Source: Hypericum androsaemum (Eukaryota; Streptophyta; Magnoliopsida; Malpighiales; Hypericaceae). From it: a DNA stretch of 64,000 nt. Below, piece by piece: positions 1 to 64,000 of this stretch. A model generated the notes under the pieces. It did not search any database, was not told the origin of the DNA, and worked only from the letters and a program-made list of their open reading frames with translations. The stretch covers positions 2,649,001 to 2,713,000 of the forward strand of contig OZ023192.1 in assembly GCA_963995505.1 (NCBI GenBank). The letters are read 5' to 3'. Position 1 is the first letter of the stretch; every line of letters starts with the position of its first letter. Both the position numbers and the translations under genes were made by a program.

Positions 1-295
1 TGCAGCGGGGATACCAGAGCCACCATCGGTGGAACCGACGAATGAGGAGGATGAGGTGGCTGGAGAGGAGGCGAGAGTAGGTGACCAGTAGGAAGGCCAC
101 CGCCACAACGACAACCATGGCGATGTGCAGCGGGCTAAAGTCCACGCCCGAGATACCAACATTGCTTGACGGTGGAGCAGACTGACCAACAGATGATGAG
201 GACGTTGTCGGCATGGTCATGGATGTGAGTCCTACGGATGGAGATAGTAATGGGGCCCATAAGGGAGAAGGAGAAGGGAAGTGAGCTCCGGCCAT
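1..295 (-). CDS. Probable RING-H2 finger (ATL-like) protein, 5' part only
   Basis: An open frame starts with ATG at 293-295 on the minus strand and stays open to the window edge, about 98 codons, so the gene is cut by the window. The protein begins with a Ser/Pro/Thr-rich stretch, followed at about residues 55-72 by a hydrophobic segment (HIAMVVVVAVAFLLVTYSRL) and then a basic, Trp/Arg-rich stretch. ATL-type ubiquitin ligases typically have a short N-terminal region, one membrane helix and a RING-H2 domain further on. The RING domain would lie outside the window, so the family call rests on architecture and the pattern around the helix. It could be another single-pass membrane protein. Confidence 0.45.
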   Translation of the reverse strand, partial: MAGAHFPSPSPLWAPLLSPSVGLTSMTMPTTSSSSVGQSAPPSSNVGISGVDFSPLHIAMVVVVAVAFLLVTYSRLLSSHLILLIRRFHRWWLWYPRC

Positions 296-806
296 TACAT
301 ATATATTTTTTTATTTTTTGCCTATTTAAATCGATGCAGTGATCTTCAGTGGAAATTCCGCAGGTAAGAGAATATTCATCCATAGGATGCCATTGAACCC
401 ACAAGAGAATCTTGAGATGCCGTATAAGATGATACCCTGGAGTTTTGGTACGTATAGGTTTTGCATTCACGATAAACAAAGCACAAGAACAAACAATTGA
501 AAACACTGATATTTATGTGCATAAGCATATCTTAAGTCATAGAGGTGTTTCAAGCAAGTTGGAATGTTTACAAAAAATGTCGAGTACAAAGAAGTTCTTA
601 TGACGTCTTAGGTAAATCTAAAAAAGAAAATAATGTAATTTTTTTTTGTAAAAAGAAAATAGTGTAATTAAATATGTAAGAGAGCATCTTATTCATGTAC
701 AACTTTTAAAAAAAATATTTTGCGAGTTTTAAAACAGAAGAGCACTCACATCACGCGTGCATCATTGCTAGTAGGGATAATGAGAGTAAAGTATTGCTAA
801 TAAGTA
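296..806. other. Intergenic, AT-rich
   Basis: Upstream region of the edge gene. I see homopolymer A/T runs and no coding signal beyond short chance frames. The F-box pseudogene homology begins at about 807. Confidence 0.6.
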
Positions 807-1545
807 TCAACCTTCTTTCATCACTATCTTTACCGACTCAAGGTCCGGTTTCATCTTCATCAATGCGCCCGGAAAATTCATTTCTAGAAATGCCTCATCT
901 ATAAAATCAAAAGCAACAATGGTGGTCAGTTCACTAATCCAGTGGGCCGATCCGTTCAAATAAACTGGTGGTAAGTTCCCCATATTAGGAAGAAATTTGT
1001 TAGGAGTAATAGTCATCCAAGCATTTTGACTCAACTCAAATACCTCGCATTGCCTAGGAACATCTGAACTTGGACTCGGATCCTAATAACCTTGTAATTG
1101 TTTCCCTTAACATCAAATCCGAAACCAACAGTATGAGGGAGATAATCGGAGATCTTTAAACTGAATTCAGGAAGCTATAGAGATATCCTTAACGCAGGGT
1201 TCCATGCAGGGTTCCATATAACAATCGTTTCTCGAGATGGAGTCGTAATGGTTAGGCATGAGCCTGTAAGTACTAGAAAAACATAACAACCCATGACAAG
1301 AGACGTTGACCCGGACACCTTGAAGCTGAACTTCGAGAGGGAAGCCCAACTTCTTGTATTCACCTATTGACTCATCATCGGTGCAGTTATCCCAATTGCC
1401 AAGTAAGATAATGTTGGTTTTTGTAGCGAGGCTTGTGGCGAAGTGGGTCTGTGTGGAATTAAAAGAAGCGCTAGAATCAGAGAATACCATGCCTTGGAGA
1501 CGCACCTGAACGTGATGATCGACTCGACGATAAAATTTAATGGGA
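807..1545 (-). pseudogene. F-box/FBA-type gene, broken copy
   Basis: Two minus-strand pieces match the intact F-box gene at 32052-33194. One (about 1167-1545) covers the end of the F-box helix (..FRCVSKAW..), the FATSLA block and the SCHGLLC block. The other (807-1034) covers SQNAWMTITPNKFLP through PGALMKM to the VKIVMKEG block. They are in different frames with interrupted sequence between, and a local duplication of MEPC lies near 1200. The start of the F-box is missing because a MULE-type element with its target duplication begins at 1546. The C-terminal third after MKEG is also absent. F-box proteins of this class are SCF ubiquitin-ligase substrate receptors; this copy should be non-functional. 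Confidence 0.8.
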
Positions 1546-2472
1546 TATAAATTAGGATAAATTACTCTCAAGTTCTTGAACTTTGGTCACCCTTCCCCTA
1601 GGGTCCCTGACTTTTGGAAAATGATTATTCCGTCCCTAAATTTTGATGATAATAGACTCTCGGGTCCCTGGTGCCAGAATATTCTATATCTTCCGACGAT
1701 CCCTTACTTGAAAAGACTAAAATACTTCTCCCACTTAAAATTAAAAAAAAACTCTCCTTCTTCGTCCCCATCATCTTCTTCCTCCCACCCATCATCTTCT
1801 TCAACTCCACTCTTCTTATTTCCCAGAAATCAAAATCAACCCAGAGACAAAAAAAAATAAATAACAAAAATATTTCATTCCACCCAAAAGCAACAGAGAA
1901 GATAATCACAGATCTTTGGCTGGAGTGTCGATTGCGGTTGTTTTTTTTTTGCGGGGATTGTCCGGATTTGGAATTCTAGGGTTTTGCAAACGCTAGGATT
2001 TAGTTGGTTGCTGGTGGATTGGGGATTTTGACCTTGGTTTTTTTCTTTCCTAACTTTTTACTCTTTTGGATTCCTCGTGTGTTTCAGGCAGGAGATGTTG
2101 TAATTCAGCGATACCACAATTTCATAATTGACTTTGAGACCAAGATCAATCTTCTTTTTGTTATTTATTTTGTCTCTGGATTGATTTTGATTTCTGGAAA
2201 AGAAGAAGAGAGGAGTTGAAGAAGATGATGGGTGGGAGGAAGAAGATGATGGGGATGAAGAAGGCAGGTTTTTTTAATTTTTTAAGTGCGAGAGATATTT
2301 TAGTCTTTCAAGTGGGGGTTTGCCGGAGAATATGGAATATTCTGGCACCAGAGACCCGAGAGTCTATTATCATCAAAACTTATGGACGGAATAACCATTT
2401 TCCAAAAGTCGGAGATCCTATGAGGAGGGTGACCAAAGGTCAAAAACTTGAGAATAATTTGCCTATAAATTA
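1546..2472. mobile_element. Non-autonomous MULE-type element with long terminal inverted repeats, 9-bp TSD
   Basis: The left terminus (1555 onward) and right terminus (ending 2463) are long imperfect inverted repeats of about 180 bp. Both contain the diagnostic blocks GATGATAATAGACTCTCGGG and a CCAGAATATTC block. The element is flanked by an exact 9-bp direct duplication, TATAAATTA, at 1546-1554 and 2464-2472. Nine-base target duplications with long TIRs are typical of Mutator-like elements. The centre holds no transposase. It ends the F-box pseudogene on its left. The same TIR family recurs at 55.1-57.0 kb and, more diverged, at 7.6, 50.6 and 53.9 kb. Confidence 0.88.
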
Positions 2473-3497
2473 TCGCGGGAAAAAAATACCAATGATAACA
2501 CTGCACAATCATGACTCTACACTTGAAATCTGGATATATTAATTAAATGAGATCTTCTAAAAACCCTTTCTATCAGACTATGTTGGTAGGAGCCGGATTC
2601 AGTCCGAAGACTAATAACAATAGTTCAAACGGTACGGAATTAAATCTGGACGATTGATCTTGATTATTAAGCATACATCAGAGACTTGACGATAATAATT
2701 CTTCCAAAGATATTTTCGTCTTTTACTACCCTCTCTCTTCCCTTCCTTTTAGTTCTCTCTCCTCCATCGTTCTCTCGTTCTCTCTTCCCACACAAAACCA
2801 ACGGAGAGAGGAAACGATCACAGCAACCGACGGCAACCTCCACCTCCACAGCAACCGACGCCGACGACACTGTCACGGCACATCGGAAGGCGAATCGGCA
2901 CCGCCCACGACGAACCGACAGCGACTCGATCTCTAATTTCTCTTCTCCCCGATTTCTCGTCACCGACGGTCACGAAGCTGTCGGCTCGGGATAGATGAAT
3001 CATAGGCAATCAGGGTGACCGTCGGGAACCAATGGCTTTGATTTCTCCTACCGAATGGTCGTCGTCAACCGTGAACCACGGGGAGGAGCCTGACGTGTCC
3101 TGGGTCTAGTCGCTAGTGAAGAAGTCTCCGCATCGATCTCCGACATGTGGGGCTCCGGGGTCGCCGCCGGATTCATGCCGTTGTAAATTAACCAGGGACG
3201 ATGTCAATGGTCCGTCGGCGGCGTCACTCTCAAGGGATACTGTGGTAATTTGGTTGGTGGAGATCCGAGGAGATCTGGAAGAACATCTCACCGTCGGATT
3301 CTGTTTGAAGCCATTAGATTCAGTTTGATTTTGTATCCGAGTTGCGTTTTAGATTCGAATAGTGGTGTTCATTGTCATATAGCCGTTTCCTGGACTTGTT
3401 TTTATGAACCATATGCTAAACTTCCTCTGCTATTTTTTTATTTGGAAAATTGGGTGACAGTGAAAGTTGAATCGATTTAAATAAATAACATATCAAT
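2473..3497. other. Unassigned segment, partly GC-rich
   Basis: Positions 2700-3330 have a CT-rich leader (CTCTCTCTTCCC type) followed by GC-rich, CGA/CCG-rich sequence that looks like a gene leader or captured exon. No frame matches a family I recognise, and opposing frames of about 100 codons overlap. I make no gene call. Confidence 0.4.
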
Positions 3498-3740
3498 AGT
3501 ATGCTCGGTAATGTCTAAAGGCATACCCGGTTATGTTAAAATGATATATCCAATTATAACTAATGGTATGTGCGGTTATGTCCAATAGCATTTTCGGTTA
3601 TGACTAATATCATGTCTGATTATGTCTAATGGAATGCAAGGCTATGACTAAGAACAAGCCCGGTTATGACTAACAGCATGGCCGGTTATGCTAAAATAGC
3701 ATGCTCAGTTACGCCTAATGGTATGCCCGATTATAATAAT
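3498..3740. repeat. Degenerate minisatellite, about 22-25 bp units
   Basis: About ten diverged units of the form GCATGCCCGGTTATGnCTAA (for example GGCATACCCGGTTATG, GCATGGCCGGTTATG, GGTATGCCCGATTAT) follow each other head to tail. The core resembles the units inside the MITE at 12.7 kb. Confidence 0.75.
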
Positions 3741-4327
3741 ATTTGTAATAAAAAAATAATTAAATAATATATGAGTTTAATTTACTATGGTGCACGAATT
3801 TGATTCACTTAGTATTCCAATTCGAAATTTCTATTAAAAAAATTAAGTGCAAGAATTTAAAAATATATATATGTATATATGCGTGTGAACCACGCGTGTG
3901 CGCCTAACCTTCCCCCACCTACCGACACGTGTGTCCACCAAAAACCCTCCTCCATGCATTTTGTTGTTTTTTATTTGCCATCAATTTAACAATTAATTAC
4001 AAATCTACCATTGGGGGACCTTACATTTCTCTTTGATCCAAACGGTCACTGCATGTATCTGTATCTTCTTGGTCGATGTCACTAACTTGAGCAGGGTCTA
4101 CAAGCTCACCCCAACCGGAACTCGAAATGATGTCTCACAAATGATAAGCATCTATTTTCACTTGTATATAACTCGGTAAGAAAATTGCCAACTTTTGCAA
4201 CTTGTACAAGCACGACCTTCCATTAAATTACGAAATGCGTAAGTGGATGCTTTTCCAATGTACACGAATTCTGCACAATGTACACGAGTCTCTCCAGCCC
4301 TGGCATTGGGGCTATCCGGAGATTGAT
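3741..4327. other. Intergenic and 3' flank of the lipase gene
   Basis: AT-rich sequence. The last few hundred bases before 4328 probably include the lipase 3' untranslated region on the minus strand. No other feature seen. Confidence 0.5.
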
Positions 4328-7251
4328 CTAGTAGCTACCAGATTGTCCCAATGATCTGAAGAATCCAATTATATGGTCATATACATCTTCCTTTCCCTGC
4401 GTGCTCATGAGAAAGTCAATGTGACCGTAGTTCTCTAGATACACTAGCTTTGGTTCGGAAGGCAACTCCTTTAAAGTGCGCTCTACATCTGTTATATCTG
4501 CCAAGGCATCGTGGCCTCCGTAGCCCATCCAAAACGGCAATGACTTGGGTATAAGACTAAGATCAAATGCCGGAGGTTTCGCCTGGCCGTACAGCTTTAG
4601 GTTTCTAATCACCCCATAATCGTATTGGGAGAAAGTACCTTTACGAATCACTGTACAGTACAAGATAAGACACATGAGAGATGAACTAAAAGTGTGAATT
4701 AGAAAATTAATCACGGAGAGAGAAGAAGGGGAAGCAACCAATGGGGCATGCAGAAGAAATAACATCAGTTGAACATCATAATTGATCAGGTGAGTAGAAA
4801 ACGTACTCTGGAAAAGATGGCGCATGTTTTTTGTAGAGGTTGGTTGTGGTTCATACTCGAAATAGAAGTCCACTCTAGAGTTATTAAAGCAGCAGTTCTT
4901 CCCTGCAATTTTGTGGGGTAGTTGAGTAAAATAGTAAAGACTTCAAACTTTTCTTCTGGATTAAGGTACACAAACCATATAACTGATGTTCTTTGTAGGA
5001 TGCTGGTTGGGTATTGGTCAAGGCGTTCGCTAGCAAACAAAGAATCGGAAATGACACTTGCATCCAGCTATAGGACAATTCAATTGGTCTAGCATTCAAG
5101 TTTACATTTTTGGCAAAGATACTAACGAGAGAAGCTATAAGCAAATTTAGAAATTTCACTATGAGTCCATTTTGTATCACCTAACTTCAATCTATCACAG
5201 TTGCTAGGAACTGGAGATAACAATTCAATACTTTTAAGATAAAAAAATAGAAAACCAGAGGAAAAAAAAAGCATCCACAAAATGAATCACCAAAGATGAA
5301 GCAAATTACAAAATCAGGCTTCTAAGACAAAATGACACTAGCCTCTAGGAAAAAGATAGTACAAGACCAACCAGGATTTCAGTAATAAGCCCTTTAAAGG
5401 ACTGCAAAAACACGAATCAGTAGAATGACCATATTATCATTAATGGCTAGTTGAAGTGAAACAATGACAAAAAAAAGGCGGTTCAGACGTCACAAAGGAA
5501 GATGGATACCTGTTATGGAAGTGAGCAAGTCATTGCACTCCAAGTGACCATCGCATAGTGAATCCACAAGGTTTATCAATATGTCACTGCACAAACCACC
5601 TTATAAATGACTGATAAAAACAGTAAAGAGATCAAAACGTTAAAGCAATTGATAGAAGGTAAGACAACAATACAATATATTGTGATCAAACCTTCTAAAA
5701 TTCAGCTGATGAATTCCCATGCCAAGGACCATCTGTGTGAAGAAACTGTCAGCCCGAGATTTTACTAGTAACATCCTTCAAAAAAGATTTTACCAGGAAC
5801 TGCTCAACCAGGATAAGTCCTATCATGGTATACCTGATCAAGATGTACGTCTACCATTCTCAGTACAAGCGGAGCGGTAACATGTTCCAAATATGAAATT
5901 GGGCATAGGAAAGCAGCAGCTTCAACCATTTTTGATATACTGGGCTGAGTGAGAGCAGCAAGAGACATGATTGTCCCCTGAAAACAAAGAGAATAACATA
6001 AGGTGAACTAGCTGAAAGGTGACTTGAACACTGAACAGAGTTGATAAAGGAACAAGGAAAGAAGTTTAGAACCTGGGAATGTCCAACAATGAAAACTTTC
6101 GAGTTTGTGCTTGAATATACGTGGCTAATCATTTTAGCCAGGTCGTATTGAGCCAATTCCTGCCAGCTCCAGTCCCAAAATTCCTGCAAGTGAAAATGAG
6201 GCGTGCAGACACCTAAATAATGAGAAACACATGCCAGTACATACCATATGCCTCTTCTTTGTGCCTACCATAACAAGAAGCAACTACCAATTTAATAACT
6301 CAGAAGTACCTTATCTTTCTCGGTTAAAAATACATGGCCGTGACTCCAAAATGTCCCACGGACATTGGCAACCCACACATCAAAACCCTCATCTGCAAGT
6401 ATAAAGCCAAGTGATTGCTCCGGAGAATTCAAGAACCAAGCATCACCAGCCTGCTTCATCATAAAGGTTTGACAAACATCAAGAGAGCATAAAACCGAGC
6501 TAGTATTTGACTTAAAAATAAAGCAGCAAACCAAACCGATTCTGTTTAAGACAGGTTTCAATGTATCATTGCACAAAAAGCAATCATCACTCTCCTAAGT
6601 CCTACCCGAGGCGTCCAATAGCTAATTCGGAATGATCAAAAGACCAGAGAAGCATATAAGAGATATGTAAACACTCGAATTAGAAACTCGAGCAGATTGG
6701 TCTCACAAATGCTAATCTTCCCCCAAATAACCGAGTACGCAGAAATGGGAACTCGAGAAAAATCAATTCGAACTCGAGTTTTAGCACAAACATGAACTTT
6801 ACCATGAAGAGGCCGTGCTGAAGGAGGACGGGCGGCCCGGGTTGAGCACGTAACCCTCCGTTGCGTGAAGCCACGCGCTGTAGAGCAAGCCAGTAGCCAT
6901 CCTCTGTTTGGACCTTAACGTAATTTCAAAAAAATATCCAAATCACCGAAAAATAATCATGCAAATTATTTGAACTCGGAGATCTAGGGTTCCTAATTCG
7001 TTGCCCAGGGGTAATTCGGTAATTAACCAGTTGTTCGTTTTCTACTAACAGTAATCAAGGTAGAGAGGGAGGGATCGTACAGTGTATTCAGCGCAAGGGT
7101 AGCCGGCGGGGCGAATGAGCTGGTCACAAAGCGACGCGTTCGACGGCCAGCGGCGGAGAATTGCTTCGCCGGCGGGGGAGAATCCGGCGGATAAGGCGGG
7201 AGATAGGAGAGAGAGAATCGCCGCGGAAAAGGACAGAAGAAGAACCGCCAT
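4328..7251 (-). CDS. Acid (triacylglycerol) lipase-like protein, nine exons, intact
   Basis: Exons on the minus strand: 7251-7081, 6913-6803, 6450-6310, 6183-6073, 5977-5834, 5732-5692, 5586-5510, 4902-4807 and 4650-4328. All junctions fit GT-AG and the phases join to 405 codons including the stop, giving 404 aa. This is close to the usual length of plant LIP1/LIP2-type lipases. The start at 7251 is followed by a hydrophobic signal peptide (LLLSFSAAILSLLSPALSAG). Visible family marks are EDGYWLALQR, PVLLQHGL, ADEGFDVWVANVRGT, the nucleophile elbow GHSQ|G (split by an intron), the acid in GGHDALAD and the catalytic His in YGHIDF. Expected role is hydrolysis of acyl esters in the secretory or vacuolar system; the substrate is unknown. 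I see no frame damage. Confidence 0.93.
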
Positions 7252-7589
7252 TTTTTGTCGTGGTCTGGTCGTCGAATTGGGAAGCAGGTAAACGGCTTTT
7301 TGAATTCTTTTTTGTTTTTGTTTTTTAATTTCCAGACAGCTAACTGCTTCTATCTTTTCTTGGATAAATCTTAAAAGCGAACAAACTGCTGGCTTTCGGT
7401 TTTCCCTTTTCTTTTTCTATTATGAGGACGGTGAACTGAGATTCGCTACCACAAGGGAGTGGAATGTACTTTTCAATTCTGGCAAAATACCCTATGCTCC
7501 ATGATTCTTGTAAAAATATACAAATAGGCCACTCTAAAAAAAGTCCGATATATTCTGATAACTCCGTACAGAATCTCAATCTCAATCTC
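7252..7589. other. Lipase upstream region
   Basis: Likely lipase promoter and 5' leader (minus strand). It ends in a short AATCTC tandem run (7577-7597). No clear TATA box recognised. Confidence 0.45.
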
Positions 7590-8455
7590 AATCTCAGCTT
7601 TTTTAGTTTGGTCTCCCTCTTTTTTGGGTCCCTGTGTTTCTAAAATCCTTGTTGACGTCTCCAAGTTTGGTTTTAGAAACTTTCGGGTCCCTGACGCCGG
7701 AATATGCCAATTTCTCCGGCGAATACCTACCTAAAAAGACTAAAATGCCCTCCAGCTAAAAACAAAAAAAAAATTCTTCTTTCCCTTCTCCCTTCACCTT
7801 CTTCTACCTCCCACTTCATCTTCTTCCTCCCACTTTCAACCAAAACTAAATTTTTTTTATTAATAATCAAAACTAATTAGAGAATCAAAACGTAAAGAAT
7901 CCTAATTCTAAAAACTTCAATTCCAATTTAAAAAAATTCTCCAAGAGGAAAAAGTTGCGAGTTCAAAAATAAATTTCCCTAGCAAAACAAACTGAGATAA
8001 GACCTAGAAGATCCAAAAAAGGGTCCATCTTGAACAATTAAACAAACCCTTCAAAATTTCAGCAGACCTATAACCACAACAAACATGCAGAGGCAAAAGG
8101 GTACAAAAATGCAAAAACCCAGAAGAAGAAAAATGCAAATTGAGCATTTTGGAAGTTGATTCCTTCGAAAAGATTGAACCTTTACACAAATGGAGAAGTG
8201 GATTAACCTAGTTCGAGAGAGAGAGAGGGAGAAGAAATGACACAAATGGGGATCTGAAATGGTAGACAGAAGTTTTTTTTTGTGGGAGGACATTTTAGTC
8301 TTTTCAGGTGGGTGTTCGCTGGAAAAATTGGCATATTTCGGCGTCAGGGATTTGAGAGTTTCTAAAACCAAACATAGGGGACGTCAGCAAAGAGTTTAGA
8401 AATACAGGGACTCGAGAGGGAGAAAAATCAAACTACAGGGACCTGAGCATAATTT
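7590..8455. mobile_element. Non-autonomous MULE-type element, long TIRs
   Basis: About 150 bp at the left (GGGTCCCTG, CCAAGTTTGGTTTTAGAAAC, then GACTAAAATGCC) is repeated in inverted orientation at the right (GGCATATTTCGGCGTCAGGG, TTTCTAAAACCAAAC, CAGGGACCTGAG). The architecture matches the elements at 1.5 and 55 kb, but this is a diverged subfamily. No transposase and no clear target duplication; the outer ends are approximate. Confidence 0.7.
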
Positions 8456-9787
8456 TCTCAATAAATATTTTTTTGATAAGTGTATAGTTTATGAAACTTA
8501 AAAAAAAAATAAAGTACATCAATGTAAGACAAAAAAATTGAAAGAAAATATAGATAAATTGTTCCCATAAAATTTAGTATCTAAACAAAGAAAAATTGTA
8601 TCTTAAAAATTTGACACCATCTAAAATTTAGAATTGGAAGTTTCGGCAGCACTAAACGAACAAAGGGATGACGACAGTAATTTTAGAAATTCATAAATAA
8701 ACATGATGTGAACATTGACAAAATATTTTGATGACACTGACACACCATGTTGCGGATACTAGTTCACTATTTAAACTCATATTCTGCGAGTTGAAACATC
8801 GAATACGTGGTGATCAATAGTCTCTTTTCATCCTCGGCAAGAAAGAGCAAAGCTTAGTTGGGGTGATGATCGTTGGCTCCACCAAGGTCAAGTGGGGGGG
8901 ATTGGTGATGGGTTCCAACACTCCTGTGGTCTCTCGATGTCAGCACTGAATCTGAAATTCAAAAATTCTACCCGATACAAATATAAATTAGTTAGAGTTG
9001 ATGTTTATATCTCACTAAATCTACTTTCTACCGGTATCCAAACGAGCCCTATTAATGATTGTGAAATCCAATTAATCGTTAAACCCAGACCGTTGGGCCA
9101 ATTTTGATTGAAGGAAAAATTAAAGAAGTTCAGTTAATATGATACAATACCTGCGGCCCAGACCACAAAGACCGAGGGCTTCGGAATTTGGAGATATCAT
9201 CCTACTAAATTGTAGGCATTGAGATAATCCATAGAAAATCTTTGAGTAGGAACAATTTAGGCCATGTTCTTGGAGATTGTTTACTCGGGCTATTTCAACC
9301 ATAGATGTCGTAGTATGAGCCATCTAGCTTGATGTGGACATGGTTCGATATATAAAATAACCTTGGAGTTCTCTTAAGATGTGTACCAGAAAAGAATGTA
9401 CACCTTGTTGATATGGATAGTCAAATCAAATCACTTAATCGTTTCAGACCGAACAAATCATTAACGGAATATGACAGACTTAATTAAGGATGAGTATTGA
9501 GCCAGGCGAGGAAGAGAGAACTACTTGAGGCAAAACAAACAGTTCACAAACATTACATGGAAAACCAATTATGTCCTTTCTTTTTCGGGTCCAAAGACAC
9601 CAAAAATAGGATGCAGTATCACGAGGCTTTGCAAAAGTCTTAAAACATTTTTGGCTCCTTTCGACGCTGGTCCTGATCTGCTTCTGGCCACAAAATTATG
9701 TGTCCTTTTAATGGACGAAGATATTTTACTTTCTTAATACATCTCAAACACTAGAACATCTTTAAAACAAATGAAGTTCGCCAACTT
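8456..9787. other. Intergenic upstream of OMT1
   Basis: AT-rich sequence without a convincing gene. The last 200 bp resemble the flank before the OMT fragment at 13.29 kb (shared GTGTCmTTTTAATGGACG block), so this part belongs to the duplicated OMT promoter. Confidence 0.5.
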
Positions 9788-9795
9788 TATAAATA
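9788..9795 (+). promoter_or_regulatory. TATA box of OMT1
   Basis: TATAAATA lies about 92 bp upstream of the OMT1 start codon. A matching element stands at 13214-13221 before the paralogous OMT fragment, which supports a duplicated promoter. Confidence 0.65.
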
Positions 9796-9886
9796 CTAGA
9801 ATATTGTCACCGCATAGCATATATTTTCATCACACATCTCACATCTCAAAGGAACTACAAAAGTCCGAGTCTAATAATTATTAGGG

Positions 9887-11841
9887 ATGAATATTCCTGA
9901 GCAAGGTGAGGACGAGATCACTGAGCTACTTGAGGCTCAGAGCCATGTATGGAGCCAGCTTTATAGCTTCATAAATTCCATGTCCCTAAAATGCGCAATC
10001 CAGCTTGGGATCCCAGACATAATCCACAAACATGGCAAGCCCATGTCTCCTTCCCAACTCGTCAATGCCCTAGCCATCCACCCCTCCAAAGCCCCTTGTG
10101 TCCATCGCCTCATGCGCTTCCTAGTTCACTCCGGCTTCTTTAAACACCGAAAAATGGAAGAAGGTGACGACTCTGAAGGAGGTTACGTCCTCACAGGTAG
10201 GATGTGATATCGATCAACGGGGTGATTAAATTCGGTAGAAAATTTCTGAAAACTTTAGTACATATTAGTATTCGGTAGAATTTGGACAAATATTATTATT
10301 TTATCAAAAATCTGAATAAACCGGAATCTCCTTCTTCCATGTTTACATTTTGTTCGGTTGAAGGTTTGAAACCCTTAGTCGGATAAAATCTGGGTATTAT
10401 TTGGATTGTTTGATGTCTAATGTTAATTATTTTATGTATTAATGATGAATTATAATTTTTTCATAAAATTCTGGATTTACCGAAATCTAATTCAATATTC
10501 GGTAGTCTTTACCAAATTAAGTCCTTTTTTAATTTTCGTATTTGGTAAATTCAGTGTGGTGTTTGGTAAAAATTTCAGTAATTAACGAATTAACACCTCT
10601 ACTCGCAGGTGCCTCCAAACTTGTATTGAAGGATAACCCCTTAAGTGCAGCCCCTCAGGTGCTGGCCATACTGGACCGGACCATGCTTGAGCCATGGCAC
10701 CACCTTCACCTCTGGTTCCGAAACGATGACGCTAGCCCCTTCGCGACGGCTCATGGTTCGCCTTTGTGGGAATTTTGTGGGGAAGAAACTAGTGTTAAGA
10801 ACTTGTTTAATGAAGTGATGGATAGCGATTCCCGACTCGTGTCGCGGATACTCACCGATGAGAGGCACAAAGGCATGTTCGAAGGGATGGGATCTTTGGT
10901 TGATGTGGGTGGTGGCACCGGAACTATTTCCATGGCGTTGGCTGATGCATTCCCGGATCTGACATGTACGGTCTTAGATCTACCGCATGTTGTAGCTGAT
11001 TTGGAGGATACTAAGAACTTGAAATTTGTCGGAGGTGACATGTTTGTATGTGTTCCTCCCGCAGATGCTGTTATGCTGAAGGTACATACTCTTTATTTTG
11101 GTAAAGATAGGAATAAAGGGAGGGGTGAAGATTTGGCTGAGCTAAAATCCTTTTAAAAAAATTAAAAATGTATTTCAAAAAATGTTTTGTTTGTTTTCTG
11201 CATTTGGTTTTACATGAAAAACTTGTGTCGTTTCCCTACTTTTTACGATAATTGATTTAACTGTTTTAACATAATTTTTTCGTTTCGTGTGCTTAAATTA
11301 AGTATGGTTTATGGCAAAAAAAAATTCGTAAACTACTTCTCTAAAAACTAACAAGTAGTAGAAAGTTTTCTAACAACTTTCTGAAATTGTAATCAAACAA
11401 TGGAAAAATATTGTCTTTATAGAAAAATCAATGAAAAGTTATTATCAATAAACTTTTCACCAAAAACAAACATAGCTTAAGTAGTACTTCCTTACCCAAA
11501 TTGGTTTCTTTATTGATCTTAATCAGTGGGTTCTACATGATTGGAACGACGAAGACTGCGTGAAGATACTCGATCGGTGCAAAGAATCGATCGAGAACAA
11601 AGAGGGAGGAAAGGTGATGGTGATAGACATGGTGTTGAACAACAAAAGTGGAGACAATAATAGCAAAAGTGACAAGCAAATGGAAGTACAACTCTTTTAT
11701 GATATGCAATTGATGACTGTACTCAACGGTCAACAAAGAACTGAGGAAGAATGGGCGAAACTTTTTGATGATGCTGGATTCAGCCGGTACAAAATAAGTA
11801 ACATTTTGGGTGTCAGATCTGTTATTGAGCTCTTCCATTAA
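9887..11841 (+). CDS. Plant SAM-dependent O-methyltransferase (OMT1), with an extra intron
   Basis: Exons 9887-10196, 10609-11081 and 11527-11841 join to 366 codons (365 aa). The N-terminal dimerisation domain begins at [10 protein letters not shown] and includes [14 protein letters not shown]. The methyltransferase domain has the SAM loop [10 protein letters not shown], the motif LDLPHVV and the catalytic-base motif LHDWND, then [13 protein letters not shown]. These are hallmarks of class II plant OMTs of the resveratrol/isoflavone/alkaloid type, which methylate hydroxyls on phenolics or alkaloids in the cytosol. The substrate cannot be predicted. The intron after exon 2 has its counterpart in OMT2. 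The first intron (10197-10608) is absent from OMT2 and OMT3 and coincides with a hAT-like MITE. Splicing at CACAG|GTAGGA and CTCGCAG|GTGCC restores LTG-ASK exactly. Confidence 0.92.
10190..10609. mobile_element. hAT-like MITE forming OMT1 intron 1
   Basis: The insert 10198-10601 (404 bp) lies between CTCACAGG (10190-10197) and CTCGCAGG (10602-10609), an 8-bp direct duplication with one mismatch. Its ends, TAGGATGTGATATCG and the inverted right end TAGAGGTGTTAATTCG, resemble the TAGGGGTG termini of the other hAT-like MITEs in this window. OMT2 and OMT3 have no insert at this codon. The left duplication plus the element's first bases make the donor CAG|GTAGGA. The right duplication supplies the acceptor CGCAG|G. 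Confidence 0.82.
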
Positions 11842-12640
11842 AGATCAGGTTCTCTATAGTCTCGAGTTTGACCTGAGACAAGAATAACGACCAGAATACT
11901 ACTGAATTGTAATTTGTTGTATACAATCCGGTAATTTTATTAGATTATGGAGTCTGATAGACTATAAACTAAACTATTCTGGAGAGGAATTTTTTGTTTG
12001 TGTGTTAATCAGTATAAATATTCTATTGGACTTTAGTAGGATTGCATCCTTTTTTATTATGAATACCCATTGATATCTTTGTAATCAAGTATCTTGATCA
12101 TAGTGGAAACTTTTTTTAATCTTGTATCTCGATAATAGTAGAAAATTTTGGTTTGGCAGCATTTTTTTAAGAAAGTGTTTGGCAGTATCCTTGGACATAG
12201 TTTTAAAGAATTGGGTTAACAATTTACCCGGGGCTACTCTTGCTGGGCCTGGTTTTAAAGAATCCTCAAGTGGCTTCCTTCGTGAGCCTATCAACTTCCG
12301 ATCCAAAACCTGGACCATTAGGCCCTTTTTCATGCTAATTCCCCTTCATTGAGCTGGCTAGGGTATTGGTCCTTCCGTAGGCAAAGTAGAAATGAAGATC
12401 GTTAAATAAATTTGTGGATATTAAGCCCATACCACCTAAACCAAGAGTTTATGTGTTATTTATAATTGCAACTACGTAAGAAAATGGAAAGTGAATGTCA
12501 GAAATGAAAATCAATTATAAGTTTGATGTTCTTGTTAAAATAGAATTGAACTATTGAATAAAGTATATTATTTGTATTGAATGATAACTAAATAACGAGA
12601 TTTTTGCATAATTAAATTCTTAACAATTATAATCAAATAT
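11842..12640. other. OMT1 3' region and intergenic
   Basis: Contains the OMT1 3' untranslated region. About 11852-12112 occurs again in inverted orientation at 14117-14360. The rest is AT-rich with no gene. Confidence 0.6.
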
Positions 12641-12959
12641 ACTAATTGGCTTTGGATTGGGTACGGAGTGAAGGAAATCATTCCGAACGGTTTGGAGTGA
12701 AGGGGACCGCGCTGACATGCCCCGTTAAGTGATACCGGCATGCCCCATTATGTGATACTGGCATGCTCCGTTATGTCATATTGCCTAGTGTATTTTCCGT
12801 GTTTGCGACAGTGGCATGTCCCGTTTACGATACTGGCCTGTGTGGCTTTTTCATTTTGTCCCCGTATTTTTATATTTTTGCAAAAAAATCTCTGTGTGCT
12901 TTCACTCCAAACCGTTTGGAATGGGGGCATTCCGTACCCAATTTCACCCCTACTAATTG
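12641..12959. mobile_element. MITE (hAT-like) with 8-bp TSD and internal minisatellite
   Basis: Inverted ends (GGATTGGGTACGGAGTGAAG and CCGTACCCAATTTCACCCC) enclose 12649-12951. They are flanked by the exact direct repeat ACTAATTG at 12641-12648 and 12952-12959. Inside lie four or five units of GGCATGCCCCGTTATGTGATACT type (about 12713-12835), resembling the array at 3.5 kb. Confidence 0.82.
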
Positions 12960-13213
12960 ACTATCAATAGCAAACAAAGCTATATTTTGATAAGTCTAGA
13001 GCTCATACTGTACGGAACCAGCTATGAAAGTGTTCACTCTTTTTACCTTAAACTCTCTCTTCTCAAAGGTTTCTGTCTTTTTTACGTAAATGACACCACA
13101 AAAGTACGTGTCATTTTAATGGACGTAAGTCCGTTGGCACGTTGGCACATCACAAAAGTGTGACTTTGTTTAAAAAATCAATGGAGTTTCGCAATTGGCA
13201 AATTGGCGAACTC

Positions 13214-13221
13214 TATAAATA
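13214..13221 (+). promoter_or_regulatory. TATA box of the broken OMT copy
   Basis: TATAAATA stands 80 bp before the ATG of the OMT fragment at 13294, in the same relative place as in OMT1. It is probably functionless unless the fragment is transcribed. Confidence 0.5.
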
Positions 13222-13293
13222 CTTAATTATTCATCGCTTAGTATTTCATTCATCACACATCTCAAAAAAATTTGAGTCTAAAAATCATTAGGG

Positions 13294-13510
13294 ATGAATA
13301 TTAGTGAGAACGAGATCACAGAGCTGCTTGAGGCTCAAAGCCATGTATTTAACCAAGTGTTTAGCTTCATAAGTTCCATGTCCCTAAAATGCGCACTTCA
13401 GCTTGGGATCCCAGACATAATCCACAAACATGGCAAGCCCATGTTTGGTTCCGAAACCATGAACCTACACCGTTCGACACGGCTCATGGTCTCCCGATTT
13501 TCGAACGTAA
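13294..13510 (+). pseudogene. OMT 5' fragment with internal deletion
   Basis: The frame begins [19 protein letters not shown] and follows OMT1 through [10 protein letters not shown]. It then jumps to the region of OMT2 corresponding to WFRNDD..TPFDTAHGLP in another frame, so about 290 bp of coding sequence is missing. Homology stops near 13510, where an inverted OMT segment begins. Confidence 0.85.
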
Positions 13511-13736
13511 CATGTCAACATGATTTCATAACAAAAATGGGTTAGGATGCAAGAATCACACTACTTAGAAACACCTACAAATAAACATACCAATAAACAC
13601 CTACAAATAAACATGGCAAATAACACCAAGTGTTTACCTCTGTTTCCCTCCATGTCAACATGATTTCATAACAAAAATGGGTTAGGATGCAAGAATCACA
13701 CTACTTAGAAACACCTACAAATAAACATACCAATAA
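13511..13736. repeat. Direct repeat, 86 bp x 2, offset 140 bp
   Basis: The block beginning CATGTCAACATGATTTCATA and ending CATACCAATAA occurs at 13511-13596 and 13651-13736, essentially identical. It was duplicated inside the inverted OMT intron segment. Confidence 0.85.
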
Positions 13737-14116
13737 GTAATTTTTGGTGACAATATAACAAGTAAAAAATTATATATTTAGAAAACAACAAAATTCTACC
13801 TATAAATATAGCAAGTCATATCTATGTCATCTTCTATCGTAAAATTTTCGAAAAGGTTGAGTATATATACCTTTAACATAACAGCATCCGCAGGGGGAAC
13901 AAACTCAAACATGTTACCTCCAACAAATTTCAAGTTCTTAGTATCCTCCAAATCGGCAACTACATGAGGGAGATGAAGCACAGTGCACATTAGATCCGGG
14001 AAGGCATCAGCCAACGCCATGGACATAGCTCCGGTGCCACCACCCACATCAACCAAAGACTTCATCCCCTTGAACAGGCCTTTGGACTTGCCAATGACAT
14101 GATTAAAAAATATTTC
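13511..14116 (-). pseudogene. Inverted OMT fragment (SAM-binding exon plus intron)
   Basis: On the minus strand, about 14090-13874 encodes [20 protein letters not shown] through ADAVMLK, the part of OMT ending at the conserved splice donor. It is followed by OMT intron sequence that also occurs at about 20640-20710. The intron part contains a direct repeat (13511-13596 and 13651-13736). The N-terminal domain and last exon are absent. The orientation is opposite to OMT1 and OMT2. Confidence 0.82.
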
Positions 14117-14360
14117 CACTATGATCAAGATACTTGATTACAAAGATATCAACGGGTATTCATAATAAAAACGATGCAATCCTACTAAAGGCCAATAGAA
14201 TATCCATACTGATTAACACACAAACAAAAAATTTATCTCTAGAATAGTTTAGTTTATAGTCTATCAGACTCCATAATCTAATAAAATTATCTGATTGTAT
14301 ATAACAAATTACAATTCAATAGTATTCTTGTCTCAGGTCAAACTCGAGACTGTAGAGAAC
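14117..14360 (-). repeat. Inverted copy of the OMT1 3' flank
   Basis: Reverse complement of about 11852-12112 with some substitutions, for example CTATCAGACTCCATAATCTA against TAGATTATGGAGTCTGATAG. With the original it forms an inverted repeat of about 250 bp separated by about 2 kb. Confidence 0.85.
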
Positions 14361-14533
14361 CAAAAGTGGAACTAATGAAATATTTTGTATTTCTTTAATA
14401 AGAAAAAATTTAATACTTCTCGATCCTTGAGTTATAATAATCTAAAAGAGTAAATTCAGCCGAGGACGATGGTTAGACTGTTTGTATTTCTTTTGACAAA
14501 GTCGACGGTCGCAACCTCACAATAGACCGAGAA
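14361..14533. other. Spacer
   Basis: Short AT-rich spacer between the inverted OMT copy and a MITE. No feature seen. Confidence 0.5.
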
Positions 14534-15166
14534 CAAGGTTGTCAAAATCAGGATCTCACTGAGGATCGTTTGGGTGTAGAACAATCGTAGATCGGAGGAT
14601 CGTAACACGGATTACAAAATCTCACCAAATAGACAAAATTATAGAAATAACTTAGAAAAATATACTTAATATAAACTTTTATTAATTTAATCATAAGTCA
14701 TAAACACTCATTGTCTCAAACATCATCTAAAAATATAATTTTCTTCAATATATCTAAAAAAAATTAATTCAACAAAGCATTCAAGTCATCTGCTCACCAA
14801 ACCATATCTTTAAAACCCTTATATTTATATTGCACACTATTAAGGTTAGGGTTACACTGATTTAAGCTATCAAAAAAATACCACATATCTTTAAAATAAT
14901 CAGAAAACTTCTAGGAAACACCAAATATGATTTAAAAAAAGAAACAAAAAAAATATTCACTAAATCTCTCACAGGAACAGGGAGAGAATTAGTCGAAAAT
15001 TTTTTTGCGATCTTAATCGCAGATTTTGTAATCTTACGATTATACTCGGCGATCTCACCGATCTGTTCAACATTAAGATATTCGCATGCGATCCAGCACG
15101 GTGGAGCAATGACGACTTGTAAAATCGTGCGATTTTACGATTATAATCGCGGTCCTGAAAACCTTG
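14534..15166. mobile_element. hAT-like MITE with CAAGGTT termini
   Basis: Left end CAAGGTTGTCAAAATCAGGA and right end GGTCCTGAAAACCTTG form terminal inverted repeats, and several GATCGTAAnATCGnnA-type blocks pair inside. Flanking 8-mers ACCGAGAA and GCCGAGAG match at six of eight positions. No coding sequence. Confidence 0.65.
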
Positions 15167-15235
15167 GCCGAGAGGGGGCCGTGCGATTTTATGATTATAA
15201 TCGCGGTCCTGAAAATCTTGACCGAGAGGGGACCT
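15126..15235. repeat. Tandem duplication, 54 bp x 2, at the MITE right end
   Basis: The block GTGCGATTTTACGATTATAA...CCGAGAGGGG occurs at 15126-15179 and again at 15180-15235 with a few substitutions. It duplicates the MITE terminus together with its flank. Confidence 0.8.
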
Positions 15236-15268
15236 TCCACTAAGTATGATGTATTTGGCCATTATCTT

Positions 15269-15576
15269 TGTCAAATATCCATACAATTCCATCGGTGGAC
15301 TCCAATTTCAACAGCCTTGACTTTGTCAGCAACTCACCAACCAACTCTTCCACATTACGGGGGTGTACCAGGCCACCTCTCCACGTTTCCTCTCATGATC
15401 TGCGATTTGGATTTTTTGATCCACTTGCCCATACACTAGGAGTTAGATCAACGTGTAAACATGCAAATAGCTAGTTAGTTATTATCCTGTTACAATTAGT
15501 AATATATACACGTAATCAATCGTTGTAAATACTTAATGAGAATCTCATATTATCCTCTCAATTATCGACTTTCTCA
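15269..15576 (+). mobile_element. LTR of a TRIM-type retroelement, plus orientation
   Basis: This 308-bp block starts TGTCAAATATCC and ends GACTTTCTCA. It is immediately followed by TAGTATCAGAGCC, a near-perfect primer-binding site for initiator tRNA-Met. The same LTR occurs twice in minus orientation at 17524-17831 and 16837-17131. Confidence 0.85.
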
Positions 15577-16836
15577 TAGTATCAGAGCCAGGTTCAAATC
15601 TAATGGGTTACTTCAAGTTCACGACAACGCCTTCACCAAAGCTCTCTCTGCCAAGCGGCTGAAGTTCTTGTTCACCAATTTGGACATGCTCGACATTTTC
15701 TCTCCTCGCATTCCAAATATCCCTCAAGTCGCGGACACTTCTCAACAGCCGCTAGCTCCTCAGCAACCTTCCCAAGCAACGCCAGCACATCTCCACAAAT
15801 CTCTCGCACGTAACCATCTCTTCACCAGTTACAATTCGGCATCTTTGATCCAGGAGACCATGAAGCCCACGTAACAATCTTCATTAGAATGATGAAGTTG
15901 GTTTAACGTGGGAACTGAAGCCTAGCTAATTAGTTTTATAGCTGTCATATAAATATGTACATGTGTTCATCATTCTTGAATCAATTAAAAAAAAGGCAAG
16001 AACATTTCTGTTCACTTGCATTCGTTAAACTTTCACCAAATTTTATCATGATATCAGAGCCATCTAGGTACATCAACACATAGGGTTCTTCTTCTTCGTG
16101 ACCAAGAGCCAAGTCGATCCGAAAGCGGCTATGGCTGTCACTAATCCTTATGATGAATCGCTCTCCAATCATCTCTCTCAGCTTCAATTATCCTCGGAGC
16201 AGTGTTACAATCTAATGGCGTTACTTCAAGCGTCCAATCATCTCTCTCAGCTTTGAAGTATCCTCGGAGCATTGTTCCATTTTAATGGCATTATTTCAAG
16301 CATCCAATCATCTCTCTCAGCTTCGATTGTCCTCGGAGTAGTGTTTCAATCTAATGGCATTATTTCAAGCGTCTTCAAATTCTCATGTCCAAGTTGGGAA
16401 TTTTTGATATCCATTCACCTCGACTTCCAACTTGCGGGGGGTGTCGAAGTCCCTTCTGATGGCCACGTCTACACCAACTGCTAAGACTCTCTCCACGATC
16501 AATTGCCAGCTACTACCACTGACTTGCTTCTCAATCTACGATTTGGCACGTTCCAAGGAGAAGATTACGGCTCCACCATAGCAGTTTCCTAATTGACTTA
16601 TTCATCTTAGTAGTGCTCCCTGATTTATAGCTAGTTAGTTTCTCTTTCTGCAATATATAATGTAACAGTATTGGTACCCAGAATGAGAAGGATATTTCCA
16701 TTTCCTCTCCAAATATTATCTTCCTTTACTTTATCTCAGCAAGTACGTTCATTTTACTTGCATCACTTTAACTTTATCTTCCTTTACTTTAACTCTATTC
16801 TTCATTTACTTTATCCTCTCAATTGTCCGGTTACAA
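15577..16836 (+). mobile_element. Degenerate internal region(s) of TRIM/Copia-like element
   Basis: A second TGATATCAGAGCC primer site lies at about 16048. A run of about 69-bp tandem units (TCCTCGGAGC at 16191, 16261 and 16330) and a polypurine-like GCGGGGGGTGT at about 16435 follow. This order (primer site, 69-bp repeats, purine tract) matches the inside of the minus-strand TRIM next door, so at least one related element lies here. Its LTR pair cannot be delimited. No gag-pol frame survives. Confidence 0.55.
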
Positions 16837-17831
16837 TTGAGAGGATAATATGAGATTCTCATTAAGTATTTACAACGATTGATTACATATATATACTACT
16901 AATTGTAAAAGGATAATAACTAACTAGCTACTTGCATGTTTACACGTTGATCTAACTCCTAGTGTATGGGCAAGTGGATCAAAAGATCTAAATCGCAGAT
17001 CATGGGAGGAAAAACGTGGAGAGGTGGCCTGGTACACCCCCGTAATGTGGAAGAGTTGGTTGGTGAGTTGCTAACGAAGTCAAGGCTGTTGAAATTGGAG
17101 TCCACCGATGGAAATGTAGGGATATTTGACACACCCCCGCAAGTCGGAAGTCGAGGAGATTGTATATCGAGAATTCTGAACTTGGACATGAGAAATTGAA
17201 GACGCTTGAAGGAATGCCATTAGATTAAAATACTGCTCTGAGGACAATCGAAGCTGAGATAGATAATTGGACGCTTGAAGTAACGCCATGAGATTGAAAT
17301 ACTGCACCGAGGATAATCGAAGCTGAAAGAGATAATTGGACGCTTGAAGTAACGCCATTAGATTAAAATACTACTCCGAGGATAATCGAAGCTGAGAGAG
17401 ATGATTGGAGATTGATACATAAGAGGATCCGTGACGGCCATGGCTGCTATTGATCAACCAAGCTTGTAGTCACGGAAGGAATGGAACTCTAGGCTTTGAT
17501 TTGCCTAGATGGCTCTGATACCATGAGAAAGTCGATGATTGAGAGGATAATATGAGATTTTCATTAAGTATTTACAACGATTGATTACATATATATACTA
17601 CTAATTGTAACAGGACAATAACTAACTAGCTACTTGCATGTTTACACGTTGATCTAACTCCTAGTGTATGGGCAAGTGGATTAAAAGATCCAAATCGCAG
17701 ATTATGGGAGGAAACGTGGAGAGGTGACCTAGTACACCCCCGTAATGTGGAAGAGTTGGTTGATGAGTTGCTGACGAAGTCAAGGCTGTTGAAATTGGAG
17801 TCCACCGATAGAATTGTAGGGATATTTGACA
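16837..17831 (-). mobile_element. TRIM (terminal-repeat retrotransposon in miniature)
   Basis: The 5' LTR is 17831-17524 and the 3' LTR is 17131-16837, the latter lacking about 16 bp at its end. Between them, on the minus strand, come TGGTATCAGAGCC (primer-binding site), about 390 bp with a 69-bp unit repeated three times (GACGCTTGAAG at 17201, 17270 and 17339), and the polypurine tract GCGGGGGTG. No coding capacity. At its broken end a palindrome (about 16811-16847, TTATCCTCTCAATTG and its complement) marks the junction. Confidence 0.85.
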
Positions 17832-17895
17832 ATCTTTATATCCTAGGGGCGGTTTGCCCCTCCTTTCCACAAAAAAAAGATTGTTTGCCAAAGCC

Positions 17896-18390
17896 ACCTG
17901 ATCTAGGGGTGACCATCAATTCAATTCGGATTCAATTCAATTTGGTTTATTGATTCGATTTGGATTTAAATCAACTCATATGAATCTGAATTTATTATTG
18001 GATATTTTGAATCTACATCCATATATCATAAATTCGACAATTCGTCTAATTATTTCGTCCAATTATGTATTAAAATAATAGAAAAAGAAGTATGACCAAA
18101 TTTGTAAAGAGGGAGAAAACGGGGATGAATTGAAATTTCTCTTCCTCTCCACAAACCTGGATTCCGCGCTAGAAGCAAATTAGAATAAGCAGATTTTGTG
18201 TATATAAAAGGCAACAATGACTTGCTGCTCGGATCTCGCATTGCTTATTCTTAATACATGGAGCCTCACGATAACTAGCACCTAAGGCCCTCGCCCATAG
18301 AAAACAAATTTGAATTCTGTCAAATTTAACTATAATTTGATAGTCTATAATTCGTATCGTATTCAATTTGTGGTCACTCCTAACCTAATC
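17896..18390. mobile_element. hAT-like MITE, TAGGGGTGACC termini, 8-bp TSD
   Basis: The element 17904-18382 has ends TAGGGGTGACC and GTGGTCACTCCTA. Flanks are ACCTGATC (17896-17903) and ACCTAATC (18383-18390), one mismatch. The interior is rich in ATTCAATTCG-type blocks. Relatives lie at 29.7, 34.5 and 48.6 kb. Confidence 0.83.
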
Positions 18391-18619
18391 ATTGACGATG
18401 GGTCCTCAGCGTGACTTTGAGTGGTTGAGATTCACCGTAGATATCATATACAACATGGGGATGAGAGTCGGGCACTTGAGCTTTGCCGAGATGGCCTTCG
18501 TCTCTGCGGTCAACTGGGGCTTCGTCCCATCGAGGCCAGAGTTTTTGGGTAGTTGGAGATGGGGCTATGTGGTTTTCTCCGTTGGAGATGGAACTTCCAA
18601 AGAGGCCCACCCCGAGAGG

Positions 18620-18860
18620 GAGTGGTGAGTTGGTGACCCAGCCCAGCTCGATGTGATCTAGCCCAACTCGACGTGGCCCAGGCCAAGGTGACACAACCCA
18701 ACTAGAGGTGACCCAGCCCAGCCCACGAGCCACAACCCAGCCCGTAAGAGAGACAAGTCTGAGAACAAGCCCAGCCCAGCAAGAGAACGAGATCCGACCC
18801 AGCCAACAGTGGACCGGCCCAGCCCAAGGTGTCCCAGCCCGCGAGGGAGAGGTGATCCAA
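18620..18860. repeat. CCCAGCCCA-rich degenerate repeat
   Basis: Irregular repeats of GGTGACCCAGCCCAGCC type. A second patch of the same composition lies at 21740-21880, so the two patches bracket OMT2. Confidence 0.7.
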
Positions 18861-19541
18861 TGTGATAAATGTGTTGGGTAAAAATTACGTCACTATTTTA
18901 GTAAAATAGGAAATGAAAATTTGTGAAATAAAAAAAAGGGAGATAATTGTAACGACACACTTATCACAAGATTCTAACTTATCAAAAAATAAATGCAACG
19001 ACAAAATTATACAGGATGCAGTCATTTTATATATAATTTGTAATTTTGTATAGGACAATAGCCACTAACTGGTGAGTCCCGTATTAATCGTCATACTTTG
19101 ACTATTCCGCCAAAAATAGATGGAAGTTACTTATATGCGTCACTTTAAAAAATGTGTCTATCCGGACTTCCATCTATATCTTTTTAGTCCTACCATGATA
19201 TATAAAATATATTCAGATTATTGGGCCTATTTTAAGGATAATTATAATTATAAGATTTGAATTCAAGACTTCTTAAAAGAAATTAAGTTCTTTACTATTA
19301 AGTCCAACTCTCACTTATTTAATTTGTAAAAATGAATTTTTTAAACCTAATTACAATTGACAGGGTTTACACGTAGCATAGATTAAATCCCGAATTTCTA
19401 TCAATTTATGCTATGTCTTATGCCATTATATCAAATAATTTTTGATACAAATTAATAAAAGTTGAAGACTAAAAATAATATAAATTTCATCACACATCTC
19501 AGAGGAACTAAAAAGAGTCATGAGTCTAAAAATTAGTAAGG
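18861..19541. other. OMT2 upstream region; holds empty insertion sites
   Basis: The stretch 18880-19540 is paralogous to the region before the OMT fragment at 59274. At about 19022-19060 it has ATTTTATATATAATTTGTAATTTTG uninterrupted. The 54-57 kb copy carries two MULE insertions at precisely these bases. Confidence 0.75.
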
Positions 19542-21077
19542 ATGAATACTCATGAGCAAGGTGGGAACGACGAGTTCACAGAGTTACTTGAGGCTCAAAC
19601 CCATGTATGGAACCAACTGCTTAGCTTCATAAACTCCATGTCCCTCAAATGCGCAGTTCGGCTTGGGATCCCAGACATTATCCACAAACAAGGCGAGCCC
19701 ATGTCTCCTTCCCAACTCGCCACTGCCCTAGCCATCCACCCTTCCAAAGCCCCTCGCGTCCACCGCCTCATGCGCTTCCTAGTTCACTCCGGCTTCTTTA
19801 AACACGAAAACCTCGTCGACACGAAGGAAGAAGACGGCCATGGCTCCGAAGAAGGGTACGTCCTAACGGGGGCTTCTAGACTTCTATTGAAAGATAACCC
19901 TTTAAGTGCAGCACCTAATGTGCTCTCCATGCTCGACCCGACTATGTTTGAGTTGTGGCATCACCTTCACCGCTGGTTCCGGAACGACGATCTTACGCCA
20001 TTCGACACGGCTCATGGCCTCCCGATGTTCGAGTTTTTCGGTCGGGAGCCGAGGGTTGGCAACTTGTTTAACGAAGCAATGGCTAGTGATTCCCGATTGG
20101 TGTCGCACGTACTCGTTAACAAGTGCAGAGGCTTGTTCGAGGGGATGAAGTCTTTGGTTGATGTGGGTGGTGGCACCGGAACTATGGCCATGGCGTTGGC
20201 CGGTGCGTTCCCGGATCTAACGTGTACTGTGCTCGATCTTCCTCATGTAGTTGCCGGTTTGGAGGATACTAAGAACTTGAAATTTGTTGGAGGTGACATG
20301 TTTGAGTGTGTTCCTCCTGCGGATGCTGTTATGTTGAAGGTAAAATATACTCAATCTAGTTGAAAATTTTACGATGTTTTTTTAAGGTTTATTTTTATAC
20401 TATGATTACAATTCTCAGGGTTTGAATTTCCATAAATTTGTATACTTTTTATGTCGTTAGGCTAAATGTTCTCTGGCGAAAATTTTACGATGTTGATGGT
20501 ACGGACACTTGTTATTTTCACGATTTCACCATTTGTCTATATAAATTACTTTCTCTATTTTAGATTGTAACTAATAAATTTTGGCGGGTTCATAGTTTGT
20601 CACTTGGTAGTTTTTCACTATCAAAAATTTTATTTCATATTGGTATGCTTATTTATAGGTGTTTCTAAGTAGTGTAACTCTTGAATCCTAATCCATTTCG
20701 TGATGAAAACATTGCTCATTTTCTTATAATAGAAATTGATTTACTGAATATATGGTTTCTCTGTTGATAATCTCAACCAGTGGATTCTACATGATTGGGA
20801 CGACGAAGAGTGCGTAAAGTTACTCGAGCACTGCAAAGAATCGGTAAAGGACAACGAGAGAGGAAAGGTGATCGTGATAGACATGGTGTTGGACAACAAC
20901 AACAGTGACAAGCAAGCTGAAACACAACTCGCCTTTGACTTGCATGTGATGAGTCTACTCCCCGGCCGAGAGAGAACCGAGAAAGAATGGGCTAAACTTG
21001 TTGATGATGCCAACTACAGCCAATATAAAATAAGTAACATCTTGGGTCTCAAATCTGTTATTGAGTTATTTCCTTAG
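19542..21077 (+). CDS. Plant SAM-dependent O-methyltransferase (OMT2), intact
   Basis: Two exons, 19542-20339 and 20781-21077, with GT-AG borders, give 365 codons (364 aa), normal for class II plant OMTs. The N-terminal dimerisation helix (ELLEAQTHVWNQLLSFINSM), the SAM-binding loop [35 protein letters not shown], the catalytic-base motif LHDWDDEE and RTEKEWAKL are all present. It lacks the extra intron of OMT1: codons for VLTGASRLLL are continuous. The single intron at the LK|W position is the ancestral one. Predicted to methylate a small hydroxylated metabolite in the cytosol; substrate unknown. It probably arose by tandem duplication with OMT1 and OMT3. Confidence 0.94.
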
Positions 21078-21739
21078 GATTTGTTAGAAGTTGCCTTTTT
21101 GAAGGCCCGAATCTGTCACGAAAGGCCAAGAGATATAGCGAAAAATCAAGACAAAGCGACCTGAGGCCTTGGTGTTTGTACAATTCTACTTGTTATAATT
21201 TGGGATGCTTTTAAGGTCATCATCTTCTCTCAAGATGCTGGTTTCTCATTATCATGCTTGTAATATAAGTTTCCTTGCGAAGTAACAAGCCAAAAGGTTG
21301 ATCGTATGTATTATTAATTTTGCGATTCTAACATCAAGTTAGGTTTTCGTAACGGTGAACTCTTTCCCAACCATATATTTTTCCCTTTGGGCTTTTGACG
21401 AGGCCAGCAGTCACAATCCCATTTAGACATGGCAAGGAGAATACCATAATAAATAGGTTGTATATACCATGGCGATTAATAATATTTACCTTAAAAAATA
21501 GTTTTCATTATCTTCGATGTTGAATTTTCAGTCACTAAATGATGAGTCCCACCAACTCACAAGATATAATTTTTTTCAAGTGTCAATTTTTGTGATGATA
21601 TTATCTTCGTTCGAATTTAAATTATTCGACCTAGTAAATACTTTTATATAATCTGAAAAAATTGAGTTAAGGTAAAATTTTGAAAAAATAATTTTAAATA
21701 GTTTGGCCACCAAGATAATAGAACCTTAAACTTGTTTGA
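21078..21739. other. OMT2 3' region
   Basis: 3' untranslated region and AT-rich intergenic sequence. No gene recognised. Confidence 0.5.
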
Positions 21740-21880
21740 ATTCGAGTTAACCCAGTCCAGCCCAAAATGACCCAGACCAGGTCCGCCCGGATGACCCAAC
21801 CCAAGGTGACCCAGCCCAGCCAAAACCAAGGTGACCCAATCCAGTCCAGTCCAATGTGACTCAGCCCAGCCTAGTCGATC
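21740..21880. repeat. CCCAGCCCA-rich degenerate repeat, second patch
   Basis: Repeats of AAGGTGACCCAGCCCAGCC and ATGACCCAACCC type, like those at 18.62-18.86 kb on the other side of OMT2. Confidence 0.7.
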
Positions 21881-21909
21881 AACCAAAGATAATTTATTTT
21901 AAAACATTT

Positions 21910-22956
21910 GGGAAAAGTTTGTTAGTATCTCGTAGTTTCACGTTTTCAGAATTTAGTTCATGTGATTTCAAATTGGAAGCTCAGTCTCCTGTAATTTACA
22001 CACTTTTTCATGGACAGATCCAGGGCAGCTATCCGCCCAAACGGTCTTGAAACAACGCTGTTTTGGACCTGACGTAGTGTACACGTAGCCACCTAGCGGG
22101 ATTAGTTATTGATGACGTGCAATCTGGCAAATTACCAAAATAATCCTAATTATTTTAATACTTTTCAAAAAAATCTCCAAATTGACCAAACCCAATTCCA
22201 CTGCTCCATCTTCAACCTTCTCCCCTTCTAAAAACCCAAACTCAGACCGCAACAAACGATGACCACCGCTTCTCTCTCTGCCTCCCCTTTTCCTTCTCCT
22301 AATTCAATGTTAAATCAATCCACGAATTAACCAAACCCAATTCCAAAAAAAAAAACACAACTTTAAACAAAAAACCATACACAAAGTAGGACACGTGGTT
22401 GCGGGAGGCGAACGAATTCCAGGAGGAAAGATCTGAGGTGGCCCCAGTAACGGAGGAGGCCCAGGCACCGCGGCTCCGCCCCCTTGGAGATCTCGCCTGT
22501 GGTTATTTTCAGCCTCCGATTCTTCTCTTTCTCCATGGCACGTAATTAACTATGGTGACAGGGGAGATTAGAATGGGATTAATTGGTCTTGGTTTGTTGG
22601 AGTCTGAGTTTGGGTTTTTTTGGAGAGGGTAAGGTTGAAGATGAGGTGGATTTTTTTGAAAAAATATAAATAAATTTGGGATTATTTAGGTAATTAGCCA
22701 CATTATATGTCAACAGTAACTAATCTCATTCGGTGGCATACACATACACGTCGTGTCCAAGATGGTGTTATTTCAAGATTGTTTGGGCGGGCAACTGCCT
22801 TGAACTTGTCAGCGAAAAATTGTGTAAACTACATGAGACTGAATTCCTAATTTGAAATCACGTAGAACTGAATTTTTAATTTGAAACTACATGGATTAAA
22901 TTTTGAAAATGTGAAATCATAACGTACTAACACAGACTTTTTCCTAAAAATTTCCC
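21910..22956. mobile_element. Non-autonomous MULE-type element with about 250-bp TIRs
   Basis: Left (GTTAGTATCTCGTAGTTTCA, GATTTCAAATTGGAAGCTCAG, CCGCCCAAACGGTCTTGAAA) and right (TTTCAAGATTGTTTGGGCGG, TAATTTGAAATCACGTAG, CATAACGTACTAAC) parts are long imperfect inverted repeats. The ends are GGGAAA and TTTCCC. Flanking 9-mers match only five of nine, so the duplication is eroded or the ends are slightly off. It lies directly upstream of the MTK1 promoter. Confidence 0.75.
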
Positions 22957-23420
22957 AAACAAACTTGAAACAAAACGGAATCACCCCAAAATGCTATTGA
23001 CTTTTTTGAGTGGAAAAATACTATTGACTTTTTTGAGTGGAAAAATACTATTGACTTGAACTACCATCTTTTAAAAAGACCAGGTTCAATGAACCACGCC
23101 GGAGAATATAGTGTGTTTTCACTTTTTCGTGCGGGGAGAATATTTTCTTCGAATTAATATTAATTTTTTTGGTTTTCGGTTTATACCTAAATATTTAATA
23201 TTGTTATATTTTTATAGACTCAAATCTAAATTTTTTTTGAATTCGTACAATTTTATATAAGTACTTCTTGGCATCAATTTTTTTAAATCAGGTATTGTTA
23301 AACTTGTGGGAATTTTTATTTACTAGCAAAAATATACATATATATCTCTAAAGAGGAGCCAGAGAGAGTAAGAAAGAAGAAACGCCACATAGACCATTCT
23401 TTTTTCTTCTCGGGGGAAAA
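22957..23420. promoter_or_regulatory. MTK1 upstream region
   Basis: Conserved with 39048-39444 before MTK2 (for example CCATCTTTTAAAAAGACCAG and ATGAACCACGC), so it is part of the duplicated MTK unit and probably includes the promoter and leader. An ATACATATATATCTCTA motif about 75-85 bp before both ATGs may be the TATA region. Confidence 0.55.
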
Positions 23421-26334
23421 ATGGCGTTTTCGGAGTTCAGACCGCTCGATGAGAAGTCTCTAATAGAGTACATCAAGGCGACCCCATCTCTCTCCGACAA
23501 GGTCGGGAGCAACTCCCATGACTTGCAGATCAAAGAGGTTGGAGATGGGAACCTCAACTTTGTGTACATCGTTACGAGCCCCTCCGGCTCTTTTGTCATC
23601 AAGCAGGTAAGGAAATGTTTTATGATCTTCATGAAGCTTGAAACGATGGGGGAAATAAAAAATTGGGTTTTTGGTGTTTTGTGTTAAAGATGGGGTTTTT
23701 GAGGGTTTTGGGACTCTGGGTAGTGGTTGTGGTGGCCAAGTTAAAGGTTGGAACTTTGACCTGTTATCAATTGTAATGAGAGATTGTTTGGGTGGAATTG
23801 AGTTTGCTGCTGTTCTGGTATGTGCAATTTGTTGAAGATTGTGATCGTAGAGGATTTTGGTATCTGGGTCTGGTTTGGATGCTGGGAAAAAGTTATCTTT
23901 GGATGTTTTGTAAGAGCTACGTTTTTTCTCACTTTGGTAATTGGTAGTGCAAATAATGATCTTCATGAAGCTAGAAAGGATATGGGAAAAACAAACTTGG
24001 GTCTTTGATGTTTTGTGTTAAAGATGGGATTTTGAGGGTTTTGGGAATCTGGGTAGTGGTGGTGGTGTCTAAGTTAAAGGTTGGAACTTTGAACTGTTAT
24101 CAATGGTAATGAGAGTTTGTTTGGATGAAATTGAGTTTGTTGCTGTTCTGGTATGTGCAATTTGTTGGAGATTGTGATTGTAGAGGTTTTTGGGTATTTG
24201 GGTCTTTTTTGGCTGCTCTAAAAAAGTTAGATTTGGATAATGAGGCTGCAGGAGCTTCAAGTTTATATCTTTTACCTGATGCCTTGAGAGAAAATGAAGT
24301 TGTCGAAAAGAAAGGGAATTTTTTTTTATTCGTTTTCCTCCAAGTATTGTTGTTTGTTTTTTCGCGCAGGCACTTCCATATATCCGTTGTATTGGAGAGT
24401 CTTGGCCGATGACCAAGGAAAGGGCCTATTTTGAGGCACTGGCACTTAAACAACATGGCGGGTTGTGCTCGGAACATGTGCCTGAGGTGTACCATTTTGA
24501 CCGTACTATGTCTTTGATTGGTATGAGATACTTGGAGCCACCACACATAATTTTAAGGAAAGGGTTGATTGCTGGGATTGTCTATCCGCTATTAGCCGAG
24601 CACATGGCAGATTATATGGCGAAGACTCTTTATTATACATCTCTTCTTTACCGCACCACTACAGAGCATAAACGTGATGGTGCGTGATGGATAGACTACT
24701 GTTGATTCTTTAATTTAAATAGATAAGGGTTCCTTGCAAAAGCGGTTTTAATGAATTTTATTGCTCTTTGGTCAGTTGCGGAATTCTGTGGGAATGTGGA
24801 GCTCTGCAGGCTGACTGAACAGGTTGTTTTCTCTGATCCTTATAAAGTCTCGGAGTACAACCGCTGGACTTCTCCATACCTTGATCTTGATGCCAAAGCT
24901 GTTCGTGAAGACTATGCCCTGAAGCTTGAAGTAGCTGAGCTGAAATCCAAGTATTGTTTCCAGTCCTATATTGCCAATCCTCCTTTACTAATCTCGTGCC
25001 AACGTCTTGAACCTTTGAGAGGATCATTAGCTAACAGAAAATGATTTTTCTTGAAGGTTTTGTGAAAGAGCGCAAGCCTTGATACATGGAGATCTCCACA
25101 CTGGTTCTGTCATGGTTACTGAAACATCAACTCAAGTCATTGATCCTGAATTCGCCTTCTATGGCCCAATGGGTTTTGACATTGGGGCTTTCATCGGGAA
25201 TTTGATCTTGGCATTCTTTGCACAAGATGGGCATGCAAATGAAGCCGACAATCGACAGGTTAGTTAACCTCTCCTTTTGAACATTTTAAGGCTCTCCCTG
25301 CGAAGAATCTTTGTTTTTTTCTCTGTCTTCTCCAAATTGGTACTATTTGTTTTGGTGTTCTTGGATTGAAAACCACTGTCCCTTTGCTCTTTCTTCTGGT
25401 AGCCTCCTAAATTTTGTTAAATCTGACATCTATTGGGTTTTTAGTAATTACAGGGAGTTATTATTGTTAGTGTAAGCTTCATTTCCTAACCGAGATTAGT
25501 GATCATTCCCCCTTGAAGCTTTCCTTTGCCATCTGATAATGTATAGCATTATACATGTCGGTGGGTTTTGTTTATTCCACGTTTTATTCGCCGGATAGAT
25601 TTAGGATCTTCTGGATTAGATTTTTTTATCCAAGCAAATTATTTTACTATGTCCCAGGTTGCTTCTGAAGCTGGGAGTATAAAACCTAAAATCTATTTTA
25701 CGTTACTTGTCAACTGTTGAGTGGTGATAGTTGTGTGATTTTCTCGCGCAGACATATAAAGATTGGATTCTGAGAACAACTGAGGAGACTTGGAATTCTT
25801 TTCACAAAAAATTCACTGCATTGTGGGATGAACACAAGAATGGCTCTGGTGAGGCTTATCTTGCAGCTATTTACGACAATTCCGAGCTTCAGCAACTTGC
25901 ACAGGAAAAGTTCCTGACAGAATTGTTCCATGATTCCCTTGGATTTGGTGCGGCTAAAATGATTAGGTGAGCTGTTTGCTAGAATTCATTGGGCATCTTA
26001 TAGTTTTTGTGTTCAGTCTGTGATGACCAAGTCCAAATAACGTGCTGTTGTTCCTTTAACCTTTTTTACTTGCCTGAACTTGTTAACCGGAACGAATATC
26101 AGGAACACCGGTGTCTTCTTGGTCCCCTATGCATAATGGTTTTCTTCCAAATGTTTCAATGGCAGGAGAATTGTTGGTGTAGCGCACGTTGAGGATTTTG
26201 AATCAATTCAGGATGCAAACAAAAGGGCTCACTGCGAGCGGAAAGCTCTCGAGTTTGCTAAGAAACTTCTGAAAGACAGGCGAAAGTTCCGCTCAATCGG
26301 CGAAGTTGTATCTGCTGTCAGGGAACAACAGTAA
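23421..26334 (+). CDS. MTK: 5-methylthioribose kinase, copy 1
   Basis: Six exons, 23421-23606, 24370-24679, 24776-24950, 25057-25258, 25752-25966 and 26166-26334, join to 419 codons (418 aa), the size of plant MTK. The enzyme phosphorylates 5-methylthioribose with ATP in the methionine salvage (Yang) cycle in the cytosol. The kinase fold is of aminoglycoside-phosphotransferase type. Visible marks are the nucleotide loop [12 protein letters not shown], the catalytic loop [12 protein letters not shown], the metal-binding [18 protein letters not shown], and the C-terminal [24 protein letters not shown] spanning an intron. All splice sites are GT-AG. Copy 2 at 39445 has identical exon lengths. 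Confidence 0.95.
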
Positions 26335-26789
26335 TGACCTCTCTCAGGCAGAGCCTTCGAGCTTCTTCGCATTCTCAAACTCGATAATCCTCGTCCTGGA
26401 AGAAGAAGCCGACTGCTTTAACCATGCTAGTCAAGAGAGGGTGAGATAGCTCTCAGTTTCTTGTCTGAAAATGAGTTCTTTGTGATCAGAACAGGTAGAT
26501 ACTACCTGTTTCAAAACCGTAATCCAATATCAGGATTTTCATGTTTTCTGTATACTGGTTGGCTTTGGGAAGAGGTAGTGTTTGTTCTATGATTTGTGGT
26601 ATCCCCGGTTATATTTACGAATAACGACAACTCTTTTTTTTTATAACTCTAACGACTACTTGATCCATTTAAAAAGGACGATTCTCTCAATATTATTCCG
26701 AACACCACCTCTAAATGGCATGTCCTCGACAAAATGTAACCGGGATCATAGTTATAACACACCCTTTACCACCTTTCCATAACTAAGAC

Positions 26790-26938
26790 CTAACCTCCAT
26801 ACTCGGCTTTGTAATCGCTCCAAAGCTGATCAACACTATTCCCCAACAATTCCACAAAATACTCATCACTATAACCCGTCGCCATCTTCTTGTTCAGTTC
26901 AGCCACAAACCCATCACTAAGGCCATTGCAGGAGTCGT
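26790..26938 (-). pseudogene. BSP (basic secretory protein) 3' fragment
   Basis: The minus strand encodes the last about 50 residues of the BSP family (..CNGLSDGFVAELNKKMATGYSD.. to ..YKAKYGG stop), matching the gene at 28213. It breaks off upstream at about 26938, so the zinc-site half is gone. It is a relic downstream of MTK1, in the position BSP takes downstream of MTK2. Confidence 0.82.
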
Positions 26939-27000
26939 AAAATTCACATACTCACTATTTTAAATTCTTATGTTTGATATGAAAATTTTGATTTTTGACA

Positions 27001-27162
27001 CAATTCTTATAGAGCTTTCCACAACATTAATAGTGGTCGTAGCTCCCGTTGACCTTTTTGGTTAGACTCATAGACTTCGATGCATTCCATTACGGCGATT
27101 ATTTGGGATTAGTGGCGTGGACTCTAGTATTTGTATGTGCATTTCTATGGGTTGGCCTGCAG
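27001..27162. repeat. Duplicated flank R1, copy a
   Basis: Shares a block (ATTAATAGTGGTCG, AGACTTCGATGCATTCC, GCATTTCTATGGGTTGGCC) with 29183-29351, 35068-35206, 49678-49855 and 61457-61646. R1 belongs to the duplicated BSP/F-box unit, between the BSP promoter and the F-box side. Confidence 0.8.
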
Positions 27163-28212
27163 AAAAATACTTCTTCGAGTTTTATAATAATTCTGATATA
27201 AAATTCAATCACTTAATAATGATATAATCACGTTAAAGTTTAGTGACAAGTTTACACGTTTGTTTATTCAAGAAACGAGAAGCAAAATAACCCTATAACT
27301 TTTGTTCATCAAAGCTGTACAACGAAAGATAAGCTAATTTCTTCCAAATCATTCTGATATATATCTAAACAAGATCCAAATCAAATATCTTATACATAAT
27401 GAAAAGATAATTACATGACATGCATCCGCTAGGCTATTTACTTCTACTAAATAAGTTTTAGAAGAGATATTTCTTGCCTAAGAAAGATAGACCTATTCTT
27501 TTTGAAATGTACCAAATCAAAATTAATATTCTCCACAATAGAACCCGTTCAAAGGAAAAGAGTGAGAGTGCCAGTTAAAATCTGACCAAGACTCTACCAT
27601 TTATTGGTGGACCCTTACACAGTTAGTTGTTGAGGAAAAAAGATCTTAAGGATAAATCTTGTTGGCGAATAGTGGGACAAGAAATATTAAATGAGGATGT
27701 AGGCGAAGGTTTCCCAGGAATATAAATAACTTCTGTTTTTTTACGAATTTGTAGAACATCTGGATAACTAGTGAATAATGGTTATATTATGCAGCAATTC
27801 GTGCATTGGTCTTTGGTGCCTTAAATTTTTTGTTAGTCGGTTCTAGTATCTAAAATTGGTTGTTCTAAAATTGGCTTGGTTTCAAGAGGTAGAATCTATG
27901 TTGAATAACTTTTTAGTTGTCAGTTTCATGTCTGAAAATGAGTTTTTTTTTGGTGTGTGTGGACAGAACAGGTAGATTCTACCTGCTTCAAAAGCGTAAT
28001 CCAATCGCAGGGATGTTCTTGGTTGATGCCTTTGCTTCCTACTATATTGTATATCTCATCCAATTTTTATTCGGCCTTGGATTTGGTATATAACGTAAAG
28101 AGATGGCATGTCCTTATGCCACAATTTATTTATCAATAATACATGCTGCTAGAACCACAACTTTATTTTAATTGCTATAACACACCCTTTTTCCACCTTC
28201 CATAGCTAAAAC
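27163..28212. other. Intergenic, duplicated unit
   Basis: AT-rich. The part after about 27960 repeats the 3' flank of MTK2 (ACCTGCTTCAAAAGCGTAAT; TTTTTATTCGGCCTTGGATT at 42.06-42.18 kb), showing that the next BSP gene was copied with an MTK tail. No additional gene. Confidence 0.6.
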
Positions 28213-28842
28213 CTAACCTCCATACTTTGCTTTATAATCACTCCAAAGCTGATCAACGCTCTTCCCCAACAAGTCCACAAAGTACTGATCGCTGTAACCC
28301 GTCATCATCTTCTTGTTCAATGCAGCCACAAACCCATCGCTAAGGCCATTGCAGTAGTCCAAGAACCGAGCTGTGACGTCGTAGCCCTGGTCCCACTTAT
28401 CGCCTTGCCCCGGTTGAACCCAATGGCTCGGTGCATAGTTAGCCTTTAGCCTCACGTAGTCAGCTATCCCTTCAATTAGCCCTCCCGGGGTCTGTCCGTT
28501 TCCGTTCCACTGCCACACGTGGGTCATCTCGTGGTACAACACTCCGGTGATCTCTGTCTTCACATCGCCGGTGTAGTTCCCGATGTAGCTCGCGCTGACG
28601 TGGATCTCGTTGTTGCTAGTATAGGCAACACCACCCATGTCGTCCACGAACATGCTCACCTCTGCAACCTTTTTCCTGTCTGCCAGGTTCTGTTGCTGGA
28701 ACACTCCCCATATGAAATCTGTGGCGGAGGATAGTGTTTGCTTAGAGTAGTCAACCCCGATCGCCGTGGTGAAGGTTGCACCGCCCATGGTGTTGCCGGC
28801 GTTGTTGGTCACCGTGTAGTCCACGGCATTGTTGGTCAACAT
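28213..28842 (-). CDS. BSP-family (PR-17-like) zinc metalloprotease-like protein lacking signal peptide
   Basis: Uninterrupted frame of 209 aa. It carries the BSP (plant basic secretory protein) signature: VDYTVTNNAG at the N terminus and the zinc motif HEMTHVWQW (HExxH), followed by GLIEGIADYVRLKANYAP, and it ends YKAKYGG like other copies. These proteins are normally secreted, defence-related proteins. Here the start MLTNNAVDYTV shows that the hydrophobic leader seen in the 33.6- and 43.3-kb copies (MLRNIFLLFVLVT...) has been removed in frame. An upstream in-frame stop excludes a longer start. If expressed, the product would probably stay in the cytosol. Confidence 0.88.
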   Translation of the reverse strand: MLTNNAVDYTVTNNAGNTMGGATFTTAIGVDYSKQTLSSATDFIWGVFQQQNLADRKKVAEVSMFVDDMGGVAYTSNNEIHVSASYIGNYTGDVKTEITGVLYHEMTHVWQWNGNGQTPGGLIEGIADYVRLKANYAPSHWVQPGQGDKWDQGYDVTARFLDYCNGLSDGFVAALNKKMMTGYSDQYFVDLLGKSVDQLWSDYKAKYGG

Positions 28843-28912
28843 GGTTGATATGCAGTATTATTTTTCTGAGAGGTATGGTTGATATGCAAGAAATATGTTG
28901 GTCATCTTACCT

Positions 28913-28920
28913 TTATATAA
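28913..28920 (-). promoter_or_regulatory. TATA box of the BSP gene
   Basis: TTATATAA about 71 bp upstream of the BSP start. The same motif stands before the copies at 33994 and 43350. Confidence 0.6.
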
Positions 28921-29182
28921 GAGTTGGAAATATTAGATATATATCCAAGAAAGTGATCAATATTTCAATCAGACGACTTTTTCTTAATTTGAATTAGTAA
29001 AAGTTGGATAGATTTGTGGATGACATATTTCATAATTAATTTTAAAGACACGAGTGATGACAACAACGGAGACGATCAACCTACTATGATACAATGTTAA
29101 AATTGTCATATTTAACCAAATCTTATAAAATTTTCTCATTTATAAACAAGATTAGCACAATAATCCAAACAATTTTTGGACC

Positions 29183-29351
29183 CAATTCTTATAGACTTTT
29201 ACACAACATTAATAGTGGTCGCAGCTCCCCTTGACTTTTTTTGTCAGACTGATAGACTTCGATGTATTCCAAGTCATTGAGGCGACTATGTGGGTTTAGT
29301 GTCGGTGGACTCTGGCATTTGTATGTGCATTTCTAATGGGTTGGCCTGCAG
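29183..29351. repeat. Duplicated flank R1, copy b
   Basis: Second copy of the R1 block upstream of the BSP gene (TTCTTATAGACTTTTACACA through GGGTTGGCCTGCAG). Confidence 0.8.
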
Positions 29352-29662
29352 ATGAAGCTTCTTTGAGTTTTATAATAGTATCAAAACAAAGTGATTTGTT
29401 GTTTCTCGTAATATGTTATTGATAATTCAAAGGCCAAAAGTTAAAGAAGGACAATTTTGGCAAAAGTGATTTTTCAAATAGAAACAGAATATCGATACAT
29501 AATTAAAAATAATGACATGCCATATCTGCTAGGCTATTTACTTCTAATAAATAAGTATTAGAAGGGAATATTTCTTCCCTAAAAAAGATAGATCTGTTCT
29601 TTTTTAGGTGGAACAAAGGAAAATCAATCTTCTCCGCAATAGAACCGTTCAAAGAAAAATGG

Positions 29663-30747
29663 TAGATCTGACCACGGTTCGAATTGGGTCGAATTCAAAT
29701 CGAATTAGTTCGAATTCGAATTCATCAAAACCTTAAACCATATTCAATTCGTCCAAAGTCGAATCAAATACGAATTACGATTCTTCAAATTCGAATTGCA
29801 TTCAAATTATTTCATTAATTCTAATATTGAATTTAAAAAAATTAAAAAAACTACCAATTTTTTTGATATATTTCAAAATTTAGGTTTAATATTTTTTTTT
29901 GAAAAGGTAAATTTATTTATTAATTGCCTTAAACAAGTAAAAACTACAACTTCACCCAGCTTAACTGGTAGACAAGCAGACACAAAGACATCCATAAACA
30001 CAGAGAAACAAAACAAAAGATGAGGGTGGGAATACTAGAAGTAACACCCACAATCAACAATTACAGCCTAACACACAAAAAGAACCTACCTAAGAACAGA
30101 AGCAGCAGCAGTAGCAAGAAGCTCTCGTTTCGCCAATGCAGCAAGGTGGAGATCAACCCAGATGGAAGATTGACACGCCGACAAGGTTGCCCAAACTCCG
30201 CCAGAACGAACTCCCCCAGTCAAGTCCCACCATTCCTTAGCGAGGTCAGCGCCATGGCAACGTCCTGGAAAGAGGAGAATCATTACGGCTCCATTCCGGC
30301 TCTAATCGGGGGCCAACCTCACCTGGTTCATGTCCGGAAATCAGGTCTAATATTGAACATTTTTTGGGAAAAAGAAATAAATTAAAGATTGGACTTGTAT
30401 TTAATGTACCAAATTAAATTGCATATGTATTTTTTGCTCTATTTGATGACATAATTAGATAGTAATATAAATACTTCTTGGTACTTTCTTTAAAAAATGA
30501 CATAATATGGACGAATTTTAATCGAATTTACATGAATTGGACTCGAATCGAATTCAATATTCAAATTCAAATTCGAATTCAATTCACCAGTTTGACAAAT
30601 TGCAGAAATCTTAAACCGTATTCAATTTGTCTCTTGACGAATTTGAATCAATTTCAGATGAATTGAATTGTGACCGAATCGAATCGAATTGAGAACGAAT
30701 CGAATCGAATTGATTCACAAATCAGATTCTAACAATAGCCAAGTCTA
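29663..30747. mobile_element. hAT-like MITE (TAGAYCTGACCA family) with nested LINE fragment
   Basis: Left end TAGATCTGACCACGGTTCGAA and right end (complement) TAGACTTGGCTATTG enclose ATTCGAATT-rich arms, as in the intact relative at 34527-35001. The middle is interrupted by a retroposed fragment (29894-30342). A target duplication is not clear. Confidence 0.68.
29882..30354 (-). mobile_element. 5'-truncated LINE-like retroposon, 12-bp TSD
   Basis: The insert 29894-30342 starts on the plus strand with a T run, i.e. a poly(A) 3' end on the minus strand. It is flanked by AGGTTTAATATT (29882-29893) and AGGTCTAATATT (30343-30354), one mismatch. The TTAATAAATAAATTTACC-like 3' end resembles the other LINE-type insertions here. 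A minus-strand frame exists but I do not recognise its protein. Confidence 0.68.
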
Positions 30748-30840
30748 GGCGAAGGTGCGACTAAAACTTTGACTATGACCTTACAATTTATTGGTGGACC
30801 CATACACAGTTAGTTGTCGTGGGAAAAAGATGTTAAGGAA

Positions 30841-31160
30841 AAATTAATTTTATGTGATGTCTATAAGGGTATTTCTATCGAACAAATTTATACATAATGG
30901 AAGTATCACTTTAGACTTAAAATGGTGCCAGGCTAAACAGTCCACTTTTTCTAATTACATGCATGAAAAAAATGCCATGTCTTAAAAAGAAAATAACTCA
31001 ATCACAAAACCAAAAATAAGAGTAAGTTCTGTTTGGATGGGAAAATATGTCCTCTTACGTTGAATTGCCCACTTGATCCTCCGTTTGGTGGACTTGACTG
31101 GCTTCTATTGGGCCGAAATTAAACACACGAGTCAGGCCCATCCTCTGTCACTAATTGTAA
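30841..31160. repeat. Duplicated flank R2, copy a (F-box upstream region)
   Basis: Shares GATGTCTATAAGGGTATTTC, AAACAGTCCACTTTTTCTAA and CACACGAGTCAGGCC with 35669-35975, 51537-51905 and 62089-62350. It precedes F-box genes or fragments in each case. Confidence 0.82.
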
Positions 31161-31263
31161 GCCCAAATCTCGTTCTTCGCAAAACTTGTAACCCAGCAAA
31201 TATAAATTAAGATTCTGGAAAAAAAAAGCAAATATAAATTAAGAGACCCACGCAACAACAAGT

Positions 31264-31560
31264 GTTATATGTTCCTAAAAAAAACAAGTGTTATATGGAA
31301 CCCTACGTTAGGGATATCTCTCTATCGCATTATTACTCTCATGTTGTTTGCTTCGGATTTGATAGACAAAGAACCGACTAAAAGGTTATTAGGATCCCGA
31401 ATTCATGTTGTTGTGGTTCAAATGTTTCTAAGCATAGGCAATACTAGATATTTGAGTTGAGTAAAAATGTCTGGAAGATTGTTACTCTTGACATATTTCC
31501 CCCTGATTTCTAAAAGGATCAGTTCACTGGATCAGTCGACAAAAAAAATGTACTAGTGTT
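31264..31560 (+). pseudogene. F-box gene fragment
   Basis: Starts inside the gene (GTTATATGGAACCCTACGTT, the IIWNPVLRISL region) and continues with degenerate matches through VIRIP, YEVFELSQNAW-like and HWIS-like blocks with frameshifts. The F-box itself is missing. It lies directly upstream of the intact F-box gene. Confidence 0.75.
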
Positions 31561-31947
31561 GAATTTGATTTCTAGAAATGAATATGCCAGGTGCACTGAA
31601 CGACTCGCTTTGACTATGGAAAAGAACGGTCTGGAGCGGTTCTTATAATGGATAAAAATCGGTTCTCTGTTCGTCCGGATCTGTTTGCACAGAATCTTAT
31701 AGACCGGGACCAAACTGGAAATTGGCCTTCCCTTGAAGTTGAAACCTTAAAAAACCCCTTCCAACTAAAACGCACCCCATCCCGCATAAAAAGTTATCTG
31801 CCTCTCTTTCTTCAATTTCCCCAAAATTACCAAACCTCTAAAAAGGATTCTAAAACCCTAAGTCCCAAAATCCTTTATCAGCGCACGTCTAGCTCTCTCC
31901 CGGTGCCGCACCACTTCAAGCTCTCTTCGCTCTCGCAACCTCAGTGG

Positions 31948-32028
31948 GTATGTTCTTTTATTGTCTATCTGTTGAATTTAGGGCATCTGAAGATTACTTA
32001 CCCCTTCCAATGTTCTTTTATTGTCCAG
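31948..32028 (+). other. Probable 5'-UTR intron of the F-box gene
   Basis: GGG|GTATGT-type donor at 31948 and TTGTCCAG acceptor at 32028 define an 81-bp intron 23 bp before the start codon. The same arrangement is seen at 62.54-62.64 kb in a truncated copy, and its acceptor at 53.6 kb. Confidence 0.6.
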
Positions 32029-32051
32029 GTTTTCTCTATCAACAACAGAGC

Positions 32052-33194
32052 ATGTCCAACCCCTTCGTCCCTCCGGACGTCCTGGTCGAGATCCTCGTAA
32101 GGCTACCCGTCGAGTCGATCGTCAGGTTCAGGTGCGTGTCAAAGGCATGGAATTCTCTGATTTCTAGCGCTTCTTTTATCTCCGCACAGACCCGCTTCGC
32201 CACCAGCCTCGCTAGAAAAAGCAACATTCTCTTGCTTAGCCTTTGGGATAACTGTCCCATGAAATTCGATGATCAACCGACGGACGAATTCAAGAAGTTG
32301 AGCATCCCTCTAGCTTCTCTCAAGGGTTTGGGTTTCCGGGTCAATGGCTCTTGTCATGGCTTGGTATGTATGTCTAGTACATTTAGGTTCATGCCTAACC
32401 TAAAGGACTACTACTCGATCGAAACAATCATTATATGGAACCCTGTGTTAAGGATATCTCTAAAGCTTCCTGAATTCAGTTTGAAGACACCCGATTATTA
32501 CCCTGATACTGCTGCTTTCGGATTTGATGCTAAAAGGAACGATTACAAGGTTATTAGGATCCCGAGCCCATATTCTGGTGTTCCTAGGCAATACGAGGTA
32601 TTTGAGTTGAGTCAAAATGCTTGGAAGACTGTTACTCCTAACAAATTTCTTCCTGATCTGTGGGACTTACCACCTGTTTATTTGAATGGATCGGCCCACT
32701 GGATCAGTGAACTGGCCACCATTGTTGCGTTTGATTTTGTTGATGAGGCATTTCTAGAAATGAATTTTCCGGGCGCATTGATGAAGATGAACCCGTGCCA
32801 GGATTCGGTAAAGATATTGGTGAAAGAAGGGCGATACTTATCAGCAATACTTTACTCTCATTGTCCCTATGAGAATAACGGGACAATTTGTGTCTGGGTG
32901 ATGAAAGAGTACGGCGTGGAGAAGTCATGGACCAAACTGTTTATTATCCACGATCCGGTAACGGGGATTCCCCAGGAACCATTCTGTTTCAGGACAAATG
33001 GTGAATTACTTGTAAGAAACGGGGATGATATGGTGGTTTCCTACGATTTTAGCACCAATACAGAGAAGTGTGTTGGGGACTGTTCCATTGAATTTGTTGT
33101 CGAACATACGGAAACATTAGCTCTACTTCAAGTTCCTGGGACATCAGAAATAAAGTACAAGAAGCGGGATCTAGAAACAACGAAGAAGGTTTAG
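32052..33194 (+). CDS. F-box protein with F-box-associated (FBA) domain
   Basis: Single coding exon, 380 aa from MSNPFVPPDVLVEILVRLPV. Residues about 5-45 form an F-box (LVEILVRLPVESIVRFRCVS, KAWNSLI), which binds SKP1 in SCF ubiquitin ligases. Downstream are the SCHGLVCM block, IIIWNPVLRISLKLP and DYKVIRI, typical of FBA-type kelch-like substrate-binding domains of the CPR1/CPR30 class. I place the start after the leader intron rather than at the longer upstream frame, because the leader copies elsewhere do not conserve that extension. It is the only intact member among several F-box relics here. The substrate is unknown. Confidence 0.92.
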   Translation: MSNPFVPPDVLVEILVRLPVESIVRFRCVSKAWNSLISSASFISAQTRFATSLARKSNILLLSLWDNCPMKFDDQPTDEFKKLSIPLASLKGLGFRVNGSCHGLVCMSSTFRFMPNLKDYYSIETIIIWNPVLRISLKLPEFSLKTPDYYPDTAAFGFDAKRNDYKVIRIPSPYSGVPRQYEVFELSQNAWKTVTPNKFLPDLWDLPPVYLNGSAHWISELATIVAFDFVDEAFLEMNFPGALMKMNPCQDSVKILVKEGRYLSAILYSHCPYENNGTICVWVMKEYGVEKSWTKLFIIHDPVTGIPQEPFCFRTNGELLVRNGDDMVVSYDFSTNTEKCVGDCSIEFVVEHTETLALLQVPGTSEIKYKKRDLETTKKV

Positions 33195-33649
33195 ACAGAG
33201 GAGGCTCGAGTGACTGAGAACTAAGGAGCGTTTGTTTGTCTGAGAATGTGAAGGACTGGGCTATGTTGTGGGTCACTGTTATATATTTATGTGCAAGTCA
33301 TGCAACTGGAAGATTCAACCCCGGTATTTTTTTAAAGTAAAATTTGAGACTAATATTATATCTGTCATGATTTGAATTTTGAACTTCTGTTTTAAGTAGA
33401 TTTTGGATGTTCCCAGTTGCTATTATGCCATATATCAAGTGAATTTGTCCATCTACTCTGTCTCGCCAATCTCACCGTTTACACAACCATTACTCTCACG
33501 TGAGCTCGTATTAGATCTGTAGAAATTACTCTGGAATTGGATTTGGATAGCCTTGTGATGCATTCCTGATTTGGATTTGTATTACTCTCTGGTGTTTTAT
33601 TGTTTTTTGTGATCATGTACCGATAGAACTTATATTAAGGCTGTTGAGA

Positions 33650-33994
33650 TTAGTACAAGTAGGGAAGCCAATAATCTTTCACTTCCAATTCAGTATTCTC
33701 CAACAAAAAGTTACTATAAGTTAGCCCTAAAGATTGCTGAAGAAGAGTGAACATGCTCACCCGCGCAACATTTTTCATGTCTGCCAGGTTCTGTTGTTGG
33801 AACACTGCCCATATGAAATCTGTGGCAGAGGATAGTGTTTGCTTCGAGTAGTCAACCCCGATCAACGTGGTGAACATTGCACCGCCCTCAGTGTCGCCGG
33901 CGTTGTTGGTCACCGTGTAGTCCACGGCATTGGTGGGGTTTAGCGTTAGTGTGGAAGTCACGAGCACAAAGAGGAGGAAAATGTTCCTTAACAT
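33650..33994 (-). pseudogene. BSP N-terminal half, truncated
   Basis: Begins MLRNIFLLFVLVTSTLTLNP (signal peptide) then VDYTVTNNAGDTEGGAMFTT, TDFIWAVFQQQNLADMKNVA. It runs into the same inserted sequence as the 43-kb copy (frame reads FTLLQQ) and ends. The zinc-site half is missing. A TTATATAA box stands at 34085-34092. Confidence 0.85.
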
Positions 33995-34526
33995 GGTTGC
34001 AAGTTAGTTTTATAACTTGTTTGTTTTGATGGAGTATTATTTTTGTGCGATGTGCTTGCAATAAATGTCTTGGTGCTCTTGGCTTTATATAATATAGTTG
34101 AAAATATTAGATATCCATCCGAGAATGTAATCAAACTTTCAATCAGATGAATTTGAATTAGTAAAAGCCCAATAGATTTGTAAATAATAGACCCTAAAAT
34201 TAACCTTCAACCATCATATGACAACTGACGACACAAAATTAACCCATTTTTATATGACAATAAAGGAAAATTTAACCATACTCCCAACATATACATTTTT
34301 TTAGGTTTATTATTGAAATTCTAATTTTTGCAACATTATATAATCGGACTATCATTAAATTGCTCGTTAATATTTATTGAAATCAAAATTGTGCTAATAG
34401 TGTATAAACGAGAAAGTTGCACGTTTCAACCTTGTTTTATCGCCCATTGCAACAAACTTGTATCACACCCACAAAATAAGGTCATGAAAAATGCATGCAC
34501 CCAAATGAAAAAGGATGTACTATCCG
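33995..34526. other. BSP promoter region and duplicated flank
   Basis: Holds the TATA motif TTATATAA (34085-34092). The part 34270-34520 is repeated at 49375-49610, where the MITE of the next entry is absent. Confidence 0.6.
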
Positions 34527-35009
34527 TAGACCTGACCACGGTTCGAATTTGGACAAATTCGAATCGAATTTATTCAAATTCGAATTCATCAAAACATTAA
34601 ACCATATTCAATTCTTCACAAGACAAATCGAATACGAATTATGAATTTTTGAATTCGAATCGAATTTGAATCAAATTATAATCGAATTATAATTGAATTA
34701 TAACCGAATTTTTCCCTCTCAAATCCCCCCATTTTATTTGAATTTTTTTAACATATATTATTATTATATGTACATGAATTTGAATCGAATTTAACACGAA
34801 TTTAACTCGAATCAAATTTTCGAATCGAATTCGAATTAAATTCGCCGGTTTTGCGAATAATAAATATCTTGAACCGTATTCAATTCATTTTATGACGAAT
34901 TCGAATCAAATTTTTTACGAATCAAATTATTGACGAATCGAATCGAATTTTTAACGAATCGAATCGAATCACGAATCAGATTCAATTCATGGCCAGGTCT
35001 AACTATCCG
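34519..35009. mobile_element. hAT-like MITE with perfect 8-bp TSD
   Basis: The element 34527-35001 has termini TAGACCTGACCA and TGGCCAGGTCTA. The exact duplication ACTATCCG lies at 34519-34526 and 35002-35009. The duplicated flank at 49.60 kb (GGATGTACAATCTGCGTGAT) is the uninterrupted site. Confidence 0.92.
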
Positions 35010-35067
35010 CATGATGGTTATAAACAAGATTACCACACCTATAATTAATAATGTGGAACTCCAAACA

Positions 35068-35206
35068 CAATTCTCATAGATTTTTCCACGACATTAATAG
35101 TGGGTCGTAGCTCCCCTTAACTTTTTTTTGTTGCACTAATAGAGTTCGATGCATTCCAAGTCATTAAGGCGACTATTTGGGTTCAGTGGCAGTGGACTCT
35201 AGCAAT
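35068..35206. repeat. Duplicated flank R1, copy c
   Basis: R1 block interrupted after CTCTAGCA by a LINE-like fragment. It resumes at about 35596 (TTTGCATTTCTATGGGTTTG). Confidence 0.75.
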
Positions 35207-35595
35207 TTTTTTTATGAGAAGTTAAATTTATTTATAATTATAATAGTGGCTAGAATGAGAATTTGTGTCCTTGTAGCCGTCGACTTCGTTAAACCATGAA
35301 ACGGCAAAATTCGTTGAGAAAAAACTGAACTATGGGAAAGAGTAGCATGATAACACCAAAAAAAACAAAGTTGTTTTCCCGCCCCAAGAAAAAAAAAGGG
35401 TCAAAAGACCACCCTGAATAGTTACAGTTACAGACTCTTTTCCTAAGCAATTGGGCCAAAATGGCAATTGCAAATAGAAACACAAAGACGAGATAAATAG
35501 GACCAAAAGTCCATAAAGACAAAACACCCAGCAAGGCCCAAACAGGAAAGAGGCGAGAGCCCAATAGCATATCCAGAGAACTTCGAATCTTCAAT
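35207..35595 (-). mobile_element. LINE-like retroposed fragment in R1
   Basis: The plus strand begins with a T run followed by ATGAGAAGTTAAATTTATTT, which on the minus strand reads as an A-ended 3' terminus like the other LINE fragments here. It splits an R1 copy. No recognised domain in its frames. Confidence 0.55.
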
Positions 35596-35668
35596 TGTAT
35601 TTGCATTTCTATGGGTTTGCGGAAATTGGAAGATTGGAGGATGCAAAAGGGTCAACAAGTCAAAAAGA

Positions 35669-35975
35669 ATAATTTTATGTGATGTCCATAAAGGTATTTC
35701 TGTCAAACAAATTTAGGCATAATGGAAGTTTAACTTTAGACAGAAAATGGTGCCGGCTAAACAGTCCACTTTTTCTAATTACATGCAGTAAAAAACTGTC
35801 ATGTCTTTTGTTGTTTATTTTTATAAAAATAAAATAACTCTATCACAAAACCCAAAAAAACAACTTCAGTTTGGATGGAAAAATATTTCCTCTTACGTTA
35901 AATTACCCACTTGATCCTCCGTTTGGTGGACTTGACCGGCTTCTCTTGGGCCGAAAATAAACACACGAGTCAGGC
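35669..35975. repeat. Duplicated flank R2, copy b
   Basis: F-box upstream block as at 30841, continuing to AGCCCAGCAAATATAAATTA at about 36004-36023. Confidence 0.8.
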
Positions 35976-36019
35976 AAATTGCGGTCTTTGCAAAACTTGA
36001 AAGCCCAGCAAATATAAAT

Positions 36020-36926
36020 TAAAGGATGAGAATTAGACCCTTACCTGAGGATCTACCCTGATCCAGACCCGAAGGGGCCAAGATCTGTTGACTTTGACCG
36101 GGTCTGGACCCTGATCCTGCCCGGATTCTGATATTTTAAAAGGATAAGGGCATGGATATGGATCTATAGGATCCTGCCCTGATCCTACCCGAAATTTTTA
36201 AATTAATATAATATATATTAATTATTAGACATAATACCAAATTCTCAATTTTTTTGGTAGATAAATATTCTTTATTAAAACAAAAATTGAAAACAGAGCA
36301 AGCGAAAAAAGAAAGACAAGATACATGGTCCCGATATTTACATCGGTTACAATCTCACCCCCGACCAAAACGTTCCCTCAATTTTAAGAGGTGAAGAAGA
36401 GGGACCTATAAATCTTTGTAGGCAATCAAGAAAGTGAGCAGCGATTGATTGTGAATGATCGAGGCATTCGTCCAAAAGACCCACTCTTGGGCATGAAAGA
36501 GCACAGAATTCAAGAGAAGCTCATTATCGCACCTCGCCTCATTGAAGATAATACCATTACGAAGCAACCACATGCCCCAAGTAATAGCAGTGAAAATCAC
36601 GAACCAAATTCTCAATTTTAACTTACCTAACTTCAATTTTTTTATTTGCTTGTTTGATTTCTTTGTATTGATATGTTTAATGAATGAAAATATCTCATTG
36701 CTATTTAAAAACTATCAAAAGATAATTTAATTTTTTTGAATTATATATTTTATAAAAAATACGGACCCGCGGGTCGTCCTGATCCTACCCGATTTTTTAG
36801 GACCCAGATCCTGTCCGAATCCTTATTTTTAAAGAGGATAAAGGTAAGGATCTGGATCGACTATTTAAAAAGAGGGTAAGAATCTGGGTTCTATGGATCT
36901 TACCCGGATCCTGCCCATTGCCACCT
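36020..36926. mobile_element. GATCCTGCCC-type hAT-like element with nested LINE
   Basis: Arms rich in GGATCCTGCCC / GGGTAGGATC face each other. The right end (complement) reads TAGAGGTGGCAATGGGCAGG, typical of TAGGGGTGGCAA hAT-type elements. The duplicated flank at 53.36 kb (GCAAATATAAATTAAACTAA) has no insert here. The target duplication is not clear. Confidence 0.65.
36236..36619 (-). mobile_element. 5'-truncated LINE (L1-type), 17-bp TSD
   Basis: The insert lies between identical 17-bp repeats ACCAAATTCTCAATTTT at 36236-36252 and 36603-36619. A T run at its left is the poly(A) end of a minus-strand copy. The minus frame (36636-36406) encodes ..TAITWGMWLLRNGIIFNE.., matching the W..W..RN..IF motif at the C-terminal end of plant LINE ORF2. 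It is nested in the hAT-like element. Confidence 0.88.
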
Positions 36927-37141
36927 CTAAACTAAACAGTGGAAAAAAGACAAGCAAACATTAATTATTCAACAGACCCACACACCAACAGTGTCCTAAA
37001 ATTCTTAACATTCTAGACGAGCCACAACAATTACGAAGTAATTTCAATAATATCTTTTACGTGAATCAAGACATATTTAAAGGAATCAAAATCCTTTGGG
37101 ACGGGACGAAAAACTCTCATCGGTATTTAACTACCCAAATT

Positions 37142-37690
37142 TACGATAAACAACTGTTATATGCAACCCTGTGTTAAGGATGTTTCTCGAACTTCCTGAA
37201 TTCAGTTTAAAGACACCCGATTATACCCCTCATATTGTTGATTTCGGATTTGATGTTAAAAGAACGATTACAAGGTTATTAGGATCCCAATGCCAAGTTT
37301 AGGTGTTCCTAGGCAATATAAGATATTTGAGTTGAGTCAAAATGCTTGGAAGATTGTTACCCCTAACAAATTTCCTGCTGGTTTGTCTGAACAGATCGAT
37401 CCATTGGATTAGTGCCACCATTGTCGCATTTGATTTCGTCGAAGAGACATTCCTAGAAATAAATTTGCCGGATGCATTGAAGAACCCAGAAGATTCCGTA
37501 AAGATTATGGTGAAAGAAAGGAGATACTTATCCGGATTACATTATGGTCCAAACTATTCACTTTCCACGAATCGATAATGGGGATTCCTTGGAAAATATT
37601 CTGTTTCAGGACAAATGGTAAATTGCTTGTAATAACGGGGTATGATTTGCTTGTTTCCTATGATCTTGCGGTTGAACGTACAAGAAGCGA
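37142..37690 (+). pseudogene. F-box gene fragment
   Basis: Starts at the NPVLRISL/ELPEFSLKTPDY region, then FGFDVK with a frameshift, SQNAWKIVTPNKFPA, HWISATIVAFDFVEETFLEINLP and VKIMVKERRYLSG. The N-terminal F-box and several stretches are missing. Non-functional. Confidence 0.85.
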
Positions 37691-37994
37691 GTATTGATGG
37701 CTCTTGTTATGTGAGTGTTTCTGAAGGAGTTCTGTTGTCCAGACAGAGGAGGCTTGTGTGGCTGAGAACTGAGGACTGAGGACTGTGCTATGTTGCGGGT
37801 AATTTGGTAGTGGGAGCTGTTATATATTTATATGCAACTTATGCCCCGGAAGATTTATTCCAATTTTATACTAATATTACATCTGCTCAAATTAGAACTC
37901 TAAATTTCTATCAATTCATATTTAAGTGCTCTTCAAGACCTGTTCAGGATCTTGGAAGGTTATGATGGTATTCGTTGTCTAGCCCAGCCTGAAA

Positions 37995-39050
37995 TTGGAT
38001 AAATTTCTCTCAGATCATTAGTATTTAATAAAACATCCGGTTAGAGTCTTACTATTTTGAATAACCTCTATTGGTCTTACTAATTTAAAAAAATGTAACT
38101 CTCAAGATCTACCGTTGATATTAACAGTCAACATAAATTCTTTTATAACCATGATATCCTGCAAAAAGAAATTTTAAAAAAAGAAACCTAATTCTTTTCT
38201 CCTCCGTCGTCTTCGCCGGAATCAAAAGAAGACGAGAACGGGCTTTGTCCTCCACCGGAACTGCCGCCGAAAAATTGAAACTCGATTAAAATCCATCTTC
38301 AATGGAGGCGGTGAACTTCGTGAAGCCAAATTGAAACTCCGATAAAAATCCATCTTCAAGCCAAATCCATCGTCAAGCTCCGATTAAACCAAATTAAAAT
38401 CCATCGTCAAGCCAAATTAAAATCCGCCGAAATTGAAGCTCCGATTAAACCAAATTAAAACTCCCTTGGCTTCTATGGAGGCGGTGAACTTCGACCCAAA
38501 TTAAAAGGGCAAATTCCCTTCTGTCCCTTAGGGGATGATCTCGTGGAAGATGGTGTTTCTTTATTAAAAGAAATTGGGTTTGTCAAATTGGGAGACGAGG
38601 GCATCTATGAGGGCTTCTATTTGGGTGTTCACAGCCGGAAGTCAGCGGCTCGGAGACGAGGGCTTTCTGAGGGTGGATGAGCTCCTGGTTGTCCTTGGAA
38701 CGGTGGTCGGAGACCGTGGCGCCGGAGAGGGAGAGCTGGTGGCGGGTCAAGAAGAGGCAGGAGGAGCTAACGACATCGGCGTCGCCGTAGATGGTTTGAG
38801 GCCGGTGGAGGAGAAAGCCCACTCTCGTCTTCTTTTGATTCCGGCGAAGACGACGGAGGAGAAAAGAATTGGTTTTTTTTTTATAAAAAAAATTTCGCAA
38901 GGTTATATTGACCGCTATCATCAGCGGTAGACTCGTTAAGAACTTGAGACATAATTTTTTTCAAATTAGAAGGACCGATAAATATTATTGAAAACAGTAA
39001 AGACTAAACTGAGTTTTTTGTTAAATAACATGGACCTGAAAGTAATTACT
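37995..39050. mobile_element. Non-autonomous MULE-type element with long TIRs
   Basis: The left arm (about 37996-38240) and right arm (about 38800-39047) are inverted repeats; for example CCTCCGTCGTCTTCGCCGGA on the left faces TCCGGCGAAGACGACGGAGG on the right. A GC-rich centre (38580-38800) could be captured gene sequence, but I recognise no protein. It ends CCC directly before the MTK2 flank AAACAGACTTGG, the position where another MULE ends before MTK1. Confidence 0.75.
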
Positions 39051-39444
39051 CTAAAATCCCAAACAGACTTGGACAAAACGGAACCACGCCAAAATCCTAT
39101 TGACTTAATTTTTTGAAGAGCAAAAATCTTATTGACTTTTTTTTTATAGAATTAAAATCCTATTGACTTAAACGACCATCTTTTAAAAAGACCAGGTTCA
39201 ATGAACCACGCGGGAGAATATTGTGTGTTTTGGTGCGAAGAGAATGTTTTCTTCAATTAATAATTATTATTTTTAGTTTGTATCAGTCAGTATCACGTAT
39301 TATTAAACTTGTGGAAGTTGAATTTTTATTTATTTATAAGCAAAAATATACATATATATCTCTAGAGTAAAGAGAGCCCATAGAGAATAAGAAAGAAGAA
39401 GAAACGCCGCAAAGACCATTTTCTTTGTTCTTGTCGGGAAAAAA

Positions 39445-41973
39445 ATGGCGTTCTCGGAGTTCAGACCGCTCGATGAGAAGTCTCTAATAGAATACAGCAA
39501 GGCGACCCCATCTCTCTCCGACAAGGTTGGGAGCAACTGCCATGACTTGCAGATCAAAGAGGTTGGAGATGGGAACCTCAACTTTGTGTACATCGTTACG
39601 AGCCCCTCCGGCTCTTGTGTCATCAAGCAGGTAAGGAAATGTTCTATGATGATCTTCATGAAGCTAGAAACTACGGGGGAAATAAAACTTGGGTTTTTGG
39701 TGTTTTGTGTTAAAGATGGGGTTTTTGAGGGTTTTGGGACTCTGGGTAGTGGTGGTGGCTAAGTTAAAGGTTGGAACTTTGAACTGTTATTAATGGAAAT
39801 GAGAGTTCGTTTGGGTGGAATTGAGTTTGTTGCTGATCTGGTATGTGCAATTTGTTGAAGATTGTGATTGTAGAGGTTTTTGGGTATCTGGGTCTTTTTT
39901 GGCTGCTGTAAAAAAGTTAGGTTTGGATAACGAGGCTTCAGGAGCTTCAAGTTTAGGTCTTTTACCTGATGCCTTGGGAGAAAATGAAGTTGTTGAAAAG
40001 AGAGGGAATTTTTTCCGATTCATGTTCCTCCAAGTTTTGTTGTTTTTTGATGGTCTTTGTTTTTTCGCACAGGCGCTTCCGTATATCCGTCTTATTGGAG
40101 AGTCGTGGCCGATGACCAAGGAAAGGGCCTATTTTGAGGCACTGGCACTTAAACAGCATGGTGTGTTGTGCCCGGAACATGTGCCTGAGGTGTACCATTT
40201 TGACCGTACTATGTCTTTGATTGGTATGAGATACTTGGAGCCACCACACATAATTTTAAGGAAAGGGTTGATTGCTGGGATTGTCTATCCGCTTTTAGCT
40301 GAGCACATGGCAGATTATATGGCGAAGACCCTTTATTATACATCCCTTCTTTATCGCACCACTACAGAGTATAAACGTGATGGTGCGTGATGGATAGACT
40401 ACTGTCGATTCTTTAATTTAAATAGATAAGGGTTCCTTGCAAAAGCGGTTTTAATGAATTTTATTGCTCTTTGGTCAGTTGCGGAATTCTGTGGGAATGT
40501 GGAGCTATGCAGGCTGACTGAACAGGTTGTTTTCTCTGATCCTTATAAAGTCTCGGAGTACAACCGCTGGACTTCTCCATACCTTGATCTTGATGCCAAG
40601 GCTGTTCGTGAAGACTATGCCCTGAAGCTTGAAGTAGCTGAGCTGAAATCCAAGTATTGTTTCCAGTCCTATATTGCCAATACTCCTTTACTAGTCTTGT
40701 GCCAACGTCTTGAACCTTTGAGAGGATCATTAGCTAACAGAAAATGAATTTTCTTGGAAGGTTTTGTGAAAGAGCACAAGCCTTGATACATGGAGATCTC
40801 CACACTAGTTCTGTCATGGTTACTGAAACGTCAACTCAAGTCATTGATCCTGAATTTGCCTTCTATGGCCCAATGGGTTTTGACATTGGGGCTTTCATCG
40901 GGAATTTGATCCTGGCATTCTTTGCACAAGATGGGCATGCAAATGAAGCCCATGATCGACAGGTTAGCTTAACCTCTCCTTTTGCAAATTTTAAGAGACT
41001 CCCTGCAAAGAGTTTTTGTTTTTTCTTTGTCTTCTCCAAATTGGTACTATTTGTTTTGGTGTTCTTGGATTGAAAACCACTGTCCTTTTGCTCTTTCTTC
41101 AGGTAGCCTCCTAGTTTTTGTTAAATCTGTAATTTGTTGGGTTTTTAGTAATTACAGGGAGTTCTTCTTATTGTCAGTGTAAGCTTCATTTCCTAACTGC
41201 GATCAGTGATCATTCCTTCGAGCTTTCATGCACCATCCATTAATGTATAATTGCGTGAGTTTCTTGCACAGACATATAAAGATTGGATTCTGAGAACAAC
41301 TGAAGAGACTTGGACTTCCTTTTACAAAAAATTCACTGCATTGTGGGATGAACACAAGAGTGGCTCTGGCGAGGCTTATCTTTCAGCTATTTACGACAAT
41401 TCCGAGCTTCAGCAACTTGCTCGGGAAAAGTTCCTGACAGAATTGTTCCATGATTCCCTTGGATTTGGTGCGGCTAAAATGATTAGGTGAGTTCTGTGCC
41501 TGACTCATTCAGCATCTTATAGTTTTTGTATTCAGTTTGCGATGACCAGTCCAAATAACTTGCAGTTGTTCCTTTGACCTTTTTTACCTGCTTGAACTTG
41601 TGACCTCTTTATAACTTATTCATGACTCACAGCTCTTTAGTCCGGCATGGGCTTTGTTTACCATGCAAATCTATAGAGTAGAATTTTCGATATTTTTCTT
41701 TGACTTGTAATTTACTAGATGTTAACTGGAACGAGTCTCCGGAACACCAGTGTCTTCTTGGTCCCCAATGTATAATGGTTTTCATCCAAATGTTTCAATC
41801 GCAGGCGAATTGTTGGTGTAGCACACGTCGAGGATTTTGAATCAATTCAGGATGCAAGCAAAAGGGCTCACTGCGAGCAGAAAGCTCTCGAGTTTGCAAA
41901 GAAGCTTCTGAAAGACAGACGGAAGTTCCGCACAATTTGTGAAGTTGTATGTGCTGTCAGGGAACAACAGTAA
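39445..41973 (+). CDS. MTK: 5-methylthioribose kinase, copy 2
   Basis: Six exons, 39445-39630, 40073-40382, 40479-40653, 40761-40962, 41272-41486 and 41805-41973, have exactly the lengths of copy 1 and give 418 aa. The nucleotide loop [11 protein letters not shown], the catalytic loop [12 protein letters not shown] (Gly to Ser after HGDLHT relative to copy 1), [18 protein letters not shown] and the C-terminal block are present. Differences from copy 1 are scattered substitutions, and introns also align, so the duplication is recent. Both copies look functional. The HGDLHTG to HGDLHTS change lies in the catalytic loop and may matter. Confidence 0.94.
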
Positions 41974-42354
41974 TGACCTCTTTCAGGCAGAGCCTTTGAG
42001 CTTCTTCTCATTCTCGAACTAGACAATCCTCGTCCTGGAAGAAGAAGACGACTGCTTAAACAGGTAGATAGTACCTGCTTCAAAAGCGTAATCCAATTGC
42101 AGGGATGTTCATGGTTGATGCCTTTGCCCCTCCTATATTGTATATCTGATCCAATTTTTATTCGGCCTTGGATTTGGCATATAACGTAAGAGGTGGTGTT
42201 TTTTCTATGATTTGTGGTATATTCTGTTATATTTACGAACGACGACTATTTCAATTCGCTTAAAAGAGATTACAATTCAGGACACCACCTCTATATGGCA
42301 TGTCCTTGACAAAATATATTCCGGATCATAATACATGCTGCTGGAAGCACAACT
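41974..42354. other. MTK2 3' flank
   Basis: 3' untranslated and intergenic sequence with copies near 26.5 and 27.96 kb. No additional gene. Confidence 0.55.
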
Positions 42355-43350
42355 TTATTTTAATTGGTATAACATACCATTTTTCCACCTTCCATAACTA
42401 AAACCTAAACTTCCATACTTGGCTTTGTAATCAGTCCAAAGCTGATCAACACTCTTCCCCAACAAATCAACAAAGTACTCATCACTATAACCCGTCAGCA
42501 TCTTCTTGTTCAGTTCAGCCACAAACCCATCGCCGAGGCCATTGCAGTAGTCCAAGAACCGAGCCGTGACGTCGTAGCCCTGGTCCCACCTATCTCCTTG
42601 CCCCGGCTGGACCCAATGGCTCGGTGCGTAGTTAGCCTTTAGCCTCACGTAATCAGCTATCCCTTCAATTAGCCCTCCCGGGGTCTGTCCGTTTCCGTTC
42701 CACTGCCACACGTGGGTCATCTCGTGGTACAACACTCCGGTGATCTCTGTCTTCACATCGCCGGTGTAGTTCCCAATGTAGCTCGAGCTGACGTGGATCT
42801 CGTTGTTGATGGTATAAGCAACACCTCCCATGTCGTCCACGAACATGTCCACCTTTTTTTTGACAAGTGAAATTTGTATTAATGATAACGCCAGACCACT
42901 TAAAAAAATCTTGCGCCGTAAATTAGGCAGTCGTAGAAATTTGAAGGATGCTTGCTGATAAATGAAAAAGTTTACGAAAAATAAAAAAAATCCATATTTT
43001 TCAGACTTATAAATTGGACCCGACAACCTTTCAGTTACGATACAGTATTCTCCAACAAAAAATGTTGCTGTAAGTTAGGCCTAAAAAGATTGCTCAAGAA
43101 GAGTGAACGTGCTCACTTGTACAACATTTTTCCTGTCTGCCAGGTTATGTTGCTCGAACACTTCCCATATGAAGCCCGTGGCGGAGGAGAGTGTTTGCTC
43201 GGAGTAGTCAACCCCGATCGCCGTCGTGAACGTCACACCGCCCCCGGTGTTGCCGGCGTTGTAGGTCACTGTGTAGTCCACGGCATTGGTGAGTTTTAGG
43301 GTTAGTGTTAAAGTTACGAGCACAAAGAGGAGGAAAATGTTCCTTAGCAT
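42355..43350 (-). CDS. BSP-family (PR-17-like) gene interrupted by a LINE-type insertion
   Basis: The N-terminal part (43350 down to about 43117) encodes the signal peptide MLRNIFLLFVLVTLTLTLKL, VDYTVTYNAG and LADRKNVVQ. The C-terminal part (about 42852 down to 42355) encodes VDMFVDDMGGVAY, the zinc motif HEMTHVWQW, GLIEGIADYVRLKANYAP and YKAKYGS. Between them are about 265 bp of inserted sequence. Read through, the frame stops soon after the insertion begins. If the insert were removed at GTGAGC...AAAAG|GTGG, the frame would be continuous (VVQ-VDMFVDD). One extra base near the end removes the usual YGG stop and adds about 14 residues. It may be a pseudogene or a gene with a new intron. Confidence 0.75.
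42841..43117 (-). mobile_element. LINE-like 3' fragment inside BSP
   Basis: On the minus strand the insert starts after GTGAGCACGTTC and ends in an A8 tail followed by GTGGACATGTTC, an imperfect 12-bp target duplication (nine of twelve). Its 3' end (TTAATACAAATTTCACTTGT then A run) resembles the other LINE tails here. Its 5' part is shared with the BSP fragment at 33.65 kb, so insertion preceded that duplication. Confidence 0.72.
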
Positions 43351-43440
43351 GGTTGCAAGTTAGTTTTATAACTTGTTTGTTTTGACAGAGTATTATTTTT
43401 GCGTGTGGCACTTGCAAGAAATGTGTTGATGCTCTTGGGT

Positions 43441-43448
43441 TTATATAA
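43441..43448 (-). promoter_or_regulatory. TATA box of the 43-kb BSP copy
   Basis: TTATATAA 91 bp upstream of the start codon, at the same distance as in the 33.99-kb copy. Confidence 0.6.
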
Positions 43449-43608
43449 GAGCTGACAATATTGGATATCTGTCTAAGGAAAATGATCAACAGTTTCGATC
43501 AGACGATTTTTTATATAATTTGAATTAGTAAAAGTCTGATATTTGTTGATGACAGACCTTAAAATTAACCTTCAGGCATGATGACATTATAGAGATTAAC
43601 CCGCTGAC

Positions 43609-44054
43609 TGTTAGGAAATAACCCACTTCCCGTGGACCCAAACAACGCAGCGAACAAGACAGGAGCAAGATCTACGAAAAACAAGAATAACAGATTTGGT
43701 AACCCGGTTCGATCTTAACCGATCTACGTCCGGGGGCGTACCAAGCCAGGAGAACGTCTCTCTGTCTGCCAGGAAGAAGAAGAAGAAAACAGTGACGGAG
43801 GAGCGGGGTATTTATAGTGCCAATAAACCTAGGAACCAAAAAAAAACACACACGTAGGGGCATTTTTGTCCACGTTTCATTTCGTCGTCGACGCGTACCG
43901 TTTAGGCGCTGCCCCCTTAAACCCCCGCTAGGTGGCGCTGCCCCCTAGACCCCCGCGACCTGACCTGGCAGGTCGATCCCAGTTCTGGACGGGGGCTACG
44001 CCCCCCCCCCCCCCCCCCCCCCCCCCGCGGTGTCCGAAGTCTCCATACCCAACA
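43609..44054 (-). repeat. Copia 3' LTR (with deletion and C26 tract)
   Basis: Lacks about 95 bp present at about 48200-48294 in the other LTR. It contains an uninterrupted run of 26 C at 44001-44026, against 15 C in the other LTR. Confidence 0.93.
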
Positions 44055-44145
44055 ATCTCCCACCTGGAGACTGACCTCAACACCTGCCGCCATTCACTTG
44101 ATGACCCCTTCTCCTTTTCACCTCTTGGTACGCCGGGTCTTTTCT

Positions 44146-46293
44146 CTAGTTTACTAGACCCGCTGAAGCCATGTTAAACTTTAGCTTCTCTAAGGTAACC
44201 ACCTTAGTCAACATATCCGCGGGATTCACTTTCCCGTCAATCTTTTCAAGCCTTAAGATCTTCCTTTCCAAGAGATCACGTATGTAGTGATACTTCAACT
44301 CAATGTGCTTTGTCCTTGAGTGGAAGGCGGGATTCTTTGCCAAGTGTATCGCACTTTGGCTATCACTGTAGAGCGCACTCTCACTTTGCTTTTTCCCCAA
44401 CTCCACCAAGAAATTCTGCAACCATACCATCTCTTTACTTGCTTCCGTCACAGCCACGTACTCACTTTCCGCGGTTGACAAAGCTACTACCTTTTGTAGT
44501 CTCGAGGCCCAAGATATCGCTGTCCCTCCCAGCGTAAAGACATAACCACTTGTGCTCCTCTTCTCATCATGGTCATTGGACCCCAAGTCCGCATCACAAT
44601 AGCCTAGGAGCTTCACATCTTTGCCCTCAAAACAAAGACACTTCTCGGTGGTACCTCTCAAGTAGCCAAGAATCCATTTCACTGCAACCCAATGTTGCTC
44701 ACCCGGATTGCTCATGAACTTGCTCACTACTCCCACCGCATGTGCTATGTCTGGCCTCGTACAAATCATAGCATACATCAAGCTACCCACCGCCGATGCA
44801 TAGGGAGTCTTCTCCATTTTAGCCTCCTCCGCCTTAGTCTTAGGCGAGTCCTTCTTGGACAATTTGAAGTGTCCAGCTAAAGGAGTCAACTTGGGGTTGG
44901 CATTTTGCATGCTAAACCTCTGCAGCACCTTCTCAATGTACTCGGCTTGTGAGAGAAATAGCTTTCCTGCAGCTCTATCTCTCTCAATCCTCATTCCAAG
45001 GATTTGCTTAGCCTCACCCAAGTCCTTCATGGCAAACCTTTCGGATAATTGCTTCTTCACCTTGCTCACCTCACTTGCACTGGTGCCTGCTATCAACATG
45101 TCATCAACATAAAGCAGGAGGATGATATAGCCATTATCCAGCTTCTTCATATAACAACAATGATCTGCTCCACAACGAGAAAATTCAATCTCGCGAATGA
45201 ATCCATCAAACTTCTTGTACCATTGTCTTGGAGCTTGCTTCAATCCGTACAGACTCTTTCTCAACCTGCACACAAGCTTATCGTTACCTTGCAAGAACCC
45301 CTCTGGTTGCTCCATGTAGATCTCTTCCTCTAGATCACCATGAAGAAATGTCGTCTTCACATCCATTTGCTCTAGCAATAAATCTTCAGCAGCCACCATA
45401 CTTAGCACCATCCGGATGGTGGTCATCTTCACAACAGGAGTGAAGATGTCAGTGAAGTCAATACCATACTTCTGCTGAAATCCCTTTACAACCAGTCTTG
45501 CTTTGTAACGTTCGGTGCCATCCGCCTTTTTCTTCACTCTATAGACCCACTTGTTATGCAATGCTTTCTTACCCTTGGGAAGTTCAACTAACTCCCAAGT
45601 TCCACTGCTCCTCAAGGACTCCATCTCATCATTCATGGCAAGTTTCCACTCGTTCACTTGCTCACTTTCTTGAGCTTCTTCAAAATCCTCAGGTTCTCCT
45701 CCATCGGTCAATAAGAGATAGTAGTTTGCTGGCGAATATCTATCCGGAGATCCACGTTGTCTAGTGGACCTCCTCAATGAAACCACTGTTAGTGGTGATC
45801 TTGGCTCCATCTCCACTTCGGCCTCTTGGCCATCAAGTATCCTGCTCCCACCCGAGTTTGAGATGTCTAACTCGACCACCTCACCGGTAGGATCCACTTC
45901 ATCAGCTAAATCCCCCTTGTCCTTGTACATCACCTTCTCATTGAATATGACATCCCGGCTCCTCACAACCTTTCGGTTCTTCTCATCCCAAAAGCGGAAC
46001 CCGAACTCATCTCCTCCATATCCAATGAATGTGCACTTCTTGGACTTTGCATCAAGCTTACTCCTATCACCTGCATCCACAAGCACATAGGAAACACAAC
46101 CAAACACTCGTAAGAAAGTCAAATCAACCTCTTTGCCACTCCACATCTCCTCCGGTATCTCATTCTCCAAAGGAGTTGATGGCCCTCTGTTGATCAAGAA
46201 TGCTGCAGTATTTACAGCATCTGCCCAAAACATCTTCGGGAGGCCACTCTTCAACCTCATGGCCTTTGCTCTCTCATTTAGTGTTCGGTTCAT
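44146..46293 (-). CDS. Copia Pol, C-terminal part (integrase end, reverse transcriptase, RNase H)
   Basis: Frame of 715 codons from within integrase. It covers the integrase C-terminal GKEVDLTFLRVFGCVSYV region, the reverse transcriptase with KSLYGLKQAPRQWY and the active-site motif YVDDMLIAG, and the RNase H part with CDADLGSND, KRSTSGYVF and ADMLTK. It is separated from the upstream part by a one-base frameshift at the seven-G run 46317-46323 and otherwise has no stops. It is most likely one gag-pol frame in the intact element. Confidence 0.95.
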   Translation of the reverse strand: MNRTLNERAKAMRLKSGLPKMFWADAVNTAAFLINRGPSTPLENEIPEEMWSGKEVDLTFLRVFGCVSYVLVDAGDRSKLDAKSKKCTFIGYGGDEFGFRFWDEKNRKVVRSRDVIFNEKVMYKDKGDLADEVDPTGEVVELDISNSGGSRILDGQEAEVEMEPRSPLTVVSLRRSTRQRGSPDRYSPANYYLLLTDGGEPEDFEEAQESEQVNEWKLAMNDEMESLRSSGTWELVELPKGKKALHNKWVYRVKKKADGTERYKARLVVKGFQQKYGIDFTDIFTPVVKMTTIRMVLSMVAAEDLLLEQMDVKTTFLHGDLEEEIYMEQPEGFLQGNDKLVCRLRKSLYGLKQAPRQWYKKFDGFIREIEFSRCGADHCCYMKKLDNGYIILLLYVDDMLIAGTSASEVSKVKKQLSERFAMKDLGEAKQILGMRIERDRAAGKLFLSQAEYIEKVLQRFSMQNANPKLTPLAGHFKLSKKDSPKTKAEEAKMEKTPYASAVGSLMYAMICTRPDIAHAVGVVSKFMSNPGEQHWVAVKWILGYLRGTTEKCLCFEGKDVKLLGYCDADLGSNDHDEKRSTSGYVFTLGGTAISWASRLQKVVALSTAESEYVAVTEASKEMVWLQNFLVELGKKQSESALYSDSQSAIHLAKNPAFHSRTKHIELKYHYIRDLLERKILRLEKIDGKVNPADMLTKVVTLEKLKFNMASAGLVN

Positions 46294-46297
46294 CCTC

Positions 46298-48025
46298 TCA
46301 GCTATGCCATTTTGCTGGGGGGGTCCCAGCTACTGTCTTTTCCATGCGAATCCCATACTTCGCACAAAACTCTTTGAACTCTTGAAGCTCATACTCACCA
46401 CCATTATCAGACCTCAAACATTTCACCTTGAGATTCGTCTCGTTCTCCACAAGAGCCTTCCACTTCTTGAAGGCATTGAAGGCATCAGACTTATGCTTTA
46501 GGAAGTAGACCCACACCTTCCTTGTAGAGTCATCTATGAAAGTCATATAATACAAGGAACCACCCACGGATGCCACCGGTGCCGGTCCCCACAGATCACT
46601 GTGGACCAATTCAAGCTTCTCTGGCTTAGGAGTTCTACCACTTCTTGAGAAGCTCACCCTCTTCTGCTTCCCAAATACACAGTCTTCACAAAGACCCACG
46701 TCCACGGTCTTTAGACCCGATAGCTTCCCCTTTGAACAAAGCACCCGCATCCCCTTCTCACTCATGTGGCCAAGCCTACTATGCCACAGATCTGCATCAT
46801 TGGTTGCTCCTACAAGATCAATGCTTTCATGAGTGTTCCTTGTCATGTACAACGTACCTTCCTTCTCACCACGAGCCACCACTCTAGCTCCCTTGGTGAT
46901 CTTCCATGTTCGACAACCAAAGGTTACATTATACCCCTCTTCATCTAGTTGTCCCACGGAAAGCAAATTTCTTCTTAACCCTGGGATGTGTCTCACCCCC
47001 TTCAATAATAACAATGATCCATTGGGAGTATTGATTCTCACATCTCCTTTACCCACAATTTGCAATGGCTCATCATCGGCTAGATAAACCTTGCCAAATT
47101 CTCCTGGGGTATACAATTCCATTATTCCCTTGTCGCTACAAGAGTGGAATGATGCTCCTGAATCCAATACCCAAGCCTCCAACGGGCTACTAACACTCAA
47201 GATCAATGCATCCCCGTGGTCCTCTGTTATTGCATTTGCCGACTTGTCCTCCTTCTTCGGTGCCTTGCATTGGGTTTTAAAGTGGCCAAACTTCTCACAA
47301 TTCCAACATTTAATGGAACTCATGTCCCTCTTCGAACCATCCTTCGATTTGGACTTGGACCTGCTCCGGTCCTTCTTCCCCTTCCACTTAGATTCGGACC
47401 TCCCTCTATTGCTAGCATTCAAAGCCGAACCCGAGGCTACTCCGGACTCTTTTCTACGAATCTCCTCACTCATAATCAAGTCCCTCACCTCATCCAACTT
47501 GAGTACCACCTTCCCCGCCGAGGCACTCACCGCCGTGATCGTGCCATTCCAACTATCGGGTAAGGAACTTAGCAAAATTAGAGCTTGTACCTCATCATCG
47601 AAGTCAATCTTCACCGAGCTCAAAGAAGCGATGGTCGCATTGAACTCGTGGAGGTGTACCGATACCGAGGTACTCTCCGCCATCTTAAGGTTGAAGAGCT
47701 TCCTCATCAAGTGAACTTTGTTGGCCGCCGATGGCTTCTCGTACATCTCGGACAACGTCTCCAACATCTCCTTCGTGGTCTTTGACTTTACTGTGTGCAA
47801 GGCCACGTTCCTAGACAAAGACAAGAGCACCACGCTCATCGCTTTCCGATCTAGGAGCTTCCACTCCTCTTCCTTCATGTCCTCAGGCTTCTTCCCATCA
47901 AGGGGCAAGTGCAAATCTTTGCCATACAAGTAGTCCTCTACTTGCATCTTCCAGAAGCCATAGTCGACGCCATCGAACTTCTCCACGGGCGATCTCACAT
48001 CACCCATCGTGATTGCTCCCACCAC
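46298..48025 (-). CDS. Copia Gag, protease and integrase N-terminal part
   Basis: Frame of 575 codons. It has the Gag domain (EKFDGVDYGFWKMQVEDYL), a CCHC zinc knuckle (CWNCEKFGHFKTQC), the aspartic protease motif VLDSGASFHSC, the GAG-pre-integrase block LWHSRLGHMSEKGM and the integrase core with VHSDLWGP, FIDDSTRK and RSDNGGEY. It ends prematurely after AGTPP because of one extra base in a C/G run; the downstream frame continues the integrase. Confidence 0.95.
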   Translation of the reverse strand: MVGAITMGDVRSPVEKFDGVDYGFWKMQVEDYLYGKDLHLPLDGKKPEDMKEEEWKLLDRKAMSVVLLSLSRNVALHTVKSKTTKEMLETLSEMYEKPSAANKVHLMRKLFNLKMAESTSVSVHLHEFNATIASLSSVKIDFDDEVQALILLSSLPDSWNGTITAVSASAGKVVLKLDEVRDLIMSEEIRRKESGVASGSALNASNRGRSESKWKGKKDRSRSKSKSKDGSKRDMSSIKCWNCEKFGHFKTQCKAPKKEDKSANAITEDHGDALILSVSSPLEAWVLDSGASFHSCSDKGIMELYTPGEFGKVYLADDEPLQIVGKGDVRINTPNGSLLLLKGVRHIPGLRRNLLSVGQLDEEGYNVTFGCRTWKITKGARVVARGEKEGTLYMTRNTHESIDLVGATNDADLWHSRLGHMSEKGMRVLCSKGKLSGLKTVDVGLCEDCVFGKQKRVSFSRSGRTPKPEKLELVHSDLWGPAPVASVGGSLYYMTFIDDSTRKVWVYFLKHKSDAFNAFKKWKALVENETNLKVKCLRSDNGGEYELQEFKEFCAKYGIRMEKTVAGTPPAKWHS

Positions 48026-48040
48026 GCCCTAAACCCGGGT

Positions 48041-48052
48041 GCTCTGATACCA
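48041..48052 (-). other. Copia primer-binding site
   Basis: TGGTATCAGAGC on the minus strand, two bases inside the 5' LTR, complementary to the 3' end of initiator tRNA-Met. Confidence 0.9.
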
Positions 48053-48054
48053 GT

Positions 48055-48586
48055 TGTTAGGAAATAACCCACTTCCCGTGGACCCAAACAACGCAGCGAA
48101 CAAGACAGGAGCAAGATCTACGAAAAACAAGAATAACAGATTTGGTAACCCGGTTCGATCTTAACCGATCTACGTCCGGGGGCGTACCAAGCCAGGAGAT
48201 TTCACTATATCAAGCTCGATCTACACTTTGGAGCTACGCAGGCTCAACAATGGTAGTTTCTCTCTCCTCTTTTCTCTCTCTCTCTCTAGAAAACGTCTCT
48301 CTGTCTGCCAGGAAGAAGAAGAAGAAAACAGTGACGGAGGAGCGGGGTATTTATAGTGCCAATAAACCTAGGAACCAAAAAAAAAACACACACGTAGGGG
48401 CATTTTTGTCCACGTTTCATTTCGTCGTCGACGCGTACCGTTTAGGCGCTGCCCCCTTAAACCCCCGCTAGGTGGCGCTACCCCCTAGACCCCCGCGACC
48501 TGATCTGGCAGGTCGATCCCAGTTCTGGACGGGGGCTACGCCCCCCCCCCCCCCCTCCGCGGTGTCCGAAGTCTCCATACCCAACA
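48055..48586 (-). repeat. Copia 5' LTR (long form)
   Basis: 532 bp, including a CT-rich tract at about 48261-48291 that the other LTR lacks. Confidence 0.93.
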
Positions 48587-48618
48587 CTGACGTGACAACA
48601 ACGCAAAATATAACCATG

Positions 48619-49377
48619 TTCCATCATAGGAGTGACCATGAATTGAATCTGATTTAAATTTAATTTGGTTCGATTTGTTGAAAATTAGATTCAAATTTTA
48701 ACCATATGAATTTAAATTCGTCATTGGACGAATCGAATCCAAATCTATATATATCAAATTAGTCAATTTGTCGAATTAATCGACGAATTATACATTTAAA
48801 TATTAAAAAAGAAATAGGAAAAGAGGAGACAAAATAGTGATATTTGTTATATATTATTAATAGAAACTCTTCTATAGTATAATATTTTATGTAGATGTTT
48901 TACATCTCATCAAACTAATACCATTATCTTACAACTTTATCATTATAGTCCTCCAGAAAAATTAAATAAATTTTTAAATTGTTTTAATAGTGCTATACAT
49001 AGGTGTTTATTATCCTACATGACATTTATTATTTTATGACTATGTTAATATATATTGTGCAATAAATAATGGTATCAAAGTTTTTGAATTGTGAGAATGT
49101 GTTATCGATACTGCTAAAAAATGGTTTATATAGTTTAGTGACATTCCCCGACTTATCGACATTGCCAAAATCTTTAGAAATTTAAAAAAGTTCAAAAATA
49201 TATAAAATAATAGAAAATAATTCGAATTTGGATGAATTTCATTTGAATTCGATGTTTTATAATTCGAATTCGAATACGTCCTGGGACGAATTGTATACGA
49301 ATCATAATTTTAATAATTCAAATTTGACGAATTATAATTCAAATCCGATTCGATTCGTGGTCACCCCTATCCCAACA
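48619..49377. mobile_element. hAT-like MITE (TAGGAGTGACC termini)
   Basis: The element 48627-49369 has ends TAGGAGTGACCATGAATTGAA and GTGGTCACCCCTA. Flanks TTCCATCA and TCCCAACA match six of eight. The site in the duplicated flank at about 34275 (CCATACTCCCAACATATA) is uninterrupted. Confidence 0.78.
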
Positions 49378-50580
49378 TATAAATTTTTCTTAGGTTTATT
49401 ATTGAAATCCAATTTTCGCCACATGACATAATCGGACTATTATGAAATTTTTGTTAGTATCTATTGAAAACAAAATTGTGCTAATAGTATATAAACGAGC
49501 AAGCTGCCCGTTTCAAACTTGTTTTATCGCCCATTGCAACAAACTTGTATCACATCCACAGAATAAGGTCATGAAAAATGCATGCAGCCAAACGGTAAAA
49601 GGATGTACAATCTGCGTGATTGTTATAATCAATATCACCACACCACACGTATAACTAATAATGTGGTATCTCGAACACAATTGTTATATACTTTTCCACA
49701 AAACAATGGTGGTCGTAGCTTCCCTTGACTTTTTTGGTTACTCTAAAAGACTTCGATGCAGTCCAAGTCATTAAGGCGGGTTTACTGGCCTTTGGACTCT
49801 AGCATTAGTATGCGCATTTCTATGGGTTGGGCCGCAGATGAAGCTTCTTCGAGTTTTTAGAGTAAATTACTCTCATGTTTTTGAAATTTTGTCATCTACT
49901 TCTAGTATCTCTCAGTTTCCAAATAGACAAAATTATAGAAATAACTAAGATTAATAACCTTTTCATAAACTTTTTTCACTAATGATCAGTTTTCCTTCAT
50001 AAACTTACACACAAAAATCTCAGTTCAATACATTTTTTAATGGTAATCCACTACATATCTATAGGTTACATAATGAGATTTGACGAGCAATAAATAAAAT
50101 AAAATAAACATCAAATTGATGTAAAAGAAATAAGTAGAAAAAAATTGGTAGGATAAAAATATGGATTTAAATAACTCTAAAATTATTAATTTTAGAGATA
50201 TTAATTAATATAAATTTGATTATTAACTTCCAGGCTCAACAATTACCAATCGTGTCATTTTAAGCATTTTAGTCGATCAATAGTTATCCGAATAACAAAT
50301 ATTATTAAAAAAATATTAAACAAATTATATTAAATTTTTGTGTTTTGGTCTACACAGTAAAAGAAGTATAGTTATCCTGATAACAAATATTATTAAAATA
50401 TTAAATGAAGGATAACCCCTTATCCTTCTCTCTCTCTCTCCTCTGGAAGTGTTGAGAAACATCCCACCGCTCCAATTCGCAGATCTCAGGATCTTAGGAG
50501 TTATCACTCAGATCCCGCTCGACTTTAGATCTTGCACAGGCTCCTACTCATTTTTTCCATGGTGAATCGTAAAATCCTAA
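49375..50580. other. Duplicated flank and intergenic, with R1 copy d
   Basis: 49375-49855 repeats the region around 34.27-35.2 kb, including R1 (49678-49855), without the MITE found there. 49856-50580 is AT-rich, and no gene is recognised. Confidence 0.6.
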
Positions 50581-50599
50581 GATCCCAGGAGTTATCTCT

Positions 50600-51480
50600 A
50601 GATCCTAACAACCTTACTCTGGGTCTCTTTTGCCGAATTATGCCATTTTCTCCGGCGAGACCTCACTTCAAAAAGATAAAAAATGTCCCTCCCAGTTAAA
50701 AAAAATAAATAATCCATCTTTCTTTCTTCCTTCCACTTCATCTTCTTCCTCTAACCTTAAACCAAAATCAAAACTCAAACTCAAATCTAAACCTTTTTAG
50801 TGAAAACCAAAATAAATTAGAGAGAATCAAAATTTGAAAAATTCTAATTTTTAAAATTTTAATTCGAATTAGAAATCTAAATTAAACTAATTTAAATACG
50901 ATACCACCAACAAAAAAATCGGACGAACTAATCTCTTATGTTGCCCATACTCTAGCTAAGACTTCATTTGCTGATGTTTCTTGCTTTCAAATGTTCTCTC
51001 ATCCACCGTCGAACCTAGTGGATCTGATTGAACAGGAGACAATTGTTCCTATTACTTGATTATCAATGGAAGATTGAAATGTTTATCCTCAAAAAAAAAA
51101 AATCTCCAGTTCCTTCTCTGTCGCCTAGGGGGAGCAACGACACCACCAACAAACAGCAAGTAGGGTTCCACCACGTACCCTACTAGAGGTACAAGGAGAC
51201 TTCCACTTTAACAAAAAAAATTCCAATCTTAGAAACAAAAACGAAAATTCCACCAACCCATTTACCCTATTCTTCCGTTGCACCCAAAGAACCCAGCTTT
51301 ACAGGAAATGACGGGGCCAATAATGGCGAAAAGGGAGGCGGCTGTGAAGGAGGGAACAAATAGACACGAGATGAGAAAATATATGAGGAGGAAATCAGAA
51401 ACAGAAACCCTAATCTCAAGCCTGCGAAATCATTGACCACTTTATTTTTTAGGTGGGAGGAGATTTTTTTTCCTCTTTTC
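50600..51480. mobile_element. Remnant of a MULE-type element
   Basis: 50625-50700 carries the TIR motif set TGCCATTTTCTCCGGCGAGA, ACTTCAAAAAGATAAAAAATG, CCCTCCCAG. A short matching inverted piece (TTAGGTGGGAGGAGATTTT) lies at about 51450. The outer right TIR is missing, where sequence joins the R2 flank. Confidence 0.5.
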
Positions 51481-51536
51481 CGCTGGAAATTGGAACATGC
51501 AAAAGGGTCAACAAGTCAAAAAGAAGAAAGCAACAA

Positions 51537-51905
51537 TTAATTTTATGTAATGTCCATAAGGGTATTTCTGTCAAACAAATTTAGGCATAATGGAAGTTTA
51601 ACTTTAGACAGAAAATGGTGCCGGTTAAACAGTCCACTTTTTCTAATTACATGCAGGAAAAAAACTATCATGTCTTTTGTTGTTTATTTTTATAAAAAAT
51701 AAAATAGCTCTATCACAAAACAAAAAAAACCATCAGTTTTGATAGAAAAATATTTCCTCTTACGTTTTTATTTTTGGTGGGAATATGTCCTTTTTTTTAG
51801 GGTGGTGGGAATATGTCTGAATTACCCACTTGATTCTCTGTTTGGTGGACTTGACCAACTTCTCTTGAGCCGAAAATAAACACACGAGTCAGGCCCATCT
51901 TTTAT
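51537..51905. repeat. Duplicated flank R2, copy c
   Basis: F-box upstream block, with a small internal duplication around GTGGGAATATGTC (about 51778-51818). Confidence 0.8.
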
Positions 51906-51981
51906 AACTAATTGGAAGCCCAAATTACGTTCTTTGCAAAGCTTGAAAGCCCAGCAAATATTAATTAAATCCCCTAACTAC

Positions 51982-53274
51982 CTGTTTGGAACCAATTCTC
52001 AAAGAGAAAAGAATTCCTTTCCCATCTTATTGGAAATAAGAAAAGAATTCAATTCCTATTTTCATGTTTGGAACTAAAATTTAAACTTGGGAATTTATTT
52101 GACTTTTTTACTAGAACACCCCTACAACACCTTTAACCTAGATTGAACATGAGTTAGATCAAAACCAACATATACTCCACCACAAAATAACCAGCAGCTA
52201 ACAGATTGGAGCATCGAAAGATTACACAAAGTAACAGCAAAACAAAGACATCTTTTTTTAAGGAAAAACAAATACATCTAAGTATTGAAAGTTTTCTTAT
52301 TTTATTGATAAGAATCACTTAATTACAGAAATTATACAACAACGTTTATGTACAAGGTAAGTAATTATTAATTCATCAGAGAACTAATTCAACTGAACAA
52401 GAACGACGAACAAAGTAATCCAGCTTCATTCATCAAAGAAACAAGAGACATACTAGGACAAATGAATCACAACTAAAGGGGATTTCAATCATGCTGTCTT
52501 GAAAATCTTGTTTATCTCCATCAAAACTTAGCGAGAACAGATCCAACTCCTGCAAAAAGAGTAAAGCTTAAGAATCAACATGAATTGATAGCAACCTTCA
52601 CTAGAAACAAACATAACAAAAAATAAGCATATACTCTTCCTACACGTCAAGCTCTTTTGGTGTGTTGGAAGAGCAACCTTCACAATGAATTCTAGTGAAC
52701 ACCATGTAATAAGCAATTTGGTGACAAGGAACTGAATAATTCCAGTAAGAGACAAAACAAACCCCACAATGAACTTCCAGGATAATAAGAAGCGAGCAAA
52801 GGACATAGAGCGAAACACCGCAAACCCAAATCCAAACCAGCAAACCCGACAATCTACCAAAGCTTAATTTATCAAAAGCTACCAGAAGACGAAAACTTGA
52901 AAAATCACGAGAAAAAAGGGGAAGAAAAGCACCCAGTCATTAGGGTTGTCGTTGACCGTCGATCGGGTCATTCTCTTCTGCCTCGCCTGCCCCGACCACG
53001 TCTATGACCTCAATTTCATCGCCGCTGATTGCAGTTTGAAGGAGACTGTAGTGTCCTGGGAGAACTTTTTTTTTTCGAGAGTCCAAGGAGAAAGTTTGGA
53101 GAGAGAACGATTAGGTAAATTTGTAATAGTTTAATATGATGAGGGGTATAAGAGTAATTTCAAGGCCAATTCTGGTTTAGTCACCAGAAATCTGACCTAT
53201 TTCAATAGGAATTCTAAATCCTAATTTTTAATCAAGCCAAGAATTCTTTTCCTAAAAAATTTTGTTCCAAACAG
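51982..53274. mobile_element. Non-autonomous TIR element (CTGTTTGGAACC ends)
   Basis: Inverted ends CTGTTTGGAACC and GTTCCAAACAG, with AAAGAATTCCTTTCC-like blocks facing GGAATTCTAAATCC-like and AAGAATTCTTTTCC blocks. The interior has no recognised gene. A class II element inserted in an F-box upstream copy; superfamily and target duplication are unclear. Confidence 0.5.
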
Positions 53275-53579
53275 ACTTACTTCTTTAAAATTCTGGAAAG
53301 AAATTCTGATTCTCATTTTTTTTGAGTTTTCAAGCAGGCAGTTACTAAAGAAAAGCAAATATAAATTAAACTAAACAGTGGAAAAAAGACAAGCAAACAT
53401 TAATTATTCAAGAGACCCACACACCAACCGTGTCCTAAAATTCTTAACATTCTGGACGAGCCACAACAATTAGAAAGTAATTTCAATAGTACCCAAATAC
53501 TATTTAAAGGAATCAAAATCCGATGGGAAGACAAATACTCATCGGTATCTAACTACCCAAATTTCCGATAAACAAAAAC

Positions 53580-53662
53580 CCTAAGTCGCTGCAATCATTA
53601 TTTTCCAGGTTTCCTTCATCCACAGCATGTCCAACCCCTACATCCCTACGGACGTCCTGGCC
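53580..53662 (+). pseudogene. F-box gene 5' fragment
   Basis: Leader with the TTTTCCAG acceptor, then ATGTCCAACCCCTACATCCC and GACGTCCTGG, matching the first 12 codons of the F-box gene. It breaks off at CTGGCCAG and joins OMT upstream sequence. Confidence 0.85.
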
Positions 53663-53719
53663 AGATAAAAAATGTTTAACATTAATTCTAAATCAAAATA
53701 TCTCGATTAAATTGATTAA

Positions 53720-53850
53720 CTTAACTCATCACTAGTTAATAAATGCGTTGGGTCATAGACGTTACTATTTTAACAGGAAAGGAAATGGGAATCTGTGAAA
53801 TAAAAAAAAAAATTGGAGATAAATGTAAGGACACAATTATACATGATGCA
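53720..53850. other. Copy of the OMT upstream region, left part
   Basis: Aligns with 18880-19030 (GCGTTGGGT, ACACAATTATACATGATGCA). The paralogy continues after two MULE insertions at 56960. Confidence 0.7.
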
Positions 53851-54934
53851 AATATTTTAGGACAAATTACTATAATATTCTTCGTATTTGACTAAATTAA
53901 TAATTTAGTCTTTCTTATCTCAAAAATTATTCTCACATCTTCCGTCTTTAATTTTATTATACTTTAGAATTTCTGATGCCAGAATATTCGATTTTCACCG
54001 GCGAAGGACCAAGACAAAAAAAATTTCCCTTAAAAATAAAAAAAATCTCTCCCTCCTCCCCTCTCCTCCCCTCTCTTCTTTCTCCTCTCCGCCTCCCATC
54101 TCTCCTCCATTAAAGAGAAAACTAAAGTTCCCATCTTGAAGTTCCCCACGACTCCTCCTACCAACCCATCGAGACCTCATCCAGTAACACCCATTTCCCA
54201 AATCCCACCCGACTGTCTCAAACGGGCCAAGGCACCCAAGCTCGTGGACTACATGGTGGGCATCGGGAGGAGGATCCACGGGAACCCGGAGCTCGGCTTC
54301 CAGGAGTTCGAGACGAGCAACCTCGTAAGGACTGAGCTCGATCGCCTGGGAATCCCTCACGAGCACGCCCCCCTCACTGTCACCGGCATTGTTGGCTACG
54401 TTGGCTGTGGTGGGGCCCCCCCTTCGTCGCCTTACGAGCTGACATGGACGCTCTTCCTATACAGATCCTTCGTAGCTTCAGGCCATAACTTGATTGCTTT
54501 AGTTTAGATGAGAGGAATCTGGAAAGTTGCATTTGGATGGTTTTAGTATTTAAAGTTGATCACTTTTTGTTGAATCCTTGGTTGGCTATAGAGAATTGGA
54601 CTTGGCTAGTTATATAATATGTAATAAAGAATGCGACTTTTTTGCTGCAAAATTTAGTTTTAATTGAGAAGAGAGTGGAGGGAAGGGGAGTGGGCAGACG
54701 GAGAGGAGAGAGAAGAGAGGGGAGGAGAGAGGGAGAGATTTTTATTTTTAAAGGAGTATTTTTATCTTTTCAAGTGGTTCTTCGTCGGAAAAAATCGAAT
54801 ATTCCGATGCGAGGAACTCCAAAATATAATAAAAATTAAAGACAGAAAATATGAGAATAATTTTTGAAACAAAAAAATTAAAATTCAATTTAGTCAAATA
54901 CGAAAAATACTATAATAATTTGCCCAACATTTTA
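53851..54934. mobile_element. Pack-MULE carrying an ILR1-like gene fragment, 9-bp TSD
   Basis: Element 53860-54925 with long TIRs (GGACAAATTACTATAATATT facing AATACTATAATAATTTGCCC on the right, complement). It is flanked by AATATTTTA (53851-53859) and AACATTTTA (54926-54934), one mismatch. The paralogous OMT2 flank at about 19022 has the site without insert. The interior carries GC-rich coding sequence unlike its AT-rich surroundings. Confidence 0.87.
54205..54474 (+). pseudogene. Captured fragment of IAA-amino acid hydrolase (ILR1-like)
   Basis: The plus frame reads KLVDYMVGIGRRIHGNPELG, FQEFETSNLVRTELDRLGIP then VTGIVGYVG, the N-terminal region of plant M20-type amidohydrolases that release auxin from amino-acid conjugates. 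An extra base in a seven-C run (54416-54422) shifts the frame just before the conserved ALRADMDALP block, which is still visible in the next frame. Only about 90 residues are present and the metal-site domain is missing. Confidence 0.88.
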
Positions 54935-55225
54935 TATACAATTTGTAATTGGGCAAATTACCCTCACGTCCCTGTACTATGGTCACCCTCCCCCTAGGGT
55001 CCCTGGATTTTGGAAAATGATTTTTCCGTCCCTAAGTTTTGATGATAATAGTTTGCCCAACATTTAGTCAAATACGAAAAATACTATAATAATTTGCCCA
55101 ACATTTTATATACAATTTGTAATTGGGCAAATTACCCTCACGTCCCTGTACTATGGTCACCCTCCCCCTAGGGTCCCTGGATTTTGGAAAATGATTTTTC
55201 CGTCCCTAAGTTTTGATGATAATAG
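54891..55225. repeat. Tandem duplication, period 174 bp, across the junction of two MULEs
   Basis: 54891-55051 and 55065-55225 are essentially identical. Each holds the right tip of the first MULE, the 25-bp spacer (AACATTTTATATACAATTTGTAATT) and the left tip of the second. It is either a local duplication or an assembly artefact. Confidence 0.9.
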
Positions 55226-56968
55226 ACTCTCGGGTCCCTAGAGCTGGAATATTCCATATTCTCCGACGATACCCCACCTGAAAAGACTAAAATGCCCCTC
55301 CCTTGTTAAAAAAAACATCTTTCTTTCCCCTCCTTCTTCCTCCCACTTCATCTTCTTCCTCTAACAGAAAAATAACACGAATTGAACTTCCGCTAAGGTA
55401 ACAAATCCCACCATAATCCCCGACTTCTGGCATTTCACTTGAGCTCGAAACTGGGGACAGGTGGAGCATCAAAGCTCTCCAAAATCTCAGTCTTGGCCCC
55501 GCTCCTGGCTGTTTCCTCCTTCTTCCCACCAAACCACCCACCGAGCCACGACCGAGCCTCTGCCCCATCGTGTGGCAGATCGAAGCCCCCCCCCCTGGGG
55601 AGCAGAAGGAGGGGCCTCATCGACCATCATGGGGAGCTGGACGCTCATGACCTTATTGAACATGATCCCAGCGCCCTCGATCAGTGCCAGGAGGACGCCC
55701 CCGAACGCGGCGGAGCGGGCAGAGGCCTCGAGGCCCTGTCTCATCGAGAGGAACCCGCCCGTGGTAGCCCCGGTGAAGATCGAGTTCCAGGGGTCCTCCT
55801 TCTGGCGCACGTAGACCATGGTGCAGTCGAAGGCAGAGAAGAGGCCGCCCCAGACCGCGAAGCTGCCCCCCACGCGCGGCGCATTCATCCTCACGGCCTG
55901 CGCGCTGCCATGGAAGCGGGCCCCGACGGGGGAGTTGTAGACGCCCTTGATGAAGTGGAAGGCCGACCCGCCCACCGCGCCCATCCCGAATGCGCCGCCT
56001 ACGTCGTCGAGGATCCGGTCCGGGCACAGCTCCCGCGAACTTATGGTTGGGGAAGATGACGAAAGTACCCAGGTGGAACTTTTTAAGTTGGGGAAGATGA
56101 TGGTACCCATATGATTTCATTGATTGTTCTTGGTTTTAGTTTAGGTATTTTGTTGATTTTAGTTTTGATTAGTTATTTTTTTCATGGTTTTAAAAAATGC
56201 GGTCCGACCGGTGATTCGACCGGTTGGACCATAAAACGGGCCCTAGACCGGGTCGTTTTTAGGCTTTTGACCAGGGTCTGTACTAACCGGACTAAATCTG
56301 GTCAGACCGGCCGATTTTGAGGTCCATCCTGACCGGTCGAACCCGGTTAGTACAAAAATGGGCGAAATTGACTTTTTTTTTGTAGTTTTCGAGGAAAAAA
56401 ATTGATTTGACAAATTTATAAAGTAATAAATAAAAGTAGATTTATAGAGTAGAGAGATAAAATATTAAGTCTACTTTTTTTTGTATGGAAAATAAGTATA
56501 TTTTAACCTACATATATATATTATTTAAAATATTTAAAAATAAAAAAATAAAAAAATTTTGGTCCGACCGGTGGTTCGCGCAGTCCGACCGGCCGACCCG
56601 GAGGACGGGAGAAATCCCGGGTCGGCCTCTGGGTCGTTTTTTAAAACCATATTTTTTAATTCCCAGCAAATAAGAAGAAAGTGAAGGAAAGAAAATGAAG
56701 TTTGATTTTAGATATTTTTTATTTCCACCGAGGAGGAGGAGAGAGGAATAAAGAAAGAAGATAACCTTTGTTTTTTCAACAAAGGAGGGTATTTTGGTCA
56801 TTTCAACTGGGGGTTCACCGGAGAAAAAAGAATATTCCGGCTCTAGGGACCCGAGAGTCTATTATCATCAAAACTTAGGGACGGAAAAATCATTTTCCAA
56901 AATCCAGGGACCCTACGGGGAGGGTGACCATAGTACAGAGACGTGAGGGTAATTTGCCCTTTGTAATT
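55116..56968. mobile_element. Pack-MULE carrying a TIM17 gene fragment, 9-bp TSD
   Basis: Element 55125-56959. Termini GGGCAAATTACCCTCACGTC and its complement at 56941-56959 begin TIRs of about 200 bp with the same GATGATAATAGACTCTCGGG block as the 1.5-kb element. The exact duplication TTTGTAATT stands at 55116-55124 and 56960-56968. The OMT2 flank has TTTGTAATT once at the paralogous place (about 19040). Confidence 0.93.
55435..56036 (-). pseudogene. TIM17: Captured TIM17 (mitochondrial inner-membrane translocase) coding sequence
   Basis: The minus frame reads ELCPDRILDDVGGAFGMGAV then GGSAFHFIKGVYNSP, GGSFAVWGGLFSAFDCTMVY, RQKEDPWNSI, GGFLSMRQG and GVLLALIEGAGIM: nearly all of TIM17 without its first few residues. 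After PPSAPQGGG the frame shifts at a ten-C run (55586-55595). The C-terminal tail continues in another frame to VPSFELK and a stop at 55435. It has no introns and a GC content far above its surroundings, consistent with capture from a host gene. Not expected to give a normal TIM17, though a 207-codon chimeric frame (56110-55487) is open. Confidence 0.92.
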
Positions 56969-57417
56969 TTGTACAGGACAATAGCCACTAATTGGTGAGG
57001 CGACTACGCCACTACATCACGACATGACGTGGCTGAGCCTTAGATTTGGTTTTACGTTATTTGGCCCTTCGGCTCTGTCTGCTCCCGTATTATTTCTTAA
57101 ATTGTCATACTTTTACTATTCCGCAAAAAAAAAAAACAGATGGATGTTACTTATATGTATCACTTAAAAAATGTGTCTATCCGGACTTCCATGTTATCTA
57201 TTTAGTCCTACCTGATAAATAAAATAGATTCAGATAGCATTATCAGATTCTATTCTAAAAATGAATCTAGCTATGTTAATTATATTTTTTTATATTCGTA
57301 AACTTACTAAAACTAATCCAAGTTCTTTATTATTTGTAGTCCCGATTACTTAAATATTCACATCATAGTATATATTTTCATGCAAAAGGGCACTTACCAA
57401 CGACTCAATTTATATGC
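56960..57417. other. Copy of the OMT upstream region, right part
   Basis: Aligns with about 19040-19330 (TTGTACAGGACAATAGCCACTA; TGTCTATCCGGACTTCC), with an extra about 80 bp at 56998-57085. Interrupted at 57423 by a solo LTR. Confidence 0.7.
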
Positions 57418-59094
57418 ATAGATGTTGGGATAAAAAGTGACGAGAACGTCGATCGATCTCGTGACGGCCCGGAGTGCTCGTCCCAAGGTCGGTCTAACGC
57501 CGAAAGTAACAAGGGTGGCCGAAGCCGAGACTACTACTAACCTAAACTAAGATAAAAGAGCCGAAGCTTGAGAGTAACTTGTATGTTTTGTGTGTGATGA
57601 TGTCGTCGCCTTGCTCCCAATGCTCTGTTTATATAGACAAGTAGACAGCCTCAGCCTCCTATCGTCTCCTAGCCGTACTCGAAGACCTCAAGACTTATCT
57701 TTGCCAATGCTCATCCTCATGCAACACTTATCTTCGTCTAACTCGGACCTCCGACGCTCATCCTTGCCCGACTTGAATTTCCAACATTTATCCTTGCCTG
57801 CCTTAGATTTTCAATGCTTATCCTTGCCTGACTCGGGTCTCTAATGCCTATCTCCATCTCTTGACAACCCAAGTATATTGAGAGTCCTAGAGTTTCCCAA
57901 TTTCTTCGAGAGTCCATCTTGAATACGGTCTCTATTACCATGGACCGTCAATAACTATGGGCCAACAATCGCCCTGGGTCGACAATCGGGCTTGGTCTTC
58001 TTTGTCAACGATCGAGCCCTCCTCCAAGCTGGCCGACAATCGTCCCCTCGATCACCGGCAGCCGACGATCGGCCTATACCCCAGCTTGCCGACGATCGAG
58101 GTCACCGGCAGCCAATGATCGGCCTTCACCCCAGCTTGCCGACGATCGAGGTCTCAAGGGACGTAGCCGACGATCAAGGGGTAGGTCATGCGGCCAATGA
58201 TCTAACATTAGACAACTTCAAATAGATTTTTGGCATCCTTCTACTCCAAATTTAAAGATACCATGAACTAAAAAGTTGTAGGCCCATGTCTTAGCTTTGC
58301 ATAGCAACTTGAATCGTCTCAATACGAGTTCGGAGTCTCCAGATATGATCATTATACCAATGGCCGATGATCGGCCTAGAGTTGACGCTAGCCGACGATC
58401 GCCTTGTAGCTGACGATCGGCCTGTAGTCACCTTCAAACCAATTTTAGGCCTTCTTCCGCTCTGAACTAGAAAAAGTCACCAACTAGAAAGTTGTAGAAA
58501 TACCTCTTAGCTTTCCATAGCAACTTGAATCATTGCACTACGAGGTCGGAGCCTCAAGATAAGCCAATTTTACCAATGGCCGACGATTTAGCCGACGATC
58601 GCCTTGTAGCCGACGATCGGCCTGTAGTCACCTTCAAACCAATTTTAGGCCTCCTTCCGCTCTGAACTAGAAGAGGTCACCAACTAGAAAGTTGTAGAAC
58701 TACCTCTTATCTTTCCATAGCAATTTGAATCATTGCAATACGAGATCGGAGCCTCAAGATAAGCTAATTTTACCAATGGCCGACGATTTAGCCGACGATC
58801 GCCTTGTAGCCGATGATCGGCCTGCAGTCAGCTTCAAACCAATTTTACGCTATCTTCCGCTCTGAATTAGAAGAAGTCGTGAACTACAAAACTGTAGGTC
58901 TACGTCGTATCTCTCCGTTGCCACCAAAATCACTTCAATTGGAGGTCTAAGTCAAAATCTACGGGTGATTTATCAATGGTCGATAATCTAGGTTGAGCCG
59001 ACGATCACCCGCTAGCTGATCTTGTCGACGATTGAAGCGTACTCCACCTCTTGAAGCCCCGACTATTTTTCTTTCAACAATAGATAAACAAAAG
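57418..59094. mobile_element. Solo LTR, 1,667 bp, 5-bp TSD
   Basis: 57423-59089 begins TGTTGGGATAAA and ends CTTTCAACA, with the duplication ATAGA at 57418-57422 and 59090-59094. There is no primer site, polypurine tract or coding part next to it. The size suggests a Gypsy-type LTR. The interior holds GCCGACGATCG repeats and a 200-bp tandem array. Sequences left and right resume the paralogous OMT upstream region. Confidence 0.87.
58241..58960. repeat. 200-bp tandem repeats inside the solo LTR
   Basis: CAAACCAATTTTA recurs at about 58436, 58636 and 58836, i.e. a 200-bp period. Each unit has ACTAGAAAGTTGTAG, a GAATCATTGCA block, ATTTTACCAATGGCCGACGA and GCCGACGATCGCCTTGTAGC. A more diverged unit lies on either side. 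Confidence 0.88.
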
Positions 59095-59273
59095 GTTTTT
59101 TAGTGGTAAAGTTTTATACCTAATGATTGAACCTAGATCTCTATCAATTCATATTATGTCTTGTATTATTAGGCTAAATGTCATTTGACATAAATTAAGG
59201 GAAGTTGAAGGTAGGAAATCATATATACTTTCATCACACATCTGAGAGGAAATGAGTCTAAAAAACTATAAGG

Positions 59274-59346
59274 ATGAATATTCGTGGGCAAGGTGATAAC
59301 GACGAGTTCAAAGAGCTACTTGAGGCTCAAAGCCATTTATGGAACA
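59274..59346 (+). pseudogene. OMT first-exon fragment
   Basis: The first about 24 codons match OMT ([18 protein letters not shown]). The sequence then switches to AGATGGATGCTACTTTGACT, a copy of the upstream region at about 57130. Confidence 0.85.
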
Positions 59347-59673
59347 GATGGATGCTACTTTGACTGTCACTTGAAAAAACAGTGTTTATCCGGACTTCCA
59401 TTTATGTCTTTTGTCATATCATGATATATAAAATAGAGTCTTACTATCGCCAAATCCTATTTTAAGAGTGATTTTAGCAATGTTAATGTTAATTTTTAAA
59501 TTCATAATATTTTAACATAAAATTTTCTAAAAATAATTCAAGTTTATTTTATCATTTAGACTGATCTAGTCTAGATAATTTAGTTTCTAAATATTCACCG
59601 CATAATGGCCAAACGACACTTGAACATAAATTCACGAAAGTACAAGGTTCAATTTCTGCCGAGTATATGTGAA
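59347..59673. other. AT-rich spacer
   Basis: Paralogous in part to 19.1-19.3 kb and 57.1-57.3 kb. No gene. Confidence 0.5.
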
Positions 59674-60344
59674 GGTTTTCATGCACATACTTAATTAATG
59701 CGAAACCATAATATTTAATGAACACATCATTAAATCGAAATAGCCATATTAAATGATTTGCCTCTTGAAGCGTATTCCGTTCTTCGAGAGGTATGTCACA
59801 GGATCGAGGGAGGCTTGTCACTGGTCGTCCTCGCTCACGTACTCAAAGCGGGGATTGAATTTCACCGCCTAAAATCCTTGAGAATTTTCTGGAGAAAAAA
59901 CTAAGTTTTTTTTTCTCTGTGAGTATGTTTGTGAGTCTCTCTCTATCTCCCAATAAAAACCTCTATTACGTATTTAATAAGAATTATCAGGGAGGAGAGA
60001 GGGGTGGGAGAGTTATCACGTATAACCAATTTTCCTCACCCAAATTTCTTTCAAATTTAAATTAAAACTAAAAGATATTCAATATCTTTTATTTAATTTA
60101 ATAGGATAATCATGGTGGATAATCATAGGTGGATAATCATAGGTGGATAATCTTTCAATATGATTTAATAATTTACATCTATAAAAGTAATATATACTTT
60201 CATCACACATCTCAAAGGAACTAAAAAGCCTGACCCTAAAAATTTATTAAGGATGAATATTTATGAGCAAGGTGGGAACGACGAGACAAAAGAGCTACTT
60301 GAGGCTCAAACCCATGTATGGAATCAACTGCTTAGCTTCATAAA
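59674..60344 (+). repeat. Long direct repeat, copy 1 (OMT promoter and first codons)
   Basis: Matches 62633-63179 (CATTCCGTTCTTCGAGAGG-type, GGATTGAATTTCACCGCC, CATCACACATCTCAAAGGAA) with about 125 bp extra around 60017-60150, including tandem ATAATCATAGGTGG. It ends inside the OMT first exon. Confidence 0.88.
60253..60344 (+). pseudogene. OMT first-exon fragment fused to Copia
   Basis: MNIYEQGGNDETKELLEAQT, then HVWNQLLSFIK, identical in sense to the OMT at 63088 except Q/E. It joins Copia reverse-transcriptase sequence directly at about 60345. Confidence 0.88.
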
Positions 60345-61461
60345 GTGTGCCGACTAGTCAAGTCACTATACGGGCTAAAATAAGCGCCGAAACAGTGGCA
60401 CGAAAAATTTGACGGAACAATGCTGTCAAATAGATTTAAGATCAATGAGTGCGATAAATGTGTTTACATTAAGGGCACACCTGAAGCTTACGTAATTGTA
60501 TGTCTCTATGTAGATGACTTACTAATTATGGGAAGCAATAAAGAGGTTATTGTGAAAACTAAGAACATGTTAAAGAACCACTTTGACATGAAAGATATGG
60601 GTCTGGCAGACGTCATACTAGGAATAAAAATTTCTAGGAAAGCTGACGAAATTATCTTGACACAATCCCACTACGTGGAAAGCGTGCTCAAGAAGTTTAA
60701 AGCTTTCGACAAACCTCCGGTTAAGACTCCAGTAGATTTGAATCTACACTTAGCCAAGAATCGAGGGGATCCAGTATCGCAACTGAAGTATGCGCAAATT
60801 ATCGGGAGCTTGATGTATTTAACAAACTGCACTCGTCCCGATATTGCGTACTCAGTTAGTAAACTTAGTAGATTCACAAGTAATCCAGGGAAAGATCACT
60901 GGCTAGCTCTGGAAAGGGTTTTACGGTATTTAAAACATACCATAAGCCATGGCATACAATATGCTAAATATCCAGCTGTATTAGAAGGATACAGTGACGC
61001 AAACTGGATATCAGACACTAAGGACTCCAAATCTACGAGTGGGTACGTATTCACCTTAGGAGGAGGAGCTGTGTCTTGGAAGTCCTCTAAACAAACGTGC
61101 ATAGCTCGATCCACCATGGAGTCGGAGTTTATAGCACTAGACAAAGCTGGGGAAGAAGCTGAATGGCTCAGAAACTTCCTAGAGGATATTCCGTGCTGGA
61201 GTAAACCGGTGCCTCCCGTATTGATACATTGTGATAGCATGTCTGCAATCGGGAGAGCACAAAGTACATTGTACAACGAAAAGTCTCGACATATCCGTCG
61301 GAGACACAATACCGTTAGACAGTTGATCTCTAGTGGGGTGATCACCATTAATTATGTATAATTATGTAAAGTCCAAGGACAACTTAGCTGATCCTTTTAC
61401 GAAAGGAATCAATAGAGATCAAATGTACAACACAGTAAGGGGAATGGGATTAAAATTCTTA
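60345..61461 (+). pseudogene. Copia reverse transcriptase/RNase H fragment (different lineage)
   Basis: Begins VCRLVKSLYGLK with a stop codon in place of Gln before [11 protein letters not shown]. An open frame of 313 codons (60420-61361) follows with [59 protein letters not shown] and [11 protein letters not shown] 10-bp duplication (TAATTATGTA, about 61355) shifts the frame before NLADPFTKG. No LTRs, Gag or integrase. Clearly different from the element at 43.6-48.6 kb. Confidence 0.92.
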
Positions 61462-61646
61462 TAGACTTTTCCACAGTTTTTTATGAGTGAATTTTCCACA
61501 ATATTAATAGTGGTCGCAGCTCCCCTTGACTTTTTTTTGTTAGACTAATAGACTTCGATGCATTCCAAGTCATTAAGGCGACTATTTTGGTTTAGTGGCG
61601 GTCGACTCTAGCATTTGTATGTGCATTTCTATGGGTTGGCCTGCAG
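61457..61646. repeat. Duplicated flank R1, copy e
   Basis: R1 block. The Copia fragment joins it at ATTCTTATAGACTTTTCCAC, which is itself R1 sequence. Confidence 0.78.
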
Positions 61647-62088
61647 ATGAGGCTTCTTTGATTTATTGTTCTCATAATATATTATTGATAGATATCAATT
61701 CAAAAGCCAAAAGCAGGACAATTTTGGAAAAGTGATTTTTCAAAAAGATAAAAATGTAAAATCAGACGATATATAAGTAAAAGATAATGACCTATTCTTC
61801 CCGTGCATCTGCTAGGCTATTTGTTTCTACTAAATAAGTCTTAGAAGGGAATATTTCTTCCCTAAAAAAGATAGACCTATTCTTTTTTAGGTGGACCGAA
61901 GGAAAATCAATCTTCTCCGCAATAGAACCGTCCAAAGGACTTAAAACTTTGACCAAGACCTTACAATTTATTGGTGGACCCATACACAGTTAGTTTTGGG
62001 GGGAAAAAGATGTTAAGGATAAATTAATTTCTGCTGGAAATTGGAAGACGCAAAAGGGTCAACAAGTGAAAAAGAAAGAAGGCAACAA
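61647..62088. other. Duplicated BSP/F-box flank
   Basis: Matches 29351-29660 and 27400-27620 (GCTAGGCTATTTGTTTCTAC; CTTCTCCGCAATAGAACCG). The MITE at 29663 is absent here. No gene. Confidence 0.65.
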
Positions 62089-62350
62089 TTAATTTTGTGA
62101 TGTCTATAAGGGTATATCTACCAAACAAATTTAGACATAATGGTGCCAGGCTAAACAGTCCACTTTTACTAACTAATTACGTGCAGGAAAAATGCCATGT
62201 CTTAAAAGAAAATAACTCAAAAATAAAAGTAAGTTCTGTGTGGACGGGAAAAAATGTCATCTTACGTTGAATTGGCCACTGGATCCTCCGTTTAATGGAC
62301 TTGACTGGCTTCTATTGAGTCAGGCCCATCCTCTGTAACTGATTGTAAGC
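62089..62350. repeat. Duplicated flank R2, copy d
   Basis: F-box upstream block, shortened compared with copy a. Confidence 0.78.
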
Positions 62351-62639
62351 CCAAGACGCACAGTCGCACTAAAAGTTCTCTGCCTCTCTCTCTTCAATTT
62401 TCCTAACCCCAACATTACCAAACCTAAAAAAGATTCCAAGTCCCAAAATCCCTTATCAGCGCACATCTGGCTCTCTCTCTCTCTGCCCCCCAAAATCCCT
62501 TACCAAACCTCTAGCTCTCTTCCGATCTCTGGTGTCAGTGGGTATGTTCTTTTACTGTCTTTTTGTTGAATTTAGGGCATCTGATGATTACTTACCCCTT
62601 CCAATGTTCTTTTATTGTCCCCCAATTTTCCAGGTTTTC
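62351..62639 (+). pseudogene. F-box gene leader, truncated before the coding region
   Basis: Matches 31780-32030: AAAATCCCTTATCAGCGCAC, the leader intron donor GGTATGTTCTTTTA and its acceptor CCAG. After AGGTTTTC it switches to OMT upstream sequence, so the coding part is lost. AGGTTTTC is present in both parent sequences. Confidence 0.82.
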
Positions 62640-63179
62640 ATGCACGTACTTAATTAATGCGAAATCATAATATTTAATGAACACATCATTAAATCGAAAT
62701 AGTCATATTAAATGATTTACCTCTTGAAGCGCATTCCGTTCTTCGAGAGGTATGTCACAGGATCGAGGGAGGCTTATCACTGGTCGTCCTCGCTCACGTA
62801 TTCAAAACGGGGATTGAATTTCACCGCCTAAAATTCTTGAGAATTTCCTGGAGAAAAAACTAAGTTTTTTTTCTCTGTGAGTATGTTTGTGAGTTTCTTC
62901 TCTATCTCCCAATAAAAATCACTATTACATATTTAATAAGAATTATCAGGGAGGAGAGAGAGGGTGGGAGAGTTATCACGTATAATCATTCAATATGATT
63001 TAATAATTTACATCTATAAAAGTAATATATACTTTCATCACACATCTCAAAGGAACTAAAAAGCCTGACCCTAAAAATTTATTAAGGATGAATATTTATG
63101 AGCAAGGTGGGAACGACGAGACAAAAGAGCTACTTCAGGCTCAAACCCATGTATGGAATCAACTGCTTAGCTTCATAAA
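62633..63179 (+). repeat. Long direct repeat, copy 2 (OMT promoter and first codons)
   Basis: Second copy of 59674-60344, here continuous with the rest of an OMT gene and thus probably closer to the source. Confidence 0.88.
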
Positions 63180-63881
63180 ATCCATGTCCCTAAAATGCGC
63201 AGTTCAGCTTGGGATCTCAGACATAATCCACAAACATGGCAAGCCCATGTCTCCTTCCCAACTCGCCACTGCCCTAGCCATCCACCCCTCCAAAGCCCCT
63301 CGAGTCCACCGCCTCATGCGCTTCCTAGTTCCTCCGGCTTCTTTAAACACGAAAACCTAGTCGACACGAAGGAAGAAGACGGCCATGGCACCAAAAAAGG
63401 GTACGTTCTAACGGGGGCTTCTAGACTTTTATTGATGGATAACCCTTTAAGTGCAGCGCCTAATGCGTTCTTAGTGCTCGTCCCAAATATGTTTGAGTTA
63501 TGGCAGCACCTTCACCTTTGGTTCCGGAACGATGATCTTACGCCATTCCACACGGCTCATGGCATCTCGATGTTCGAGTTTTTTAGTCAGGAGCCGAGTG
63601 TTGGCAACTTGTTTAATGAAGCAAAGGCTAGTGATTCCCGACTGGTGGCGCACGTACTCATTAAAAAATTCAAAGGCATGTTTGAAGGGATGAAGTCTTT
63701 GATCGATGTGGGTGGTGGCACCGGAACTACGGCCATGGCGTTGGCCGGTGCGTTCCCGAATCTGACATGTATTGTGCTTGATCTCCCTCATATAGTTGCC
63801 GGTTTGGAGGATACTAAGAACTTGAGATTTGTTGGAGGTGACATGTTTGAGTGGCCTCCTGCGGATGCTGTTATGTTGAAG
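63088..63881 (+). pseudogene. O-methyltransferase OMT3, damaged, cut by window edge
   Basis: First exon of an OMT close to OMT2 (MNIYEQGGNDETKELLQAQT start; [20 protein letters not shown]). Two bases are missing near 63331 (CTAGTTCCTCC against CTAGTTCACTCC in OMT2), which shifts the frame. In the next frame the protein continues [27 protein letters not shown] [19 protein letters not shown] and ADAVMLK. One codon is lost in the CVPPAD block, and the splice donor after MLK reads GA instead of GT (63882). The second exon would lie beyond 64000. It lacks the OMT1-type extra intron. A pseudogene unless the two-base gap is a sequence error. Confidence 0.88.
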
Positions 63882-64000
63882 GAATATATACTCGACTTGG
63901 TCAAAAAATTTACGATGTTGATGGTACCGACATAGATATCACTTGTTATATTCATAGATGGTGTTTAATTTCTATATTCTAGATTTAAATTTATAAAATT

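Follow-up and report, generated by a model that had tools for sequence, protein, structure and literature searches.

An extra intron in an O-methyltransferase gene of Hypericum androsaemum with a very probable origin in a hAT-type MITE

The plant O-methyltransferase gene OMT1 of Hypericum androsaemum carries an intron that, in our view, very probably arose when a hAT-type MITE inserted into an exon of the OMT1 ancestor and subsequently decayed. The gene lies in a 64,000-nucleotide stretch of the host genome (C13:2649001-2713000), hereafter the window. The anatomy of the gene, the membership of the insert in an element family, its 3' boundary, its absence from near paralogues and the joined residues in a transcript-type record can all be read directly, and from there we infer that the intron was born in one step and is efficiently spliced. 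Few plant introns have a proven origin. Here a single species shows the family to which the insert belongs, paralogues in which the site is still empty, the two splice sites and a message-type record with the exons joined, which makes it possible to test directly the model that both splice sites come from a duplicated target.

The predicted spliced product of OMT1 shows the Pfam domains Methyltransf_2 and Dimerisation, and the gene comprises three exons (Table 1). The second intron is the usual intron of OMT genes, consistent with the two exons given for many members in surveys of the family (PMC9369235, PMC8706182), whereas the first is extra. Between OMT1 and OMT2 the dN/dS ratio is 0.26-0.31 and is similar 5' and 3' of the intron 1 site, an evenness that fits a gene that stayed functional. 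The corresponding dS of about 0.5 sets only an upper age limit for the gain of the intron.

Table 1. Coordinates of OMT1, the insert and related features (window positions unless a chromosome label is given; slashes mark splice junctions)
Feature	Position	Strand	Remarks
OMT1, whole gene	9887-11841	+	plant O-methyltransferase of 365 residues, three exons
OMT1 exon 1	9887-10196	+	ends ...GTC CTC ACA G; residues 61-103 identical in P0001
OMT1 intron 1	10197-10608	+	412 bp, phase 1; donor CAG/GTAGGA, acceptor CTCGCAG/GT; LT/GAS joined in P0001
OMT1 exon 2	10609-11081	+	gene model
OMT1 intron 2	11082-11526	+	at MLK/W; also in OMT2 and OMT0; unspliced plant ORFs run into it
OMT1 exon 3, stop included	11527-11841	+	gene model
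Left target-site duplication CTCACAGG	10190-10197	+	last G is intron base +1
Right target-site duplication CTCGCAGG	10602-10609	+	contains acceptor CAG/G
hAT-type MITE remnant	10198-10601	+	404 bp, 72% A+T, seven TTYGGTA motifs
5' terminal repeat remnant	10198-10206	+	TAGG, at most TAGGATGTG; then the junction of a subterminal deletion of about 63 bp
3' terminal repeat TTAACACCTCTA	10590-10601	+	coincides with the 3' end of family copies
hAT-like MITE	17904-18382		TAGGGGTGACCA-type ends, duplication 7/8
hAT-like MITE	48627-49369		TAGGGGTGACCA-type ends, duplication 6/8
OMT2	19542-21077	+	intact; coding 19542-20339 and 20781-21077; site without intron
OMT3	63088-63935	+	frameshifted near 63330; without the donor of the usual intron; site without intron
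OMT0 (L049)	C13:2645269-2646396		starts 3.7 kb left of the window
L081, family copy	G000:C8:14974326	minus	556 bp; perfect duplication ATTACAGG; Neprosin-like gene

Intron 1 appears to be spliced from the message, as judged from a chimeric protein record. This record, P0001 (360 residues, Hypericum androsaemum), is the top match in the public protein set and equals the predicted spliced OMT1 at residues 61-365 (305/305), spanning both the LT/GAS and the MLK/W junctions. Its residues 1-72 equal OMT0, a neighbouring gene that lies some 14 kb 5' of OMT1 (C13:2645269); a search among proteins returned nothing for this start, which was located as OMT0 in the genome. Both parts match the host genome exactly, which makes it almost certain that the window comes from this species, the shrub tutsan. 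OMT0 and OMT1 are nearly identical at the point where the record switches from one to the other. P0001 is, on these matches, a chimera of two neighbouring genes and an assembled record, of a type that short-read transcript assembly can produce. Leaves of H. androsaemum have been the subject of a Trinity assembly (PMC4942478). The form of the record suggests that P0001 derives from RNA-seq, and it may come from that assembly.

The borders of the intron consist of the element and its duplication. The insert starts with TAGGATGTG and finishes with TTAACACCTCTA, between flanking copies that agree at seven of eight positions, and its similarity to the exon is confined to these duplications; the 64-kb window holds no convincing second copy of it. 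Within the 3' terminal repeat, TTAAC resembles a branch point and is accompanied by a pyrimidine tract; both are candidate splicing signals. A preliminary description made from the window alone had placed the intron and the element correctly, along with an 8-bp duplication with one mismatch, a donor formed by the left duplication and the element, and an acceptor contributed by the right duplication. It had also held that splicing restores the reading frame exactly, in agreement with the intact 365-residue product and with the identity of P0001 over both junctions. Its claim of inverted ends stands for the 3' side, which is the family end, and falls for the 5' side, where the repeat is nearly lost and the proposed 12-bp pair is not significant. 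Similarly, the likeness that it saw to the MITEs at 17.9 and 48.6 kb extends to both being hAT-like but not to their ends, which differ from those of the insert's family. A further 5' boundary, with the element beginning at about 10219 after an older 20-bp flank, had been suggested by the stretch 10221-10257, the best inverted match to the 3' end within the insert's outer 60 bases (0 of 500 shuffles were as good). It was dropped because the genome copies show this stretch to be a subterminal repeat adjoining a deletion.

When the 385-Mb host genome was searched with the insert as query, 44 matched stretches were recovered, itself included (best non-self E 5.8e-32). Forty places, one of them the insert, were fetched; 26 lacked a pair of possible ends and 14 had one, of which four (L019, L029, L033 and L047) were left out, as their far end is not the family end. 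Nine of the ten copies kept are 502-558 bp long, and the other, at 704 bp, belongs to another subfamily. They run TAGGGGTGAGCAAATGG...CACACCCCTA or similar, with the terminal inverted repeats TAGGGGTGAGCAAATGG and TAGGGGTGTGCATTCGG, and in 8/10 the 8-bp duplication has at most two mismatches (none in two copies, one in four, two in two), the remaining two having four or five. The insert is 54-64% identical to these full copies, and its nearest kin, which are degraded, lie on C8, C16 and C1 (71-75% over about 150-270 bp). All ten aligned copies finish on the last base of the insert, in rows trimmed to the ends plus 8, a procedure that favours such agreement; the untrimmed local match of one copy (L040) also terminates exactly at 10601. 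At the other end, a TTCGGGAT-like motif lies 61 bases from the start of the terminal repeat in 14 loci by our own count, and in the insert GGAT directly follows TA, with GG common to both sides of the deletion junction. By this comparison the 5' side of the insert lacks about 63 bp and its 5' terminal repeat is almost wholly gone, with 4-9 bp apparently kept; in the insert itself the 3' terminal repeat alone is complete.

A full-length copy used as query gave 718 first-look candidates. Forty of them were scored, and these show 83-100% identity over no fewer than 504 of 559 bases. The family thus combines the 8-bp duplications, the short inverted repeats and the short, non-coding, multi-copy habit of hAT-type MITEs. 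Its dispersal, terminal repeats and duplications identify the insert, to judge from these sequence comparisons, as an old and decayed member of a multi-copy hAT-type MITE family. The genome search proposed in the preliminary description, for a multi-copy MITE with 8-bp duplications, yielded 43 further stretches and a family whose copies of about 500-560 bp have such duplications, several of them perfect; a single-copy insert is excluded.

The ends of the insert, taken by themselves, are less telling. The 12-bp inverted pair was equalled by 260 of 1000 shuffles and is not significant alone. A direct repeat as good as 7/8 occurred in 0.97% of 20,000 shuffles, and this evidence is weak once CAG/G is granted to the splice consensus, since CAGG is expected at both ends of any intron; among the 8-mers of the window that end in CAGG, 7/152 differ from the left copy at no more than one position. 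In combination the signs are stronger: we also scanned the window for TAG...CTA structures in which one end resembles TAGGGGTG and a duplication flanks the whole. With duplications of at least 6/8 there were four such places against a mean of 0.83 in 30 shuffles, and with at least 7/8 there were two, namely the OMT1 insert and the MITE at 17904-18382, against a mean of 0.1 and a maximum of 1 in 30 shuffles. The scan is supportive only, because its motif was picked once the ends were known. It is the genome-wide family that settles the question of MITE identity.

The site of intron 1 is uninterrupted in seven near paralogues: OMT0, OMT2, OMT3 and two genes each on C19 and C12. The preliminary description had cited OMT2 and OMT3 for an uninterrupted exon; neither has an intron at the site, but OMT3, with its frameshift and lost donor, is a pseudogene. 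The more general contention that the paralogues give the ancestral state is sustained by the seven near ones and by ten ORFs from other plants, all unbroken, some distant paralogues being split nearby at other positions and phases. In the genome search, 54 of 138 matched OMT stretches span the site unbroken by our own count (start at or before residue 84, end at or after residue 132). The ten plant ORFs come from 16 fetched public proteins, a non-random set chosen by length and source, and represent unspliced DNA, given that each continues past LLK, FMK or MLK into the usual intron. The placement of OMT1 among its paralogues is unsure: the protein tree sets OMT0 outside OMT1 plus OMT2/C19 (88/91) and OMT1 next to OMT2/C19 (89/90), whereas synonymous distances make OMT1 the most distant of these five genes (0.51-0.68 to the others versus 0.34-0.41 among OMT0, OMT2 and the C19 pair). 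Under either placement, C12 and the genes further outside are without the intron. By far the simplest history is one in which the OMT1 lineage gained the intron, since the alternative needs many losses.

We propose that a hAT-type MITE entered exon 1 of the OMT1 ancestor at CTCACAGG, an MAGG target, and duplicated 8 bp. The donor CAG/GTAGG would then join the last G of the left duplication to the element's TAGG, and the right duplication would provide the acceptor CAG/G. An A/T-rich intron body suits plant splicing; that of the element, together with the end TTAACACCTCTA, would have provided this composition and may have provided the branch-point-like and pyrimidine sequences as well. Splicing would remove the element along with one copy of the duplication and leave the protein unchanged. 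Afterwards, about 63 bp would have been lost near the 5' end of the element, which would also have decayed.

Other histories account for these observations less well. In one of them, an old intron occupied this codon and was lost from the other near paralogues, with the MITE landing in it afterwards and taking the place of its sequence; in its favour, distant paralogues do have introns close by. L125 (C6:15156900) and L126 (C6:10309380) carry a short phase-2 intron (LTxxS/R) in the third codon downstream, 10 bp from the position of the one in OMT1, and L065 (C10:7261632), L067 (C10:7451327) and L068 (C6:14288904) a phase-0 intron of about 90 bp some ten codons upstream; six further OMT stretches, located on C6 and C10, begin near the site (residues 101-107). 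However, none of the five split distant paralogues examined matches the OMT1 intron in position and phase, and such genes are just 29-53% identical, approximately. Losses would be required in OMT0, OMT2/C19, C12 and many more unbroken genes, and between the two duplications the intron consists of element-derived sequence throughout, with older intron sequence absent, which together render an ancient intron very improbable.

The insertion might instead have knocked out the gene, the insert staying unspliced and OMT1 being a pseudogene or encoding a truncated protein. The unspliced frame, which reads ...YVLT, GRM and then a stop, speaks for such a history. Nevertheless, the frame 3' of the insert is intact once spliced, dN/dS downstream is about 0.3, and the joined residues are present in P0001; we accordingly regard the loss of the gene as highly improbable. 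A tandem duplication at an AGGT site, or the end-joining of unrelated DNA with only an incidental likeness to a MITE, would explain the AGGT at either end, which the duplication model demands, yet the insert lacks exon similarity beyond the duplications and is homologous up to its last base with a dispersed family bearing terminal repeats and 8-bp duplications. This last possibility is scarcely credible, and the birth of the intron from a MITE remains the reading that we favour.

A more general proposal would treat the family ends as half splice sites, the donor being G + TAGGGG and the acceptor ...CACACCCCTA + NNNNCAGG, such that insertions at MAGG repeatedly become new or extended introns in Hypericum, with OMT1 as a decayed survivor and C8:14974326 as another trace. 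We consider so broad a habit unlikely. In a genome pattern search, CAGG followed by the family 5' end occurred 91 times when one mismatch was allowed, eight of them exact (control 0); each of the eight exact ones is flanked by a duplication that is perfect or has a single mismatch. Among 36 loci with a near-perfect family 5' end after AGG (35 distinct, L097 and L118 being the same), the duplication carries no more than one mismatch at 19 and two at 2, and the partner end was not found at 15; some of these loci deviate in length and may represent sister families that share ends. A duplication was recognised at 21 loci, and nine loci have a sense ORF of at least 60 residues across the empty site, and one of the nine has a Pfam match, to Neprosin. 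In that gene the family copy (L081) sits exactly on an apparent exon donor, ATTACAG/GT, with a GT donor rebuilt upstream, and hence looks to have lengthened an existing intron rather than created one. No further family-made introns, and no introner-like habit, were seen among these 36 AGG-flanked loci with near-perfect 5' ends.

There are precedents for such an origin. The maize hAT element Ds, reportedly described by Giroux et al. in 1994, lies in an exon, is flanked by an 8-bp duplication and is spliced as a de novo intron. That intron is reportedly a transposon allele in maize, whereas OMT1 contains a decayed MITE in a gene whose frame is intact and whose paralogues show the empty site. Transposon insertion has also been described as a route of intron gain, with 35 unambiguous events in Oryza, Drosophila, Oikopleura and Zea (PMC3443670). 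As in the route presented there, the OMT1 insertion is at an AGGT proto-splice site and both splice sites come from the duplicated target; in contrast to it, the OMT1 duplication is 8 bp long and the donor from +2 onward is the element end. The insert resembles introners, which are transposon-like elements whose splice sites may lie partly in the element and partly in its duplication (PMC9860276). Introners, however, make many similar introns, none of them in land plants in that survey (PMC9860276), while here we found one. The carrot hAT-like MITEs (PMC8227079) are comparable in being about 450 bp long, in lying in and near genes, and in altering transcripts; those in carrot introns are often retained in transcripts, whereas the OMT1 element is the intron itself. 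A literature search for plant MITEs as new introns turned up none recognisable by title or abstract, and one with the letters of the family's terminal repeats returned only unrelated papers. The mechanism is thus known in principle (PMC3443670), with precedents in maize (Ds) and in rice, and OMT1 is a clean and unusually complete new case.

Several other features lie in or beside the window. A rearranged OMT pseudogene at 13249-14361 has an exon-1 piece on the plus strand and an exon-2 piece with an OMT1-like 3' flank on the minus strand, with an 86-bp perfect repeat between the pieces; these pieces, at 13.2-14.1 kb, were set aside as evidence on the ancestral state, the site being missing from them and the locus hence uninformative. 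The last-exon frame of OMT0 stops at ...ISNILG, about nine residues short of OMT1. Between 44146 and 48025, two long minus-strand ORFs resemble a Copia-type retrotransposon by eye, and a repeat lies on either side of them, at about 43.6 and 48.1 kb.
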